Position numbers and translations under genes: made by a program. The notes under the pieces are model-generated. The model made no database searches. It saw only the letters and a program-made list of their open reading frames with translations, and had not been told where the DNA came from. This document shows positions 1 through 64,000 of a stretch of DNA of 64,000 nucleotides, piece by piece. Within the stretch, counting starts at the first letter, position 1, and every line of letters begins with the position of its first letter. The DNA lies in contig JAFWMO010000003.1 of assembly GCA_017510705.1 (NCBI GenBank), forward strand, positions 1 to 64,000, given 5' to 3'. The DNA comes from Candidatus Saccharimonadota bacterium. GTDB lineage: Bacteria > Patescibacteriota > Saccharimonadia > Saccharimonadales > Saccharimonadaceae.

Positions 1-1
1 T

Positions 2-418
2 ATGGCTACTATTGACCAGCAATTCGTAGAATATATCGTAAAAACCTTAGTCAATAATCCGGATAAAGTTTCGGTGGAACGCAAAATCGATGAAAAAGGT
101 GTGCTTCTATCCCTTACTGTAGATCCAGAAGATGTCGGTCGCGTGATTGGCAAGCGTGGCATTACTGCACAATCCATTCGTATGCTTCTTCGCGCACTTG
201 GTACCAAGCAAGATGCTCGCTATAATCTCAAGATTGTAAACACCGACGAAGATGGTTCCTATCGTCCAGCAAAAAAATCTGAGGAAACTCCAGAGGAGAA
301 AGCCGAAGACATCTTGGACGAGGAGGCAGGAAGTGAAGAAACAATTGAAGAAGAATCTTCTGAGCTTGCTGAAAAAACTCGCGCAGAACTTGCAGATTTA
401 GACGATCTTGATATATAA
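2..418 (+). CDS. khpA: KH-domain RNA-binding protein (KhpA-like)
   Basis: A 138-residue protein. Residues 1-80 form a single type II KH domain with the RNA-binding GxxG loop seen as GKRG near residue 51, in the context VGRVIGKRGITAQ typical of KhpA/YlqC. Family members bind RNA and in Gram-positives pair with KhpB. Residues about 90-138 are a very acidic, probably disordered tail rich in Glu and Asp, longer than the usual 75-85-residue protein. The ATG lies at the window edge, so an upstream start cannot be excluded, but the family usually begins just here. A terminator follows and separates it from rpoB. Confidence 0.85.
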   Translation: MATIDQQFVEYIVKTLVNNPDKVSVERKIDEKGVLLSLTVDPEDVGRVIGKRGITAQSIRMLLRALGTKQDARYNLKIVNTDEDGSYRPAKKSEETPEEKAEDILDEEAGSEETIEEESSELAEKTRAELADLDDLDI

Positions 419-458
419 TATAATCAGAACTAGACCAATAGTTCCCATTGTAACCTGT

Positions 459-490
459 AACGCTCCGAAAGGGGCGTTATAAGTTTTTAT
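459..490 (+). terminator. Terminator after the KH-protein gene
   Basis: An 8-bp stem (AACGCTCC with GGGGCGTT) closed by a GAAA tetraloop is followed by a T-rich stretch. It ends the KH-protein transcript. Confidence 0.75.
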
Positions 491-499
491 AAAAAGTAC

Positions 500-527
500 T
501 TGCAATTTTATAGAACTTATGTATAAT
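500..527 (+). promoter_or_regulatory. Upstream promoter P1 before rpoB
   Basis: TTGCAA at 500-505 and TATAAT at 522-527, spaced by 16 bp. Because a terminator-like hairpin lies at 604-628, this promoter may make only a short RNA of about 95 nt rather than rpoB mRNA. Confidence 0.55.
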
Positions 528-533
528 AATATA

Positions 534-628
534 CAAGCTAACTAACTGCGAGTTTGCTTAAAACACAATAAATAAAAGTTGAGAGTTTTATATTTGTCTA
601 GAAAATGCCTTCCGTTGAGGCATTTTTT
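534..628 (+). ncRNA. Candidate short RNA upstream of rpoB
   Basis: The segment between promoter P1 (500-527) and a hairpin with a T-run (AATGCCT and AGGCATT at 604-624, then TTTT) could be an independent RNA of about 95 nt. It contains no convincing reading frame. It could also be an attenuated leader of rpoBC. No match to a known RNA family is apparent to me. Confidence 0.3.
604..628 (+). terminator. Intrinsic terminator or attenuator before rpoB P2
   Basis: A 7-bp stem (AATGCCT/AGGCATT) with a 7-nt loop is followed by TTTT. It lies between the two promoter-like sequences upstream of rpoB. Confidence 0.6.
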
Positions 629-643
629 GGGCCTAAAAAACTG

Positions 644-671
644 TTGCAATTTGAAAATAAAGCGGTATAAT
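644..671 (+). promoter_or_regulatory. Main rpoBC promoter P2
   Basis: TTGCAA at 644-649 and TATAAT at 666-671, spaced by 16 bp, the same -35 and spacing as P1. A start near 678 would give a 5' leader of about 120 nt. Confidence 0.65.
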
Positions 672-692
672 TAGTATTAAGAAGTAGTGTGT

Positions 693-744
693 CCTATTTT
701 TGCTATGTCTCTGACAACTAGCAACTGCGAGAGATAAAAATAGG
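693..744 (+). promoter_or_regulatory. Stem-loop in the rpoB 5' leader
   Basis: CCTATTTTT at 693-701 pairs perfectly with AAAAATAGG at 736-744, and TCTCT/AGAGA pairs inside it. The hairpin lies in the untranslated leader between P2 and the rpoB start and may regulate rpoBC expression. That role is inferred only from position. Confidence 0.4.
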
Positions 745-799
745 CAGTAATCTTCGGCGCTAAGATAACACTAATAAAATCTAAAAAATAAGGGGTAGA

Positions 800-3700
800 A
801 TGGCTACAACCAAAAAGTCCGGTGAACGCGTGTTTTTCACCGAAGGTGACCAAGCCCTCCCAATTCCGGATCTTACTGCACACCAGAAAGATTCATGGGA
901 AGACTTTGTCAAAAACGGACTGAGGGAAGTTTTTGCTGAGCTAAATCCGATCGATGATTATACCGGCCAAAAACTCTCACTCCGTTTTAAAGATTATTAT
1001 TTTAAAGAGCCAAAAGAAACTGAGGCTGAGGCAAAATACAATCTTGCCACTTACGAAGCTCCGCTTCATGTCTTGGTAGAGCTAGAAAACAAAATCACTG
1101 GCACCAAGAAAGAGCAAGATATTTATTTTGGTGATTATCCTTGGATGACCGAAAGAGCAACTTTCATCATCAATGGTACCGAGCGCGTAATCGTTTCGCA
1201 GCTCATTCGTTCTGCTGGTGTATTCTTTACAGCAGAGGATGCAGGCGTAAAAAGATTTTACGGTGCAAAGGTTATTCCAGGCCGTGGTGCTTGGCTTGAA
1301 TTTGAAACCGCTGCAAACGGCGCAATCAGCGTAAAAATTGATCGCCGTCGCAAAATCCCGGTTACGACTTTCCTCCGTGCATTAGGTCTTACCAAGTCGG
1401 ACATTCAAAAGAAATTTGAAAAAGTTGACAATGGTGAGAAAAAATATATTGAAGCTACTTTTGAGAAAGACACGACTTCGTCTCAAGGTGAAGCACTTCT
1501 TGAAGTTTATCGTCGCATCCGCCCAGGCGATCTTGCGACCGTAGACAACGCAAAATCAATGATTGAAAAGATGTTCTTTGATCCAAAGCGTTATGATTAT
1601 TCTAATGTTGGTCGTTTCAAACTAAATCGCAGACTTGGATTTGATACTCCAAATGATCCAGCACACCGTACACTTCAAATGGATGACGTGATTGCGATCA
1701 TTTCAGAGATTATTCGCTTGAACAATACTCAAGATCCAGCAGATGATATCGACTCTCTTTCAAATCGTCGTGTAAAGCTTGTGGGTGAGCTTGTGCAGAG
1801 GCAATTCCGTCTTGGTATGCTACGCTTGCAACGCAACATTCTAGACCGTATGTCTATGGCAAACCCAGAAGACGTAACACCTTCACAACTTTTGAACCCA
1901 CGTCCAGTAGTGGCAGCAGTAAAAGAATTCTTCTCAACTTCTCAGCTTTCACAACTTATGGACGAAGTAAACCCATTTTCAGAGCTTGCACACAAGCGCC
2001 GTCTAAGCTCAATGGGTCCTGGTGGTCTTACTCGTGAACGTGCTGGCTTTGATGTACGTGATGCTCACCCTACTCACTATGGTCGTATCTGTACCGTAGA
2101 GACTCCAGAAGGTGGTAACGTAGGTCTCGTGCTTAACTTTGCTACTTATGCACGTATCAATGAATACGGTTTTATTGAAGCTCCATACCGCGTAGTCAAA
2201 AACGGTAAGGTGACTGATGAAGTAGTTTATATGGATGCCGATACCGAAAATGACAAAATCATTGCTGACGCGTCTGTAAAACTAGACAAAGATGGCAAAT
2301 TTGTAGAAGATTGGGTATCTGCTCGTGTGCATGGTGCTCCTTCTCAGGTGGAAGCTAAGCGCGTAACTCACATTGATGCCGCTCACAAGGAAATTCTTGG
2401 TGTATCTGCCGGGCTTATTCCATTTGTAGAGAAAAACCGTGTTGACCGTTCTCTCATGGCCTGCGCCATGCAGAAACAAGCAGTGCCACTACTTCGTTCT
2501 GATAACCCAGTCGTTGGTACTGGTATCGAGCGTGAAGTCGCCAAAAACACTTCACAAATTGTGATGGCTACTGGCGCCGGCGTCGTAAAGAAAGCTGACG
2601 GTACTTCCGTAATCGTAACCTATGACAAGGGCGGCGACAAGGAGTACAAGCTTCAACACTTTGAAAAGACCAATGACGATCGTTGCTACAACCAACGTTG
2701 TAAAGTTGCTCGTGGACAAAAGGTGAAGAAAGGTGACATCCTTATTGAAGGTGCTTCCATCAATGATGGCGAACTCGCACTTGGTCGTGATCTTCTCGTA
2801 GCATTTATGCCATGGCGTGGTTACAACATGGATGACGCGATCGTTATCTCAAATCGTTTGGTAGAGGACGATACTCTTACATCTATCAACATTAAAGACT
2901 TTGATGTAGAAGTCCGCGAAACCAAACTTGGTCCAGAGCAAGTAACCCGTGATATTCCAAACGTTTCTGAGCACTCTCTCCGCCATCTTGGTGAGGATGG
3001 TATCGTAACGGTTGGTGCCGAAGTAAAGAACGGCGATATTCTCGTGGGTAAGATTACGCCAAAGGGTGAGCAAGAGCTCAGCTCTGAGGAAAGACTCCTT
3101 CGTGCTATCTTTGGTGAAAAAGCCAAGGACGTACGCGATACTTCTGTACGCATGAATGGTTCTTCAACTGGCAAAGTTGTGGACGTACGCGTTTATACTC
3201 GCGAACAAGGCCACGAGCTCAAGGCTGGCGTAATTATGCAGATTAAGATCTTTGTTGCTGAAATGCGCAAGATCGGCGTAGGCGACAAGCTCGCTGGCCG
3301 TCACGGTAACAAAGGTGTGGTTTCTCGTGTTCTCCCGGTAGAAGATATGCCATTCATGGCTGACGGTACTCCAATCGATATCGTACTTTCACCAATGGGC
3401 GTGCCTTCACGTATGAACCTCGGTCAGCTATTTGAAACTCACCTCGGTATGGCAGCTAGAGCACTTGGCTACAAAGTTGCAACTCCATCCTTTAACGGCG
3501 TGCCGGACGAAGTAATTAGTGATGAGCTAGAAAAAGCCGGATATGCCCGTGATGGACGCGTACAGCTTTATGACGGTCTCACTGGTGAACCATTTGAAGA
3601 ACGTACTTCTGTAGGTGTAATGCATATGCTCAAGCTTCACCACATGGTGGAAGACAAAATCCACGCTCGTTCTACTGGTCCTTACACTATGGTTACCCAA

Positions 3701-4180
3701 CAGCCACTCGGTGGTAAAGCACAAAACGGTGGTCAGCGTTTCGGGGAAATGGAGGTATGGGCACTCGAAGCTTATGGTGCTGCTACTACACTTCAGGAAA
3801 TGCTTACCATTAAGTCTGATGATGTTTATGGTCGTGCGAAAGCATACGAAGCCATTATCAAACATGAACCAATTGAAGGTCCAAAGCTTCCAGAAGGCTT
3901 TAACGTGCTCGTGAAAGAACTTCAAGGTCTTGGCCTTAAAGTTGACCTTCTAGACCATGGTGAATCAGCAGATGCTGGTGATGTAATTGAAAAAACATCA
4001 AAAGAAATTGAAAAATCTAAAGATGATCAATCCATCTACGATCAACATAAAAAAGATACCGAGCCACAAATTCTTGACCTCGACGACGAAGAAGCCGAAG
4101 CAATGATGGCGGAAGAAGGTATTGAAATAACAGAGGGCGACGAAGATGATGGTACAGTTGACCTCGGAGAGGAGTTCTAA
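800..4180 (+). CDS. rpoB: RNA polymerase beta subunit
   Basis: The 1126-residue beta subunit of RNA polymerase, close to the short Gram-positive form and lacking the large insertions of E. coli RpoB. The rifampicin pocket is clear at about residues 377-405 (FFSTSQLSQLMDEVNPFSEL, then HKRRLSSMGPGG). The usual Asp, His and Ser contact residues are kept. Later conserved blocks include the GDKLAGRHGNKGV segment, the MPFMADGTP segment and GEMEVWALEAYGA. The C-terminus carries an acidic tail of about 60 residues. The start is supported by AAGGGG eight bases upstream of the ATG. rpoC follows by two bases, so the pair forms one operon. Confidence 0.98.
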   Translation: MATTKKSGERVFFTEGDQALPIPDLTAHQKDSWEDFVKNGLREVFAELNPIDDYTGQKLSLRFKDYYFKEPKETEAEAKYNLATYEAPLHVLVELENKITGTKKEQDIYFGDYPWMTERATFIINGTERVIVSQLIRSAGVFFTAEDAGVKRFYGAKVIPGRGAWLEFETAANGAISVKIDRRRKIPVTTFLRALGLTKSDIQKKFEKVDNGEKKYIEATFEKDTTSSQGEALLEVYRRIRPGDLATVDNAKSMIEKMFFDPKRYDYSNVGRFKLNRRLGFDTPNDPAHRTLQMDDVIAIISEIIRLNNTQDPADDIDSLSNRRVKLVGELVQRQFRLGMLRLQRNILDRMSMANPEDVTPSQLLNPRPVVAAVKEFFSTSQLSQLMDEVNPFSELAHKRRLSSMGPGGLTRERAGFDVRDAHPTHYGRICTVETPEGGNVGLVLNFATYARINEYGFIEAPYRVVKNGKVTDEVVYMDADTENDKIIADASVKLDKDGKFVEDWVSARVHGAPSQVEAKRVTHIDAAHKEILGVSAGLIPFVEKNRVDRSLMACAMQKQAVPLLRSDNPVVGTGIEREVAKNTSQIVMATGAGVVKKADGTSVIVTYDKGGDKEYKLQHFEKTNDDRCYNQRCKVARGQKVKKGDILIEGASINDGELALGRDLLVAFMPWRGYNMDDAIVISNRLVEDDTLTSINIKDFDVEVRETKLGPEQVTRDIPNVSEHSLRHLGEDGIVTVGAEVKNGDILVGKITPKGEQELSSEERLLRAIFGEKAKDVRDTSVRMNGSSTGKVVDVRVYTREQGHELKAGVIMQIKIFVAEMRKIGVGDKLAGRHGNKGVVSRVLPVEDMPFMADGTPIDIVLSPMGVPSRMNLGQLFETHLGMAARALGYKVATPSFNGVPDEVISDELEKAGYARDGRVQLYDGLTGEPFEERTSVGVMHMLKLHHMVEDKIHARSTGPYTMVTQQPLGGKAQNGGQRFGEMEVWALEAYGAATTLQEMLTIKSDDVYGRAKAYEAIIKHEPIEGPKLPEGFNVLVKELQGLGLKVDLLDHGESADAGDVIEKTSKEIEKSKDDQSIYDQHKKDTEPQILDLDDEEAEAMMAEEGIEITEGDEDDGTVDLGEEF

Positions 4181-4181
4181 T

Positions 4182-7100
4182 ATGGCGTGGATGGACAATT
4201 TTATCAGCGCCTCAGATTTCGATTCGATTCGCTTGCTTGTGGCAAGTCGCGACGATATCTTGAACTGGAGCTATGGTGAGGTCACCAAACCAGAGACGAT
4301 CAACTATCGTACTCAAAAACCAGAGCGTGATGGTTTGTTTTGCGAACGTATCTTTGGCCCAACCAAAGATATTAACCCGCATGACTCCAAATTTAAGGGT
4401 GTGCGTTCTCGCGAAGCTGCCGTAGATAAAGAAGGCAACCTCGTAACCAAATCTATCACCCGCCGTGAGCGCATGGGGCATATTGCACTTGCTGCACCTG
4501 TGGCACACATTTGGTTTATGCGTGGTATCCCATCTGCACTAAGTTTGCTTCTTGATATCACCGTCAAGAATATTGAGAAGGTAGTATATTTTGCTACTTA
4601 CCTTATCACTGATGCAAAAACGGACGAAATTGCAAAGAAAATTGAGGAGCTAGACAACCAAACTGCTGCTGCTCGCAGTGCAATTAAAATTCGCTACGAG
4701 AAAGAAGCAAAAGCTGATGGCGCAGACGTAAAAGCTCTTGCTGAAGCAGAGACCAAAGAGCTCGCCGAGCTAGAAAGTGATTTCCAGGCGCGTAAGGCTA
4801 CACTCGAAAGCTTTAAGAAGGGTGGTGTCATCACGGAAGTAGATTATCGTAATCTTCCAGAAGAATACGAAGATCTTATTACCGTAGAAATGGGTGCAAC
4901 TGCTATCAAGAAAATGCTCGACGAGATTGATCTTGATAAGCTAATTGAAGACCTCCACAAAGAAGAAGAGGAGGCTCGTGGCCAAAAAGAGAAGAAAATC
5001 CAAAAACGCCTTAAAACCCTTGAGGGCATGCAGGCTGCTGGTATTAAACCAGAGGATTTGATTCTCACGGTAATCCCAGTGATCCCACCAGATCTACGCC
5101 CAATGATTGCACTTCCTGGTGGTCGTTTTGCGACATCCGACTTAAACGATCTTTATCGTCGCGTAATCAACCGCAACAACCGTCTCAAGAAACTTCTTGA
5201 TCTTAACGCTCCAGAAGTTATCTGCCGTAACGAGATGCGTATGCTTCAGGAAGCTGTTGATGCGCTTATTGATAACTCCGCTGCTCACGGTTCTCATGGT
5301 GCAAACTCTACCAATGGCCGTCGTAAACTCAAATCTTTGTCTGACCTCTTGAAAGGCAAGCAGGGCCGTTTCCGCCAGAACCTTCTCGGTAAACGTGTTG
5401 ACTACTCTGGCCGTTCTGTAATCGTAGTAGGCCCAGAGCTAAAATTACACGAATGCGGTTTGCCGAAGCAAATGGCACTAGAGCTATTTAAGCCATTTGT
5501 GATTTCTTGGCTCATTTCTAACGAGCACGCAAACAATATCCGTGCTGCTTCTAGATTAATTGAAGCTAAAGAGACTGTAGTTTGGGACGCACTTGATGAA
5601 GTGATTAAGGGCAAATATGTACTTCTCAACCGTGCTCCATCACTCCACCGTTTGTCTGTACAAGCATTCCAACCAAGGCTAATTGATGGTAAAGCTATCA
5701 AGCTCCACCCACTCGTAGCATCCGGCTTTAACGCTGACTATGATGGTGACCAGATGGCTGTCCACCTACCTTTGTCTGATGCTGCACAAGCTGAAGCTCG
5801 CGAACTTATGTCCGCAAGCAAAAACTTGCTAAAGCCAGCAGACGGTTCTCCAGTTTTGGCTATTTATCAGGACGTGGTGCTTGGCGCTTACTATCTAACT
5901 TACGACAAGCCTGGTACTGACACTGGCAATCCAAAAGCCTTCTCTTCTGTATATGAAGCAGAAATGGCTTATGACCAGGGAATTATCGCACTCCAAACTC
6001 CAATTCGTGTGTTTGCAAAGAAAGAAATTCGCGATACCACCCTTGGCCGTGTAATCTTTAATGAGATTTTGCCAAAGGATTACCCATACGATAACTCCGT
6101 ACAGACCAAGAAACATTTGTCTAGAGTAATGGCAGACATCTTTGATATGTACGGTTCGGAAGTAATGGTAAAGACCGCTGATGATCTAAAAGACTTGGCA
6201 TTTGAATACGAGACAATCGCATCTATCTCTACCGCAAAGGATGATTATCCAACTTATGATGAGATTGACGATTTTATCGCTGAAGGTGATGCCAAGACTG
6301 CTATGATTCAACAACAATTCAATGACGGTCTTGTTACGGAAGAGGAACGCCACAAACTTACCGTCGCCAACTGGCGCGATATTGATAAGAAAATTTCTGA
6401 GTTTTTGCAAGGTAAACTCTCTGAGATGGATACCGATATCGCAGTGATGGTGAACTCCGGCGCCCGTGGTAATATCTCAAACATCAAACTTGCATCTGCT
6501 GAGATTGGTATCATGGTGGATATTAACAACAACGAGATTGAGCTCCCAGTAAAGTCTAGTTACAAGAAGGGTTTGAACACACTTGAATCCTTTATCGCCA
6601 CTCGTGGTGCTAGGCAGGGCCAGGTGTCTACCGCTCTTCGTACTGCAGACTCTGGTTATCTCACCCGTCGTCTCGTAGATGTGTCTCAAGACGTATTTAC
6701 CACCGACGAAATTGCCGAAGACCCAGGATTTATGGTGTTTAAGAGCGAATCAGAGCAATCTGGCATTGACTTTGTAGCACGTATTACTGGACGCTATACC
6801 GCAGAAGTGGTTCCTGGCTATCTAGAAGCTGATCAGCTTATTACCAAAGCCGTAGCTGAGCAAATTGACGCAGACGAAAATATTGAAGGCGTCAAGATTC
6901 AATCTGTGCTTTCTACTACTGCAGTTGATGGTGTGCCGCGCAAGGCTTACGGTGTAGATATGTCTACTCGTGAGCTCGTAGCCGCCAATGAGCCAGTAGG
7001 CGTAATCGCTGCTCAATCACTTGGTGAACCAGGCACCCAGCTTACACTTGATACCAAACACGGTTCTGGTGTGGCAGGTTCTGGTGCTATCGCTAGAGGT

Positions 7101-8015
7101 CTACCTCGTGTAGAAGAGCTTCTCGAAGCTCGTACACCAAAAGGTCAAGCATACGTTGCCCCTATTGCTGGTGTAGTAGAAACTTGGGAAGATGGCAATC
7201 ATTATGTAGTGCAAATTGCTCCACAATCTGGCAAGATTGAACGTATTGAACTTGACGGTCGTAAACCGGCCGTGAAAGATGGCGAGACTGTAAAACAAGG
7301 CGCAACTCTTGTCAAGAAGAGTGGCGACAAACCAGCTATAAAATCCCCATGCGATGGTGTAGTAGAACTCGTAAAGGATGCGATCCTAGTAGTAGCTGCT
7401 GCTGGTTCTGCCGTAAAGGTAGAGGTCCCAGGCGATGCAGAACTCGTAGTAAAGTCTAACGATACTGTAGCCGCAGGTGATAGGCTCACCACTGGTTCTC
7501 TAAACCTACAAGATCTTCTCAAATACAAGGGGATTGAGGCAACTGAGCGCTACATCATGGATGATGTTCTCTCTGTGTACTCTGCGCAAGGTCACGAAAT
7601 TTCACCAAAGCACCTGGAGATCTTGGTTCGCCAAATGTTCTCTAGGGTTCAAATCAACGAACCTGGTGATTCTGAGTTTGTATCTGGTGATATCGTATCA
7701 AAGGCGGCTGTAACGCTTGAAAATAGAAAGCTTGAAGCAGAAGGTAAAGAGCCTGCAACTTATACCAATTTGTTACTTGGTATTACTAAGGTATCTATCT
7801 TCTCTGATTCCTTCTTGTCTGCAGCATCCTTCCAGGATACTACTCGCGTGCTTATCAATGCAGCAATTAACGGCCGCGTTGATCATCTCAAAGGCCTAAA
7901 GGAGAATGTGATTATTGGTCGCAAGATTCCTGTAGGTACCGGCGTAGCACCGATTGAGGATTTTGAAACTCCAGACACCAAAAACCCAACCGAGGAAGAT
8001 TTAGAAAATCTCTAA
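4182..8015 (+). CDS. rpoC: RNA polymerase beta' subunit, without zinc cysteines
   Basis: The 1277-residue beta' subunit. The ATG at 4182 follows a GGAGAGGAG ribosome site and sits just after the rpoB stop; an in-frame ATG at 4146 inside rpoB is unlikely. The catalytic Mg motif reads NADYDGD (about residues 517-523) rather than the usual NADFDGD. The trigger-loop region (VGVIAAQSLGEPGTQLT) is intact. The N-terminal zinc site, normally four Cys between FGP and RRERMGHI, is replaced by a Cys-free stretch at about residues 60-87. The second site, normally four Cys before the trigger loop, is also Cys-free at about residues 907-940. Residues about 155-290 are charged and probably coiled coil. Confidence 0.98.
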   Translation: MAWMDNFISASDFDSIRLLVASRDDILNWSYGEVTKPETINYRTQKPERDGLFCERIFGPTKDINPHDSKFKGVRSREAAVDKEGNLVTKSITRRERMGHIALAAPVAHIWFMRGIPSALSLLLDITVKNIEKVVYFATYLITDAKTDEIAKKIEELDNQTAAARSAIKIRYEKEAKADGADVKALAEAETKELAELESDFQARKATLESFKKGGVITEVDYRNLPEEYEDLITVEMGATAIKKMLDEIDLDKLIEDLHKEEEEARGQKEKKIQKRLKTLEGMQAAGIKPEDLILTVIPVIPPDLRPMIALPGGRFATSDLNDLYRRVINRNNRLKKLLDLNAPEVICRNEMRMLQEAVDALIDNSAAHGSHGANSTNGRRKLKSLSDLLKGKQGRFRQNLLGKRVDYSGRSVIVVGPELKLHECGLPKQMALELFKPFVISWLISNEHANNIRAASRLIEAKETVVWDALDEVIKGKYVLLNRAPSLHRLSVQAFQPRLIDGKAIKLHPLVASGFNADYDGDQMAVHLPLSDAAQAEARELMSASKNLLKPADGSPVLAIYQDVVLGAYYLTYDKPGTDTGNPKAFSSVYEAEMAYDQGIIALQTPIRVFAKKEIRDTTLGRVIFNEILPKDYPYDNSVQTKKHLSRVMADIFDMYGSEVMVKTADDLKDLAFEYETIASISTAKDDYPTYDEIDDFIAEGDAKTAMIQQQFNDGLVTEEERHKLTVANWRDIDKKISEFLQGKLSEMDTDIAVMVNSGARGNISNIKLASAEIGIMVDINNNEIELPVKSSYKKGLNTLESFIATRGARQGQVSTALRTADSGYLTRRLVDVSQDVFTTDEIAEDPGFMVFKSESEQSGIDFVARITGRYTAEVVPGYLEADQLITKAVAEQIDADENIEGVKIQSVLSTTAVDGVPRKAYGVDMSTRELVAANEPVGVIAAQSLGEPGTQLTLDTKHGSGVAGSGAIARGLPRVEELLEARTPKGQAYVAPIAGVVETWEDGNHYVVQIAPQSGKIERIELDGRKPAVKDGETVKQGATLVKKSGDKPAIKSPCDGVVELVKDAILVVAAAGSAVKVEVPGDAELVVKSNDTVAAGDRLTTGSLNLQDLLKYKGIEATERYIMDDVLSVYSAQGHEISPKHLEILVRQMFSRVQINEPGDSEFVSGDIVSKAAVTLENRKLEAEGKEPATYTNLLLGITKVSIFSDSFLSAASFQDTTRVLINAAINGRVDHLKGLKENVIIGRKIPVGTGVAPIEDFETPDTKNPTEEDLENL

Positions 8016-8023
8016 TCCAACTC

Positions 8024-8058
8024 AAAAAAGACAGTTACCTAGCGTAACTGTCTTTTTT
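8024..8058 (+). terminator. rpoBC terminator
   Basis: A near-perfect hairpin of about 15 bp (arms at 8024-8038 and 8044-8058) ends in TTTTTT. It stops rpoBC transcription just before the queH promoter and could work in both directions. Confidence 0.9.
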
Positions 8059-8062
8059 ATGT

Positions 8063-8068
8063 TATAAT
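8063..8068 (+). promoter_or_regulatory. -10 box of queH
   Basis: TATAAT ends 9 nt before the queH ATG and no Shine-Dalgarno sequence lies between. The mRNA is expected to be leaderless or nearly so. Confidence 0.6.
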
Positions 8069-8077
8069 ATATAATAT

Positions 8078-8644
8078 ATGAAGAAAGTCTTGATGCATAC
8101 TTGTTGTGCGCCATGCAGCGTATATTGTATTGATAGCCTCCGCGCCGAAAAAATTGAGCCAACGGTTTTTTGGTATAATCCAAATATTCATCCATATACA
8201 GAATACAAAGCACGTCGTGATTGCCTAAAAGAATACGCTAAGAAAGTTGGCGTAGAAGCAATCTTTAAAGAAGAGTACGGGCTAGATGAATTTTGTAAAA
8301 ATGTAGCGAGCGACATTGAAAACCGTTGCATAAACTATTGTTATATCAAACGTCTGTCTGAGGCTGCAAAATATGCAAAAGAACATGGATTTGAGGCTTT
8401 TACTACCACGCTTCTAGTTTCACCATACCAAAAGCACGAAGCCATAAAGGCGGTTTGCGAAGGTTTGGCGGAGGCGCTTGGCGTAGATTTTTTGTATCGT
8501 GATTTCAGGGTGGGCTTTCGTGAGGGCCAAGCGAAAGCTAGAGAGGCCGGACTTTATATGCAAAAATACTGTGGATGTGTATTTTCTGAAGAAGACCGCT
8601 ACCGCAAACAGATTGAAAAAGACCAAAAAAGTGTTATAATATAA
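8078..8644 (+). CDS. queH: Epoxyqueuosine reductase QueH
   Basis: A 188-residue protein of the DUF208/QueH family, which reduces epoxyqueuosine to queuosine in tRNA, the last step of Q synthesis. QueH replaces the cobalamin-dependent QueG in many lineages. The signature cysteines are present: HTCCAPC at residues 7-13, a Cys pair in ENRCINYC near residues 83-87, and YCGC near residues 163-166. These are the expected ligands for the iron-sulfur cluster and second metal. It is followed by queA (3 nt away) and tgt, so three late Q-pathway enzymes form one cluster. Expression starts from a leaderless-type promoter. Confidence 0.93.
   Translation: MKKVLMHTCCAPCSVYCIDSLRAEKIEPTVFWYNPNIHPYTEYKARRDCLKEYAKKVGVEAIFKEEYGLDEFCKNVASDIENRCINYCYIKRLSEAAKYAKEHGFEAFTTTLLVSPYQKHEAIKAVCEGLAEALGVDFLYRDFRVGFREGQAKAREAGLYMQKYCGCVFSEEDRYRKQIEKDQKSVII
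8635..8640 (+). promoter_or_regulatory. -10 box of queA inside the queH 3' end
   Basis: TATAAT overlaps the last codons of queH and ends 7 nt before the queA ATG, giving queA a possible leaderless transcript of its own. Confidence 0.5.
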
Positions 8645-8647
8645 TAT

Positions 8648-10734
<2,087 letters not shown>

Positions 10735-10740
10735 TTGTGC

Positions 10741-10746
10741 TATAAT
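10741..10746 (+). promoter_or_regulatory. Extended -10 promoter of the AI-2E family gene
   Basis: TGCTATAAT (extended -10) follows the tgt stop. An AAGGAGG ribosome site lies further down, so this transcript has a short conventional leader. Confidence 0.6.
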
Positions 10747-10765
10747 ATAAGTAGCAAGGAGGTTT

Positions 10766-11872
10766 ATGTCTAAAACAATCGAGACGGATTTAAGAACTTT
10801 CGTAAAATTTTGGTTGGTGCCGGTAGGTATTTTGGCGGTAGTATTCTTTTTATACAAGGCGCTGACTGGCCTAGTGATTATTGGTATTTCTATTTTCCTC
10901 GCACTTGCACTCAAGCCTTTGGTGCGTGCAGTAAATAATTTCTTTGTAAAGCATTTTGGGACAGAGAAGAAGCACCAAAAGCTATCTGCTGTCTTGGCAT
11001 ATCTCATCGTAGTCTTGGTGATCGGTGGTATTGTACTAACTATTGGTCCAGTGGTGGTAAATGAAACCTCTAAGTTTGTCCAGCAGTTGCCACAAACGAT
11101 TCAAGATAGTTTTGGCGGGTGGGATGGTATTAATAACTTTGGCAAGTCTATTGGTATAGAAAATCTGCAAGGCGAAATCTCTAATGCACTAAGCAATTTG
11201 TCACACACAATACTCGGCAATTTTGGCGCAGATTTTGTGGCAAGCGTGAGTGGCATTGCTGATGTAGTAATGAAAATTGTTTTGGTGATAGTATTGACTT
11301 TCTTGTTCTTATTAGAGGGCCCGGCAATGCTAGAAACTTGGTGGCACAGCCTTAGTGCTGGCGAGGAAAACAAAAAGCCAGTGCAAGTTGCTAAAAAGGT
11401 AGTATCCAAGATGGCAAACGTGGTGTCTACGTATGTATCGCGCCAAGTAATCGTGGCGGTAATTGATGGCACCGCGTCGGGGCTAATTGTATTTCTATTG
11501 TCACTTATATTCAAATTCTCACCGAGTCTTGCGGTACCAATGGGCATGACCACAATGATATTCTATATGATTCCAATGTTTGGGCAATTTATCGGTGGGA
11601 CATTGGTGACACTAGTGCTAGCAGTTTCTAGCCCAATTGCCGCAATCATCTTTGCAATAGTATATATAATATATGCGCAAATAGAGAACAATGTGATTTC
11701 GCCAAAGATTCAAGGTGACGCTTTGAATTTGCCAGCAGTAATGATACTTTGCGCAATTGTAATCGGTATGTACATGTTTGGTATCCTTGGTGCAATTATC
11801 GCTATTCCAATTGCTGGTTGCGTCCGTGTACTTATAGACGAATACCCAGAAATTAGAGCGGCCCGCAAATAG
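10766..11872 (+). CDS. AI-2E family (PF01594) membrane protein
   Basis: A 368-residue multi-pass inner-membrane protein of the AI-2E transporter/PerM-like family. About eight hydrophobic segments are visible: two near residues 15-55, one near 75-95, one near 165-185, and a C-terminal cluster from residue 230 onward. The charged loop around residues 95-160 is typical of the family. Substrates vary widely (quorum signals, sodium/proton exchange), so no substrate is assigned. AAGGAGG precedes the ATG. It starts a run of membrane genes continuing to 16480. Confidence 0.85.
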   Translation: MSKTIETDLRTFVKFWLVPVGILAVVFFLYKALTGLVIIGISIFLALALKPLVRAVNNFFVKHFGTEKKHQKLSAVLAYLIVVLVIGGIVLTIGPVVVNETSKFVQQLPQTIQDSFGGWDGINNFGKSIGIENLQGEISNALSNLSHTILGNFGADFVASVSGIADVVMKIVLVIVLTFLFLLEGPAMLETWWHSLSAGEENKKPVQVAKKVVSKMANVVSTYVSRQVIVAVIDGTASGLIVFLLSLIFKFSPSLAVPMGMTTMIFYMIPMFGQFIGGTLVTLVLAVSSPIAAIIFAIVYIIYAQIENNVISPKIQGDALNLPAVMILCAIVIGMYMFGILGAIIAIPIAGCVRVLIDEYPEIRAARK

Positions 11873-11888
11873 CTAGGACAGGAAATTA

Positions 11889-12965
11889 ATGGAAGAGAAA
11901 GATATTAATAAGGCGCCCAAAAAAAATAAGAAACTAAAAATTTTGATGGTGCTTTTGTTTATCGTGATAAATGCTGCAGTAATTGCAATTACGGCATTTT
12001 CGGAATTCGGCAATTCCGAAAATGCAGCAGAACTGTCTGAAGTAAAAATCAATTGGTGGCTATTGATACCAGCGGCGCTGTGTTTTGTCATAGCGATAAA
12101 CACAGAAATAGAAAAATATCGCTTAATGATAAAAACAATGGCAGAGCCAGGTGCTTTTAAGGGGCATGATGATCGCAAGCTAGCAAGAAGAGTAGTGATT
12201 TTGGGGCGATATTACGACAATATCACGCCGGCAGCAATTGGTGGCCAACCGTTCCAGATTTATTATTTACACAAAAAGGGCGGGCTCTCTACTGGTCTTT
12301 CTACGGCAGTTTCGCTCTTTGGTATGATTTCTATTCAAATTGCATTTATAGCGATTGCGCTGTTTTGTTTTATTTTTAGCAGCCTAGCACAAGAAAATGC
12401 CGCACTTCTCATCACGGCACTTCTAGGGCTTCTGTTCTATGCTTTTTGGCCTTTTATGGTGTTCATTGCACTATTCTTCCCAAAAACTACCACCAAAATC
12501 ATCACACTAATTGTACGATTTCTTGCAAAAATTAAAATTGTAAAAAATCGTGATAGAGCGATCAAAAAGACCGAGGAGAATGTAACAGAATATGTACGTT
12601 CGGTCAAAATAATTCTTAAAAAGCCTGGGTTATTTTTCAAAACGATTGGGTTGTCTTTTGTATTCAATATATTGGTGGCAATGATACCGTATTTTGTGCT
12701 TACGGCGTTTGGCGGTGATGTAAGTTTCTTCTCGTGTTTTGCGCTGACTATAGCGGTGATGTCTGCGGTTTACTTTATCCCGACGCCAGGGAACTCCGGT
12801 GCAGCAGAAGGCACATTCTATATGGTGTTTTCGGCACTTTCTACTGGTTATGTATTCTGGGCAATGCTATTCTGGCGCCTATTCTCATATTATATATATA
12901 TTATTATGGGAGTAATCACATATTTTATAATGCAGCTAGAAAAACGGCGAGGCAAAGATGCTTAA
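11889..12965 (+). CDS. Lysylphosphatidylglycerol-synthase-like membrane protein (UPF0104)
   Basis: A 358-residue integral membrane protein of the LPG_synthase_TM/UPF0104 family, the flippase-like half of MprF without the aminoacyl-transferase domain. Several hydrophobic segments are visible and the family glycine motif appears as YYDNITPAAIGGQPFQIYYL near residues 108-127, with the later PTPGNSGAAEG block near residue 298. Members act in lipid or glycolipid flipping, but the substrate here is unknown. It overlaps the following ABC exporter gene by 8 nt, suggesting a shared envelope role. Confidence 0.82.
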   Translation: MEEKDINKAPKKNKKLKILMVLLFIVINAAVIAITAFSEFGNSENAAELSEVKINWWLLIPAALCFVIAINTEIEKYRLMIKTMAEPGAFKGHDDRKLARRVVILGRYYDNITPAAIGGQPFQIYYLHKKGGLSTGLSTAVSLFGMISIQIAFIAIALFCFIFSSLAQENAALLITALLGLLFYAFWPFMVFIALFFPKTTTKIITLIVRFLAKIKIVKNRDRAIKKTEENVTEYVRSVKIILKKPGLFFKTIGLSFVFNILVAMIPYFVLTAFGGDVSFFSCFALTIAVMSAVYFIPTPGNSGAAEGTFYMVFSALSTGYVFWAMLFWRLFSYYIYIIMGVITYFIMQLEKRRGKDA

Positions 12966-14712
12966 ACTATTTCGCTATCTCAAGCCTTACTTTTGGCTAT
13001 GTTTAGTCTTGCTAGTAGCAACTGGCGCGCAAGTTTATACTACGTTGCAATTGCCATCGCTGATGGCACATATCATAAACGACGGTATCGTGCCGGGCAA
13101 TACTGAATATATTTGGCAGACTGGTGGGCTAATGATTTTGCTCGCTATTGTTTCGGCGGGATGTTCGTTTTTGGCAAATTATCTAGCAGCAAAAATTGGT
13201 GCGAATTTCGTGCGCGATATTAGAGCAGACATTTTCAAGAAAATTATGTCGCTAAATACTTCCGATCTAGAAATGTACAGCACGGCGTCGCTAATTAACC
13301 GCACTACAAATGACACAAACCAAGTACAACAAACTATTGTAATGATGTTGTCTTTGATGCTACACGCACCACTATTCTGTATAATATCACTCGTAATGGC
13401 GATTCAGACTGCGCCGGATATGAGCTGGATCATTGCACTGGGAATAGTGTTGATTCTTTGCTCTACGATTTTGATTATGTCGCTAGTGATCCCGAAGTTT
13501 AAAATCTTCCAAAAGTTACTAGACAAAATTACGCTCATTACGCGCGAAAATTTAACTGGCCTCAAAGTAATTCGTGCTTTTGATAATGAAGATTTGGAAA
13601 AAAGAAAATTTAGCAAAACAAATAATGAGCTAACTAAACTTTTGATTTTTATTGACAAGATTTTGGAGCTGCAAAATCCATTAATTAACGTGATTTTTAA
13701 TGGGCTGACACTGCTTTGTACTTATGTGGGGATTACGCTTCTCACAAAAGATTTTGCATATCTTGGCAATATGTCTGCTTTTGCACAGTATGTAACTTTT
13801 GTGATGATATCGTTCTTGATGCTGTCAATTCTTTTTGTGATGTTGCCACGTGCAAACGTGTCAGCAGAAAGAATTAATGAAATTCTAAAAACCTCGCCAA
13901 AGGTACACTGGAAAGACAAAACTATCGGTATACCAGAAAAGGTGCCTAGTGTAGAGTTTAAAAATGTAGATTTTTATTATACAAATGCAGAAGAAAAAGT
14001 ACTAGACAATATTTCGTTTTTGGCAAAAGCGGGCGAAACTACGGCATTTATTGGCTCTACTGGCTCCGGCAAATCTACATTAATAAATCTAGTACCAAGA
14101 TTTTATGAAGCGACTTCTGGCGAGATTCTAGTAAACGGTGTAAATGTAGATAATTACGAAAAAGATGACCTGATGAAACGAATCGGTCTAGTACCACAGC
14201 ACGGTATATTGTTTTCTGGTACCGTAAAAAGTAATATTAAATTTGGTGCACAAAATGCCACAGACGAACAAGTAGTCGCCGCAGCAAAAGTAGCACAAGC
14301 AGATAATTTTATAAACAAATTGCCAAAAAAATATGATGCGCATATTGCACAGGGTGGTACCAATGTTTCTGGCGGACAAAAACAACGTTTGTCTATCGCG
14401 CGGGCGATTTGCAAAAATCCAGATATTTTTATATTTGACGATTCATTCTCGGCGCTAGACATGAAGACTGATGCCAACCTCCGCGAAGCCCTGAAGCCAA
14501 TCGTGAATGACGCGGTAGTGCTGATTGTGGCACAACGAGTGAGCACGATCAAAAATGCAGACCAAATCGTTGTGCTGGATGATGGTAAGATAGTGGGCAA
14601 AGGCAAGCATCTGGAGCTACTAAAAAAGTGTGGTATTTATAAGGATATTGTAAAATCGCAGCTATCGGATAAAGAATTTGCACGCGAGATGAAGGAGGCT
14701 GAGCATGCATAA
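12958..14712 (+). CDS. ABC exporter half-transporter, degenerate ATP-site partner
   Basis: A 584-residue type IV ABC exporter subunit with a six-helix membrane domain (about residues 1-310) followed by an ATPase domain. Walker A is GSTGSGKST and the signature is VSGGQ. The residue after Walker B is Asp (IFIFDDSFSALD) instead of the catalytic Glu, and the H-loop His is Gln (IVAQRVST). These substitutions mark the degenerate site of heterodimeric exporters such as BmrCD or TM287/288. Its partner is the next gene, overlapping by 8 nt. The exported substrate is unknown. Confidence 0.92.
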   Translation: MLKLFRYLKPYFWLCLVLLVATGAQVYTTLQLPSLMAHIINDGIVPGNTEYIWQTGGLMILLAIVSAGCSFLANYLAAKIGANFVRDIRADIFKKIMSLNTSDLEMYSTASLINRTTNDTNQVQQTIVMMLSLMLHAPLFCIISLVMAIQTAPDMSWIIALGIVLILCSTILIMSLVIPKFKIFQKLLDKITLITRENLTGLKVIRAFDNEDLEKRKFSKTNNELTKLLIFIDKILELQNPLINVIFNGLTLLCTYVGITLLTKDFAYLGNMSAFAQYVTFVMISFLMLSILFVMLPRANVSAERINEILKTSPKVHWKDKTIGIPEKVPSVEFKNVDFYYTNAEEKVLDNISFLAKAGETTAFIGSTGSGKSTLINLVPRFYEATSGEILVNGVNVDNYEKDDLMKRIGLVPQHGILFSGTVKSNIKFGAQNATDEQVVAAAKVAQADNFINKLPKKYDAHIAQGGTNVSGGQKQRLSIARAICKNPDIFIFDDSFSALDMKTDANLREALKPIVNDAVVLIVAQRVSTIKNADQIVVLDDGKIVGKGKHLELLKKCGIYKDIVKSQLSDKEFAREMKEAEHA

Positions 14713-16480
14713 CGACATCCACGGCAAAGGCAAGGCCAAGTACGCCCGCAAAACTTTTAGGAATTTTGCAAAATCTATCAAAAGATATTGGTTTTTTATA
14801 CTTCTGGCAGTGCTACTTTCAATTGGCTCGGCAGTGCTAGGTATTTTTATTCCAAAAATTTTGGGGGATATGACAAATATCGCGGTAGATACTTACCCAA
14901 ATATAGATTTTGGAGCGATTGGCGGAAAAGCGATACTAGTAGTGGTGCTGTTTTTGATTTCGGCGGCGCTAAATTATGGGCAAGCTTATATTTTGGCGGT
15001 GGTGACGGCAAAGTACACAGCACATCTGCGTGAGCAAATCATAGACAAAATCACAAGATTGCCAATTTCGTATTTTGATACGCACAAATACGGTGACGTA
15101 TTATCTAGGATGACGAATGACATTGACATACTCACCACTTCTTTGTCACAGGAAATTGCGGATATAACGCTAAGCCTTACTACGCTGATTGGCGTAATCA
15201 TTATAATGCTCACTATTTCGGCACCACTATCGCTAGTGTCGTTTGTGGTGGTAATTTTGTCTGTGCTGGTAGTGGGGAAAATCACAAACTATGCACAAAA
15301 ATTTTTCCTGGAAAGACAAACTGTGCTTGGTAGTTTGAACGCAAGAATTGAGGAAGATTATTCTGGACAAAACATCATCAAAATTAATTCTTATGAAGAA
15401 ACTGCTACGCGCGAATTTGGCGAGATAAACGAACGCCTTGCAAAAATTACATTAAAATCACAATTCCTGTCTGCGCTATCTATGCCGGTAACACACATTT
15501 TCACCAATGTTGGCTATGTGGTGGTGTGCGTGCTGGGTGGTATGTTTGTAGTGAATGGACAAATTAACATTGGTAATATCCAGGCATTCTTACAATACGT
15601 GTCTAGATTTAACCGCCCGATTACCGAAATTGCTTCTACGGTTTCTACAATACAGGCGTTGCTAGCGTCTGCTGAAAGAATTTTTGAATTTTTGGCCGAG
15701 CCAGAAGAAGAGCCAGACCCGGTGCCAGCCAAAACTATCGCGAAAGCAAAAGGCACGGTGGAGTTTAATGACGTATGCTTTAGCTACGACAAGAAAACGC
15801 CAATTATTAAACACTTTTCGGTAAAAGTGGAGCCGGGGATGAAAGTAGCAATTGTAGGGCCGACTGGCGCTGGGAAAACCACAATAATTAACCTACTAAT
15901 GCGTTTTTACGAGCCAGATAGTGGATTTATTACGATAGACGGAGTGCCGATTCGCGAAATGAAGCGAGCGGATGTGAGGGCGCTGTTTGGTATGGTGCTT
16001 CAGGATACTTGGCTTTTTAGTGGCACCGTGGAAGAAAATCTGAGATATGGCAAGCAAAATGCCACCGAAGCAGAAATCATCAAGGCTGCCAAGATGAGTA
16101 GCGTAAACCATATTATTGAGGCTTTGCCAAAAGCCTACAAAACGGAAATATCGGAAGATAGCGATAATATTTCGGCTGGAGAAAAGCAGCTGGTAACGAT
16201 TACTAGGGCAATGATTGCAGATCCACCAATGATGATATTAGATGAAGCGACGTCCAACGTAGATACGCGCACCGAGCAACTAATCCAGGATTCGTTTGAA
16301 AAACTCACCAGGAAGCGCACGTCGTTTGTAATTGCGCACCGGCTATCTACAATTAGAAATTCGGATCTGATTCTAGTAATGAAGGATGGGGAAATTATAG
16401 AACAAGGGAATCACGAAGAACTTCTAAAGAAAAAGGGCTTCTACGCCGAGCTATACAATTCGCAGTTTGCGGAGGGGTAA
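14705..16480 (+). CDS. ABC exporter half-transporter, catalytic partner
   Basis: A 591-residue ABC exporter subunit, partner of the preceding gene. Walker A (GPTGAGKTT), Walker B with catalytic Glu (MMILDEATSNVD) and the H-loop His (IAHRLST) are canonical, while the signature is altered to ISAGE. In the heterodimer, this subunit's Walker motifs and the partner's VSGGQ would form the one competent ATP site, and the partner's Walker A with ISAGE the degenerate one. The stop codon directly abuts an orphan FISUMP cassette. Confidence 0.92.
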   Translation: MHNDIHGKGKAKYARKTFRNFAKSIKRYWFFILLAVLLSIGSAVLGIFIPKILGDMTNIAVDTYPNIDFGAIGGKAILVVVLFLISAALNYGQAYILAVVTAKYTAHLREQIIDKITRLPISYFDTHKYGDVLSRMTNDIDILTTSLSQEIADITLSLTTLIGVIIIMLTISAPLSLVSFVVVILSVLVVGKITNYAQKFFLERQTVLGSLNARIEEDYSGQNIIKINSYEETATREFGEINERLAKITLKSQFLSALSMPVTHIFTNVGYVVVCVLGGMFVVNGQINIGNIQAFLQYVSRFNRPITEIASTVSTIQALLASAERIFEFLAEPEEEPDPVPAKTIAKAKGTVEFNDVCFSYDKKTPIIKHFSVKVEPGMKVAIVGPTGAGKTTIINLLMRFYEPDSGFITIDGVPIREMKRADVRALFGMVLQDTWLFSGTVEENLRYGKQNATEAEIIKAAKMSSVNHIIEALPKAYKTEISEDSDNISAGEKQLVTITRAMIADPPMMILDEATSNVDTRTEQLIQDSFEKLTRKRTSFVIAHRLSTIRNSDLILVMKDGEIIEQGNHEELLKKKGFYAELYNSQFAEG

Positions 16481-16708
16481 TTATCCCAATACCGAAGATA
16501 AAGGTTTTGTCTATAGCCCACTATTCTCCGTCCGCGGAGGCGACATCCGCAGTCGCACTTTGAACAGCGCGGGTTACTATGGCCGCTATTGGTCTAGCAC
16601 TGTGCAGTCCGTTACCTTCGCCCGTAACTTGCTTTTCAATAGTGGTGGTTCCAATACGCAGAATGGCAGCAGCCGGGACTTCGGATTTTCTCTCCGCTGC
16701 CTAGCAAG
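16481..16708 (+). other. Orphan hypervariable FISUMP cassette 1
   Basis: This segment starts at the stop codon of the ABC gene and encodes, in one frame, about 75 residues of the C-terminal half of a FISUMP/C-type-lectin-like domain (GYYGRYWSSTVQS, ending FSLRCLAS). There is no ATG or ribosome site in front. The first 47 bases are identical to cassette 2 at 36422. After that the two differ at 35 positions, 32 of them at codon positions 1 or 2. This is the pattern of variable repeats in diversity-generating retroelements. It may be a silent donor, a decayed gene end or a readthrough extension of the ABC protein. Confidence 0.6.
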
Positions 16709-18307
16709 CTATTTGGCGATGCAACGGACAGAGCTTCCGTTGCCGCGCCTGCCGCTACTCCGTGGTAAGATACTTTCAGTCGTCATGTAGATAAAACGCA
16801 CGGTATAATCATCGACGCGTGTGGATGACCAAAAGTAGCCGAGGGATCCCCTACCATGCACTGAACCAACGTCGTTGCCACTAGTATAACCAGAAAGCGG
16901 AAAGCGTCCAGCATTTCGGAAATTAGTATAGGCTGGGTTGCCATTAAAACTACTGGCGTTGCCAGTGATGGCTTTGGCTAGATTCGAATATTCACCTGCG
17001 CCAGAGTTAGTGCCAGATACGGAAGTGTCGATGGCCCCACCAGTAGGCATACGCCAATTGGACGGGCAAATGTCTTCGTCGGCGTCTATGGCGGAATCCG
17101 GATTATCATAGCTGATGCCGTAACTGGTGTCGTTACCATAGCAATATGCTCCGGCAGAAGCGGTGCAGAAATTATATAATATACCATTTTTCCATCCGCC
17201 GGCTTGGCTTAAGGTATCACTCGGCACCATATCTTTGTTATCTATAGTAATGTGCGGAACGGAATAATTGAGGTTTTTGTTTAGCACCACTCCCGCCGTC
17301 GCATACTTCCCATCTGGATCGGTGTTTGGATCTCTGGAGTTAATGCCAAATAAGTAAGTAAGTGAAGTATAGGAAGCATTGGTTTTGGTGTTGGTTTCGT
17401 CTAGCATAGTAGACTGGACATTGGAATCGGTAAGGTCTAGGGCTAGATTGTCTAGTAGCCAACACTTGCCATCCATCAGTTTACCTACATGGTAGATACT
17501 ATTGTCTCTAATGTCTATAAGCTGGGTAGTGATAGCATCACTACCACTAGGATCTAATGGTGTAGTAACACTGCTGCATATACTACTGGACATATCCTGC
17601 ATTTTGTAGAAACCATTAAGTCTAGTAATAGAAGGGTCACTAGCTGCTGCAGAGCTAAAAGCATCTTCAAAGGTAACAGGAGCAGCATTGGCTACAATAC
17701 TAAAGTTGATGGTATTAGTGTATTCACCTGGGTCTATACTATCACTAGCTTTGGCGGCGATACGGAAGTTTAGATTTAAGAGCGTAGCTATGGATGTAGA
17801 GAAGATAGGGCTAGAAGTGGTGGTAAGGCCATTATAATGAGACCAAGCTCCAGGATCACCGGTCTTAGCTACGCTGGTACCATTACCAGTAAAAGTACTA
17901 GCTTTAATACTATATCCCCATGTATTGTCTAAGGTGAGTACATCTAAGTCTGCATCATCATCTATACTAGTGAACTTATTATTAGTACCAACACCCGTGA
18001 GGTCTGAAGTATTACTGTTTGTAGAGGCAGATACAATATAGCCGGTGGGGTTATTGCTTTCTATGCTTAGTATTACTGTATTACTAGTCCTAGTAGCTCC
18101 AGGAGTAATATCATGAATATAAATATCATTACTAGATAGTGTAGCAGAAAGAGATTGGTTTAGCGTGAAGTTGATGTTTACATTAGTACTAGCAGATGCT
18201 TCTGCTCTAGCCTCATTAATATACACACTACTACATAACGTAGGAAAAAGTAGTAGTGTGCATATTGATAGGGCTAGTTTCTTATACTTTACATCTACTA
18301 GAAGCAT
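16709..18307 (-). CDS. Secreted FISUMP-domain surface protein
   Basis: A 532-residue exported protein. A signal peptide covers about residues 1-35 with a likely cut after ARA. Residues about 36-210 are a Ser/Thr/Asn-rich beta domain. Residues about 235-532 are a Fibrobacter-succinogenes-major-paralogue (FISUMP) domain with a C-type-lectin-like core: DGKCWLLDNLALD, CPSNWRMPTGG, GYFWSST and the terminal SVRCIAK. Such domains are typical binding proteins and frequent targets of diversity-generating retroelements. GAGGT precedes the ATG. Its stop codon touches cassette 1, so the two variable-type ends lie tail to tail. It is expressed from a promoter at 18524-18552 with a structured leader. Confidence 0.85.
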   Translation of the reverse strand: MLLVDVKYKKLALSICTLLLFPTLCSSVYINEARAEASASTNVNINFTLNQSLSATLSSNDIYIHDITPGATRTSNTVILSIESNNPTGYIVSASTNSNTSDLTGVGTNNKFTSIDDDADLDVLTLDNTWGYSIKASTFTGNGTSVAKTGDPGAWSHYNGLTTTSSPIFSTSIATLLNLNFRIAAKASDSIDPGEYTNTINFSIVANAAPVTFEDAFSSAAASDPSITRLNGFYKMQDMSSSICSSVTTPLDPSGSDAITTQLIDIRDNSIYHVGKLMDGKCWLLDNLALDLTDSNVQSTMLDETNTKTNASYTSLTYLFGINSRDPNTDPDGKYATAGVVLNKNLNYSVPHITIDNKDMVPSDTLSQAGGWKNGILYNFCTASAGAYCYGNDTSYGISYDNPDSAIDADEDICPSNWRMPTGGAIDTSVSGTNSGAGEYSNLAKAITGNASSFNGNPAYTNFRNAGRFPLSGYTSGNDVGSVHGRGSLGYFWSSTRVDDYTVRFIYMTTESILPRSSGRRGNGSSVRCIAK

Positions 18308-18373
18308 TGATTTACCTCGCTTAGATTTAGTCTCCTAGACGGCACCTTTTGCTTTGGCTTCTAGCATCATAAC

Positions 18374-18395
18374 AAAAATGGCACCGCAAGGGTGC
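18374..18395 (-). terminator. Possible attenuator in the FISUMP leader
   Basis: On the minus strand, GCACC and GGTGC pair around a 5-nt loop and a T-run follows. The 5' arm overlaps the closing arm of the long leader hairpin, so the two structures exclude each other. Confidence 0.4.
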
Positions 18396-18522
18396 AACAC
18401 ATTAACTATTCAACAAAGCCTGCCAAGTAATCAATGGACCTTGTGGTGCCATTTATAAATTACTTGGTTTATTCATAATAGAAAATAGCCTTGTTGATTT
18501 GATAATTAATGTGTTGCACTTT
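18389..18522 (-). promoter_or_regulatory. Long hairpin in the FISUMP 5' leader
   Basis: About 134 bases fold into one long hairpin. A perfect 14-bp closing stem (18392-18405 with 18506-18519) is followed by stems at 18410-18421/18487-18497, 18423-18431/18459-18467 and 18433-18440/18445-18453, with one asymmetric bulge at 18468-18486. Minus-strand transcription is predicted to begin at its edge. It could be a regulatory leader, a separate small RNA or a fold-back element. No known RNA family is recognised. Confidence 0.55.
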
Positions 18523-18523
18523 C

Positions 18524-18552
18524 ATTATAACAACAAAAATAAAAACAAGCAA
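18524..18552 (-). promoter_or_regulatory. Promoter of the FISUMP surface-protein gene
   Basis: Read on the minus strand, TTGCTT (18547-18552) and TATAAT (18524-18529) are spaced by 17 bp. The start would fall near 18517, at the outer stem of the leader hairpin. Confidence 0.65.
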
Positions 18553-18563
18553 GATTAATTTGA

Positions 18564-18569
18564 TATAAT
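18564..18569 (+). promoter_or_regulatory. -10 box of ung
   Basis: TATAAT ends 6 nt before the ung ATG, so the predicted transcript starts at the start codon. Confidence 0.6.
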
Positions 18570-18575
18570 GGGGGC

Positions 18576-19223
18576 ATGGATGAGAGTTGGAAGGCGTTTT
18601 TGAAGTCTGAGTTTGACAAGCCGTATTTTAGGGAACTTGCGGAGTTTTTACATGCGGAATACGAGAAAAAGACAATTTTTCCGCGAAAAGAATTGGTGTT
18701 TTTGGCGTTTACGACGAATCTAAATGATGTGAAGGTGGTGATACTAGGCCAAGACCCGTATCATACGCCTGGCGCAGCGGAAGGGTTGGCTTTTTCGGTG
18801 CCAAGCTCACAGCCGATTCCGCCGTCGCTAATAAATATTTATAAAGAAATAGATAATGACATTGGGCACCATAATAACAAAACTGGGAGTTTGCGTAATT
18901 GGCAAAAACAAGGTGTACTACTGCTAAACACCGTGCTGACAGTAGAAGCGCACAAGGCTGGCTCGCACCGTGGCAAAGGCTGGGAGGTTTTTACTACGGA
19001 AGTGATAAAATATCTAAACGAAACTCGCCCACATCTAGTGTTTATCTTGTGGGGGCGAGATGCGAGGAACAAAAAATCTTTGATAGACACTAGCAAGCAT
19101 TTGGTACTAGAATCTCCACACCCGTCGCCGCTGTCGGCACACGCGGGATTTTTTGGAAACCATCATTTTAGCAAAACCAACGAATTCTTAAAAAGCCACG
19201 ATATGGCAGAAATAGAATGGTGA
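18576..19223 (+). CDS. ung: Uracil-DNA glycosylase (family 1)
   Basis: A 215-residue Ung that removes uracil from DNA to start base-excision repair. The water-activating motif GQDPYHTPG is at about residues 60-68 and the DNA-intercalating motif HPSPLSAH near residues 185-192. AFSVP and LLLNTVLTVE blocks also match the family. Its length fits the usual 220. It ends in TGA, one of several UGA stops showing the standard code. The tdk and tmk genes follow, giving a small uracil and thymidylate group. Confidence 0.97.
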   Translation: MDESWKAFLKSEFDKPYFRELAEFLHAEYEKKTIFPRKELVFLAFTTNLNDVKVVILGQDPYHTPGAAEGLAFSVPSSQPIPPSLINIYKEIDNDIGHHNNKTGSLRNWQKQGVLLLNTVLTVEAHKAGSHRGKGWEVFTTEVIKYLNETRPHLVFILWGRDARNKKSLIDTSKHLVLESPHPSPLSAHAGFFGNHHFSKTNEFLKSHDMAEIEW

Positions 19224-19229
19224 TATAAT
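19224..19229 (+). promoter_or_regulatory. -10 box of tdk
   Basis: TATAAT immediately after the ung stop ends 6 nt before the tdk ATG, another leaderless arrangement. Confidence 0.55.
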
Positions 19230-19235
19230 AAAGAT

Positions 19236-19823
19236 ATGGCTAAACTATATTTTAGATATGGAGCAATGGGGTGCGGTAAAACAATGCAACTTCTCCAGGT
19301 AGCATTTAATTATGAAGAACGTGGACATAAAGTTTGCGTAATAAAACCAGCTACGGATACCAAAAATGGCACCAAACTTCTAACGCGTATTGGGCCAGAA
19401 CGTGAAACGGATCTTTGTTTTGACAAAACGACAGACCTTTATAAAGAAATTTCAAAAAACTACAAGAACGTAAGCTGCGTACTGGTAGATGAAGCGCAGT
19501 TTCTAACGAAGGAACAAGTGGACGAGCTGATGGCAGTAACTATCAAGCTGAATATACCAGTGATGTGCTATGGGCTAAGATTGAATTTCCGCCGCGAGGA
19601 TGGTGGATTTGAAGGTGCTACAAGATTACTCCAGATCGCGCACGAGATTGAGGAGCTAAAAACAATTTGTAAGTGCGGTAAAAAAGCTACATATAACGCA
19701 AGATTTATTGATGGCAGACTAGTAGCGGACGGGCCGGATATTTTGATAGATGATGGCAAAAGCGAGATAGAATACCGTGCGATTTGCCCGGCGTGCTACG
19801 AAAAATATTTGGAGGAAAAATAA
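19236..19823 (+). CDS. tdk: Thymidine kinase (type II)
   Basis: A 195-residue thymidine kinase that phosphorylates salvaged thymidine to dTMP. The P-loop GAMGCGKT is at about residues 9-16, the DEAQF motif with the catalytic Glu near residue 90, and the C-terminal zinc ribbon is intact (CKCG and CPAC). It overlaps tmk by one base, so the two products act in sequence: thymidine to dTMP to dTDP. Confidence 0.96.
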   Translation: MAKLYFRYGAMGCGKTMQLLQVAFNYEERGHKVCVIKPATDTKNGTKLLTRIGPERETDLCFDKTTDLYKEISKNYKNVSCVLVDEAQFLTKEQVDELMAVTIKLNIPVMCYGLRLNFRREDGGFEGATRLLQIAHEIEELKTICKCGKKATYNARFIDGRLVADGPDILIDDGKSEIEYRAICPACYEKYLEEK

Positions 19824-20422
19824 TGTACATAGTGATAGAAGGCCAAGACGGCACAGGGAAGTCTACGCAAGCGAGACTACTAGAAGAATATTACAAAGCC
19901 GCCGGCAAAGAAGTGGTGGTGATGGACGAGCCGGATGGTGATTTGCCACAAGCGCACGATCTTCATGATATGATTCTGACGCGCGGATATGATTTTGAGC
20001 CAATTTCTAATGTGATACTTTTTACGGCGGCACGAGTGGAGCTTTGGAAAAAAATTGCCGAGCCAGTGCTGGCGCGGGGTGGTATTGTGATCTCAGCGCG
20101 CAACTGGTGGTCTACACTCGCATACCAAGGCTATGGTGAGGGTGTATCACGAAACAAGATTATAAAACTTACCAAAGAATTATTGCTAGAACGCTATGTA
20201 CACCCGGACCGTGGCTATATTTTGACGGTATCCGACAAAGTGCGTCTAGAACGACAAAAAGGCCGCGGCAAAGCTACGGAAACTTTTGAAGCCAAACCAG
20301 ATGAATTCCAGCAAAAAGTGAATGCTGCTTACCCACACATCGCAAAAGAGTTTGACGTAAAAATCATTGATGCCTCCGGCACCATTGAAGAAGTATTTGA
20401 GCTAATTAAAGCCACTTTGTAA
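19823..20422 (+). CDS. tmk: Thymidylate kinase
   Basis: A 199-residue dTMP kinase. The P-loop GQDGTGKST is at about residues 8-16 and a charged lid segment (RLERQKGRGK) near residue 140. The usual DR(Y/H) motif is changed to SARNWWSTLAYQG. The ATG at 19823 overlaps the tdk stop (TAATG) behind GGAGG; an in-frame start at 19784 would lie inside tdk and is less likely. The 3' end overlaps the convergent dCMP deaminase gene by 17 nt. Confidence 0.9.
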   Translation: MYIVIEGQDGTGKSTQARLLEEYYKAAGKEVVVMDEPDGDLPQAHDLHDMILTRGYDFEPISNVILFTAARVELWKKIAEPVLARGGIVISARNWWSTLAYQGYGEGVSRNKIIKLTKELLLERYVHPDRGYILTVSDKVRLERQKGRGKATETFEAKPDEFQQKVNAAYPHIAKEFDVKIIDASGTIEEVFELIKATL

Positions 20423-20954
20423 GGCGGGCGTATTCTGCAGAATCCTTGCCGTAGGAATCTAGAATGTCGTCAATGTAAGTTTTGCCGTTGGTTAGATTTA
20501 AGGTCTCTACATTTGGCATGGAAGCGAGCAAGCGAACTACGGCTTCGTCTGTCTCAATATTGGTCATGGATTTTTGGGGGTCGGTAGAATGGGAGTGGAC
20601 GCGAAGTTCTCTATAAACAAAGCGTTTGATACCGGCCTGGAGACAATATTTGAGACAATTATCACAAGTAGCGACACGATTATAAATGGTGCAGCCGCTG
20701 AGGTCTTGGTGGGCAAAAAGCACGGCGTTCATTTCGGAGTGAGTAGCAAAACGATATTTCATTGGGCGCTCGCTAAGCGTGAGCTTTGACTCATCTGCGC
20801 CTTGCACCAAGCCATTATAGCCAAGCGACACTACGCGCTTGTTTTTGTCAACAATTACGCAACCCATTTTGCTGGATGGGTCTTTGCTTTTTAGCGCAAC
20901 CGTTTCGGCGATTTTCATGAAATATTCGTCCCACGAACGTTGTTTTTCGTCCAT
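20406..20954 (-). CDS. dCMP deaminase family protein
   Basis: A 182-residue zinc-dependent deoxycytidylate deaminase (ComEB/DCTD-like). The catalytic HxE is in THSEMNAVLFA and the zinc cysteines are in TCDNCLKYC, slightly different from the usual PCxxC. The reaction makes dUMP from dCMP, fitting beside tdk, tmk and ung in thymidylate metabolism. GGAGG precedes the ATG and a TATAAT lies upstream on the minus strand. The C-terminus overlaps tmk tail to tail. Confidence 0.9.
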   Translation of the reverse strand: MDEKQRSWDEYFMKIAETVALKSKDPSSKMGCVIVDKNKRVVSLGYNGLVQGADESKLTLSERPMKYRFATHSEMNAVLFAHQDLSGCTIYNRVATCDNCLKYCLQAGIKRFVYRELRVHSHSTDPQKSMTNIETDEAVVRLLASMPNVETLNLTNGKTYIDDILDSYGKDSAEYARLTKWL

Positions 20955-21000
20955 TTTTCCTCCAATCTTCTCTATTATAGCATGTTTTTCTAGTGGGGGG

Positions 21001-21030
21001 TTGTAATTTTTACAAAAATGTGACTATAAT
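21001..21030 (+). promoter_or_regulatory. Promoter of the cutinase-VWA gene
   Basis: TTGTAA and TATAAT are spaced by 18 bp, followed by an AAGGAG ribosome site before the ATG at 21059. This is a conventional leader. Confidence 0.55.
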
Positions 21031-21058
21031 TTTGCACCATTAAAATAAGGAGTAAAAA

Positions 21059-22771
21059 ATGCGAGGAAAAAATCTAATACTAACTTTAATAATTTTGGCA
21101 GGAATGGTGCCAAATATTGTATTTTCGCGAGACGCGGGGGCGGAAAAATGTCCGGACCTACGCGTGGTGTTTGCGAGAGGCTCTGGCTCGAGCATGGATG
21201 ATGATGAAAATTATAATGAGTTTCGGCTTAGTATTGAAGAAAAATTGGTCGGTACCAATATAGACTACGAATTTATCAATTTGGACTACCCGGCGGTAGG
21301 AATAAACAATCTCGGCGTGCTACTAGGTGCGTATTTTGGCGCGGGGGAAACGTATGAATTTGGTGATAGCGTGAAGTCTGGTGTGAAAAAACTTGACAAT
21401 CTGGTAAATGGCAGCTGCGCCAATACCAAATATGTGCTAGGTGGATATTCGCAGGGAGCAATGGTAGTAAGCCGAGCGCTGGGTAGCCTGAGCGCAGACC
21501 GTATTATATATGCGGCAACTTTTGGCGATCCAAAATTATATCTACCGGAAGGAGCAGGGATAATTCCAGCAGCTTGCAAAAATGAAAATTTGTCGGACTA
21601 CCGAATGTATGTGCCGGATTGCCGAGCGTACAAAGGAATGCTAGGATCTTACCAACCGTACCAGCCCGAGGCTTATATCGGCAAACTTGGCACCTGGTGC
21701 AACAAAGGTGACATTATGTGTAGCTCACACCTTAATATTTCGGACCACCTGGCATATGTAGCGGATGGACTCTACGAAGACGCTTCGCGGGTAATTTTTG
21801 ACAAAATTGCAAAGGCTTTTGGTATAGAAAACAATTATTCGTCGCCACACGATACAGCGATTTTGATTGACACAACTGGCTCAATGGAAACTTTGATTGA
21901 CAAATACAAGGCCGAAGCACTAAGACTCACCCAAGAAACTTTGGGGAAAGGTGGACGCGTAGCGTTGTTTGAATACCGAGATATTGAGGATATGCCTTTG
22001 CCGCTAGAACATTGTAATTTCAAAACTTGCACGCTGGAAAAATTTGAAAGTGAACTTGAGAGTCTGCAAACTGAAGATGGTGGCGACACGCCAGAATCAA
22101 TGCTGTCCGCTTCTCTAAATGTGATGCGCACGCTTGAGTGGAAACAAGGCGCGACTAAAACGCTAATAGTGCTAACCGATAGCGGATATCATAGCCCAGA
22201 CCGCGACGGGACCACAGTACTAGACGTAATAAATGCTAGCCGAAGCATAGACCCAGTGTATATTTATGTAGTAGGTGACCCAGTGAGTGAGGAAAGCTAC
22301 CGCGAAATTACCGAAGCTACAGGCGGAAGATTTTTGTCTATCAATGGCGATTTGGCTGGACTAACTAATGAAGTTTTGGAAAGATATGAGAGCCTGCCGA
22401 GAGTAGAAACGACTTCCGAATCTAGCGAAAAACCCATTTTGCACATAGTGAGTGCGGAAAAAAATTCGGAAAACGAAACAAAAATAAAAATAGAAACTAA
22501 CGGTGCGCGAGTCTTGGTGGTGATAAATGATGCGGTAGTGGGAGAAACTACGGAAAAAGAATTTGTCGTAAGTGGACTAAAAGGTGATGTAAACGAAATT
22601 TTGCTAGTGCCACTAGGCGAGGATGTGCGCGGAGATGGCGTAAAAATAAATGTAACCGGTGCCGGATATGGCAGTAATGATGGAAGCAATGTCGGTGGCG
22701 ATGCTGGCGACATGTTGGTGCCTTTGGCACCAAATACGGGCATGAAAAAAGCCCAGCAAATTAGTTGCTAG
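21059..22771 (+). CDS. Secreted cutinase-like hydrolase fused to a VWA domain
   Basis: A 570-residue exported protein. The signal peptide covers about residues 1-27. Residues about 30-255 resemble the cutinase family (alpha/beta serine esterases): FARGSGS, the nucleophile in GGYSQGA, Asp in CNKGDIMC and His in SDHLAY form the expected triad, and paired cysteines match actinobacterial cutinases. Residues about 260-450 are a von Willebrand A domain with a metal site (DTTGSM). A Thr/Glu linker and a beta-type domain follow. The end reads LAPNTG plus nine residues, like a sorting signal without its membrane anchor. A secreted esterase could act on lipids of a host cell, but the substrate is unknown. 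Confidence 0.82.
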   Translation: MRGKNLILTLIILAGMVPNIVFSRDAGAEKCPDLRVVFARGSGSSMDDDENYNEFRLSIEEKLVGTNIDYEFINLDYPAVGINNLGVLLGAYFGAGETYEFGDSVKSGVKKLDNLVNGSCANTKYVLGGYSQGAMVVSRALGSLSADRIIYAATFGDPKLYLPEGAGIIPAACKNENLSDYRMYVPDCRAYKGMLGSYQPYQPEAYIGKLGTWCNKGDIMCSSHLNISDHLAYVADGLYEDASRVIFDKIAKAFGIENNYSSPHDTAILIDTTGSMETLIDKYKAEALRLTQETLGKGGRVALFEYRDIEDMPLPLEHCNFKTCTLEKFESELESLQTEDGGDTPESMLSASLNVMRTLEWKQGATKTLIVLTDSGYHSPDRDGTTVLDVINASRSIDPVYIYVVGDPVSEESYREITEATGGRFLSINGDLAGLTNEVLERYESLPRVETTSESSEKPILHIVSAEKNSENETKIKIETNGARVLVVINDAVVGETTEKEFVVSGLKGDVNEILLVPLGEDVRGDGVKINVTGAGYGSNDGSNVGGDAGDMLVPLAPNTGMKKAQQISC

Positions 22772-22777
22772 GCTTTA
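22746..22777. terminator. Bidirectional terminator between convergent genes
   Basis: Arms AAAGCCCAGCAA and TTGCTAGGCTTT pair around ATTAG. The hairpin contains the last codons of both convergent genes. Confidence 0.6.
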
Positions 22778-23309
22778 CATCCTCATCCCAAGCGCCATCC
22801 GCATCTGCATCTACAAGCTCGTGCTCGCCATCTGCATCTGCCCAGCTGAGCGAGACACTAGCGAGCTCTACCTTGCGGCCAGCTTTGCGGTATTGCGAAG
22901 ATACCATAGATGCCGCTATGCTATGCGCTAATTTATAGCGGGCAGTTTCTCGGTTGACATTCTTTTCTATCCCCGGGATACTGCCACCATAAATGTAACT
23001 ATCCACCAACTCATCGCCGTCTATTAGATAATACGCAAAGACATTAAACTCCATACCTTTTTGTATCGCGCTGGCGATAAGTGCAGCTTCCTGCTCAGAT
23101 GCCCGCCACAAAGGCTCGTCGTCTATGAGACGCCTAGTGGCATCTGCCACACTATGCCATTGGGCGAGGTCGGCGACTTCCTCCGGTGTGGGTTCTTGGG
23201 ATTTTTTATAGTTGGTGTACTTAATAAATCCAACTATTCCCACAATAAACACCACCGCGAAGATCGCAAGTAGTGTTATATTGAATTGTTTCCTTGTCAT
23301 AGGTATCAT
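22761..23309 (-). CDS. Membrane-anchored protein of unknown function
   Basis: A 182-residue protein with one N-terminal membrane segment (about residues 9-29) and a predicted outside portion. I do not recognise the domain. The sequence has a central Ala/Ser region with short helices and an acidic C-terminus rich in Asp-Ala repeats (DADGEHELVDADADGAWDED), possibly calcium-binding. The start is supported by GGAGGG six bases upstream and an extended -10 (TGCTATAAT) at about 23361-23369. It overlaps the cutinase-VWA gene by 11 nt. Confidence 0.7.
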   Translation of the reverse strand: MIPMTRKQFNITLLAIFAVVFIVGIVGFIKYTNYKKSQEPTPEEVADLAQWHSVADATRRLIDDEPLWRASEQEAALIASAIQKGMEFNVFAYYLIDGDELVDSYIYGGSIPGIEKNVNRETARYKLAHSIAASMVSSQYRKAGRKVELASVSLSWADADGEHELVDADADGAWDEDVKPSN

Positions 23310-23398
23310 ATCATCCCTCCTCTCTGATATATCCCAGACATTTTAAATGTACATCTTCTAATTATAGCATGCTAGAGAGAAAAAGTCAATTTACGCTA

Positions 23399-23427
23399 TT
23401 GACCAAGGCTACTAAGTATGGTATATT
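23399..23427 (+). promoter_or_regulatory. Promoter of the unknown gene at 23514
   Basis: TTGACC (23399-23404) and TATATT (23422-23427) are spaced by 17 bp. A small hairpin (CTAGAC/GTCTAG) follows in the leader. Confidence 0.6.
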
Positions 23428-23513
23428 TGAACTCTAGACTTAAATTTTTGCGAGGTCTAGTGCAGTTTAAAAACTTGGCAAAAAGAAAAAAACAAAAAGG
23501 AGGGTTTGTTTTT

Positions 23514-24278
23514 ATGAAGAAATGCAAAGAAAAACTTACGAAGACACAGAAGGCGAGGCTGCAGGCACAGTTTGACTATGCTACCGATATGCTAAAGAGA
23601 GAAGACATCGCGGGAGTGAGAGAGATGGTTCAAGACGGCTGGAAAGACATGATACAGTTATTCGACGCTAAAACTGTGGTAAAAATGGTTCATCCCATTA
23701 CGTTATTACAGAATTACGAATTCTTGTGTGAAAGGGAAAAAAATATACGCGCCGCTCAAGAATTTCTCAAACAGGTGTTGTCCGATCCACTGACGAGCGA
23801 ATTTGAGACAATACTTGAATGCTACACGGATGAGCTTCGAACATTCGGCATTGACCCTGATATCTATTCAGACAATTTCGCAAAACATTACGCAAAAGAT
23901 TTCATTATAGAGATTGATAATCTACCTGAAATCTTGAGTGCAAATAAGCTGATTGCAAATGTCAAGATGAGAGATATTCTCGACGAGGCTAGCTATTCGT
24001 ATTTTGGGTTTGAAGATTTCTTGAAGGGGTTTATCGTAGCAGGCGGAGACGCATCTATGCTGGCAGCGAAATTCCTCGACGAAATCGGATATTCTTGCGA
24101 ATACGATGAATTTAGCGCATTATTCGATTTGCTTGAAGCTGGGTGCGACATTGATGTCGTGCATCTTGCGGATTGTGTAGATGTTAACATTCTTAATAAT
24201 GAAGACAAGAATAGGTGCTACAGGATTTTGAAAGAAAACGGTGCTGATCGGACGATTCTTGCACGCTTTGCCGCATAA
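23514..24278 (+). CDS. Unknown helical protein
   Basis: A 254-residue protein of unknown function. The start at 23514 is chosen because AAGGAGGG lies ten bases upstream; an in-frame start at 23418 has no such site and sits at the promoter. The protein is mostly helical with no signal peptide or membrane segment. Its C-terminal half (LLEAGCDIDVVHLADCVDV, then ILKENGADRTIL) has the feel of ankyrin-like repeats, which is only an impression. It has its own promoter and terminator and a strong ribosome site, unlike the neighbouring leaderless housekeeping genes. Confidence 0.7.
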   Translation: MKKCKEKLTKTQKARLQAQFDYATDMLKREDIAGVREMVQDGWKDMIQLFDAKTVVKMVHPITLLQNYEFLCEREKNIRAAQEFLKQVLSDPLTSEFETILECYTDELRTFGIDPDIYSDNFAKHYAKDFIIEIDNLPEILSANKLIANVKMRDILDEASYSYFGFEDFLKGFIVAGGDASMLAAKFLDEIGYSCEYDEFSALFDLLEAGCDIDVVHLADCVDVNILNNEDKNRCYRILKENGADRTILARFAA

Positions 24279-24310
24279 AAAATACTTTACTTCGTAAAAT
24301 TGCCAAGTTA

Positions 24311-24336
24311 AGGGAGCTAGGGTTAGCTCCCTTTTT
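24311..24336 (+). terminator. Terminator of the unknown gene at 23514
   Basis: Perfect 8-bp stem GGGAGCTA/TAGCTCCC with loop GGGT and a TTTTT tail. Confidence 0.9.
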
Positions 24337-24380
24337 AATGCCTTTGTTTTTGTGAACTGGACTTTCCCTAGAAAAGGTGG

Positions 24381-24386
24381 TATAAT
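24381..24386 (+). promoter_or_regulatory. -10 box of typA
   Basis: TATAAT ends 7 nt before the typA ATG at 24394, with no ribosome site between. Confidence 0.6.
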
Positions 24387-24393
24387 AACACTT

Positions 24394-26211
24394 ATGACTT
24401 TGAGCAAAGATATGATACGTAATGTGGCAATTATTGCGCACGTCGATCACGGCAAAACTACCCTTGTAGATGGGCTTCTTAAGCAGTCCCATACTTTTCG
24501 CGATAACCAGGCCGAAATGCAACAAACCCTGATTATGGACTCTATGGACCAGGAACACGAGCGTGGCATTACGATTACCGCAAAACAAACTTGCGTGTAT
24601 TATAACGGGTACAAGATTAATATTATCGATACCCCTGGCCACGCCGATTTTTCGGGTGAGGTGGAGCGCACACTTAATATGGCAGATGGCGTATTTCTAA
24701 TTGTGGACGCGCAAGAAGGCCCGATGCCACAGACTAAATTTGTGTTGTCTAAGGCGCTAGACTTGAAGCTAAAACCAGTGGTGATTATCAATAAAATTGA
24801 TAAGCCAGCAGCTCGTATCGAAGAAGTTTTGTCTGAAGTGGAAAGTTTGTTCCTGGAGCTTGCGACTGATGAATCACAGCTTAATTACCCAGTGTATTAT
24901 GCAATTGCTCGCGAGGGCAAGGCTGGCAAGACTACCGATCTAGATGATGATCTTCATGTGATTTTTGAGTCTATTATTAATGACATTCCGGCACCTTCGG
25001 TAGATCCCTCGGCTGAATCGGCGCAGCTTTTAGTAGCGGCACTTGCTGCCGATAATTATCTTGGCAAATATTGTATCGGTAAGATTTTCCGTGGCAAACT
25101 CAAAAAAGGCCAAAGCGTCAAAATTTTACATAACGAACAGGCTAAAACCGCAAAAATCGACAACCTCTTTGTCTATAAAGGCCTCGCGAAAGAAGAAGTG
25201 CAGGAAGCAATTGCTGGCGACATCGTAGCTGTAACCGGTGTGGGCGAAGCCAATATTGGTGACACTATTGCCACCGGCGACAATCCAGAAGCGCTTCCTA
25301 CTATCGAACTTGAGGCCCCAACTCTTTCTATCTATATTGGGCCAAATACTTCGCCACTCAAGGGCCGTGAAGGCGAATTTACGACTTCACGCCAAATTGC
25401 CGAGAGGCTTGAACGTGAGCTAGAGACCAACATTGCTCTAAAAATTCAGCCGGATGGACTTGGCTACAAAGTTTCTGGCCGTGGCGAGCTTCACCTGTCT
25501 GTGCTTATTGAGACTATGCGCCGCGAAGGCTACGAGCTAGAGGCTGGTCGCCCGGAAGTGGTTTATAAAGAAATTGATGGTGTGAAATGCGAGCCGATCG
25601 AGAGCCTAACCATAGAGGTAGCTCCGGAATTTGTGGGCGCAGTATCGCAAGAACTTGGTATCCGCAAGGCCGAAATGAAATCACAGGAAATCACTTCTTC
25701 TGGTGCAACTAGATTTGTTTACGAAATCTCTACCGCAGCACTCATTGGCCTTCGCAATAGCCTGCTTACCGCTACTAAAGGCACCGTGATTATGTCTAGT
25801 ATTCCATCCGGATATCGTCCGAGTGAAGGTAAGTACAAACCAGAGCGCAATGGTGCTCTCGTGTCATTTGAGGATGGCGTTTCTACTGCTTATGCGCTTG
25901 ATGCCGCACAAGCGCGTGGGATTCTCTATATTCCACCACAAGTGCCAGTTTACCAAGGTATGATTGTAGGGCTTTCCAACAAAAAGGATGACCTAGATAT
26001 TAATATCTGTCGTGAAAAACAGCTTACTAATATGCGCACTCACGCATCCGACGGCGCAATTCAGCTTACTCCATATACGCAATTATCTCTAGAACAATGC
26101 TTGGATTTCTTGCTTGATGACGAACTCTTGGAAGTTACTCCAAAGTCTCTACGTCTCCGCAAGCGTCAGTTAGACCCAATTAAGAGAAAGCGCGAAAACC
26201 GTGCTAATTGA
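24394..26211 (+). CDS. typA: Translational GTPase TypA/BipA
   Basis: A 605-residue ribosome-associated GTPase. The start at 24394 (MTLSKDMIRNVAIIAHVDHGKTT) matches the family's N-terminus and sits just after the -10 box. G motifs are AHVDHGKTT, the switch DSMDQEHERGIT, DTPGHADF and NKID. Domains II, III and V and the C-terminal TypA-specific region (residues about 490-600, ending in RKRQLDP) are present. TypA helps ribosome assembly and stress adaptation. It overlaps tatD by 11 nt. Confidence 0.97.
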   Translation: MTLSKDMIRNVAIIAHVDHGKTTLVDGLLKQSHTFRDNQAEMQQTLIMDSMDQEHERGITITAKQTCVYYNGYKINIIDTPGHADFSGEVERTLNMADGVFLIVDAQEGPMPQTKFVLSKALDLKLKPVVIINKIDKPAARIEEVLSEVESLFLELATDESQLNYPVYYAIAREGKAGKTTDLDDDLHVIFESIINDIPAPSVDPSAESAQLLVAALAADNYLGKYCIGKIFRGKLKKGQSVKILHNEQAKTAKIDNLFVYKGLAKEEVQEAIAGDIVAVTGVGEANIGDTIATGDNPEALPTIELEAPTLSIYIGPNTSPLKGREGEFTTSRQIAERLERELETNIALKIQPDGLGYKVSGRGELHLSVLIETMRREGYELEAGRPEVVYKEIDGVKCEPIESLTIEVAPEFVGAVSQELGIRKAEMKSQEITSSGATRFVYEISTAALIGLRNSLLTATKGTVIMSSIPSGYRPSEGKYKPERNGALVSFEDGVSTAYALDAAQARGILYIPPQVPVYQGMIVGLSNKKDDLDINICREKQLTNMRTHASDGAIQLTPYTQLSLEQCLDFLLDDELLEVTPKSLRLRKRQLDPIKRKRENRAN

Positions 26212-27028
26212 CACTCATTGCCATCTGCACGATAGAGAATTCTTCTCCGCAGAGCAAGCGGAGAAAATGCTTGTTCGCGCACATGAAAATGGGGTAAAGA
26301 AGATTGTTTGTATCGGGACTAGTCACGAGGACTCTTTAGCGGCGCGTGATTTTGCCGAGGCCCATAATGATGTTTATTGGACCTACGGCATACACCCAGA
26401 ACATGCTTCGGGGGTCCTGTCCGATGTTTCCAACTCGGGGTCGCGTCGCTCGCTCCCGTCGCCATGGGCGGCCGGCGCTAATCCTCGGCTTGCCAGCCTC
26501 CGGACCCTCCTTCGCTCGGATATATCGACCACCCCCTCTTCTAAGCTTGTTGCGATTGGCGAGGTAGGTCTAGACTATCATTATGAGGGTTACGATAGAG
26601 ACGCGCAGATTAAACTATTTCGTGAGATGCTTGAGCTTGCAAGAGATAATGATTTGCCGGTATCTTTTCATGTGCGCGAGGCGTTTGATGACTTTTTTGA
26701 AATCGTAAAGGATTTTCCAGAGGTGAGGGGCGTGGTACATAGCTTTACGGATAGCAAAAAGGTTCTAAAACGTATTTTGAACGAAACGGACTACTTTGTG
26801 GGCGTAAATGGACTGGCGACTTACTCTACTTTACCGACTCCACCACTAGAGAGAATTGTGCTAGAAACGGATGCTCCGTTCTTGACTCCTGTGCCATTTC
26901 GTGGTATAATTAATGAGTGTGCCTATATTCGCAACATTGCCGAGTGGCTAAGCGAAAAATTAGGTGAAGATTTTAGCACTATAGAGAGGGAAACCACCAA
27001 AAATGCAGAACGATTATACCGTATTTAA
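26201..27028 (+). CDS. tatD: TatD family metal-dependent hydrolase with an in-frame palindromic insert
   Basis: A 275-residue TatD-type TIM-barrel hydrolase, probably a 3'-5' DNA exonuclease. Metal ligands are visible in DTHCHLHD at the N-terminus, the Glu in GEVGLDYH, HVRE, VHSF and the Asp in ETDAPFL. The start is GTG, overlapping the typA stop. Between the HPEHAS loop and KLVAIGEVG there are about 44 extra, Ser/Pro/Arg-rich residues. They are encoded by a GC-rich palindromic element (26410-26536) that keeps the frame. A TatD protein without it would be near 230 residues. The insert sits at a surface loop before a conserved strand. Confidence 0.92.
   Translation: MLIDTHCHLHDREFFSAEQAEKMLVRAHENGVKKIVCIGTSHEDSLAARDFAEAHNDVYWTYGIHPEHASGVLSDVSNSGSRRSLPSPWAAGANPRLASLRTLLRSDISTTPSSKLVAIGEVGLDYHYEGYDRDAQIKLFREMLELARDNDLPVSFHVREAFDDFFEIVKDFPEVRGVVHSFTDSKKVLKRILNETDYFVGVNGLATYSTLPTPPLERIVLETDAPFLTPVPFRGIINECAYIRNIAEWLSEKLGEDFSTIERETTKNAERLYRI
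26410..26536 (+). repeat. In-frame palindromic element, copy A (tatD)
   Basis: A GC-rich block of about 127 bp shared with four other genes in the window, here in sense orientation relative to its host gene. It carries the common core (AACTCGGGGTCGCGTC, later GGCGCTAATCCTCG) and a small hairpin GGCT-TGCC-AGCC. The outer ends (GGGGGT... and ...ACCCCC) form an imperfect inverted repeat. No stop codon occurs in the host frame. Confidence 0.85.
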
Positions 27029-27182
27029 TATACCGGCAAGAGCCTTTGCTGAGGCGGAAAATTTTGACACGGTAAAATCTGAAGAGGAAACAAAACCTGA
27101 AACTAAGTTTTCTGAACCAATCTATAAAGAATTAAACGAAATCGCTGAGGAGCTTGAAGAATGCCGTTTAAGAAATTGCTAA
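27003..27182 (+). CDS. Small acidic protein, 59 residues
   Basis: A 59-codon frame overlapping the end of tatD by 26 nt and the start of the next gene by 22 nt. The product is acidic (many Glu) with a Phe/Ala-rich start and no membrane segment; I recognise no family. It bridges the 132-bp space that would otherwise be empty in a tightly packed run, which is the main support. Without a clear ribosome site it remains a prediction. Confidence 0.5.
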   Translation: MQNDYTVFNIPARAFAEAENFDTVKSEEETKPETKFSEPIYKELNEIAEELEECRLRNC

Positions 27183-27547
27183 AATCTCCTTTTAATGTTT
27201 TTAGAATTGCGCCGCCGATACCGGAACATTATTCTAATAAACTGACTTATGATGAGCTCGTGAATGCCGAGAGTGTGTATGGCCGGACGATTTTTGGACC
27301 AATCCCGGCGGGCCACCAACGCGAGTTTTTTGAACATCGCAAAAATATATGGATTTGGCATGAAAGCTGGACCGACGTAAGTGGGCAAATAATCAACCAA
27401 ACGATTCGCTACGAAGTGCGCCCAACTGGCGTGTTTAAAAAGGCTGCCGGTGATACTTACCGTAAAATTGAGGGCAAAGAGCTAGATAATTTTGTGAATG
27501 CAGCCAAAACTTATCTCAAACTTGTAAAAATAAATTTGTATAATTAG
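27161..27547 (+). CDS. Conserved-type hypothetical protein
   Basis: A 128-residue soluble protein with no recognised domain. It has a basic start, an aromatic-rich middle (NIWIWHESWTDVSGQ) and a lysine-rich helix at the C-terminus. GAGGAGC lies about ten bases upstream of the ATG within the preceding small frame. Its place directly after tatD and the 59-residue frame suggests cotranscription. No function can be inferred. Confidence 0.7.
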   Translation: MPFKKLLKSPFNVFRIAPPIPEHYSNKLTYDELVNAESVYGRTIFGPIPAGHQREFFEHRKNIWIWHESWTDVSGQIINQTIRYEVRPTGVFKKAAGDTYRKIEGKELDNFVNAAKTYLKLVKINLYN

Positions 27548-27557
27548 AAAATTTTGT

Positions 27558-27563
27558 TACAAT
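27558..27563 (+). promoter_or_regulatory. -10 box of the membrane-anchored gene at 27570
   Basis: TACAAT ends 6 nt before the ATG, again without a ribosome site. Confidence 0.5.
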
Positions 27564-27569
27564 TAGCTT

Positions 27570-28001
27570 ATGAATAGAAAGAAAACTGCTCTAATTGTAT
27601 CAATACTTGGTTTTGTTATGCTGGCTGTTGGGCTGGCATTTTTGCTAATAAGGCTACTTGGCAAGCCAGACACGCGTGATGCGGAATATTTAGTGGAAAT
27701 TGGCCAATGGGCAGAGCAGGATGAAGACGGCGTAATTTGGAATTTTACCGAGATCGGCAAAGGTAAACTTACGACCAACAACCACAAAAACGATTACGAT
27801 TTTATCTGGGCGATTGAAGGGGAAACGCTAAAAATTGAGACAAAGTGGCTATATGATCTGAATAATGACTATACATACAAGTTGGATCAGGGCGAGAAAA
27901 AGCTCACGCTTACTGCTGGCGATAACGAATATGTATTTCTAGCCGACGTCAATCTCGATACCACAGGTAGCGTTGATGCCGAGGTTGCTGAGGATAACTA
28001 A
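27570..28001 (+). CDS. Membrane-anchored small beta domain protein
   Basis: A 143-residue protein with one N-terminal membrane segment (about residues 8-30) and an outside domain. The pattern W..DEDGVIWNFTEIGKGKLT, then DYDFIWAIEGETLKIE, resembles lipocalin-like small beta domains such as DUF5640, which is a weak impression. The acidic tail has no recognised motif. The 3' end overlaps the convergent DUF1846 gene by 63 nt, an unusually long tail-to-tail overlap here. Confidence 0.7.
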   Translation: MNRKKTALIVSILGFVMLAVGLAFLLIRLLGKPDTRDAEYLVEIGQWAEQDEDGVIWNFTEIGKGKLTTNNHKNDYDFIWAIEGETLKIETKWLYDLNNDYTYKLDQGEKKLTLTAGDNEYVFLADVNLDTTGSVDAEVAEDN

Positions 28002-29402
28002 TTCATCATCTGGAATCATATGAGTACAGTGAAACTCACTGCCGGCGAGTTTGTCAATGCTTTCTACAGCTTTTTTGGCCATTGGATTGGTGGTAGAACA
28101 GATAGAAAGCGCAATTAAGACTTCACCAAGCTTGAGGTAGCTTTCTTTGAAGTTGGAAGTCTTGTTTTTGATTTCTAAAATCGGCTCGAGTACGGCTGGA
28201 GCGATTAAATCTACCTCGTCTGGGATTTTGGTGATTACTTTGAGCGCGTTTAGCATGGTGCTGGAAATTGGCGAGAGATAGCCAGTCTTGCGGCCAACAA
28301 CGTATTTTTTGCCAACTTGGATACAAGCACTAGGGAGGTTGCCGGATTTTTCGCGTTTCATATCGGCGCATTCAGCTACGATGCGATCCGTCTCATTAAT
28401 GCCAAGTTCGTTCATAAGGAGCTTGATGCGTTCTGGAACGTCTTCGGTGACGGAGCCTTTTTTGAGATCCACGAGCGCGCGGTAATAACGGCGGACGATT
28501 TCGTCTTTGGCGGCCTTTTGAACCGCCCTGTCATCCGTGATACATTCGCCAATTACGTTGACACCCATGTCTGTAGGGGAATAATAGATAGTTTTACCAG
28601 TGATGCGAGTCAAAATTTCTTTTAATACCGGGAAAGTCTCAAGGTCGCGGTTGTAATTGACGGCTGGGATGCCATATTTTTCTAGGTGGAAATAATCAAT
28701 CATGTTTTTGTCGGCAAGGTCGGCAGTGGCGGCCTCGTAGGCAATGTTTACAGGGTGTTTTAGAGGCAAGCTCCAAACTGGGAAGGTCTCGAACTTGGCA
28801 TAGCCAGCATTTACACCGCGCTTAGATTCATGATAAAGCTGAGAAAGACTAGTAGCAAGTTTGCCAGAGCAAGGGCCTGGAGCAGAGACCACTACTAGTG
28901 GCTTAGTGGTTTCGATATATGGATTGGCGCCATAGCCTTCGTCCGAAACAATAGTATCGACATCGGTAGGATAGCCTTTGGTGAATTTGTGGAAATACGG
29001 GGTAATTTTGTAATCTTTGAGTTTTTTAGCAAAATCTTCGGCTTTTTTCTGGCCGTCAAAGAGGGTGATTACTACGGAATTAACTGTGATGCCTTTACTT
29101 CGCAAGAATTGAATGAGGCGGAGAACCTCAGTATCGTAAGAAATCATATGATCGGCGCGGATTTTGGACTTTTCAATAGCATTGGCATTGACGCAGAGAA
29201 TCACTTCGGCGTTGTCTTTTAGTTCTTGGAGGAGACGAATCTTTAGATCGGGCAAAAACCCGGGGAGGGTGCGCGCAGCGTGTTGATCATCTATCAGTTT
29301 GCCGCCAAACTCTAGATAGAGCTTGTCAAACATCTTGATACGCTGGTTGATTTTCTTTTTCTGAATTTTTAAGTATTTTTCGGCATCAAAACACTTTTTC
29401 AC
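27939..29402 (-). CDS. DUF1846 family protein
   Basis: A 487-residue protein of the DUF1846 (PF08903) family, close to the usual 490-500 residues. Recognisable blocks include EFGGKLIDDQHAARTLPGF near the start, VVVSAPGPCSGKLATSLSQL in the middle and YYSPTDMGVNVIG. The GPCSGK segment looks nucleotide- or phosphate-binding. The biochemical function of the family is not established to my knowledge. It starts with GTG, six bases after GGAGGT. Upstream on the same strand is a 33-residue membrane peptide with its own terminator. Confidence 0.9.
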   Translation of the reverse strand: MKKCFDAEKYLKIQKKKINQRIKMFDKLYLEFGGKLIDDQHAARTLPGFLPDLKIRLLQELKDNAEVILCVNANAIEKSKIRADHMISYDTEVLRLIQFLRSKGITVNSVVITLFDGQKKAEDFAKKLKDYKITPYFHKFTKGYPTDVDTIVSDEGYGANPYIETTKPLVVVSAPGPCSGKLATSLSQLYHESKRGVNAGYAKFETFPVWSLPLKHPVNIAYEAATADLADKNMIDYFHLEKYGIPAVNYNRDLETFPVLKEILTRITGKTIYYSPTDMGVNVIGECITDDRAVQKAAKDEIVRRYYRALVDLKKGSVTEDVPERIKLLMNELGINETDRIVAECADMKREKSGNLPSACIQVGKKYVVGRKTGYLSPISSTMLNALKVITKIPDEVDLIAPAVLEPILEIKNKTSNFKESYLKLGEVLIALSICSTTNPMAKKAVESIDKLAGSEFHCTHMIPDDELVILSNLGINATCGIEIDVG

Positions 29403-29444
29403 CGTGGACCTCCTTTTATATTTTTATTTTAGCACAAAACTTGA

Positions 29445-29480
29445 ATAAAAAAGAAGCCCGGGTTAAAACCCAACCCAGGC
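29445..29480 (-). terminator. Terminator of the 33-residue membrane peptide gene
   Basis: On the minus strand GCCTGGGTT pairs with AACCCGGGC and a TTCTTTTTT tail follows. Confidence 0.85.
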
Positions 29481-29492
29481 CATAATAATTTT

Positions 29493-29594
29493 TTATTCTT
29501 CTTCGGCGTTTTGCCAGATTATTCCGGCCACGACGACAAGTGCCAGAAGGCACAAAGGAAGAATATATACGAATAGCAATATCGTCTCTGTCAT
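29493..29594 (-). CDS. 33-residue single-span membrane peptide
   Basis: A 33-codon frame with a very strong ribosome site (AAGGAGGTGATAA, complementary to the end of 16S rRNA) directly before the ATG, an upstream TATAAT and a dedicated terminator. The product is one hydrophobic span (ILLFVYILPLCLLALVVVAG) with a short acidic tail ending in EEE. Such a layout suggests a real, well-translated small membrane protein. Its role is unknown. Confidence 0.72.
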   Translation of the reverse strand: MTETILLFVYILPLCLLALVVVAGIIWQNAEEE

Positions 29595-29738
29595 TTTATC
29601 ACCTCCTTTAAAATGCAGATTATAACTACATTATATCACGGTTTTGCTTTTTTGTCAATTTTATCCCTATTGTACAGATTTGTGGTATAATACTCTGGTA
29701 ACCTGTTGGTAGCACTTTTATAGAGGGGAGGTCACAAT

Positions 29739-30140
29739 ATGATTGCTGTTGGTGAAAAGAAAAACGACAGGAGCAAGATACTTGAAGGAATCACAGAAAA
29801 GAGAATTATTCAGCAGACTCTCGACGAGACAATTCGCGAAGAAGAGAAGATCTTGAAGAAGCTAGAAAAAGACGCTTTTAAGATAAAGCTCCTTCCTTGT
29901 ACTTTCTATCTTCCGGCATACGACATAGTGATTTGGAAAGGCGAAAAGTACAAGCATTACGACATGGATTTGTCTAAGTATTACGGAGAGTACCTGGCGC
30001 TCGGCAACAATATTGTCCAAATAACAGAGGACGTTAGAGACAGAATCCAACTTCTCTTAACTGAGAACAAGGGGCTTGAAGACTGGGCAGTCCTGGGAAT
30101 ATTACTAATCCGTACGTATGATTCGCAAAACGAAGATTAA
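29739..30140 (+). CDS. Unknown 133-residue protein
   Basis: A soluble, charged protein with a long N-terminal helix rich in Lys and Glu (about residues 8-48) and a C-terminal hydrophobic helix (DWAVLGILLIRTY). No family recognised. It has its own promoter (TGTGGTATAAT near 29690), GAGGGGAGG ribosome site and downstream terminator, and belongs to the set of isolated unknown genes scattered in the window. Confidence 0.68.
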   Translation: MIAVGEKKNDRSKILEGITEKRIIQQTLDETIREEEKILKKLEKDAFKIKLLPCTFYLPAYDIVIWKGEKYKHYDMDLSKYYGEYLALGNNIVQITEDVRDRIQLLLTENKGLEDWAVLGILLIRTYDSQNED

Positions 30141-30158
30141 TCATTATTGACCAAAATT

Positions 30159-30186
30159 AAAACGCCACTTTAGCAGTGGCGTTTTT
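30159..30186 (+). terminator. Terminator of the unknown gene at 29739
   Basis: AAAACGCCACT and AGTGGCGTTTT pair around a short loop and run into T residues. Confidence 0.9.
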
Positions 30187-30205
30187 CATATTCAAGAAAA
30201 TGTGT

Positions 30206-30211
30206 TATAAT
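30206..30211 (+). promoter_or_regulatory. -10 box of the cysteine desulfurase gene
   Basis: TATAAT ends 6 nt before the ATG at 30218. Confidence 0.6.
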
Positions 30212-30217
30212 ATTTTT

Positions 30218-31357
30218 ATGATTTATTTGGACTATGCAGCGGCAACTCCGATGAGCGAGAAGGCCATAAATGCAATGAAGCCGTATCTTGCGGAGGATTT
30301 TTTTAACCCATCTGCGCCGTATCTTGCTGCAAAAAAAGTCCGCGAAGCTTATGAAGACGCCAAGAATCAAATCGCTCACGTAATTGGTGCTAAAGGCAAT
30401 GATATCATCATGACCGCAGGGGCAACCGAGGCAAATAACCTTGCTCTTTCTGGTGCTTCTCACATCCTATATCTTATTACCGAACATGATTCCGTGCGTA
30501 ACATTGCCCGCGCCCACGGCGGTGAAGAGATAGCCGTTGATAAAAATGGAATTATTGATTTAAAAGACTTTGCCAGTAAACTAACTGATGACGTAGATAT
30601 GGTATCTGTGTCTCTGGCAAACAATGAGCTTGGCACGATTCAGCCGATTGTGGAGATTTCGGAGATTATTAAAAAGGCACGTTTGTCTCGTCTGGAACGG
30701 GGAATCAAGACGCCGCTTTATCTTCATTCTGATGCTTCGCAGGCTTTGAACCTAGTAAATATTAGCGTGGCCAGGATGGGGATTGATCTACTTACAATTA
30801 ATGCTGCAAAAGTTTATGGACCAAAGGGCGTGGGTGCTTTATACGTAGCTCACGGTGTAAAACTTCATCCTCTTACGCTTGGTGGCGGGCAGGAAAATGG
30901 TCTTCGCTCTGGTACTGAAAATGTAGCTGGCGCCGTGGCTTTTGCCGAAGCAATTGCTGATGCGCACGAACATATTAATGGGAATCGCAAAAAATACGAG
31001 AAATTGTCTGAGATTATGAGGCGTGAGCTGCTGGATTGCTTTGTGGAACCCGTATTTCTAGGCAGCCGCAAGAAGCAACTCGCAAATTTTGTGCCGGTTT
31101 GTTTCCCGGGGATTGACGCGGAGAGAATTATTTTTAAACTAGAAGAGCAAGAGATTTATCTATCTACCGGTGCGGCTTGCGCAGCATCGAAGGGCGAAAA
31201 ATCCCATGTGCTTAAGGCGATTGGGCTTTCTGATAAAGAAATTAATGGGTCGCTGAGAATTTCGCTCGGTGAAGGAAATAACGAAGAACAAGTAGTTACC
31301 GCAGCCAAAGCGATTTGCAAGGTAGTTGGTGAAGAATATGCGAGGATCAATGGGTAA
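30218..31357 (+). CDS. Cysteine desulfurase (IscS/NifS family)
   Basis: A 379-residue PLP enzyme that takes sulfur from cysteine. The N-terminus MIYLDYAAATPMSEKA is typical and supports the start at 30218 over an upstream in-frame ATG. The PLP lysine is in AAKVYGPKG (about residue 198); the residue before it is Ala where IscS has His. The sulfur-carrying Cys is in STGAACAASKGEKSHVL. It overlaps mnmA, so it most likely feeds sulfur into tRNA 2-thiouridine synthesis by MnmA rather than a full iron-sulfur assembly operon, of which no other gene is seen here. Confidence 0.93.
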   Translation: MIYLDYAAATPMSEKAINAMKPYLAEDFFNPSAPYLAAKKVREAYEDAKNQIAHVIGAKGNDIIMTAGATEANNLALSGASHILYLITEHDSVRNIARAHGGEEIAVDKNGIIDLKDFASKLTDDVDMVSVSLANNELGTIQPIVEISEIIKKARLSRLERGIKTPLYLHSDASQALNLVNISVARMGIDLLTINAAKVYGPKGVGALYVAHGVKLHPLTLGGGQENGLRSGTENVAGAVAFAEAIADAHEHINGNRKKYEKLSEIMRRELLDCFVEPVFLGSRKKQLANFVPVCFPGIDAERIIFKLEEQEIYLSTGAACAASKGEKSHVLKAIGLSDKEINGSLRISLGEGNNEEQVVTAAKAICKVVGEEYARING

Positions 31358-32522
31358 GACTGTATATGTAGGGATGTCTGGCGGAGTTGATTCGTCTGTA
31401 TCGGCATTGCTTTTGAAAGAGCAGGGGTACAACGTGGTGGGCGTATATATGAAAAACTGGTCGCGCGACTTGCCCGGTATGAAATGCCCATGGGCGGAAG
31501 ATCTTGCCGATGCTAAGCGCGTGGCAGTAAAACTTGGGATCGATTTTAAGGTTTTTGATTTTGAAAAAGAATACCATGATAAGGTAGTGAATTATATGCT
31601 GGCCGAGTTTAAAGCTGGACGTACGCCGAATCCGGATATTATGTGCAACCAAGAGATCAAGTTTAAGCTTTTCTATGAAGTATCTATGGAGCAGGGCGCC
31701 GATTTTATCGCTACTGGACACTATGCAAGGGTAAAGGATGGGAAACTTCTGCGCGCGGCTGACGAGAATAAGGACCAGACGTATTTCTTATATAGGATTT
31801 CGGAAGAAGCTCTTTCTCATACGCTTTTTCCGATTGGCGATATGTTAAAGCCCGATGTTAAAAAGCTCGCGGCAGAAAAAGGACTCCATAACGCCTATCG
31901 CAAAGAGTCTATGGGCGTATGTTTTGTGGGCGACGTGGGGATGGATGATTTTCTTAAGGAATATTTTCCGGTGACGCCCGGAGATATTATTGATGCTGAA
32001 ACCGGAGAAAAACTTGGAGTACATGAAGGCGCAGTGTTTTATACAATCGGCCAGCGTCATGGACTAAATATCGGTGGCGGCTTGCCATATTATGTAGTTT
32101 CAAAAGATATGGATAAGAATATTGTTTTTGTATCCAAGAATTTGAACAACAAAGAGATTTGGACGAGGGAATTAAAACTGACAGACGTTGTACTACGGAC
32201 CAATATTTCCGAACTCGGGGTATTTCGGAGCGCGGCAGCGCGTTCACCCCTTGGGACGTGCGAGCGAAGCGAGGATTTAGCGCCAGCCGCCCATGGCAGA
32301 CTGCCCCTTGGGACGCAGACAGCCCGAAGGGCTGATGGGCCAGCTGGACGCGACCCCGAGTTGGAAGTATTGGTCCGCTTACGCCATCGTGCACCTTTAA
32401 TTCCCGCATCATTTGATGGTGAGATTCTCAGATTTGAAAACGAGATTAAGCGCCCAGCCAGTGGGCAATCCGCCGTGTTGTATGATGGCGAAATTTGCCT
32501 AGGTGGTGGGATTATTGAATAG
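31350..32522 (+). CDS. mnmA: tRNA-specific 2-thiouridylase with an in-frame palindromic insert
   Basis: A 390-residue MnmA, which thiolates uridine 34 of tRNAs for Lys, Glu and Gln. The PP-loop GMSGGVDSS is at about residues 8-16, one catalytic Cys in MCNQEIKF and the second in GVCFVGDVG. The start at 31350 overlaps the desulfurase stop by 8 nt. Between the VVLRTNIS strand and EVLVRLRHRAP of the C-terminal beta-barrel domain there are about 50 additional residues. They are encoded by the palindromic element at 32196-32377, in antisense orientation compared with the copies in obgE and trmD. The conserved ends of the barrel resume normally after it. Confidence 0.95.
   Translation: MGKTVYVGMSGGVDSSVSALLLKEQGYNVVGVYMKNWSRDLPGMKCPWAEDLADAKRVAVKLGIDFKVFDFEKEYHDKVVNYMLAEFKAGRTPNPDIMCNQEIKFKLFYEVSMEQGADFIATGHYARVKDGKLLRAADENKDQTYFLYRISEEALSHTLFPIGDMLKPDVKKLAAEKGLHNAYRKESMGVCFVGDVGMDDFLKEYFPVTPGDIIDAETGEKLGVHEGAVFYTIGQRHGLNIGGGLPYYVVSKDMDKNIVFVSKNLNNKEIWTRELKLTDVVLRTNISELGVFRSAAARSPLGTCERSEDLAPAAHGRLPLGTQTARRADGPAGRDPELEVLVRLRHRAPLIPASFDGEILRFENEIKRPASGQSAVLYDGEICLGGGIIE
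32196..32377 (-). repeat. In-frame palindromic element, copy B (mnmA, antisense)
   Basis: A GC-rich long-form copy of about 182 bp; its core reads on the minus strand while mnmA is on plus. Its outer arms CGGACCAATATTTCC and GGAAGTATTGGTCCG continue into the shared AACTCGGGG, giving a 24-bp inverted repeat with one mismatch and one bulge. The antisense reading frame is also free of stops. Confidence 0.88.
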
Positions 32523-33420
32523 TACTCTTCACTTTTTCTATTAGCGCCGAGCACACTTCTTTGTCACCAATTAGCGTGATAGAGAAGGTCTTGTGTCCAA
32601 TTTTATTAATGCTAGCACCGCAATGGTATATTTTGGAGTCGTCGAGGATAAAATACCTGTCATGAAAAGTATTATTACGCACGACTTTCAGATTATTATA
32701 TTGCGCATTATACTTTTTTACATCTTGTTTCGTGAGCGTATTACTAGCGACAATAGTGACAGCTATATCTAATTTTTTTATGATGTCCAATGTGGTTTTG
32801 TCTGCATATGCGTCTATAATAATTAATCTTTCTTTTGCTTCACTAAAAATGTCCTGTATTTTGGAATAGGCATCATAAATTTGCCCATCAAAATAGATTT
32901 CTGTATTTTTGCGCTTTTCTTCAAATTTTTGGAATGAAGCTTCTAATAGTTTTATTTTATCGTGATCTTCTAAAACCATATTATTGATATATTTTTGTTC
33001 TAGTAGGGTGCTAGAAATATACTTTCGCATAGCCACGAAGGCATCCATTATCTCTATACTCACTTGCGCCGCAATGTTGGTTTTTAAAATTGTAGCCAGC
33101 ATGGCTACTCCTTGCTCCGTAAAGACTCTTGGGTTCTTATATCTGCCGCCCCGAGTTTCAATTCTTTGGTCAAAATTTTTGACCAAAAAATCTTTGCTCT
33201 CGGTTTCGTCTAAAACCCAGGAAAATCTATCAGGAAACTTTTCTGGGTTGTTCTTTACCGCCTGATTTATCTCTTTTGTGCCGTTCTTGCATTTATATAA
33301 TTTTGCCAAATCAGAATCTAGCATTACCTGGTTGCCCCTTATTTCGTAGATTAGATTTGTTATTTTTTGATTATTGTCTGGTGATTCTGGCTGAGCCACC
33401 AAAAAGTTTTTGCTATTCAT
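32512..33420 (-). CDS. ORF6N-domain protein with a phospholipase-D-like C-terminus
   Basis: A 302-residue protein. Residues about 20-110 match the ORF6N domain (IYEIRGNQVMLDSDLAKLY, then FSWVLDETE and PRVFTEQGVAMLATIL), known from phage antirepressors and cellular homologues. A linker helix follows. Residues about 175-300 look like one phospholipase-D-type unit (RLIIIDAYADKTTL, then HDRYFILDDSKIYHCGASIN), with HxxxxxxD in place of the full HKD motif. This domain pair is often linked with mobile elements or defence. AGGAG precedes the ATG. It overlaps mnmA by 11 nt, tail to tail. Confidence 0.82.
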   Translation of the reverse strand: MNSKNFLVAQPESPDNNQKITNLIYEIRGNQVMLDSDLAKLYKCKNGTKEINQAVKNNPEKFPDRFSWVLDETESKDFLVKNFDQRIETRGGRYKNPRVFTEQGVAMLATILKTNIAAQVSIEIMDAFVAMRKYISSTLLEQKYINNMVLEDHDKIKLLEASFQKFEEKRKNTEIYFDGQIYDAYSKIQDIFSEAKERLIIIDAYADKTTLDIIKKLDIAVTIVASNTLTKQDVKKYNAQYNNLKVVRNNTFHDRYFILDDSKIYHCGASINKIGHKTFSITLIGDKEVCSALIEKVKSTIQ

Positions 33421-33491
33421 AGCAATTCTCCTAGATTATTTTTTTCAAAGCTAGGCTATACTGGAGTTAGTATAGCACAAAACGTGACAAT

Positions 33492-33521
33492 AAAAAACGC
33501 CCCTTGTCCTTGAGGCGTTTT
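33492..33521 (-). terminator. Terminator of the Lys/Cys-rich membrane peptide gene
   Basis: On the minus strand AAAACGCC pairs with GGCGTTTT over a 12-nt loop and a T-run follows. Confidence 0.8.
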
Positions 33522-33532
33522 GAAAAACTAAA

Positions 33533-33727
33533 TTATGCCATCATCATGGCGGCGTTGGCGCAAAGAAGGATGCCGGCTACAAGCCCCATTGCAGTAATTA
33601 CATATACGTGGTATTTTTCTGCTTTGGTGATCTGTTTTTTGCAGCAAGTCTTCTTGCAGGCTTTTGCCTTAGTGGTAGTACATTTTTTTGCGGTTTTTGT
33701 CGCAGTTTTCTTTTTTGCTTGTGCCAT
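33533..33727 (-). CDS. Lys/Cys-rich single-span membrane peptide
   Basis: A 64-residue product. Start chosen at 33727 because AGGAAC lies just upstream; an upstream in-frame ATG has no ribosome site. Residues 1-38 are very basic and repetitive (KKKTATKTAKK, KAKACKKTCCKK) with four cysteines. Residues about 41-63 form one membrane span with a Met/Ala-rich end. The basic arm could bind nucleic acid or acidic lipids at the membrane, which is only inference. The gene has its own terminator. Confidence 0.65.
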   Translation of the reverse strand: MAQAKKKTATKTAKKCTTTKAKACKKTCCKKQITKAEKYHVYVITAMGLVAGILLCANAAMMMA

Positions 33728-33784
33728 TTTTTTGTTCCTATTTATACTTATGCTTATTGTATTATTATTTTTAATTTTTGTCAA

Positions 33785-33808
33785 GAAAAATGCCCCGCAA
33801 AGCGGGGC
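33785..33808 (-). terminator. Terminator of the unknown gene at 33836
   Basis: Perfect GC-rich 7-bp stem GCCCCGC/GCGGGGC with a 3-nt loop, followed on the minus strand by ATTTTTC. Confidence 0.88.
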
Positions 33809-33835
33809 GTTTGTGAGTTTGGTTTTATTTTGAGG

Positions 33836-34195
33836 TTATTTTTTTAACGGCTTAACCTCGTCCGCCGTTTTGCCATCGCCCCATTTAAGAGACAATATAT
33901 CAAAGATATATCTTTCTAGATATTGCTCTAATTTGGGGTTTCTGCCAATGTTTTCTGTTAGAAAACGACCTATCACCTTTATTAACATTGCGTAAGCAAT
34001 GTCTGAGGAATCAGATAGTAATTCCTCAAATTCAATGTGCGTTCTTAATGCTGATGCACATCTTTCTGCTTCCTTTAAAAACTTAAGGGTGATTTGGTCA
34101 TCTTCTCCCGGATGAGCCACATTCCATTCTAGAATTGCCTTAACGAAACTACTCGGCAAATCTGGAAGCTCTCGAATTAATTCTTCTTCTGTCAT
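33836..34195 (-). CDS. Unknown 119-residue protein
   Basis: A small soluble protein, mostly helical and acidic, with no recognised family. It begins MTEEELIRELPDLPSSFV and ends in a short Lys-rich tail. GGGAGGGA lies upstream of the ATG, a TATAAT lies near 34249 on the minus strand, and a strong terminator follows. It is one of the isolated unknown genes with complete transcription signals. Confidence 0.65.
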   Translation of the reverse strand: MTEEELIRELPDLPSSFVKAILEWNVAHPGEDDQITLKFLKEAERCASALRTHIEFEELLSDSSDIAYAMLIKVIGRFLTENIGRNPKLEQYLERYIFDILSLKWGDGKTADEVKPLKK

Positions 34196-34284
34196 TTTTT
34201 ATCCCTCCCTTCTAGACAGAAAAATTAGCGTTCTACACGCTACTTCTTATTATACCACACTTTGGCGAATTTTGCAAGATATGA

Positions 34285-34290
34285 TATAAT
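34285..34290 (+). promoter_or_regulatory. -10 box of alaS
   Basis: TATAAT ends 7 nt before the alaS ATG at 34298. Confidence 0.6.
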
Positions 34291-34297
34291 TTTCTCT

Positions 34298-36169
34298 ATG
34301 AATGCAAACGAAATTAGACAAAAATTCTTAGCTTTTCAAGAGAAAAAAGGCCATAAAATTATCCCGCCGGCCCCGCTCGTGCTAGAAAACGACCCAACTA
34401 CACTTTTTACTGGTGCTGGAATGCAGCCACTTTTGCCGTTTCTTCTCGGTGAAAACCACCCAGATGGCACTAGGCTTGCCGATTCGCAGCCATGTCTACG
34501 TTTGCAAGATATTGAGGATGTGGGCGATCCGCGTCACACTACCGTGTTTGAGATGATGGGAAACTGGAGCCTTGGAGATTATTTCAAAGAGGAGCAGATT
34601 CGTAATTTCTTTGAATTCTTGACCGCGGAAGTTGGTCTAGACCCAGCCAAAATTTACGTAACTTGTTTTATTGGCAATGAAAAATACGGCATCCCAAAAG
34701 ATATTGAAGCGGCCGAGATTTGGCAAAAAGTATTTAAAGAGGCCGGAATTGAGGCAAAAATTGCTGAAATCGGCACCGCGGAAGAAGGCGATAGGCGCGG
34801 CATTAAACCAGGTGAACACATTTTCTTCTACGACGACCACGAAAACTGGTGGAGCCGTGGTGGCGGATGTGATTCTACTCCGATTGGCGATCCTTGCGGC
34901 CCGGATTCCGAAGTTTTTTATGATTTTGGTGAAGACAAGCAGGACATTGAAAAATATGGCTTGGCTCATCCAGCCTCAGATGGCGCTAGATTTATGGAGA
35001 TTGGGAACCAAGTGTTTATGCAGTACCGTCGTGCCGAGGACGGTTCGTTTGTAGAGCTCGAGAAGAAAAATGTAGACTTTGGTGGAGGTCTGGAAAGAAT
35101 CTCTGCGGCCGCGATTAATTCGTTTGATGTGTTTAGGATTTCACTTCTTAAGCCGATTATTGATAAACTAGAGGAGATTTCTGGAAAATCTTACGATAAT
35201 AATACCGATGAAATGCGCGTGATTGCAGACCATATTCGTGGCGCATATTTGCTCGGTGCGCAAGGTCTCACGCCATCCAACAAGGCCCATGGCTATGCAA
35301 TGAGAAGGCTACTTCGCCGTGCGATTTTGCGTGCACTAGACCTTGGAATCTCATCTAATTTCCTTGCCGAAATCGTGCCGGTCGTAGCTGAGAATTACGC
35401 AGATTTGCCGGATTCTATTCTTACTCACCGTGGAGATGCGCTTAGCGTAATGCTAAAGGAAGAAAATGCGTTTCGCCAGACTTTGAATAAAGGCCTGAAG
35501 GAATTGCATAAGATGGGCACATCTCTCTCTGGTCAGGATTTGTTTAAGCTCCAGGATACGTATGGTTTTCCATTTGAGCTCTCCGTGGAGGAATGTTTCC
35601 GTGAAGGAATTAAACTGTCCGAGAACTACCGCGAAGAATTTGAGGCGGCATTAAAAGAGCAGCGCGAGCGCTCGCAGACTGCATCCAAGGGCATGTTTAA
35701 GGGTGGCCTAGAAGATCATGGCGAGCAAACCGTAAAATATCATACTGCCACACATTTGCTACTAGCGGCTCTTCAGAAATTAGTTTCTCCAGACATCGTG
35801 CAAAAAGGCTCCAATATCACTGCCGATAGAATGCGTTTTGACTTTAATCTTGACCACAAGATGACGCCAGAAGAATTATCTGCCGTAGAAAATCAGGTGA
35901 ACGAATGGATTAAAGCAGACTTGCCAGTTTCGTTTGCGGAGTATGACAAGGCCTATGCGCGCGACACCCTGAAAGCCCACGGGCAATTCTGGGAAAAATA
36001 TCCTGATATTCTTAAAGTCTATACTATTGGCGCAGAGGATGCTCCGGTTTCTCGCGAAGTTTGTGGTGGCCCACACGTAGAGCATACTGGCATGATTGGT
36101 TCGTTTAGGATCAAAAAAGAGGAAGCTTCTGCAGCTGGGATCCGTCGCATCAAAGCGATAGTTGAATAG
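34298..36169 (+). CDS. alaS: Alanyl-tRNA synthetase, compact form
   Basis: A 623-residue AlaRS against about 875 in E. coli. The start (MNANEIRQKFLAFQEKKGH) matches the family N-terminus and follows the -10 box. The class II catalytic core is clear (PTTLFTGAGMQPLLPF, then VFEMMGNWSLGDYF), as is the tRNA-binding middle region. The editing domain is present with its metal ligands in HTATH and CGGPH (usually CGGTH). The protein ends at AAGIRRIKAIVE, the end of the editing domain, so the oligomerising C-Ala domain is absent. Such short forms occur in reduced genomes. No frameshift is visible. Confidence 0.96.
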   Translation: MNANEIRQKFLAFQEKKGHKIIPPAPLVLENDPTTLFTGAGMQPLLPFLLGENHPDGTRLADSQPCLRLQDIEDVGDPRHTTVFEMMGNWSLGDYFKEEQIRNFFEFLTAEVGLDPAKIYVTCFIGNEKYGIPKDIEAAEIWQKVFKEAGIEAKIAEIGTAEEGDRRGIKPGEHIFFYDDHENWWSRGGGCDSTPIGDPCGPDSEVFYDFGEDKQDIEKYGLAHPASDGARFMEIGNQVFMQYRRAEDGSFVELEKKNVDFGGGLERISAAAINSFDVFRISLLKPIIDKLEEISGKSYDNNTDEMRVIADHIRGAYLLGAQGLTPSNKAHGYAMRRLLRRAILRALDLGISSNFLAEIVPVVAENYADLPDSILTHRGDALSVMLKEENAFRQTLNKGLKELHKMGTSLSGQDLFKLQDTYGFPFELSVEECFREGIKLSENYREEFEAALKEQRERSQTASKGMFKGGLEDHGEQTVKYHTATHLLLAALQKLVSPDIVQKGSNITADRMRFDFNLDHKMTPEELSAVENQVNEWIKADLPVSFAEYDKAYARDTLKAHGQFWEKYPDILKVYTIGAEDAPVSREVCGGPHVEHTGMIGSFRIKKEEASAAGIRRIKAIVE

Positions 36170-36184
36170 TTTTGCTTTTTGTGT

Positions 36185-36190
36185 TATAAT
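36185..36190 (+). promoter_or_regulatory. -10 box of the 46-residue peptide gene
   Basis: TGTTATAAT directly after alaS; a GAGGGGG ribosome site follows before the ATG at 36226, so this is a conventional leader. Confidence 0.5.
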
Positions 36191-36225
36191 AGCAGTAGTT
36201 GGTCTATTGAGAGGGGGTGCATAGA

Positions 36226-36366
36226 ATGGATATTAAAAAATTGACGGATAAATACGATAGAGCGATAGCAAGTGCTAACGTTGCTGACGCCGTCTTCTTC
36301 GTGGTATTACATATCGAATTATTTTTTATAATAATTGCTCTTTTTATAGATAATCTAATAATTTAG
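36226..36366 (+). CDS. 46-residue single-span membrane peptide
   Basis: A short frame with a GAGGGGG ribosome site about eight bases upstream, a TATAAT in front and a terminator directly after it. The product has a charged first half (DKYDRAIASANVAD) and a hydrophobic second half forming one span (FFVVLHIELFFIIIALF). Complete signals support it as a real gene. Its function is unknown. Confidence 0.65.
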   Translation: MDIKKLTDKYDRAIASANVADAVFFVVLHIELFFIIIALFIDNLII

Positions 36367-36374
36367 ACCAGCGG

Positions 36375-36397
36375 GCCAGGCATAAGCTTGGCTTTTT
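36375..36397 (+). terminator. Terminator of the 46-residue peptide gene
   Basis: GCCAGGC and GCTTGGC pair around ATAA and a TTTTT tail follows. It lies just before orphan FISUMP cassette 2, so transcription into the cassette from this side is unlikely. Confidence 0.85.
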
Positions 36398-36421
36398 CTT
36401 GTCTATGTTCTCAAAATATCC

Positions 36422-36653
36422 TTATCCCAATACCGAAGATAAAGGTTTTGTCTATAGCCCACTATTCTTCGTCCGCGGAGGCCGCATCAACAATAGCACT
36501 TTGGGCTACGCAGGTTACTATGGCGGCTATTGGTCTAGCACCGTGCAGTCCGATACCGGCGCCCGTTACTTGCGTTTCCTTAGTGGTGGTTCCGATCCGC
36601 AGTATAACAGCAACCGGCTCACCGGATTTCCTCTCCGCTGCGTAGCCCGCTAG
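36422..36653 (+). other. Orphan hypervariable FISUMP cassette 2
   Basis: Encodes in one frame about 75 residues of a FISUMP/C-type-lectin-like C-terminus (GYYGGYWSSTVQS, ending FPLRCVAR then TAG). An ATG lies at 36405 but has no ribosome site and follows a terminator. Compared with cassette 1 (16481) all 35 differences can be explained by changes at adenines of a common template, and 32 are at codon positions 1 or 2. The shared 47-bp front end marks a defined cassette boundary. No upstream lectin-like domain is attached. Confidence 0.6.
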
Positions 36654-36699
36654 TTAGCATCCCCAGTTTTTCTACCTATCTTTTCCCGCGGCTCCCTAG

Positions 36700-37923
36700 T
36701 TAGTTTTGGAGTAATTTTGCAATCTTGGCGCGGAGTTTGTTTTCTTCGGGTGCGCCAGCAATAGTATCTACGCCGACACGGAGAAGGCCAAGTGCTGTGG
36801 CATAGGAATGGTCTAGTTTGTGGTCTTCTGGCAGAGTTAAATCTGGTAAATCATTGACATCAATTAAATGAATAACCGGGCGGCGCGAAAAAGCGAGATT
36901 TTTGTACCAGTCCGAAATAGCCAGAGTCTCTTGGATGAGCGAGAGGCTAGCACCGCCACCGCAGAGAAGCACGCTTCTAGGCAAACTGCCGTCGGTGCCA
37001 AAATCCTCGAGGGCGACTTCTACGCCAGTGAGCCAAACGCTAATATTGCGAGAGAGTGCGGCCTCAACTTTGGATTTTTCGCGATCATTTAATTTGCCTG
37101 CGTCAAAATCTAGCTTTTTGTTTTCGGCCACTTCAAAATCTACGCCAAGGGATTCTGCTACTTGATGAGTAAAACTACGCCCGCCGATAGAAAACATTTT
37201 GGTGCCTTCAACGCCACCGTCTTCTATCACGGCAATGTCCGTAGTGCCACCACCAATATCCATTACAATACTGGAAAAATTTGAATCGAGATCGTCACCA
37301 AGACAGGCGCGACAGACAGCAAACGGCTCTACTGCCACGGTGAGAAGATCCAAATTTAGCTCGGCGCAAACCTTTTCTATGGCTGCTACGTGAATAAGCG
37401 GAGCAAAAGCTGTGTAAAATTGAATAACTATATCGGAACCTTTGAAGCCGATTGGATTGGAAATCTTGTAGCCATCTATGGTGAGGGAAACAATAGCCGA
37501 ATTAATAAGGCGGACTTCGACGTTTTCGTTGCCGGTCTCTAGCGCGACGGTTTTTCGGGCGACTTCGCCGGATTTTTGCTGAACTTTTTTGACGATTTCG
37601 TTCATCTCGGACTCAGAAATTGGCTTGTTCATGTTTTTGCGCGTGTAGTTGACAGTAGTGGTGTTGCCCTTGATAAGCTCGCCCGCGATGCCCACCACGG
37701 CAAGATTGGCACGCTCGCCGGCTTCGTTTTCGGCTTGGTTTAAAGCATCTTCACAGGTGGCTACAACGGCTGGAATGTCTGCTACTGCACCGTTATACAT
37801 GCTACCCTCGGATTGCTTGGCTTTGCCAATACCAAGAACTTCTAGCTTACCTTTTTTGCTTGGGCGAGCTAGGACGGCTTTGACAAATTCTGTGCCAATA
37901 TCTAGACCAAGTATAGTGTTCAT
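36700..37923 (-). CDS. Actin-like ATPase of the PilM/FtsA family
   Basis: A 407-residue protein with the actin/Hsp70 fold. Phosphate-1 motif GLDIGTEFVKA lies at the start, phosphate-2 DIGGGTTDIAVIE near residue 220, and the adenosine motif (VLLCGGGASL) near residue 318. The layout fits FtsA and PilM; which one it is cannot be decided, since no ftsZ or pilus gene is adjacent. In this lineage it could serve type IV pili or division. It overlaps rluB by 4 nt (ATGA), so translation is coupled to that gene. Confidence 0.82.
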   Translation of the reverse strand: MNTILGLDIGTEFVKAVLARPSKKGKLEVLGIGKAKQSEGSMYNGAVADIPAVVATCEDALNQAENEAGERANLAVVGIAGELIKGNTTTVNYTRKNMNKPISESEMNEIVKKVQQKSGEVARKTVALETGNENVEVRLINSAIVSLTIDGYKISNPIGFKGSDIVIQFYTAFAPLIHVAAIEKVCAELNLDLLTVAVEPFAVCRACLGDDLDSNFSSIVMDIGGGTTDIAVIEDGGVEGTKMFSIGGRSFTHQVAESLGVDFEVAENKKLDFDAGKLNDREKSKVEAALSRNISVWLTGVEVALEDFGTDGSLPRSVLLCGGGASLSLIQETLAISDWYKNLAFSRRPVIHLIDVNDLPDLTLPEDHKLDHSYATALGLLRVGVDTIAGAPEENKLRAKIAKLLQN

Positions 37924-38708
37924 GGTTTAATTATAACACATTTTCCGGGCTGCAAGTCTGTAAGCTGATACTTGCCAAATTGTACTCTGTGTAAAGAAAC
38001 AACTTTATAGCCAAGTGCTGCGAAAGTACGGCGGATTTGGCGATTACGACCCTCGGACAAAATCACAGTGTAGGAGCAGTGAGACACCGTCTTTCTCGGG
38101 GCGCGTCCGGCCGGCCCATCGCCATGGGCGGCCGGCGCTAATTCTCGCCTTGCCAGGCTCCGAACCCCCTTCGAAAGAGGTGCCTCACTGTTCCTAATCA
38201 CCGTGAACTTACTGGGGCCGTCGTCGAGCATTACGCCGTAATCTGAGATCATTTGCTGGTGGAGTGGCTCCAAAGGGCGGTCTAGCTCTATCTCATAAAT
38301 CTTTTCCTTGTGAAACTTTGGATGGGTCATTTGGTAGGCAAAATCGCCATCATTGGTAAGCAAAATCAGCCCAGAGCTGTCTTTGTCTAGGCGACCAACT
38401 GTTTTTAGTTTGGTGTATTCTTTTGGTAGAATCTCATAGATGGTAGGAGCATCACCTTGGGCGCGACGCGAACAAACATAGCCAACTGGCTTGTTCATTG
38501 CTAGATACAAGAATTCCGTATCAAACGGTACTATCTTAGTATTATAGCACACTTTGGATGATTTGTCAATTCTACCCCCTAGCACGGCTATCTTTCCATC
38601 TACTGTAACCTTGCCAGCAACAATAGCGTCGTCGGCTTCGCGACGCGAAAGACCTAGGCGTTCGGCTAGAAATTTATTGAGCCGGATAGGCTGGTGGTTG
38701 TTGTCCAT
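37920..38708 (-). CDS. rluB: RsuA/RluB-type rRNA pseudouridine synthase with an in-frame palindromic insert
   Basis: A 262-residue pseudouridine synthase. The N-terminal S4 RNA-binding domain reads IRLNKFLAERLGLSRREAD. The catalytic Asp is in VGRLDKDSSGLILLTNDG. The C-terminal block SEGRNRQIRRTFAALGY is intact. Between the FTVI strand and SYTVILSEGRN there are about 35 extra residues (LAPAAHGDGPAGR and flanks) encoded by the palindromic element at 38073-38194, inserted antisense to its core direction. The insert falls in a beta-hairpin turn. RluB and RsuA cannot be told apart from sequence alone. It overlaps the response-regulator gene by 35 nt. Confidence 0.88.
   Translation of the reverse strand: MDNNHQPIRLNKFLAERLGLSRREADDAIVAGKVTVDGKIAVLGGRIDKSSKVCYNTKIVPFDTEFLYLAMNKPVGYVCSRRAQGDAPTIYEILPKEYTKLKTVGRLDKDSSGLILLTNDGDFAYQMTHPKFHKEKIYEIELDRPLEPLHQQMISDYGVMLDDGPSKFTVIRNSEAPLSKGVRSLARRELAPAAHGDGPAGRAPRKTVSHCSYTVILSEGRNRQIRRTFAALGYKVVSLHRVQFGKYQLTDLQPGKCVIIKP
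38073..38194 (+). repeat. In-frame palindromic element, copy C (rluB, antisense)
   Basis: About 122 bp. Its core runs on the plus strand while rluB is on minus. It includes the stem CCGGCCG-CCCAT with loop CGCC and a second hairpin GCCT-TGCC-AGGC. The outer arms (38073-38097 and 38170-38194: GGAGCAGTGAGACACC against GGTGCCTCACTGTTCC) form an imperfect inverted repeat unlike that of other copies. Confidence 0.86.
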
Positions 38709-39258
38709 AATCTGCCTGCTCTACTGGTGGTTGTGGGGTCACTGGGACCGGAGCTTCAACTACCGGCTCCGGCACGGCCGATGCCGGTGCAACTGGAGCT
38801 GACGGTATAGTTGGCTCAGCTGGTTCAGCTGGAGCAGCTGGAGCAGCTGGCTCGGCTGATGGAGCGGCCGGTTCGGCTGGTGCGGTGGCTGGCTTGTCGC
38901 CCAAGACTTCATGAATAGCGTTTACAACATCTTCAATACCAACTTGAGATTTTACCAAATAGCGATCGGCGCCAAGGCGTTCGCCACGAGCGCGTTGATC
39001 ATCTGCGGAGAGAGCAGTCATCATGATAACTTTGATGTTGGCGGTCTCTGGAGTGGAACGAAGGATATCTAGCATATCAAAACCAGAAATTTTTGGCATC
39101 ATTACGTCGGAAAGAATAAGATCTGGCTTTTCACGGACAGCAACAGCAAGAGCCTCTTCACCATCACCGGCCGAAACGACTTCGTAGCCTTCTGCGGTAA
39201 TACGGATACTGTAGATTTCACGAAGAGCTGCGTCGTCTTCTACTACCATGATTTTCAT
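38674..39258 (-). CDS. Response regulator receiver protein with a Pro/Ala-rich tail
   Basis: A 194-residue protein. Residues 1-120 form a receiver domain: acidic pocket VVEDD, phosphoacceptor Asp in LILSDVMMP (about residue 53), Thr in MMTALS and Lys in LVKSQ. Residues about 121-194 are a low-complexity tail of Ala, Pro and Glu (AEPAAPAAPAEPAEPT) ending Tyr/Gln/Pro-rich. There is no DNA-binding output domain. It overlaps the histidine kinase gene by 4 nt, so the pair is cotranslated. Output is probably through protein contact. Confidence 0.9.
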   Translation of the reverse strand: MKIMVVEDDAALREIYSIRITAEGYEVVSAGDGEEALAVAVREKPDLILSDVMMPKISGFDMLDILRSTPETANIKVIMMTALSADDQRARGERLGADRYLVKSQVGIEDVVNAIHEVLGDKPATAPAEPAAPSAEPAAPAAPAEPAEPTIPSAPVAPASAVPEPVVEAPVPVTPQPPVEQADYGQQPPAYPAQ

Positions 39259-40589
39259 TGTTGTCCTCCAATTTGGTTATTAATTTGTTGTTGCGGTATT
39301 GTTGGTGTTTGAAGTATGGGTGGTGATTGTGGCGACGAAGCCTGCTGTGGGACTGGTGGTGCCGGTGGTGAAGCCTGTGGCGGTGGCGACTGAGCTAATA
39401 GGGCCTGCTGGTTGCGAACTACTATCATGCGTTTTTCGTATTCTTCATTTGAGAGGCGCGGCAAGGAGACAAAGAAAGTGGAGCCTTCGCCAAAACCAGA
39501 TTCGGCCCAAACACGCCCACCCATAGCCTCGACGCGTTGCTTGACTAGATAAAGGCCAAGGCCAGTGCCGCCAATTTCGCGCGTATCGGAATTATCTGCA
39601 CGGTAAAATTTTTGGAATATATGGCCAATGTCTTCGGAAGAAATTCCGATACCGGTGTCTGTAACATTAATAAGAACTCGGTCGCCATCGCCACGCACAT
39701 TGACGTAAATGGACCCACCCGCTGGAGTGTATTTGATGGCATTGTCAATAAGATTGTCAATAATTTCACGCAAAAAGTCTATGTCAACAAAGCCATACAC
39801 GACTTGCTCTAGGCGGTGACTATCGCCAAAATTATTTGGATCACTAGTGCCAAAACGAAAATCTATTTTGGCCTCACGCGCACGCATCATGTGAGCATCA
39901 GCAATTTGTTTGACCGTACCGACCATCTCTACCGGGACCATTTTTGGACGAATACGACCATCATCTAGTTTGGTAACATCAAGCAAATCTTGGAAAAGTT
40001 TGCCGAGGTGCTTTGATGCGGCCTGGGCGGCAGTAAGATAGCCGCGAGCTCGCTCGTCTATGGCGGCAGTCTGAGGATTTAAAGCCAAAGAGAGATAGCC
40101 GTCTATCGTGGCTACTGGTGTGCGCATTTCATGCGAGGCAGTGGAGATAAATTCGGCTTGCTCGCCCTCTTCGGCGAGTTCTTTGGTGATGTTGCGAAAA
40201 GTAATAATGCGGTCGCCAGTGCCTTCGGCAATAATAACAGAAATAGCAATTGGTATAACCTTGGCGGATTGGCTGGCTACCAGACAACAAGCATATTTTT
40301 CTAAGGGCTGAGAAGTGCGCATGGATTGGATTAGAGGGTTTTCAGCCTCTTCTAAGTCGCGGCCCTCTTTGGATCTGAGTTTTAGGAGGAGACCATAATC
40401 TAGACCAATCGCATTGGCCGCCATGCCGCATTCTGTCATTGAAACGGCGGCAGGGTTGATGAATTTGATAATGCCGTTTTTGTCTGTGATGATGACGCCG
40501 TCGTGAATAGAATTAAGAGCCATTACGGCCAATGGCGCATTATCGGCGCTTGCAGTGTCTTTTGGTTTGTTACGATTAAAAAGACTCAT
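39255..40589 (-). CDS. Soluble PAS-containing sensor histidine kinase
   Basis: A 444-residue histidine kinase without a membrane segment. Residues about 20-135 form a PAS domain (IHDGVIITDKNGIIKFINPAA). The H-box is ISTASHEMRTPVATIDGYL near residue 150, the N-box DNLIDNAIKYTPAGG near residue 285, and G boxes are DTGIGISSED and GGTGLGLYLVK. The C-terminal 55 residues are Pro/Gln/Ser-rich, matching the tail of its partner regulator. Being cytoplasmic, it likely senses an internal signal. Its promoter region is shared head to head with the gene at 40639. Confidence 0.93.
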   Translation of the reverse strand: MSLFNRNKPKDTASADNAPLAVMALNSIHDGVIITDKNGIIKFINPAAVSMTECGMAANAIGLDYGLLLKLRSKEGRDLEEAENPLIQSMRTSQPLEKYACCLVASQSAKVIPIAISVIIAEGTGDRIITFRNITKELAEEGEQAEFISTASHEMRTPVATIDGYLSLALNPQTAAIDERARGYLTAAQAASKHLGKLFQDLLDVTKLDDGRIRPKMVPVEMVGTVKQIADAHMMRAREAKIDFRFGTSDPNNFGDSHRLEQVVYGFVDIDFLREIIDNLIDNAIKYTPAGGSIYVNVRGDGDRVLINVTDTGIGISSEDIGHIFQKFYRADNSDTREIGGTGLGLYLVKQRVEAMGGRVWAESGFGEGSTFFVSLPRLSNEEYEKRMIVVRNQQALLAQSPPPQASPPAPPVPQQASSPQSPPILQTPTIPQQQINNQIGGQQ

Positions 40590-40638
40590 CTTATATTTAT
40601 TTTAACACAAGCTAAATAAAATGTGTTAAAATTAAGTT
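40590..40638. promoter_or_regulatory. Divergent promoter region
   Basis: Both strands carry TGTGTTAAAAT facing outward within 49 bp. The plus-strand copy (TAAAAT 40627-40632) ends 6 nt before the ATG at 40639; the minus-strand copy serves the histidine kinase. Confidence 0.5.
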
Positions 40639-42372
40639 ATGAATAAAGACGTCATTTATATCGAACCAGAGGATGATATTACTGATATCATTACAAAGAT
40701 AGAAAACGCAAAAGAAAAAATCGTGGCAATTGTACCGCCAAAAAAGGCCGGGGTGTTTAGAAGCATTGTAAACATCAAGCTAATTGCAAAAGCTGGATTT
40801 ACTGCCGACAAAACAATCGTACTAGTGACTACCGATCCGTCTATCGTGAAATTGGCTGCCGCCACCAAAATCCCAGTTACCAAAAATCTTCAAAGCGCAC
40901 CGAGCATACCTAGCTTGGTGAGTGACGACGAAGTGGAAACTACTTCAAAAGAGGAAATTGTAGAAGAAAAAGATGGCGAAGTAAAGGCCGAGGAAGTAGA
41001 AGAAGAGGAGCTAGAGGAAGCGGAAGAAGTAGAGGAAATTAGCGAAGAATCCACAGAAAAGTCTGAAGAAAAAAATGACGCAAAAGACAAAAAGGCCGAC
41101 AAAAAGAAATTGAAAAAAGAAAAATTAACTGAGGCCAAAGAAAAAAGCAAAGAGGCCGCAAAAAATGCCAAAAAATTCTCGCTAGCGTGGTTTAAGGCAC
41201 ACAAAGCCTTGACAGCTGGGTTTGGTGTGGGTGGTATTCTCTTGATTGCATTTTTGGTTTGGGCGTTTGCGATTGCGCCAGCAGTGACTATCACTGTGGG
41301 CATCCGTACTACTACTTCAAATTTCTCCAAGAATGCAACATTCACCACGAAGCTAGAGGAAGAGAATGCGGATGAGGGCAAATTCTATCTCACTGAGAAA
41401 AAGCTAGAGACTGAAGCAAATGTAGAATTTGACGCTACGGGGCAGAAAAACGTTGGTGCAAAAGCTACTGGTAACGTAGTGATATATGCATATTTTAGCC
41501 AACAGGGCGCTATAGCCGTAAATGCCGGAGACCAGTTTACGATCGGTGGCTTAACTTACGCTGCAAACGAAACTACACGCCTTTCTTGGGACGGTTCTAA
41601 TAGTTCCTGCGAAAACACCGATGTGATTAAAGACGGCAAGATTAATTGTAAAATTTCTGGTCGCGTAAATGTCACCGCCACAGAGCCGGGTGAAAAATAC
41701 AATATTGCTGCATCTTCGGCAAACTGGAAGACGACTGCATTAGTGTCTGTATATTCTGACTCTGCAATGTCTGGCGGTACAGACCAAATGGTAACAGTAG
41801 TTTCTCAAGCCGACGTAGATGCCGCCAAAGAAAAACTTGGTCTTGCCAGCGAAGCTGAAAACAAGCAAAAATTACTAGATAGCCTAGAAGAGGGCGCCTT
41901 TATAATTGATTCCAGTTTTAAGCAGACTACTGGTGATGTAGTCTCTACCCCGGCCGTAGGTGAAGAAGTAAAAAGCGACACCAAACCAAAGATTACTGTA
42001 AAAATCACTGATACTATTTTCTTAATTGACAAAACCAAAGTGGAAGAATTTATTACTAAGGAGGTGAAGCTTGCGGATAATTACAAGATTTACACAATGA
42101 ATGACCCATTCGTGGAGAATTTTGTACAATCTACTGATGGATACACTGGCAAGATCAAAACATCCTATACTTCTGGTCCAAAAGTTACTGAGAATGATAT
42201 TGTTGAGCTGGTGAAAGGTAAGGGTATCGGTGATGCACAACATGACCTAGCCTCTATGGACGGTATTAGCGGCAGTTCTATCCGAATAGATAAATCTTAT
42301 CCATGGGTGATGTCCGTGCCTGGTGACGCAAATAAAATCACTGTAATTATCGACGTAAAAGACGGAGAATAG
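40639..42372 (+). CDS. Single-span envelope protein of unknown function
   Basis: A 577-residue protein. Residues 1-90 form a cytoplasmic alpha/beta-type domain (VIYIEPEDDITDIITKIENA, then IVLVTTDPSIVKLAAAT). Residues about 95-185 are a highly charged Glu/Lys linker. One membrane span lies near residues 195-215 (ALTAGFGVGGILLIAFLVWAF). The rest is an outside region of repeated beta-type segments. I know no named domain for it. It is followed by ruvX-mltG after one base and the LysM-CHAP gene, so a cell-wall-related role is plausible. Confidence 0.75.
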   Translation: MNKDVIYIEPEDDITDIITKIENAKEKIVAIVPPKKAGVFRSIVNIKLIAKAGFTADKTIVLVTTDPSIVKLAAATKIPVTKNLQSAPSIPSLVSDDEVETTSKEEIVEEKDGEVKAEEVEEEELEEAEEVEEISEESTEKSEEKNDAKDKKADKKKLKKEKLTEAKEKSKEAAKNAKKFSLAWFKAHKALTAGFGVGGILLIAFLVWAFAIAPAVTITVGIRTTTSNFSKNATFTTKLEEENADEGKFYLTEKKLETEANVEFDATGQKNVGAKATGNVVIYAYFSQQGAIAVNAGDQFTIGGLTYAANETTRLSWDGSNSSCENTDVIKDGKINCKISGRVNVTATEPGEKYNIAASSANWKTTALVSVYSDSAMSGGTDQMVTVVSQADVDAAKEKLGLASEAENKQKLLDSLEEGAFIIDSSFKQTTGDVVSTPAVGEEVKSDTKPKITVKITDTIFLIDKTKVEEFITKEVKLADNYKIYTMNDPFVENFVQSTDGYTGKIKTSYTSGPKVTENDIVELVKGKGIGDAQHDLASMDGISGSSIRIDKSYPWVMSVPGDANKITVIIDVKDGE

Positions 42373-42373
42373 A

Positions 42374-43801
42374 ATGAAAATTCTAGGCCTAGATGTTGGC
42401 ACAAAAAGAATTGGCGTAGCAAAAGTAGATACTGGCACAAAAATTGCTGTGCCAGTAGAGACTATTGACGTAAATGGTGCGGAGTGGCAAGAACTTAGCC
42501 GTTTGGCTAGACTTAATAATACATTCCTATTCGTAGTGGGATTACCACGTAGTAATGAGGGTAACGAGACCCAACAATCTGCCTATGCACGAAATTTTGC
42601 CAAAACTCTTACCGAAAAGATCCCAGGGGCAAGAGTAAGATTCCAAGATGAAAGTTTGACGTCTGTAGTGGCCGAGGAGAGATTAAAATCTCGCAAGAAA
42701 AATTATAAAAAAGGCGAGGTTGATGCTGAGGCAGCAGCGATTATTTTGCAAGATTTTGTAGAAAGCTACAGAGATGGGTCGGCTCTAGCCAAATCTGCGC
42801 CAGCGCCAGAAAACGAAGCCGAGCGTATAAGAGAAGATATTGCTGCTGTCACAAAAAAGAATGCCGACAAGGTAGTCTTGCAGGCTAAAAAAGTAAAATC
42901 AAAGACGAAAAAATGGAAAATTATCGGGATACCACTCATTATTGCCGTATTGATTGCCGGTGGTGTTACTGCGGTGATTATGATTAAACAATACCGCGAC
43001 GAAGAACGCAGAAAATACTACGAAGAGCAAGAAGCAAAAATGGTAGCGGAGACTTTTGATTTTACAATTCGCCCTGGGGAGACAATTTTTGACGTAAAAA
43101 AACATTTGCTAGAACTAGACAGAGGTGGTAAGGACGAAAATGGCGATAAGCTACCGAGTTATACCGAAGCCGAGATAAATGCAGCTTTTGACGCAACATA
43201 TGACTACCCGATAATGGCTTCTAGGCCAGCAGGTGCTAGTCTAGAGGGATATTTATATCCAGAGACACATAATTTTTATAGTAGCGCCACGGTAGAAGAT
43301 GTTCTCGGCAAATTTATTGAAGATTTTGGCAAAAAGATAGCGGAAAATGACCTTGAAGCGAAATATGCCGCACGTGGGTTAACTCTATACCAGGGGATCA
43401 CACTGGCATCGGTGGTGCAAAAAGAGGCTGGCGGGGACGCTCAACCTACCGTAGCACAGGTTTTCTTGACTCGTCTGGGGTATGGTATACCTCTTGGGAG
43501 CGACGTAACTGTATCTTATGCGCTAGATGTAGTAGACCCAAATCGCACGACTTATTCCGATAATGCAGCGGCACTTACGATAGATTCTTGTTATAATACC
43601 AGATTATACGCTGGGCTTCCGTGTGGTCCGATTTCAAATCCAGGCGAAGCAGCACTTCTGGCTGTAGCAAACCCATCAGATACCGCTTATCTCTATTTCT
43701 TGACAGGAGACGACGGTATGATGTATTATAGTTATACAGAGGAAGAGCATATCCAGAATATTGCCCTACATTGCCAAACCCTCTGTAATGTATCATTATG
43801 A
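42374..43801 (+). CDS. RuvX-MltG fusion protein
   Basis: A 475-residue protein joining two normally separate proteins. Residues 1-135 are a RuvX/YqgF RNase-H-fold domain (GLDVGTKRIGVA, FVVGLPRSNEG, FQDESLTSVVAEE, and DAEAAAIILQDF). Residues about 135-175 form a linker, and about 177-198 a membrane span. Residues about 215-475 are an MltG endolytic transglycosylase, with the catalytic Glu in SVVQKEAGGD and family blocks LEGYLYPETH, PLGSDVTVSYAL and GLPCGPISNPGEAAL. The genes are neighbours in many bacteria, so fusion is understandable, but it places a resolvase-like domain at the membrane. It overlaps the next gene by 4 nt. Confidence 0.92.
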   Translation: MKILGLDVGTKRIGVAKVDTGTKIAVPVETIDVNGAEWQELSRLARLNNTFLFVVGLPRSNEGNETQQSAYARNFAKTLTEKIPGARVRFQDESLTSVVAEERLKSRKKNYKKGEVDAEAAAIILQDFVESYRDGSALAKSAPAPENEAERIREDIAAVTKKNADKVVLQAKKVKSKTKKWKIIGIPLIIAVLIAGGVTAVIMIKQYRDEERRKYYEEQEAKMVAETFDFTIRPGETIFDVKKHLLELDRGGKDENGDKLPSYTEAEINAAFDATYDYPIMASRPAGASLEGYLYPETHNFYSSATVEDVLGKFIEDFGKKIAENDLEAKYAARGLTLYQGITLASVVQKEAGGDAQPTVAQVFLTRLGYGIPLGSDVTVSYALDVVDPNRTTYSDNAAALTIDSCYNTRLYAGLPCGPISNPGEAALLAVANPSDTAYLYFLTGDDGMMYYSYTEEEHIQNIALHCQTLCNVSL

Positions 43802-44874
43802 CGAAAAAGAAGAAAAAATTTGATTTTCGTAAAGCAAAACGTTTTTTACCGTACATACTTACTGGTATAGTTACGTTGTTTTTGGTGTCTGTAGGCTCAA
43901 TTGACAAGAAAAATGCCAGCGCCAGCCTTAGTCTGGATGCTTTTGCAGACGAAAACTACAAAGTTTCGGTAGATCAGCTATCTGGGCTATATCTGGTGGC
44001 AAGCGTATCTGATGCGATTGGCCTAGCTAGCGCTAATGACGTAGCGTCAAACTACGTGATTGTAACGTCACTGCGTGATGCCGGACAGACTTCTACTGGT
44101 AAACTAGAAAAACCACCAATCACCAATATTATCACCTCTCGTGGCGTAGTAGAATACGTGGTAAACGAAGGTGAAAGTATGGATGTAATCGCAGCGAAAT
44201 TTGGCGTTTCTACGGATCAAATTCGTTGGTCTAACGGCAAGAAGACTACTGACATATCAGTGGGCGAGGTACTCTATATTCCAAGCAAACCAGGTATTGT
44301 TTATACTGTAAAATCTGGCGAAACAGCCCAGAGCATCGCCGAAAAATACGGTTCTAACGCTGCAGAAATCATCGCCCTAAACGACCTTGAAGTTTCTGGG
44401 CTTGCAGAGGGGATGCGAATTTTGATTAACGGTGGTTCTTTGCCAGAAATAGAACGTCCGGAATATGTGGCGCCAGTAGTACGAGTGGCATATACCTATT
44501 CCTACTCTGGCTATGGCTCATCTCGCTTGAATGTAGAGGAGCTTGGTAGTGTTTACGGGGCAGGAAATGGTTACTTCCCAGGCCAGTGTACTTGGTGGGC
44601 TAAACACATGCGTCCAGATTTGCCAAACACGCTTGGTAATGCTGGGGCTTGGGCAGATAGCGCTCGAGCAATGGGGCTTCCGGTAGACAGGACTCCGGCA
44701 CCTGGGGCAATTTACGTCAGCCGCTCTGGTTGGTATGGCCACGTTGGCTATGTGGAAGCGGTAAATCCAGACGGCTCTATCGTAGAGACAGAGATGAACT
44801 ATGGTTGGGCATACCGTGTGATTCGCGCTACAATTCCAGCCGGTGTAGCAGCTACCTTTGAATATATTCACTAA
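43798..44874 (+). CDS. LysM-CHAP secreted peptidoglycan hydrolase
   Basis: A 358-residue protein with an N-terminal membrane anchor or signal (about residues 15-33). Two LysM domains lie near residues 118-162 and 167-212 (VEYVVNEGESMDVIAAKFG and YTVKSGETAQSIAEKYG). A C-terminal CHAP domain has catalytic Cys in GQCTWWAK and His in GHVGYVE. It should cleave peptide cross-links of peptidoglycan outside the cell. It directly follows ruvX-mltG (ATGA overlap), so two wall-acting enzymes are cotranslated. Confidence 0.93.
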   Translation: MTKKKKKFDFRKAKRFLPYILTGIVTLFLVSVGSIDKKNASASLSLDAFADENYKVSVDQLSGLYLVASVSDAIGLASANDVASNYVIVTSLRDAGQTSTGKLEKPPITNIITSRGVVEYVVNEGESMDVIAAKFGVSTDQIRWSNGKKTTDISVGEVLYIPSKPGIVYTVKSGETAQSIAEKYGSNAAEIIALNDLEVSGLAEGMRILINGGSLPEIERPEYVAPVVRVAYTYSYSGYGSSRLNVEELGSVYGAGNGYFPGQCTWWAKHMRPDLPNTLGNAGAWADSARAMGLPVDRTPAPGAIYVSRSGWYGHVGYVEAVNPDGSIVETEMNYGWAYRVIRATIPAGVAATFEYIH

Positions 44875-44898
44875 TAGATTCACAGACAGGGGTAGAGA

Positions 44899-44927
44899 TT
44901 GACTTTTTTGGTGTTTTGTGGTATAAT
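44899..44927 (+). promoter_or_regulatory. Promoter of the GH13-like gene
   Basis: TTGACT and TATAAT spaced by 17 bp, the strongest consensus promoter in the window. A leader of about 45 nt and an AAGGAGGG ribosome site follow. Confidence 0.75.
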
Positions 44928-44977
44928 GAAAGCATAACGATAGTTCTTTAACAACATTTCTTAAGGAGGGAAAAGAG

Positions 44978-46036
44978 ATGAAAAATATTTGTCAATTATA
45001 TATGCCTAGCGTTTTTCGCTCGTACGGAAACGAGGCATTGGAAAAAGTGGCAGGAATTCTGCCGGCTCTAAAGAGCGCAGGATTCGAGGGTGTCTACTTG
45101 ATCGCTCTCTGGCTGGATGGCGGATATGACAACGGGTTTGACGTCGTGGAATACGTCGTAAACCCAAAGTTCGGAACCGACGAAGAGCTGGAAAAACTGG
45201 TTCAAAAAGCCCATGAGCTTGACATTGAGGTCGGCGTGGACGTGGTGCCGAATCACGTTTCCGACAGAAATGTCCTCGCAGAAAACTGCCTGAATGATAT
45301 CGCCGGATACGAGGATGCACTATATGTAGCGTCTGAGGAAGAGGCGAAGAGGCTGACAGATGCCGGTGTACCATCATTCTTCGGAAAACATGCGTACTCT
45401 TTGGTTGATGGAAAGTACGTTCGCTCTACATTTGCGGATTACTACCAGTTGAACGTAAACTGGGAAAATCAAAAGGTGAAAGAATATTTTGCGAATGTAT
45501 TCCAGAAGCTAAAGGATATGGGCATTGACTTTGTGAGGGCAGACTGCGGCGAGCTTCTCCTTGAAGATGTCTCGAAGGCAGACCCGACCAATCCGTTAGC
45601 CTGCCTCAACATTGAGGCGTCAGTGAAAGCGCTCTACGAGGTGGCAGGGGGAATGAAACTATTTTACGAATGTTTCTTCCCGCAAACGGCACAGTTGCTT
45701 GAAGATCTGCCGGGTGCTTATGCGCTAGATTGTTCATACGTCCTAACAGCGCAGCAGCCAACGGAATGGCCGAACCACCTCAAGCTCGTACCTCTTGTAG
45801 GTGGGCACGACCAGAAAACGGTCGCAGACCGTGGACTGGACGCGAACGAACTTCTTAAAAAGATGGAACCGTTTGAATACGGCTTCCTAGATATCCCAAC
45901 GTTAATTAGTTGGAGAACTTATCCGGGCCATCTGCAAGGAGATGAGGAATACGACGCGGCAATGGATAACCCCAACCAGCGCTTTCGCGCAAGACGTCCG
46001 ATCGGGCCCATTCTGGATAAATTCCTCCAGAAATAG
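44978..46036 (+). CDS. GH13-like (alpha-amylase family) protein, compact
   Basis: A 352-residue TIM-barrel protein of the GH13 clan. The four conserved regions can be seen: DVVPNHVS (region I), GIDFVRADCGE with the nucleophile Asp (II), FYECFF with the acid/base Glu (III) and LVGGHDQ with the third acid (IV). It lacks the C-terminal beta domain and any secretion signal, so it would act inside the cell on an alpha-glucan or oligosaccharide. Codon choice (many GAC, GTC, CTC) differs from neighbours, and the gene has its own promoter and terminator, consistent with transfer. Activity is unproven. Confidence 0.8.
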   Translation: MKNICQLYMPSVFRSYGNEALEKVAGILPALKSAGFEGVYLIALWLDGGYDNGFDVVEYVVNPKFGTDEELEKLVQKAHELDIEVGVDVVPNHVSDRNVLAENCLNDIAGYEDALYVASEEEAKRLTDAGVPSFFGKHAYSLVDGKYVRSTFADYYQLNVNWENQKVKEYFANVFQKLKDMGIDFVRADCGELLLEDVSKADPTNPLACLNIEASVKALYEVAGGMKLFYECFFPQTAQLLEDLPGAYALDCSYVLTAQQPTEWPNHLKLVPLVGGHDQKTVADRGLDANELLKKMEPFEYGFLDIPTLISWRTYPGHLQGDEEYDAAMDNPNQRFRARRPIGPILDKFLQK

Positions 46037-46058
46037 GGCATACAATTGAATATCGTTG

Positions 46059-46085
46059 AAAGACCTGCCACTGGCGGGTCTTTTT
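46059..46085 (+). terminator. Terminator of the GH13-like gene
   Basis: Eleven paired bases (AAAGACCTGCC with GGCGGGTCTTT, one G-T pair) around ACT, followed by T residues. Confidence 0.92.
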
Positions 46086-46092
46086 AATTCAC

Positions 46093-46129
46093 AAAAAAAG
46101 AGACGTCTTGCGACAGGCCTCTTTTTTGC
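46093..46129 (-). terminator. Terminator on the minus strand before the GH13-like gene
   Basis: On the minus strand AAAAAAGAG pairs with CTCTTTTTT, with an inner GTC-GCAA-GAC hairpin. It would end the candidate minus-strand RNA. Confidence 0.65.
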
Positions 46130-46249
46130 GCTGATGCGCGCCCACCCTTGGGGCACATTGTTTTGTTTTAATCCGCTGTTTTTGTTTTTAATGTAAGTCT
46201 CCACACTCCACTAATTTCTCAGTGGAACCCCTGTGAAGCGTATCAGCTT
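46094..46249 (-). ncRNA. Candidate minus-strand small RNA
   Basis: About 156 nt between a good minus-strand promoter (TTGACA 46279-46284, 17 bp, TATTAT 46256-46261) and a terminator at 46093-46129. Inside, CCACT/AGTGG and GCCC/GGGC hairpins can form. The stretch has no convincing protein and fills most of the 286-bp gap between the GH13-like gene and obgE. It does not match 6S, SRP or RNase P RNA as far as I can tell. Confidence 0.4.
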
Positions 46250-46255
46250 ATGTTT

Positions 46256-46284
46256 ATAATAAAGCATTAGCGTGTTTTTGTCAA
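46256..46284 (-). promoter_or_regulatory. Promoter of the candidate minus-strand RNA
   Basis: TTGACA and TATTAT spaced by 17 bp on the minus strand, back to back with the obgE promoter. Confidence 0.55.
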
Positions 46285-46301
46285 TGCTTTTATTTCCATA
46301 A

Positions 46302-47747
<1,446 letters not shown>

Positions 47748-47765
47748 GAATTTTTGCGCAAAAAA

Positions 47766-47789
47766 TACCCCGGCACTAGGCCAGGGGTA
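47766..47789 (-). terminator. Terminator at the end of the C-H-D protein gene
   Basis: TACCCC and GGGGTA pair around an inner GGC/GCC stem. On the minus strand a TTTTTT run follows, and the stop codon of the minus gene lies inside the loop. It may serve obgE from the other side. Confidence 0.8.
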
Positions 47790-48312
47790 TAAAGTCGTAG
47801 CCCAAATCTGGGTCGCCAAAGCAGAGTAGATCCTTGAGCTCTACAAAACCATTTGGGTCTTTGACTTTTTTGTAGATCTCGGAGCTCTTTTTGTAGCTCC
47901 AAAATCTCTCGCTACTACATATCCATGACGTGATAAGCGTACCTCCGCCGTCGTGAATATGGTTATGATAATCATTTATGTTACAGAACCCTGGGTGCAT
48001 CCAGGCAAAGTCTATAACATAAATTCCGTCTCCTGGGACTTGGAACTCAACCCAAGAATGACGGATGTTTTTAAATTCTTTACCGCTGTATTCGCCGCGA
48101 CAAATTTTTGCGGTGGGGTTGTCCTTTAGCATAAACATACCAAAAGCCGACAACTGATAGCATGCTCCAACCCCGTCTTCCTGTTGGAAGTTCCACAGTT
48201 TTTTATTTAAAATCAGTTCTGTGAAAGGAACTCCCTCTAAATATAATTTTGAGGCACTATTTATCACCTCCATGAAATAGGCGTAAAATGCCTCATCTTT
48301 TTCATCTGCCAT
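47776..48312 (-). CDS. Unknown protein with a possible Cys-His-Asp triad
   Basis: A 178-residue soluble protein. I do not recognise it, but the order of conserved-looking residues (Cys in VGACYQLSAF near residue 51, His in IRHSWVEF near 86, Asp in IYVIDFAW near 100) is that of transglutaminase-like or papain-fold enzymes. A cysteine-rich C-terminal part follows. No signal peptide. It has GGGGGG upstream of the ATG, a TATAAT further up, and its own terminator. Confidence 0.65.
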   Translation of the reverse strand: MADEKDEAFYAYFMEVINSASKLYLEGVPFTELILNKKLWNFQQEDGVGACYQLSAFGMFMLKDNPTAKICRGEYSGKEFKNIRHSWVEFQVPGDGIYVIDFAWMHPGFCNINDYHNHIHDGGGTLITSWICSSERFWSYKKSSEIYKKVKDPNGFVELKDLLCFGDPDLGYDFIPLA

Positions 48313-48406
48313 AAAAAATCCCCCCTTTCCGACAGAATATGTTTATATTATAGCACAAAAGGCATAAATAGTCAATTTTACGCTGGAAAATGGTCTGTTT
48401 TGGTAG

Positions 48407-48412
48407 TATAAT
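48407..48412 (+). promoter_or_regulatory. -10 box of trmD
   Basis: TATAAT ends 6 nt before the trmD ATG; the GGAGG just after it could also act as a ribosome site if transcription started earlier. Confidence 0.5.
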
Positions 48413-48418
48413 GGAGGC

Positions 48419-49159
48419 ATGATAAAGTTTACAATAATTACACTATTTCAAGAGGCTTTGGAGCCATACCTAAAGACTTCCATGATGTGGAAGGCGGTAG
48501 ATAAAGGTTTGGCGGAATTTGAATTTGTAAACCTACGTGAATTTGGGCTAGGACCACACAGATCTGTAGATGATACGCCGTATGGGGGCGGTGATGGAAT
48601 GTTGCTTCGCTGTGAGCCAGTGTTTGCCGCAATTGAGTCTGTGAAGGCTAAAGACCCGAGCGCAAAAGTGATTCTTCCTACCCCTGCCGGTGAAATCTGG
48701 AATCAAGATATGGCAAGGGCACTTGCTCTGCATCCGGGGTCGCGTCCATCCGGCCCGTCGCCACGGGCGGATGGCGCTAATTCTCGCGCTGCCGCGCTCC
48801 GCAATCCCCCGGATTGCAAAGCAAGCGCCCATTACATTATCTTGTGTCCACACTACGAGGGGTATGATGAGAGAATTCTTTCGCTTGTGGACTATAAGAT
48901 TTCGCTGGGAAAGTATGTGCTGACGGGCGGAGAATTGCCAGCACTGATTATTATTGATTCCGTGGTGCGTTTAATCCCAGGGGTACTTGGCGGAGAAACA
49001 TCAGCGGAAATTGAATCGTTTTCGGACGGAGATAATATTGAATACCCACAATATACCAAACCTTATGATTTCCGTGGGATGAAGGTGCCGGATGTCCTAC
49101 TTTCTGGTAATCATGGCGAAATTGCCAAATGGCGCGAAGAACATTCGGGGAAAGCATGA
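48419..49159 (+). CDS. trmD: tRNA (guanine-37-N1)-methyltransferase with an in-frame palindromic insert
   Basis: A 246-residue TrmD, the SPOUT-fold enzyme methylating G37 of tRNA to prevent frameshifting. Family blocks are VDDTPYGGGDGML, PTPAGEIWNQ, the knot segment LCPHYEGYDERIL (usually LCGRYEGVDER) and KYVLTGGELPA. Between MARALA and AHYIILCPHYEG about 30 additional residues occur, encoded by the palindromic element at 48722-48825. They lie about seven residues before the cofactor-binding knot. It ends in TGA overlapping the recG start. Confidence 0.95.
   Translation: MIKFTIITLFQEALEPYLKTSMMWKAVDKGLAEFEFVNLREFGLGPHRSVDDTPYGGGDGMLLRCEPVFAAIESVKAKDPSAKVILPTPAGEIWNQDMARALALHPGSRPSGPSPRADGANSRAAALRNPPDCKASAHYIILCPHYEGYDERILSLVDYKISLGKYVLTGGELPALIIIDSVVRLIPGVLGGETSAEIESFSDGDNIEYPQYTKPYDFRGMKVPDVLLSGNHGEIAKWREEHSGKA
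48722..48825 (+). repeat. In-frame palindromic element, copy E (trmD)
   Basis: The shortest copy (about 104 bp), sense orientation. Stem CCATCCG-CCCGT with loop CGCC, then GGCGCTAATTCTCGC and hairpin GCGC-TGCC-GCGC. Outer arms CTTGCTCTGCATCCGGGG and CCCCGGATTGCAAAGCAAG form a copy-specific inverted repeat that includes host codons. Confidence 0.88.
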
Positions 49160-51174
49160 ATTTACTTGACTCAGTAGAGAGTTTGAAAGGTATTGGGCCA
49201 AAAACTGCAGCGACTTTGCAAAAATTTGGCATCAAGACAGTGCGGGATTTTTTGTATAATTTGCCCCGCGATTATGAAAACTATCAATACTACGTGCCGA
49301 TTGCAGAAATAAAGCCCGGCAAAGTGGTGGTACGAGGCAAAATCAGCAACCTAAAAAACCGCAATACTACGCGCCGCAATCTCACCATCACGGAGGGCGT
49401 AGTAACAGATGCCAGTGGTGCACTCAGGGTAATTTGGTTTAATCAAAAATATCGTGTGAATCAATTTTCGGCAGACAAGGAATATCTTTTTACTGGAAAT
49501 TATGAGTTTAAAAACGGGCGTTACCAGCTAACTACGCCATCTGCGACTTTAGCGCCAGAGATAGAGGCGACCAGCTCGGATCTCGCGCCAATTTATGTGG
49601 CACATGGTTCAATAAAATCTTTGGATTACAAGAGGCTAATTGAAAATTCCAAGGCAATTTTTAATGAAATACCAGATTTATTGCCGTCTGTACCAAAAAA
49701 TACTAGAAAAAATGCACTTTTTGACGCACATTTTGCGGATACGCCAGAAAAAGCCAAAACGGCGCGCGACTATCTAGCCTATGAAGAACTTTTTGAGCTA
49801 ATTTTGGCAGCAAAATTAAACAAAAAAGAGAACGAAAAGTTAAAGTCCGACAAAATACCAATAAATCTTGATAAGATAAAGGAATTTGTGGCGGGCTTGC
49901 CGTTTGAGCTGACTGGCGCGCAGAAAAAAGCGTCTTATGAAATTTTTCGCGACATGGAAAAAGGTGTGCCAATGAATAGGTTGCTTCAGGGCGACGTGGG
50001 TTCTGGCAAGACAATGGTGGCGGCAATGGCGGCATATGAGGCGATACTTGGCGGACACCAAGTAGCATTTCTCGCGCCAACGGCGATTCTTGCTACCCAA
50101 CATTACGAAAATATTGGCAGGACGCTATCTAAATATGGAGTGAAAACCGCACTTCTAATTGGCTCTACCAAAAACAAAGATAAGCTCAAAAAACTGATCA
50201 AAGATGGCACGGTGAATCTAATTGTAGGGACACACGCATTGCTTACAGATGACACCGAATTTTCAAATCTTGGCCTAGTAATAATTGACGAACAACACCG
50301 ATTTGGTGTAGAACAAAGGCAGAAGCTACTTTTAAAATCGCCAGAGGGGCTGGCACCGCATCTTTTGGCCATGACGGCCACGCCAATCCCACGCTCTTTG
50401 CAGCTAACGATTTTTGGCGATCTTGACGTGTCAATCTTAAATGAGCTTCCGAAAGGACGTCAGCCAATCGAGACGAAAATCGTGCCAGAATTAGAAATAC
50501 AAGAAAAAATTTACCCAGAAATCGCAAAGACTACAGAGAACGGGCAGCAGGTATATTGGATTTGCCGCACGATTGACGAAGACTCGCGCATTGAGACGAT
50601 TTCAGTAAAAAAACGTTATGAAAAACTAAAACAGCTTTTTCCAAAATGCAAAGTAGATTTTTTGCATGGCAGAATGAAGCCGGCAGAAAAAGATGGAATA
50701 ATGGGGAGATTTGCCGAAGGAGAAGTTCAGATTCTGGTATCTACTACCGTAGTGGAAGTGGGCGTAGATGTGCCAAATGCCAGTTTGATGATTATTGAAG
50801 ATGCTGAAGGATATGGCTTGGCGCAATTGCACCAGCTACGCGGGCGCGTAGGGCGAGGTACAGTGGCGTCGTTTTGCTATTTGATCACATCTGAGGGAAC
50901 AAAACCAACTAAGCGCCTAAAAGAGCTAGAAAAATCTAATGATGGGTTCCACCTGGCTGAGGTGGACCTAAGTATTCGTGGCCCGGGCGAGATTTATGGA
51001 GCACTGCAACATGGCGCTCTAGACCTTAGAATCGCCACCCTTGCAGACACAAAACTCATTCATAAGGCTGGCGAAGACGTAAATGCATTCTTAGAAAATC
51101 CTGATAATATGTTAAAATATAAAGAGTTAATGGCCAGCATTGCCAGGTACCAACAAATAACAACATTAAATTAA
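49156..51174 (+). CDS. recG: ATP-dependent DNA helicase RecG
   Basis: A 672-residue RecG, which remodels stalled replication forks. An N-terminal wedge/OB region is present (LKGIGPKTAATLQKFG; YYVPIAEIKPGKVVVRGKI). Walker A is QGDVGSGKTMVA, the DEAD-like box is IIDEQHRFGVEQR as typical for RecG, and later motifs are TATPIPRSLQL, VSTTVVEVGVD and QLRGRVGRG. The start at 49156 (ATGA overlap with trmD) is preferred to an in-frame upstream start inside trmD. Confidence 0.97.
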   Translation: MNLLDSVESLKGIGPKTAATLQKFGIKTVRDFLYNLPRDYENYQYYVPIAEIKPGKVVVRGKISNLKNRNTTRRNLTITEGVVTDASGALRVIWFNQKYRVNQFSADKEYLFTGNYEFKNGRYQLTTPSATLAPEIEATSSDLAPIYVAHGSIKSLDYKRLIENSKAIFNEIPDLLPSVPKNTRKNALFDAHFADTPEKAKTARDYLAYEELFELILAAKLNKKENEKLKSDKIPINLDKIKEFVAGLPFELTGAQKKASYEIFRDMEKGVPMNRLLQGDVGSGKTMVAAMAAYEAILGGHQVAFLAPTAILATQHYENIGRTLSKYGVKTALLIGSTKNKDKLKKLIKDGTVNLIVGTHALLTDDTEFSNLGLVIIDEQHRFGVEQRQKLLLKSPEGLAPHLLAMTATPIPRSLQLTIFGDLDVSILNELPKGRQPIETKIVPELEIQEKIYPEIAKTTENGQQVYWICRTIDEDSRIETISVKKRYEKLKQLFPKCKVDFLHGRMKPAEKDGIMGRFAEGEVQILVSTTVVEVGVDVPNASLMIIEDAEGYGLAQLHQLRGRVGRGTVASFCYLITSEGTKPTKRLKELEKSNDGFHLAEVDLSIRGPGEIYGALQHGALDLRIATLADTKLIHKAGEDVNAFLENPDNMLKYKELMASIARYQQITTLN

Positions 51175-51180
51175 GATCTT

Positions 51181-51747
51181 ATGTTTAGAAAAAAGAAAAA
51201 TACTCAACCAGGTGGGGAAGTTAGAATTATTAGCGGCGAATATAAGGGTAGGAAAATCAAAACGCCGGGCGGCAATACTCACCCAATGGGTGAAAGAGAG
51301 AGAAATGCGATTTTTAATGCGATTGGCGACCAAATTTATGGCGCATTTGTAATGGATCTTTATGCCGGAAGTGGCGCAATTGGGATTGAAGCTCTCTCTA
51401 GGGGGGCAAACTTTGTGCTTTTTATAGACAAAGATCCGCGAGCCGTAGACACCATCAACGAAAATTTGCGAAATTTGGGGATTTCGCCATTTCAGGGAGG
51501 AGCTATACAGTCTGACATTAATCTAGCGGCACGAACGGCCACAGATAGATATCCAATCGTGATAGCGGATCCACCATACGACGAATATGACCCCAAAATC
51601 GCCAAAAGTCTCGCTAGACTGCTTTCTCCCTATGGTGCGTTGATTTTGTCTCACCCAGGTGAGCCAGTAGAGATAAAAGGACTAAAACTTCTAAAAACCA
51701 GTAAATACGCCAATTGTCACATCTCGTTTTATCAAAAAATGGACTAA
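51181..51747 (+). CDS. rsmD: 16S rRNA (guanine-966-N2)-methyltransferase family protein
   Basis: A 188-residue RsmD-type Rossmann methyltransferase. It shows VRIISGEYKGRKI at the start, the S-adenosylmethionine motif DLYAGSGAIGIEALSRGA and the catalytic DPPY motif in VIADPPYDEY. The conserved RPT segment is changed to HPMGERERNAIF. It follows recG by six bases, completing a translation and repair group with trmD and obgE. Confidence 0.93.
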   Translation: MFRKKKNTQPGGEVRIISGEYKGRKIKTPGGNTHPMGERERNAIFNAIGDQIYGAFVMDLYAGSGAIGIEALSRGANFVLFIDKDPRAVDTINENLRNLGISPFQGGAIQSDINLAARTATDRYPIVIADPPYDEYDPKIAKSLARLLSPYGALILSHPGEPVEIKGLKLLKTSKYANCHISFYQKMD

Positions 51748-51796
51748 TCTGCTTGTGTTTATACATAATAATCTTGCTTTTTTAGCAAAAGTGTGA

Positions 51797-51802
51797 TATA
51801 AT
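51797..51802 (+). promoter_or_regulatory. -10 box of the sortase-type surface gene
   Basis: TATAAT with TG upstream; AAGGAG follows before the ATG at 51824. Confidence 0.5.
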
Positions 51803-51823
51803 TAAAGAATAAGGAGTTTTATT

Positions 51824-52237
51824 ATGTATTATCAAGATGAAACAGAGAAGAAAGAGCGTCGTCGTTTGATTGCAATTTCAATTGCGGCGGTGGTTTTGAT
51901 TCTTATTCTTATTGTTGCCATCGTGGTAGTCGCAACAAAGAAATCTAACCACGTAAATCCTGGCGACAATAACGGTGCTTTCACCTTGCAGGAAGAAACA
52001 GAGAAGAAAGAAGAGGAAAAGAAGGAAGAAACCAATACCGAAGAAAAATCCGAGGACAAACAAACCGTTTCTACCTCTGACACTCTTTCTACTAAGACCG
52101 AGAGTGCGGATGTGCCAAACGTAGTTGCTGGCGATATTCCAAGCACTGGTCCAGAAGAAATTTTGCCAGTAGCCCTCGTACTTGGCGCTATGGCGGCATA
52201 CATTTCTTCTGCTGTACTTGCAAAAAGAGATGCCTAA
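51824..52237 (+). CDS. Surface protein with an LPxTG-like sorting signal
   Basis: A 137-residue protein with an N-terminal hydrophobic segment (about residues 15-37), a Glu/Lys/Thr-rich low-complexity middle and a C-terminal IPSTGP motif. The motif is followed by a membrane span (ILPVALVLGAMAAYISSAVL) and a basic end (AKRDA). This is the layout of a sortase substrate. A sortase gene is not in the window. The protein is probably a small wall-linked or membrane spacer protein. Confidence 0.75.
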   Translation: MYYQDETEKKERRRLIAISIAAVVLILILIVAIVVVATKKSNHVNPGDNNGAFTLQEETEKKEEEKKEETNTEEKSEDKQTVSTSDTLSTKTESADVPNVVAGDIPSTGPEEILPVALVLGAMAAYISSAVLAKRDA

Positions 52238-52242
52238 AAATA

Positions 52243-52270
52243 AAAAAGCGAGGCAAAACCTCGCTTTTTT
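52243..52270 (+). terminator. Terminator of the surface gene
   Basis: AAAAAAGCGAGG and CCTCGCTTTTTT pair around a short A-rich loop. Confidence 0.92.
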
Positions 52271-52282
52271 GGTGTTTTGTGA

Positions 52283-52288
52283 TATAAT
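52283..52288 (+). promoter_or_regulatory. -10 box of tRNA-Leu
   Basis: TATAAT 18 nt upstream of the mature tRNA 5' end. Confidence 0.55.
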
Positions 52289-52306
52289 AGGATTACGTTC
52301 TTTTAT

Positions 52307-52391
52307 GCCCGGATGGTGAAATTGGTATACACGTATGCCTTAGGAGCATATGCCGCAAGGTGTGCAGGTTCAAGTCCTGTTCCGGGCACCA
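52307..52391 (+). tRNA. tRNA-Leu (anticodon UAG)
   Basis: An 85-nt tRNA with encoded CCA. The acceptor stem GCCCGGA pairs with TCCGGGC. The anticodon loop CTTAGGA on stem TATGC/GCATA gives anticodon UAG, reading CUN Leu codons. A long variable arm and T-loop GTTCAAGTC are present, as expected of a class II tRNA. CTA is a favoured Leu codon in the surrounding genes. Confidence 0.95.
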
Positions 52392-52423
52392 TTAGAATTC
52401 AATGCCTCCAGAGGGCATTTTTT
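52371..52423 (+). repeat. Direct repeat unit 1: tRNA-Leu 3' end plus terminator
   Basis: The last 21 nt of the tRNA and the following terminator (TGCC...GGCA then T-run) are repeated 78 bp downstream with four or so differences. Confidence 0.8.
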
Positions 52424-52448
52424 TAGTTGGGGACTTGGACCTTCGGTG

Positions 52449-52501
52449 CAAGTCCTGTTCCGGGCACCATCAAAATTCAATGCCTCCAAAGGGCATTTTT
52501 T
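52449..52501 (+). repeat. Direct repeat unit 2: partial tRNA-Leu copy
   Basis: A truncated copy of the tRNA-Leu 3' end with its terminator, not a functional tRNA. This is the appearance of an attachment-site remnant or a tandem duplication at a tRNA gene. Confidence 0.75.
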
Positions 52502-52709
52502 AATGTCGCGAGCGGCGGCCGCTTCTCATACTACGATGACGACTTGAGCTGCTGCGGTGCATACTGCTATGGTTTAAACTATATTTATGCAGGCTAGAAG
52601 ATGACAACGAGCTTTTATGCAGGCTACTGCTAAATGATCCTGGCTTGGAACTCATCCCGCCAGTGCGGTGACGCCATTTGCTTGCTACGCTTTTGAATCT
52701 TTCGAGCAT
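52500..52709 (-). CDS. Ser/His/Arg-rich small protein (uncertain)
   Basis: A 69-residue frame beginning 11 bases after the end of the upstream minus gene, with AAGGAATAAT in front of the ATG. The product is basic and repetitive: SSLHKSSLSSSSLHKYSLNHSSMHRSS is the core pattern, in which short Ser-rich units end in a basic residue. The underlying DNA has a direct repeat (TTTATGCAGGCTA). It runs into the duplicated tRNA end, so it may be a real accessory peptide or decayed sequence. Confidence 0.35.
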   Translation of the reverse strand: MLERFKSVASKWRHRTGGMSSKPGSFSSSLHKSSLSSSSLHKYSLNHSSMHRSSSSRHRSMRSGRRSRH

Positions 52710-52719
52710 ATTATTCCTT

Positions 52720-53766
52720 TTATTGATTAATACTTTCGTTGTGTGATGGTTTAATATCGTTATCGGTTGGAATGCGCGAGATAAAGTCTAGAATTGTCTT
52801 AGCACAGTCAGATGTATTCTTAATCTGAAACTCGCCAGAAGTCGAATCGTATTGAGTTTTAACCTTGTGTACGCCAGGAAGAGAATTAGCCTTGTCTGGA
52901 CTACAGATTTTAGGTATGGAATACTCCACGTCGTATCCGCCGTCCGGATTCTCTGTAATATCCACCATAGTTGCATGTCCGTAGTCTCTTATGATTAGCA
53001 ACGTGCGATCTTTTAAAGCAACAACATCCGATTCTTCGGCTTGTTTTCCTAAACCATCGTAGATTTCTTTAGCAATTGGATTATTGGCATCCTCATCACC
53101 ATAGAGACCATTGTTAGTGTTTGGATCCTTACTGAGAACTGGCAAACTCTCCATAACGTCTTCATTTCTCATTACGTACGAATGAACTAAGTGCAGTATT
53201 TCGTTTATAGATGAGGCAGATTCTCCTATTTTTTGCGTATTTTCCTTTCTTTTAATGTTGTACGCAAAAACATCGTGCGTTACGTTTTTAACAAAATCTG
53301 AATGAATGTTGGAAATATGTGATTGGTAAAAACTACGTAATTGATTGTTGTTAATTTTGGTGTTAATTGCGTCATTTTCAATTTCGCTAAGCTTGTTTCT
53401 TAGCGGTTCAAATGTGGAAAGAAAATCCTTTTCATATTTTGTTTCTATCGAGTCAGCCGTATCCATCATCCTGGACAGATAAAAAGTAGCATCCTTTAGC
53501 CCATGATGTAGTTTATCTGAGTATTCAACTAAAGAATCTTCATTATATTCATCTATTTCACTTGGTGCGATTTGGAACATAATTTTTTTGACAGCTAAAT
53601 CGTCGTTTAAAAAACATGTAAATCTAGCAAGGTTTTGCCTTCTTTTGGCTTTTTCCGGATCGAATTCTTCTGGTGAGTTGTCTTTAGAGCTATCCGAATT
53701 GAATGCCGGCGCATCAATTTCTGCCTGCTCCTCAACAGCGGAATTGATGTTTTCTTTTGACTCCAT
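52720..53766 (-). CDS. Unknown 348-residue protein near the tRNA-Leu duplication
   Basis: The start at 53766 follows GGAGG by five bases; a TTG in the same frame upstream is less likely. Residues 1-50 are acidic and probably disordered. The middle (about 60-210) is helical, possibly coiled coil, and the C-terminal part (about 225-345) is beta-rich (RTLLIIRDYGHATMVDITEN). No signal peptide or known domain. Codon and sequence style differ from housekeeping neighbours, and with the adjacent tRNA duplication this suggests an accessory gene. Confidence 0.7.
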   Translation of the reverse strand: MESKENINSAVEEQAEIDAPAFNSDSSKDNSPEEFDPEKAKRRQNLARFTCFLNDDLAVKKIMFQIAPSEIDEYNEDSLVEYSDKLHHGLKDATFYLSRMMDTADSIETKYEKDFLSTFEPLRNKLSEIENDAINTKINNNQLRSFYQSHISNIHSDFVKNVTHDVFAYNIKRKENTQKIGESASSINEILHLVHSYVMRNEDVMESLPVLSKDPNTNNGLYGDEDANNPIAKEIYDGLGKQAEESDVVALKDRTLLIIRDYGHATMVDITENPDGGYDVEYSIPKICSPDKANSLPGVHKVKTQYDSTSGEFQIKNTSDCAKTILDFISRIPTDNDIKPSHNESINQ

Positions 53767-53816
53767 TACTGCCTCCAAAAATACTAATTATATATAATAT
53801 ATACCAAAACAAAGCA

Positions 53817-53847
53817 TTTTAAAACCCCAGGAAGAACCCGGGGTTTT
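53817..53847 (-). terminator. Terminator of the unknown gene at 53862
   Basis: AAAACCCC and GGGGTTTT pair over a 10-11-nt loop; on the minus strand a TTTTAAAA tail follows. Confidence 0.75.
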
Positions 53848-53861
53848 GGAACGTGCTAGGA

Positions 53862-54260
53862 CTAAAAATAATCTCTGCTCCAGATTGTGCGGTAGTGGTT
53901 TGTCTCATCAGAAGACACAACTACTTCACGATCGCAAATAATCATATCAATTTCGCCCAACTCTGCTGTTCTATTATAAATACCTGCGTCTTTTAGAGCA
54001 TGGCACAAAAGAAAGCATGGGGAACCACTGCGCACATACAGCTGCACAAAATTGTATTGTTCTAGATTTGTGCAGATTACTTCTGTAAGCGCCTCATGAA
54101 ATATTTGCAACTCTTTTTCTTTGATTTTTTTGAGACCAAGCCGTTCAAGCCAATCTAAAGGGTTGTTTGGGCTTTTATAATTGGTGATACTCTTTTCCCA
54201 CCAACCCACTGCAGCATTGATGCAGTCAGCACGTTCCTGTTTTAGTACGATTTCATCCAC
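53862..54260 (-). CDS. Unknown 132-residue protein
   Basis: A soluble protein of unknown family. GTG at 54260 is chosen because GGAGGGG lies six bases upstream; an in-frame ATG at 54296 lacks a ribosome site. Features are WW near residue 22, a Leu-rich helix and a Cys-containing core (PCFLLCHALKD). It has its own terminator and forms part of the scattered set of isolated unknown genes. Confidence 0.65.
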   Translation of the reverse strand: MDEIVLKQERADCINAAVGWWEKSITNYKSPNNPLDWLERLGLKKIKEKELQIFHEALTEVICTNLEQYNFVQLYVRSGSPCFLLCHALKDAGIYNRTAELGEIDMIICDREVVVSSDETNHYRTIWSRDYF

Positions 54261-54332
54261 ATTATCCCCTCCTTTTTGTTCTGTAGAACGAAACACATAT
54301 TCTATCGTATCGCAAAACTAGGCATAAGTCAA

Positions 54333-54836
54333 TTATATTTTTAGCCAGTCTTGGAGTTTTTTGATGCCGCGTTCGGTGCGAGCGGTGTGTCCAGCGAGTT
54401 CAAAACCATCTGCCACCGTAGCACTAGGAACTTTATCTGCGATACGACCAAAAGTACCAGCTTCGCCAGAGCCTTCGTGCGTACAAAACGGATAAATAGT
54501 TTTGCCAGCAAAATCGTGTTTTGCAAGAAAATTATAAACAATCATCGGCACATCGCTCCACCAAATTGGATAACCCAGATAAATTGCATCATAATCGGAA
54601 ATATCAATGTCGCCTACGTATTCTGGACGAGCATTTTCTTCATACTCTCTCGTCGCAATTTCTACACAAGTTTGGTAATCTTCTGGGTAAGGTTTGGCTG
54701 GAGTGATTTTGAATTCGTCGGCATTTTTTAGACGTACAATTTCTTTGGCAAGTATTTCGGTATTACCAACCGTCCGATCTTCCACGCCATAATTCTCGCC
54801 GGCGCGAGAGAAATAGACTACTAGTGCTTTATCCAT
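54333..54836 (-). CDS. Flavodoxin family protein
   Basis: A 167-residue flavodoxin-like FMN protein. The fold's first strand is ALVVYFSRAG, with a phosphate loop containing GNTEILAKEIV, and later strands read AIYLGYPIWWSDVP and IYPFCTHEGSGEAGT, as in the NAD(P)H- or flavodoxin_4 type. It could be an electron carrier or small oxidoreductase. AAGGAGG precedes the ATG. Confidence 0.88.
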   Translation of the reverse strand: MDKALVVYFSRAGENYGVEDRTVGNTEILAKEIVRLKNADEFKITPAKPYPEDYQTCVEIATREYEENARPEYVGDIDISDYDAIYLGYPIWWSDVPMIVYNFLAKHDFAGKTIYPFCTHEGSGEAGTFGRIADKVPSATVADGFELAGHTARTERGIKKLQDWLKI

Positions 54837-54890
54837 TTTCCTCCTTTTTGCTTATTATACATTTTTTATAAAAAATATAAAAGCACGTGT

Positions 54891-54896
54891 TATAAT
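54891..54896 (+). promoter_or_regulatory. -10 box of the FAD-linked oxidase gene
   Basis: TATAAT ends 10 nt before the ATG at 54907, leaving almost no leader. Confidence 0.5.
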
Positions 54897-54906
54897 CATA
54901 ACCAGG

Positions 54907-56463
54907 ATGGGTAAAATTGCGAGGTATTTAAATCAGCTTACCGTTGGCAATGTTTTTGATACACCCGAAATTCTTGAAGTATATTCTATGGACCGCTCGG
55001 CCCTAAAAATCACACCAAAAGCAGTGGCATTTCCAGAATCTACTGATGACGTGCGTAAGCTTTTGAAGTTTTGTTACCAACTGGCGGTGAAAAATATGAA
55101 AATCCCGGTAGCCGTGCGTGGCTCGGGGCTAGACGAGATGGGGGCAGATCTTTCTAGCGGGTTGGTGATTTCCACCGAAAAACTAAATCGCTTGCTAGAG
55201 TCCGATCGGCGCGAGAGATTGGTGCGCGTACAGGCTGGTATTACCTTGAAAGAGTTAAATACCGCGCTTTCGGTAAATGGTCTTACTATCCCGGTCTCTG
55301 GCCATGACCAAGAGACGATTGGGGGGCTAATCTCCAACGGCTATCTTCTAGGGTTTGTAGAGCGTATAGAAATTGTCTTACCAAACGGCGATCTTTTGCA
55401 AACAAACCGACTCGGAAAGCGCGCATTATACAGAAAAACACATGAAAAATCTTTGGAAGGCGAAATTTATCGCAAGATTTCCAAAATAGTTGATACGAAC
55501 GAAGACATGTTGAAAAATCTCAAGAAAAGTCCTTATAGCAAAATCGGCTACCCAAACATTGCTCGCGCGAAATATCACAAAACGCTAGATATTATGCCGT
55601 TACTTTTTGGAGCAGAGGGCACGCTTGGTATTATTACTGAAGTGATTCTGAGTGCTGTGCCACTAGAAAAACGTGGCACACGCATAGTGGCGACTTTTGA
55701 TAATTTTAAGTTGGCGAAAAAATTCCTGGATTTTGCAAAAGAATTGAACCCTAGCTCACTTAATGTATATGACGTGGGTATCGTGAAATTAGCAGAAGAG
55801 TCTGGCAAGCAGGTAAATGCCATCACTAAAAAAATGGACAGTGGTTTTGTGGTGACGGCAAGGTTTAACAAAAGAGTTAAGTCTAAGATTAAAAAAATTG
55901 CCGACATCAAAAAGGTATTGCCGCGCTCCTCTAAAGTTGTATTTGAAAACAGCAAAAACAAAACCACCTTTGACGAGCTAGAAAATTCGCTGACAAGTTT
56001 TTTGTATCGCAATGATGACGGCGAGAGAGTGGCACTAATGACAGATTTTTATGTACCGCCAGAAAATTTGGAAGGGATTTTAAATGATTTTGCCGTATTA
56101 AAAGAAAAAATGGGGCTAGATTTGGCTTTTTATGGTTCGTTTCTAAATTCTAATTATAGTTTGAGGCCAGAGTTTAATTTGAGCGACGAAAACTTTAGCA
56201 AAAAAGCTACTGCATTCCTTAGGGCAGGTTCGTTTATTGTAAAGCGCCAAAATGGTTTTATGGCCGGTGGTACTCCGGAGGGAAGAGTAAAGGCTATCGT
56301 TACAAATAGCGACATGAGCGAGGCCGAAAAAAATTTGTATTTAGAAATCAAAGACGTTTTTGACCGTTACGGCGTGATCGGTCCAGATATCAAGCTTGGC
56401 GCCGATAATAGATTTACGCTTCGGCATTTCCGCACTACCAGCTCGTCCAAGATTATGATATAA
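54907..56463 (+). CDS. FAD-binding oxidoreductase (GlcD/VAO type)
   Basis: A 518-residue protein of the vanillyl-alcohol-oxidase-type FAD family. The FAD-binding half (about residues 35-240) shows VAFPESTDDVRKLLKFC, VAVRGSGLDEMGADLS, VRVQAGITLKELNTAL and LLFGAEGTLGIITE. The C-terminal half is a divergent substrate domain without the iron-sulfur segment of GlcDF. It may oxidise a 2-hydroxyacid or similar substrate. The tig promoter overlaps its last codons. Confidence 0.85.
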   Translation: MGKIARYLNQLTVGNVFDTPEILEVYSMDRSALKITPKAVAFPESTDDVRKLLKFCYQLAVKNMKIPVAVRGSGLDEMGADLSSGLVISTEKLNRLLESDRRERLVRVQAGITLKELNTALSVNGLTIPVSGHDQETIGGLISNGYLLGFVERIEIVLPNGDLLQTNRLGKRALYRKTHEKSLEGEIYRKISKIVDTNEDMLKNLKKSPYSKIGYPNIARAKYHKTLDIMPLLFGAEGTLGIITEVILSAVPLEKRGTRIVATFDNFKLAKKFLDFAKELNPSSLNVYDVGIVKLAEESGKQVNAITKKMDSGFVVTARFNKRVKSKIKKIADIKKVLPRSSKVVFENSKNKTTFDELENSLTSFLYRNDDGERVALMTDFYVPPENLEGILNDFAVLKEKMGLDLAFYGSFLNSNYSLRPEFNLSDENFSKKATAFLRAGSFIVKRQNGFMAGGTPEGRVKAIVTNSDMSEAEKNLYLEIKDVFDRYGVIGPDIKLGADNRFTLRHFRTTSSSKIMI

Positions 56464-56464
56464 T
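56456..56464 (+). promoter_or_regulatory. Extended -10 promoter of tig
   Basis: TGATATAAT overlaps the stop codon of the upstream gene; AGGAG follows before the tig ATG at 56488. Confidence 0.55.
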
Positions 56465-56487
56465 ATATACAATATACAGGAGTTATT

Positions 56488-57765
56488 ATGAAAACAAAGT
56501 CTAAAAAACTTTCCGATTCGCGTGTAGAGATTACCGTGACACTAGATAGCAAAGATTTGAAGTCTGCCGCAGAAAAGGCACTTGAAAAATTGGCCAAAGA
56601 AATAAAAGTTGAGGGGTTTCGCCAAGGCAAGGTCCCAGCAGAAGTAGCAAAAAAGTTTATACCAGAAAATGACCTTAATGCTGAGACGATTGACGTCGCG
56701 GTACGCACCACGGTGATTGAAGCTTTTAAAGAAAACGAAAAATCTCCACTCGTGATGCCAAGTGTAAATGTTACAAAGTATGTGCCTGGTGAAATGGCAG
56801 AGTATACCGCTACGGCTGACATTATTCCAGAAATTAAACTTGGTGATTACAAGAAACTTGGCGTAAAAAGGGAAGAAGCTAAGATTTCCGAAAAAGATGT
56901 CAAAGGTGTACTAGACAATTTGGCATCATCTTTTGCCGAAAAGAAAGTCGTAAAGCGTGCTGCAAAACTTGGCGACGAGGTAATTATTGATTTTGTCGGA
57001 AAGAAAGACGGTAAGGCTTTTGATGGTGGCTCCGCTAAGGATTATCACTTAACGCTCGGTTCAAATACTTTTATTCCTGGTTTTGAAGATGGAATCGTTG
57101 GGCATGAAAGTGGCGATAAGTTTGATCTTGAACTTACTTTCCCTAAAGATTACGGCGTAAAAGACCTCGCTGGAGCAAAAACAGTATTTGAAGTTTTGGT
57201 AAAGCAAGTAAATGAAATCACAAAGCCAGCAATTGATGATGAAATGGCCAAAAAATGCGGTCCATTTAAAACTCTTCAAGATTTGAAGGACGACATTAAG
57301 AAAAACTTGGCTGCGCAGAGCGAACAGAGACTAGAAAATAAATACAAAGACGATCTAGTGAATGCGCTCGTTGCAAAATCCAAAGTCCCAGCCCCGGAGA
57401 TTTTGATTAAAGACCAGCTCAATATGATTCGCGAAGATATTTCTAGAAACGCCGCAACGCAAGGTATGAGTTTTGAGGATTACCTAAAACGTGCTGGCGA
57501 AACTGAAGAAAATTGGGAAAAACAAGCAAGGAAAATCGCTGAAGCACGCGTAAAGGCATCACTTGCACTCCAAACGCTCGCTGTAAACGAAAAAATTACC
57601 GTTTCTGATGATTTGGTAGCGGCAAAAATCGCTGAGCTAAAGGATGTTTACAAAAAATCTCCAGAAGCACTTAAATCTCTAAAAGATCCAAATGTAAAAA
57701 TGGATATCAAAAATCGCATGATTATTGAAGCAACGCTTGATTTTCTTGTAAAAAACAACAAATAG
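56488..57765 (+). CDS. tig: Trigger factor (ribosome-bound chaperone and prolyl isomerase)
   Basis: A 425-residue trigger factor. The ribosome-binding signature GFRQGKVPAEV is near residue 44. The FKBP-type isomerase domain covers about residues 165-245 (DEVIIDFVGKKDGKAFDGG and SNTFIPGFEDGIVGHESGD). The helical C-terminal arms follow. It acts on chains leaving the ribosome, and lies just upstream of two ribosomal protein genes. Confidence 0.96.
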   Translation: MKTKSKKLSDSRVEITVTLDSKDLKSAAEKALEKLAKEIKVEGFRQGKVPAEVAKKFIPENDLNAETIDVAVRTTVIEAFKENEKSPLVMPSVNVTKYVPGEMAEYTATADIIPEIKLGDYKKLGVKREEAKISEKDVKGVLDNLASSFAEKKVVKRAAKLGDEVIIDFVGKKDGKAFDGGSAKDYHLTLGSNTFIPGFEDGIVGHESGDKFDLELTFPKDYGVKDLAGAKTVFEVLVKQVNEITKPAIDDEMAKKCGPFKTLQDLKDDIKKNLAAQSEQRLENKYKDDLVNALVAKSKVPAPEILIKDQLNMIREDISRNAATQGMSFEDYLKRAGETEENWEKQARKIAEARVKASLALQTLAVNEKITVSDDLVAAKIAELKDVYKKSPEALKSLKDPNVKMDIKNRMIIEATLDFLVKNNK

Positions 57766-57774
57766 TGCTATAAT
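57766..57774 (+). promoter_or_regulatory. Extended -10 promoter of rpsL-rpsG
   Basis: TGCTATAAT directly overlaps the end of tig. Confidence 0.6.
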
Positions 57775-57791
57775 AACTTAAAGAGTTTCAT

Positions 57792-57821
57792 CTTGTTTGT
57801 TATTGCTGTACAGCAAACAAG
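57792..57821 (+). promoter_or_regulatory. Leader hairpins before rpsL
   Basis: CTTGTTTG pairs with CAAACAAG around a 14-nt loop. An alternative hairpin TTGCTGTACAGCAA shares bases with it. Such alternatives could allow feedback by a ribosomal protein, as known for the str operon, but this is only inference. Confidence 0.4.
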
Positions 57822-57855
57822 GCAATATTATATATAATAATAAGGATAAATTTTA

Positions 57856-58269
57856 ATGCCAACTATTAATCAGTTGATTCGCAAGCCTCGCAAGAAGAAT
57901 GCGAAGAAGTCAAAATCTCCTGCTCTTGGTTCAATTATCAACACCTTGAAAACCAAGCGTTACGAGAAAGCTGCACCACTCAAGCGCGGTGTATGTATTA
58001 AAGTTACAACCAAGACTCCAAAGAAGCCAAACTCCGCTATGCGTAAAGTTGCACGTGTGCGCCTTACCAACGGCCAAGAAGTTTGGGCATACATTGGCGG
58101 TGAAGGTCACAACCTCCAGGAACACGCCGTAGTACTAGTGCGTGGTGGTCGTGTGCCGGATCTTCCAGGTGTACGCTATCACATTGTACGTGGTACTTTG
58201 GATCTCCAGGGAGTAAACGGTCGCAAACAAGGTCGTTCCAAATACGGCGCGAAGAAGGAGGGTAAGTAA
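57856..58269 (+). CDS. rpsL: 30S ribosomal protein S12
   Basis: A 137-residue S12 near the decoding centre, about 13 residues longer than E. coli S12 because of an insert between SPAL and KRGV (about residues 24-42). The first loop TPKKPNSA is normal. The second loop reads [13 protein letters not shown], so the lysine at the position of streptomycin-resistance mutations (E. coli K87/88) is proline, residue 101. The Asp beside it is kept. The C-terminus [10 protein letters not shown] is normal. rpsG follows after two bases. Confidence 0.97.
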
Positions 58270-58271
58270 TT

Positions 58272-58748
58272 ATGCCACGCAAAACTACTAAATCACTTGA
58301 ACGTAAAGTTTCTCCAGATCGCAAATACCAATCTATTTTGGTACAACGCCTTATCAACAAGTCTATGCTTGATGGCAAGAAACAAGCATCTGAGCGTGCA
58401 GTCTATGCTGCCATTGAGGGTGCTGCAAAGAAACTTAAATCAGAGAATCCTGTAGAAGTACTAGAAAAAGCAATTGCTAATGTTTCTCCAGATTTTGAAG
58501 TAAAGTCTCGCCGTGTAGGTGGCGCAAACTACCAGATTCCATTTCCAATTTCTGGTCACCGCCAACTTCACTTTGCATTTTCATGGCTAGTACAATCCGC
58601 TCGCGCACGCAGTGGTATGCCATATGCAAAGCGCCTTGAGGCTGAAATCGTAGATGCCTATAACGAAACTGGTGCTGCTTTCAAGAAAAAGGAAGATTGT
58701 CACCGTATGGCAGAAGCAAACCGTGCATTTGCACACTTTGCAAGATAA
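58272..58748 (+). CDS. rpsG: 30S ribosomal protein S7
   Basis: A 158-residue S7, which nucleates the 30S head and contacts the E-site tRNA. Typical blocks are MPRKTTKSLERKVSPDRKY at the start, VGGANYQIPFPI (usually YQVPVEV), and HRMAEANRAFAHF at the end. No fusA follows as it would in the E. coli str operon; instead a terminator within a nested inverted repeat begins at the stop codon. Confidence 0.97.
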   Translation: MPRKTTKSLERKVSPDRKYQSILVQRLINKSMLDGKKQASERAVYAAIEGAAKKLKSENPVEVLEKAIANVSPDFEVKSRRVGGANYQIPFPISGHRQLHFAFSWLVQSARARSGMPYAKRLEAEIVDAYNETGAAFKKKEDCHRMAEANRAFAHFAR

Positions 58749-58910
58749 AAACAGTTTATTTAGAAACTGGACTTGCTCATTGTTGTTTTTACAATGTAGG
58801 TCAAGAAAAAATGTCTTTAGCCGCTACGCTAGGGACATTTTTTCATTGCTAAATTGTAAAAACAACATTCACAAATCTATTTTTTATGTTTCTAAATAAA
58901 CTGTTTTTAT
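58745..58910. repeat. Nested inverted-repeat element after rpsG
   Basis: Three tiers of inverted repeats share one centre. The outer pair is 23 bp and perfect (58745-58767 with 58888-58910), the middle pair 15 bp and perfect (58781-58795 with 58853-58867), and the inner 16-bp hairpin is at 58806-58843. The outer left arm includes the rpsG stop codon. The whole could form a 166-bp cruciform or RNA hairpin. It might be a small non-autonomous mobile element or a large terminator. It shares no sequence with the leader hairpin at 18389. Confidence 0.75.
58806..58843. terminator. Terminator of rpsL-rpsG
   Basis: AAAAAATGTC pairs with GACATTTTTT and the stem continues to a CGCTAC loop; it sits at the centre of the nested repeat. 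Confidence 0.85.
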
Positions 58911-58932
58911 CTCGCATATGGCAAAAGCGTGA

Positions 58933-58938
58933 TATAAT
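58933..58938 (+). promoter_or_regulatory. -10 box of gap
   Basis: TATAAT with TGA upstream; AGGAGGT follows before the gap ATG, a conventional leader of about 20 nt. Confidence 0.6.
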
Positions 58939-58963
58939 ATACGTAAGTAGATTAGGAGGTATT

Positions 58964-59968
58964 ATGGTAAAAGTTGCTATTAACGGCTTTGGCAGAATTG
59001 GCCGCAATGCACTAAAAATATTATTAGATAGGCGCGACGCAGAAGTCGTGGCGATTAATGATATTACAGACGCCAAGACTTTGGCGCACTTGCTCAAGCA
59101 TGATTCTTCGTATGGAACATATGATAAAAATGTAAAAGCTGGTGAAAATTCAATCATTATAAACACTCGTGAAATTCCAGTGTTTGCCGAAAAAGATCCA
59201 GCTAATTTACCGTGGGGGAAGCTCGGTGTAGACGTGGTGATAGAATCAACTGGCTTCTTTACTAAACCAGAGGATGCACGCGCGCATATCAAAGCTGGTG
59301 CTAAAAAGGTAATTATTTCTGCTCCTGCCAAAGGCGAAGGCGCAAAAACCGTAGTGCTTGGCGTGAACGAAGATGTCGTAGAGACTGATGACGAAATTTT
59401 GTCCAATGCATCTTGTACTACTAACTGCATTGCACCAATTATGAAAGTCCTAGAAGATGAATTTGGCATTGAAAAAGCCATGATGACTACAGTACATTCT
59501 TATACTGGCTCACAGCGTATCCTTGATGCTCCGGCTAAGGATCTTCGCGAGGCGCGTTCTGCCGCAGAAAATATCGTACCTACTACGACTGGCGCATCCA
59601 AAGCTGCCGCTAAAGCTATCCCGTCGCTCGAGGGCAAGTTTAATGGTCTTTCTGTGCGCGTGCCAACTCCGGTAGTTTCACTGTCTGATATTACCGCAGT
59701 GCTAAAACGCGATACCAACAAAGAAGAGCTCACGAATTTATTCAAGAAAGTGGCAAAAGAACCATATTACGAAGGTATTATTGGCGTTACAGAAGAAGAG
59801 CTTGTATCATCTGATTTTATTGGCGACCCACATTCTTGCATTGTAGATTTACCGCTAATAGACGTAGTTGGCGGTAATATGGTAAAAATCGTGGCATGGT
59901 ACGACAATGAATGGGGATATTCTAACCGCTTAGTAGAGCTTACCGTAGATTTTGGGAAGGAAAAATAA
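58964..59968 (+). CDS. gap: Glyceraldehyde-3-phosphate dehydrogenase
   Basis: A 334-residue GAPDH of glycolysis. The NAD-binding motif NGFGRIGRNA lies at the start, the catalytic Cys in SNASCTTNC (about residue 151) and the ending WYDNEWGYSNRLVEL is typical. AGGAGGT before 58964 fixes the start. It overlaps rpiB by one base, and the following genes up to 62750 form a sugar-phosphate cluster. Confidence 0.98.
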   Translation: MVKVAINGFGRIGRNALKILLDRRDAEVVAINDITDAKTLAHLLKHDSSYGTYDKNVKAGENSIIINTREIPVFAEKDPANLPWGKLGVDVVIESTGFFTKPEDARAHIKAGAKKVIISAPAKGEGAKTVVLGVNEDVVETDDEILSNASCTTNCIAPIMKVLEDEFGIEKAMMTTVHSYTGSQRILDAPAKDLREARSAAENIVPTTTGASKAAAKAIPSLEGKFNGLSVRVPTPVVSLSDITAVLKRDTNKEELTNLFKKVAKEPYYEGIIGVTEEELVSSDFIGDPHSCIVDLPLIDVVGGNMVKIVAWYDNEWGYSNRLVELTVDFGKEK

Positions 59969-60420
59969 TGGAAATCTACATCGGCGCAGATTATCGCGGA
60001 TTTGAGAGAAAACAACAACTAATTAAATATTTGGTTGAACGTGGTGACGAAGTTCACGATGAAGGTGTTTACGAATATCATGAAAATGGTGATGACTATA
60101 ATGATCCGGCTGTATCCGTGGCAAAAAATGTACGCGAAAATCGTGGCTCGGTTGGAGTTTTAATTTGTGGCTCCGCGCACGGAGTGACTATCCAGGCAAA
60201 TCGTTTTAAGGGAATCCGTGCTGCGCATTGCGACGATGAAGATTCCGCCGTGATGGCCAGAGAGCATGATGATGCCAATGTACTTTGTCTTTCCGCTGAG
60301 TATGCCGATGAGGAAAAAGCAAAATCTATTCTAGAAACTTTTCTTGACACTATTTTTTCAAATATCGAACGCCGCGTAAGGCGCATTAATCGCTTAGACG
60401 AAAGGGAAGATTATGATTAG
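59968..60420 (+). CDS. rpiB: RpiB/LacAB family sugar-phosphate isomerase
   Basis: A 150-residue RpiB-type isomerase, interconverting ribose 5-phosphate and ribulose 5-phosphate. It begins MEIYIGADYRGFERK and has the active-site block CGSAHGVTIQANRFKGIRAA, differing slightly from the usual CGTGIGMSIAANK. The overlap with gap (TAATG) and with rpe by 8 nt shows one operon. Confidence 0.88.
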   Translation: MEIYIGADYRGFERKQQLIKYLVERGDEVHDEGVYEYHENGDDYNDPAVSVAKNVRENRGSVGVLICGSAHGVTIQANRFKGIRAAHCDDEDSAVMAREHDDANVLCLSAEYADEEKAKSILETFLDTIFSNIERRVRRINRLDEREDYD

Positions 60421-61069
60421 GCAAGTCTCAATTGTGCCAACGATTCTATCAAACAACAAAAAGGAATATCGTCTTCAGGCTGAGCGAATCAATGTTTTTA
60501 CTAGGCGCGTGCAAATTGATGTGACTGATGGCATATTCGCACCCACCGAGACTCTGGACGTAACGAATATTTGGTGGCCAAAAAATTGGGAAGCAGATCT
60601 ACACCTGATGGCAGCTTACCCGTCGCAACATCTTGATACAATTCTGAAGCTAGCTCCATCCCTTTGTATCTTACATGCCGAAGCAAGCGAGGACCTAATG
60701 CCGACTTTTGCAGCACTCAAAGAAAAAGGCATAAAAACCGGCGTAGCATTGCTCCAATCCACTTTTCCTGGCAATGTAAAACAATATATCGACGCTGCGG
60801 ACCATGTTTTGATCTTCGCAGGGCAGCTTGGCGTGCAAGGTGCGCCAGCAGACCTTATGCAAATGGAAAAAATCCCACTAATCAGGAACATGAAGCCAGA
60901 AGTAGAAATTGGCTGGGATGGTGGAGCGAATATGAGCAATATTCGCGCGCTGGCACACGCAGATTTAGATGTGATAAACGTAGGCTCGGCTTTGTCTACA
61001 GTAGAAAACCCAGCAGAAGTCTACCAAGAATTGGTTGCTGAAATTGATAAAAATGGAGTGGTTTTGTAA
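60413..61069 (+). CDS. rpe: Ribulose-phosphate 3-epimerase family protein
   Basis: A 218-residue TIM-barrel protein of the Rpe family, interconverting ribulose 5-phosphate and xylulose 5-phosphate. It starts VPTILSNNKKEYRLQAERI and has the metal Asp in VQIDVTDG and phosphate-binding GWDGGANMSNIRAL. His ligands of the usual enzyme are partly changed (DLHLMA kept, MTVNPG absent), so it is a divergent member. It overlaps the next gene by one base. Confidence 0.82.
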   Translation: MIRQVSIVPTILSNNKKEYRLQAERINVFTRRVQIDVTDGIFAPTETLDVTNIWWPKNWEADLHLMAAYPSQHLDTILKLAPSLCILHAEASEDLMPTFAALKEKGIKTGVALLQSTFPGNVKQYIDAADHVLIFAGQLGVQGAPADLMQMEKIPLIRNMKPEVEIGWDGGANMSNIRALAHADLDVINVGSALSTVENPAEVYQELVAEIDKNGVVL

Positions 61070-62031
61070 TGGCAAGGATAGTTTCGCTAGGTTCGGCCCT
61101 CCAGGATATTTATCTTATAGACCACGACGATTTGGCACCAACTACGATTGGTGATGAAGCAATTTTTGGAAAAGTACTAGTTGGTTCAAAAGTTGATATT
61201 GATAAAATATCTTATGAGGTCGGTGGTGGTGGCGTAAACTCTGCAATCACTTTTGCAAGGCACGGACACGAGGCGATTTTTATTGGTAATGTAGCTAAAG
61301 ATTCGGCCGGACACGCTATTGCTAGAGTCCTAGACAAAGAAGGCATCGATACTAGCTACATCAATTATAATAGCAATAAAACTACCGGGACTTCTATCGT
61401 ACTTTTGGATTCAAAACGTGGTGAGCGTACAATACTTACATATCGTGGTGCGAGCGAAAAATTTGATAATTTTTCGGAAGATGATTTGGATTTGATTCAG
61501 CCGGATTGGCTTTATGTTACTACGCTTCGTGGCGATATGGATACTTTGCTTCGGTTCTTTGAAAAAGCAAAAACGCTTGGCTGCAAAATCATGTTTAATC
61601 CTGGCGTGAAAGAGCTTGAGCAAAACAAAAAATTGATTGGGCTCTTAGAAGATGTGGATGTACTTTTGGTTAATAAGTCTGAGGCGGCAAAAATTGTGCC
61701 AGGTGTAATTTTGACCGAGCTAATTTATCATTTGAATAATTATGTTGAGACTGTAATTATTACTGATGGTGCAATGGGCGGTATTGCTGGCAACGGTAAA
61801 GAAATTTATCGTTTTGGAATTTATGAAGATGTAAATATAAAAGATGCAACTGGCGCTGGTGATGCATTTGGCTCGGGATTCTTGGCGCATCTTGCAGCTG
61901 GAAAAACTTTCAAAAATTCACTTGTATTTGCATCAGCAAATTCTACCGCAGTGGTATCGAAGATTGGCGCAAACAAGAGTATACTGACTGGCACCGAACC
62001 ATTACACATGATGCCAATTCAAAAAGTTTAA
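61069..62031 (+). CDS. PfkB family carbohydrate or nucleoside kinase
   Basis: A 320-residue ribokinase-like protein. The N-terminal motif VGGGGVNSAITFARHGHEAIF and the C-terminal motif DATGAGDAFGSGFLAHL with the catalytic Asp are intact. Substrate could be ribose, adenosine or fructose 6-phosphate; linkage to rpe and rpiB favours a sugar or ribose-type substrate. It completes a run of overlapping genes starting at gap. Confidence 0.9.
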   Translation: MARIVSLGSALQDIYLIDHDDLAPTTIGDEAIFGKVLVGSKVDIDKISYEVGGGGVNSAITFARHGHEAIFIGNVAKDSAGHAIARVLDKEGIDTSYINYNSNKTTGTSIVLLDSKRGERTILTYRGASEKFDNFSEDDLDLIQPDWLYVTTLRGDMDTLLRFFEKAKTLGCKIMFNPGVKELEQNKKLIGLLEDVDVLLVNKSEAAKIVPGVILTELIYHLNNYVETVIITDGAMGGIAGNGKEIYRFGIYEDVNIKDATGAGDAFGSGFLAHLAAGKTFKNSLVFASANSTAVVSKIGANKSILTGTEPLHMMPIQKV

Positions 62032-62039
62032 GGAGGAAT

Positions 62040-62750
62040 ATGACACCAGAAGCAGAAGAATTTATAAAAAAAGCATCTATTGCAGATCTTGAGAGGGCCA
62101 ATGCCTACGCTAAGGATTTGATAAGAGGTTTGCAAATCGTGCGCTCGTTCCCACAGGGTGTAGCCGTTTTTGGCTCTGCAAGATTACCACAAGACAATGA
62201 ATACTGTAAAATGGCTTTTTCGCTTGGTCACCGTTTGGCAGAAAATGGCCACCCAGTGATTTCTGGCGGTGGCCCTGGAATTATGGAAGCCGTGTCGCAT
62301 GGTGCTTACGAGATTGGTGGACGTACAATCGGCCTAAATATTACTTTGCAACACGAGCAAGTGCCTAATCCATTCTTGACAGATTGCCTTACGTTTGAAT
62401 ATTTCTTTGCACGCAAAGTTTCGCTGGCAATGTCCGCAAAGATCTTTGTATTTTTCCCGGGTGGATATGGCACGATGGATGAGCTATCGGAAGTATTATG
62501 TTTGATACAAGAGAAGAAAATGCCGGTAATGCCAATGTTTTTGATGGGCTCGAAGTACTGGAGGAATTTTGATGCTATTATTGAGGCGATGGTGGGAATG
62601 GGCATGGTTGCCGAAAAAGATGCAGGGTTATTCAAAATAACCGACAACATTGAGGACGTAGTTGATGAAGCCAACAGAATTGGCCACCCAAAGATTTCCG
62701 AAAACTTCTATGATGGCTTCCGTGAAGCTAGTAAGATAATCCAAGCCTAG
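62040..62750 (+). CDS. LOG family protein (nucleoside monophosphate phosphoribohydrolase type)
   Basis: A 236-residue LOG/YgdH-type protein. The signature [10 protein letters not shown] is near residue 78 and [14 protein letters not shown] near residue 140. Such proteins hydrolyse nucleoside 5'-monophosphates to base and ribose 5-phosphate, which would feed the adjacent ribose-phosphate genes. AGGAGG precedes the ATG. The 3' end overlaps eno by 23 nt. Confidence 0.9.
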
Positions 62751-64000
62751 AATTTGTATCGGCTATACGCATAAGTTCGTTGTATTTGGCAATGCGGTCA
62801 GTACGAGAGAGGGAACCGGTCTTGATTTGCCCAGTGCCTAGGCCGACTGCAAGGTGAGCAATCGTAACATCCTCGGTCTCGCCTGAACGGTGCGACATAA
62901 TGGTTTTATATCCAGCTTTTTTGGCCATCAAAACTGCGTCGATAGTTTCGGAAAGAGAACCAATTTGATTTGGCTTGATAAGAATTGCATTAGCAACACC
63001 GTCTTTTATGCCACGTGCTAGGAGCTCAGTGTTCGTTACGAATAAATCATCCCCTACGAGTTGGATACGATTACCAAGACGCTCGGTCATGATCCTCCAA
63101 TTTTCCCAGTCATTTTCGGCGAGGCCATCTTCTATGGAAACCACTGGATAATTGTCAATAATCCAGGTGTACCAGTTGATAAGGTCGTCGGCAGATTTCC
63201 AGTCGCCATTGGTTTTTAGGACATAGTGGCCATTGTCGTAAAATTCAGATGCAGCAATATCCATAGCAATTGCAATATCCGTGCCAAATGTGTATCTAGT
63301 TTTCTCAACTGCAAGTTTGATGCATTCAAGTGGCTCATTATTGCCATCACGGACAAATGGAGCATAGCCGCCCTCATCGCCAACGGTGGTAGGATAGCCG
63401 CGCTCCTTCAAGACGTCTTTCAGGGCATGAAAAACTTCCGCGCCCATGCGTACAGCCTCGGCAATATTACCAGCACCGCGTGGGATAATCATATATTCTT
63501 GAAAATCAGTAGCCCATGAGGCATGTTCGCCGCCATTCATTACATTCATCATTGGCATTGGGATAGACATTTGGTCTGTGGTACCAGCAAGTTCTGCGAC
63601 GTATTTGTATAGTGGCATTTTTCTAGCCATAGCATTAGCCTTGGCGTTGGCAAGCGAAACTGCGAGGATAGCATTGGCACCGAGATTGGTTTTGTTTTTG
63701 GTGCCGTCTAGCTCCAACATTAGATTGTCAACTATGTGTTGGTCTGAAGTATTGCCTACTAGAATATCTTTGATTTTGGAGTTAACATTCCAAACTGCTT
63801 TCAAGACGCCTTTGCCATTGTAGCGCGTCTCGTCTTTGTCGCGAAGCTCTAAGGCTTCTAGGGAGCCGGTGGAGGCGCCAGACGGAACAATGGCGCGACC
63901 AAACCCACCATTTTCTAAATAGACCTCTGCCTCTACGGTAGGGTTGCCACGCGAATCCAAAACTTGTCTTGCTTTGATATTAGAAATTACAAAATTATCC
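62728..64000 (-). CDS. eno: Enolase (partial, continues beyond the window)
   Basis: The C-terminal 424 residues of enolase; the frame remains open to the window edge ([25 protein letters not shown]), so only a few N-terminal residues are missing. Active-site blocks are [34 protein letters not shown] with the catalytic Lys, and SHRSGETED. It converts 2-phosphoglycerate to phosphoenolpyruvate, giving this region a second glycolytic gene beside gap. It is tail to tail with the LOG gene. Confidence 0.97.

Follow-up and report, generated by a model that had tools for sequence, protein, structure and literature searches.

A gene for a FISUMP surface protein, in the 64,000-nucleotide stretch of Candidatus Saccharimonadota DNA which was analysed here (the window), is preceded by a segment which raises a question: is this the leader of an attenuated gene, in which a long hairpin and a terminator exclude each other, as a preliminary description of the sequence proposed, or does it have another role? 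The genome of the window (G000) has about 0.66 Mb. The named records related to it are MAGs of Candidatus Saccharibacteria, and many of these come from goat, sheep and cattle gut.

The locus in the window

The pieces named in the preliminary description are all present on the minus strand: a promoter (-35 TTGCTT at 18552-18547, a 17 nt spacer and -10 TATAAT at 18529-18524), a long hairpin spanning 18518-18393, whose closing stem TGCAACACATTAA/TTAATGTGTTGCA is perfect over 14 bp including the outer G-C pair, and GCACC/GGTGC followed by CATTTTT, the last base of which is 18374. The features of the locus, all on the minus strand, are the following.

18547..18552, minus strand: -35 hexamer TTGCTT, 17 nt upstream of the -10
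18524..18529, minus strand: -10 hexamer TATAAT, read from the sequence; the form in nearly all relatives is the extended TGnTATAAT
18502..18518, minus strand: 5' arm of the closing stem P1, with the putative transcription start at its first bases
18393..18409, minus strand: 3' arm of P1, from covariation with the 5' arm
18487..18497, minus strand: 5' arm of P2 in the predicted fold, partner 18420-18410
18410..18420, minus strand: 3' arm of P2 in the predicted fold
18468..18486, minus strand: 5' strand of a predicted U-rich asymmetric bulge or side hairpin, with U-runs in relatives
18458..18467, minus strand: 5' arm of P3 in the predicted fold, partner 18432-18423
18423..18432, minus strand: 3' arm of P3 in the predicted fold
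18439..18452, minus strand: L, conserved apical-loop motif ATGGCACCACAAGG, reverse complement of T with 13 of 14 pairs in the window copy
18378..18391, minus strand: T, CCTTGCGGTGCCAT, loop and 3' arm of the terminator hairpin and, by comparative pairing, partner of L
18381..18395, minus strand: terminator hairpin GCACC-CTTGC-GGTGC, which rivals L:T for T, and P1 by about 3 nt
18374..18378, minus strand: U-run, read from the sequence and retained in relatives
18357..18366, minus strand: TGCTAGAAGC, complementary to 18305-18296 (the first codons), with which it may form a hairpin at the start region of the read-through mRNA
18296..18305, minus strand: GCTTCTAGTA, partner of TGCTAGAAGC by 10 bp of complementarity, overlapping the start codon
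16709..18307, minus strand: surface protein gene, 532 aa, with C-terminal Fib_succ_major (FISUMP) and N-terminal signal/anchor

The segment 18520-18357 folds at -60.1 kcal/mol, against -33.1 +/- 3.4 kcal/mol in dinucleotide shuffles (z -7.9), and the segment 18518-18374 has a z of -7.1 against shuffles. The element sits between two divergent gene starts, and a terminator scan of the region returned a single site, namely GCACC/GGTGC with its U-run.

A family of putative leaders in the Saccharimonadales

We found that the locus is one copy of a family of predicted structured RNAs which extends across the order Saccharimonadales. Searches of relatives with blastn gave short conserved pieces repeated many times per genome, and the 20 places found in this way which we inspected have the same architecture, with a signal-anchored protein gene downstream and with stem sequences that are wholly different. 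A pattern made from two conserved pieces matched in 28 of the 174 genomes of the genus, with at most 20 copies per genome; the reversed control pattern had no matches in the same 174 genomes, and the two-piece pattern itself had none in other genera of the order (156 sampled). We then used two covariance models, R1, in which only the pairs of the closing stem P1 are given, and R2, which is broader. R1 found copies in 69 of the 174 genomes of the home genus, where the copy number reaches 20 or more per genome, and weaker copies in 10 of the 61 genera of the family, and R2 matched in 26 of 148 sampled genera of the order, families beyond the home family included; the filters were stricter on large samples, so that these distribution counts are lower bounds. 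A sample of the phylum gave no matches outside the home family.

We located the 5' arm of the closing stem blind, as the best complement of the 3' arm. Over 13 positions in 117 copies, 1486 of 1521 cells are paired (98%), against 1138 +/- 19 of 1521 once the 3' arms are swapped among copies within a genome, and up to six standard pair types occur per position. Taken over its 17 pairs, P1 has 97% of its cells paired, with changes on both sides at 15 of the 17; in 40 sequences from several genera such changes occur at 12 of 14 pairs. The preliminary description had made its case depend on the conservation of the stems in related strains, and about 120 copies do keep the closing stem, with compensatory changes. 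The covariation of P2 and P3 was not counted because MAFFT could not align the inner helices, and P3 is drawn from folds of single sequences.

In nearly every copy an extended -10 (TGnTATAATnnnn; TGnTATAAT) ends 4-5 nt before the 5' arm of P1. This fixed spacing means that the transcript would start at the base of the hairpin.

The second copy which R1 found in the window genome (locus L287, G000 contig C18:56828-56960, minus strand) precedes a paralogue (MKRRLALSICTLLLFPTLCSSVYINEARA...) of the FISUMP protein of the window. Its loop/terminator pair, AATCGGCACCGTGC / GCACGGTGTCGATT, differs on both sides from that of the window, AATGGCACCACAAGG / CCTTGCGGTGCCATT, and the pairing is kept. Two FISUMP-type genes of this genome therefore have the leader. 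The link to FISUMP made in the preliminary description, which suggested a search for homologous leaders before other FISUMP genes, thus holds in part; the leaders of relatives stand before genes for other signal-anchored surface proteins as well. Wherever enough DNA is available, the leader lies nearly always in sense, 40-300 nt upstream of a gene, which in the home genus typically encodes a secreted or anchored surface protein of 400-800 aa. Among 10 such downstream proteins of the home genus, Fib_succ_major was recognized in 7 (E<0.01, most of them below the Pfam cut-off) and a Listeria-Bacteroides repeat in 1; 2 were without Pfam match. Single copies in other genera precede, among others, genes for small membrane proteins, a T4SS-pilin-like protein and a type III restriction-modification-like methylase, types which were judged by eye from the translations. 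This variety shows that the leader class is not tied to FISUMP as such.

Five pattern matches (L221, L225, L234, L249 and L268) are in contigs binned as Clostridia/Oscillospiraceae, from rabbit gut MAGs; at L221 and L225 the leader stands before a FISUMP-type gene, and a serine recombinase adjoins the leader of L221. These bins reflect either misbinning or horizontal transfer. In L285 (IMGVR_UViG_3300029305_004784, 11000-11600, minus strand) a copy and its surface gene adjoin tyrosine-recombinase-, terminase-, portal- and capsid-like genes and a tRNA-like sequence, so that either a prophage is integrated beside the leader copy or the surface gene is carried by the prophage; a search of a phage database gave short chance matches only. 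L326 (G136:C5:26753-26878) has lost the U-run (CCATTTGC) and kept P1 and L:T, with an rpsL-like gene downstream, and may be a decaying copy. Many contigs of G012, G072, G005 and other drafts end about 100-400 bp 3' of a leader copy; near-identical N-terminal sequence in the paralogous surface genes is the probable cause, and draft genomes are hence likely to undercount the surface-gene family.

Predicted pairing of the apical loop with the terminator strand

L, the conserved apical loop (AUGGCACCxxAAGG), and T, the 3' segment just before the U-run (CCUUGCGGUGCCAU), are reverse complements of each other. RNAalifold, applied to the first 15 copies, predicted of its own accord a helix of 15 bp which joins the apical loop to the strand preceding the U-run. 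Among 121 copies, all 14 positions form standard pairs in 92 and 13 of 14 do so in 26, and the variable positions 9, 11 and 12 covary (GC/AU/UA/CG). When T was shuffled among copies of the same genome, the observed pairing was reached in 0 of 2000 trials, although such permutation tests leave in the relatedness among paralogues. L thus fits the T of its own copy better than the T's of sibling copies, which argues for action in cis.

The pairing is also found in more distant sequences. In the set of 40 sequences drawn from several genera, 8 of the 14 pairs of L:T have changed on both sides; alignment column 81, for instance, is CG in 17, UA in 15, GC in 5 and AU in 2. The complementarity of L and T is above all 200 shuffles in 68 of 70 copies found with R1, a model which is without L:T pairs but carries the consensus letters of L and T and therefore favours similar sequences. 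Compensated variants off the consensus include GGTACC/GGTACC, AGGCG/CGCCT, TCGG/CCGA and GGGC/GCCC. For P1 and L:T together, 46 copies gave 97.3% of paired cells against 80.4% when shuffled, and a covariation of 0.507 against 0.176; in slid registers the pairing stays below 49% throughout. By this comparative evidence, the covarying partner of the terminator is the tip of the hairpin and not its closing arm. Hence, of the mutually exclusive folds which had been proposed, the competition stands and the main competitor does not: the closing arm overlaps the terminator stem by only about 3 nt (GCA), and the partner which had been missed is the apical loop (18452-18439 against 18391-18378, 14 covarying pairs).

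The short T hairpin, formed by the end of P1 and T (GCACC/GGUGC type), has a median of -7.5 kcal/mol and reaches -4 kcal/mol or better in about 95% of copies; we therefore mostly rejected the idea that it is not conserved at all. The L:T duplex is much stronger (median -27.6 kcal/mol), and it is intact in the 10 or so copies whose T hairpin is weak or displaced. The two bases which flank the hairpin motif, before CACC and after GGUG, change in concert, a covariation which is confounded by clade. At least 4 U follow T in 66 of the 70 copies found with the covariance model. Since the T hairpin and L:T are both retained, T would have at least two exclusive uses.

The hairpin has 39 pairs on average between base and loop. 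A straight helix of this length would hold L far from T, so that pairing in cis needs either a bend at the U-rich junction or an opening of P1/P2. Of 121 copies, 103 have at least four consecutive U between P1 and L, where shuffles would give about 31%, and the bulge suggests such a bend, in which case the shape of the hairpin may be the regulated quantity. A fixed fold-back geometry, in which the outer helix equals the inner helix plus 14 bp, was not supported: the correlation between outer and inner lengths is -0.61, where a positive one was predicted.

A segment D, which repeats L, follows at 4-70 nt beyond the U-run in most copies of the genus, and it matches the T of its own copy better than those of its siblings; in the window copy no D is significant. 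Pairing of the sequence after the terminator with the Shine-Dalgarno/start region occurs in some subfamilies (p<=0.05 for 35 of 107), and for the pairing of TGCTAGAAGC with GCTTCTAGTA in the window, over 10 bp, 0 of 200 shuffles were as good. Overall the start-region pairing is not copy-specific (97 of 2000 shuffles) and it is absent in many copies; we count it as a secondary feature.

In the window, AAAGGTGCCGT (18349-18342), 3' of the U-run, could pair with L (AUGGCACC) and would be a T-like second strand near the Shine-Dalgarno sequence; alone it is not significant. The palindrome TTGTAAAAAATACAA, with at most 2 differences, lies no more than 110 nt ahead of the start in 13 of 121 copies (in G012, 5 of 9) and is found in G012, G009, G023 and others (L035, L036, L038, L040, L045, L052); a shared repressor or activator site is possible.

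Possible function and comparison with known RNAs

A promoter stands directly upstream with its predicted start within the leader; a GC-rich hairpin and a U-run precede the gene (the hairpin being weak or displaced in about 10 copies); and an alternative structure with evolutionary support, L:T, excludes the terminator. With surface genes downstream, these features support in kind the attenuator-like leader of the preliminary description. As far as sequences allow us to judge, there is an even chance that the element is a cis-acting leader in which L and the short terminator hairpin compete for T and so decide on read-through into the surface gene. The promoter would start transcription at the base of a hairpin of about 38 bp (P1-P3 with the U-rich kink), and T would be the switch strand. 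With T folded on itself (GCACC/GGUGC), polymerase would stop at the U-run and an RNA of about 145 nt would be released; with T captured by L, the terminator would be broken and polymerase would read into the surface-protein gene. With some 38 bp between L and T, the outcome should be set by bending of the hairpin at the U-rich kink or by its opening, and there a protein, a ligand, temperature or a growth signal could act. In the read-through mRNA of most copies D could then take over T, and in some subfamilies the post-terminator segment could pair with the ribosome-binding/start region.

Against this cis model, so long and stiff a hairpin seems unable to bring L to T unless it is bent, the outer and inner helix lengths correlate negatively, and the terminator reading is not universal, given the copies whose T hairpin is weak or out of place. 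The L:T helix likewise extends to the U-run and might act as the terminator itself, in which case the polarity would be the opposite one. L:T would then be the real, pseudoknotted terminator stem, L would turn the gene off, and read-through would follow where L does not reach T. The helix has at least 14 bp, is strong and directly abuts the U-run, and the same 10 or so copies keep it, with the U-run, in spite of their poor T hairpin; however, a separate GC-rich T hairpin has been retained in most copies, and its flanking bases (before CACC and after GGUG) covary, if with the confounding by clade, and a stem assembled from a distant loop would be an unusual design for a terminator, so we hold this reading to be unlikely. 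It is unlikely that control is post-transcriptional, with T pairing with L or D, thereby governing a hairpin which masks the start codon and hence translation, and with the U-run being secondary. The presence of D in most copies of the genus, with its best match to its own T, and a start-region pairing above chance agree with such control, but the window copy is without significant D, the start-region pairing is neither copy-specific nor present in many copies, and the U-run is strongly retained.

Release of a stable RNA of about 145 nt is also what an independent small RNA gene with its own promoter and terminator would give, and the many copies within one genome share nearly interchangeable L and T, through which such an RNA might act in trans on the T of other leaders or on other mRNAs. 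We consider this distinctly improbable: nearly every copy stands in sense 40-300 nt before a gene, the match of L and T is copy-specific, and no conserved separate target was found. Promiscuous pairing in trans as the main mode is likewise disfavoured by the better fit of L to its own T. A role at the level of DNA, as a mobile element or as an attC-like or other recombination site for surface-gene cassettes, would account for the many copies per genome, the contig breaks near them, the hairpin repeats, the surface-gene family downstream and the copy beside prophage genes. It is nonetheless highly improbable, as promoter spacing and gene orientation are constant, the contig breaks fall in shared N-terminal gene sequence, and the stems vary yet keep their pairing, G-U pairs included, which together with the interleaved L:T pairing points to a selected RNA; a repeat or MITE was rejected on the same constancy of orientation and spacing and on the covarying stems. 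Finally, some intergenic hairpins are terminators and the scan finds a terminator-like site here, but we give almost no credence to a plain terminator or a chance hairpin without regulatory role for an element which lies between two divergent gene starts, folds with a z of -7 to -8 and belongs to a covarying family in many genomes. The fold z-scores and the covariation led us to reject chance.

The cis-acting leader can be extended by an idea which we regard as doubtful: the geometry of the long hairpin would act as a ruler deciding whether the tip has access to its own terminator and breaks it, up to 20 or more such switches per genome of the gut genus would choose which surface proteins are displayed, and, as the L and T of different copies could nearly replace each other, one terminated leader might also work in trans on another. 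If this were true, an episymbiont would have coordinated or mutually exclusive expression of its surface genes. Saccharibacteria live on the surface of other bacteria, and it is their host-contact proteins whose control is at issue here. That one conserved RNA stands before 10-20 or more surface-protein genes of a genome suggests a layer of regulation common to this repertoire, and the pairing of a loop with its own terminator is an unusual design for a leader. Built synthetically, it could serve for inducible or off-type control where genetic tools are few; riboswitches have been named as promising for expression control in such bacteria (PMC11665869).

The Rfam 15 covariance models, at gathering thresholds, yielded only tRNAs in the window and 38 further loci, without relevant matches below threshold, and a literature search of incomplete coverage turned up no account of an RNA of this kind from Saccharibacteria or Patescibacteria. 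Like 6S RNA, the leader would be a long interrupted hairpin (145-180 nt); unlike it, the leader is multi-copy and gene-linked and has a loop complementary to its own terminator, and the 6S RNA model had no match in the window and the 38 loci. The T-box motif is UGGNACCGCG, and T-boxes have a conserved UGGN which pairs with the NCCA end of tRNA. The L of the home genus, which reads UGGCACCG(C/U), resembles it and, as in T-boxes (RF00230), is complementary to terminator sequence. Here, however, L is in a hairpin loop, and its UGG, present in 120 of 121 home-genus copies found by regular expression, is replaced by CGG, GGG or AGG in 39 of 70 copies found with the covariance model, with compensation in T. 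As UGG is not conserved and Rfam has no T-box match in the window and the 38 loci, we rejected a T-box; moreover, a transcript starting at P1, as predicted, would leave no room upstream for a Stem I with its specifier loop.

In the repZ leader of ColIb-P9, a strand which otherwise belongs to another gene-controlling structure is bound in cis by the loop of a hairpin lying 5' of it, and the leader described here is alike in this pairing of a 5' hairpin loop in cis. The repZ system differs in that it concerns a plasmid replication gene, involves an antisense RNA, is translational and has no terminator, and its sequence is unrelated. With attenuating leaders and riboswitches the element shares a promoter-proximal position, a terminator with U-run, an alternative pairing of the terminator strand and a gene directly downstream. 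It differs from both in that the strand which competes comes from the tip loop of a very long hairpin and is interleaved with the stem as a pseudoknot, in having no aptamer-like conserved core beyond L, T and the U-rich bulge, and in showing no obvious leader peptide. The RNA family appears to be new and to function like terminator-based leader switches.
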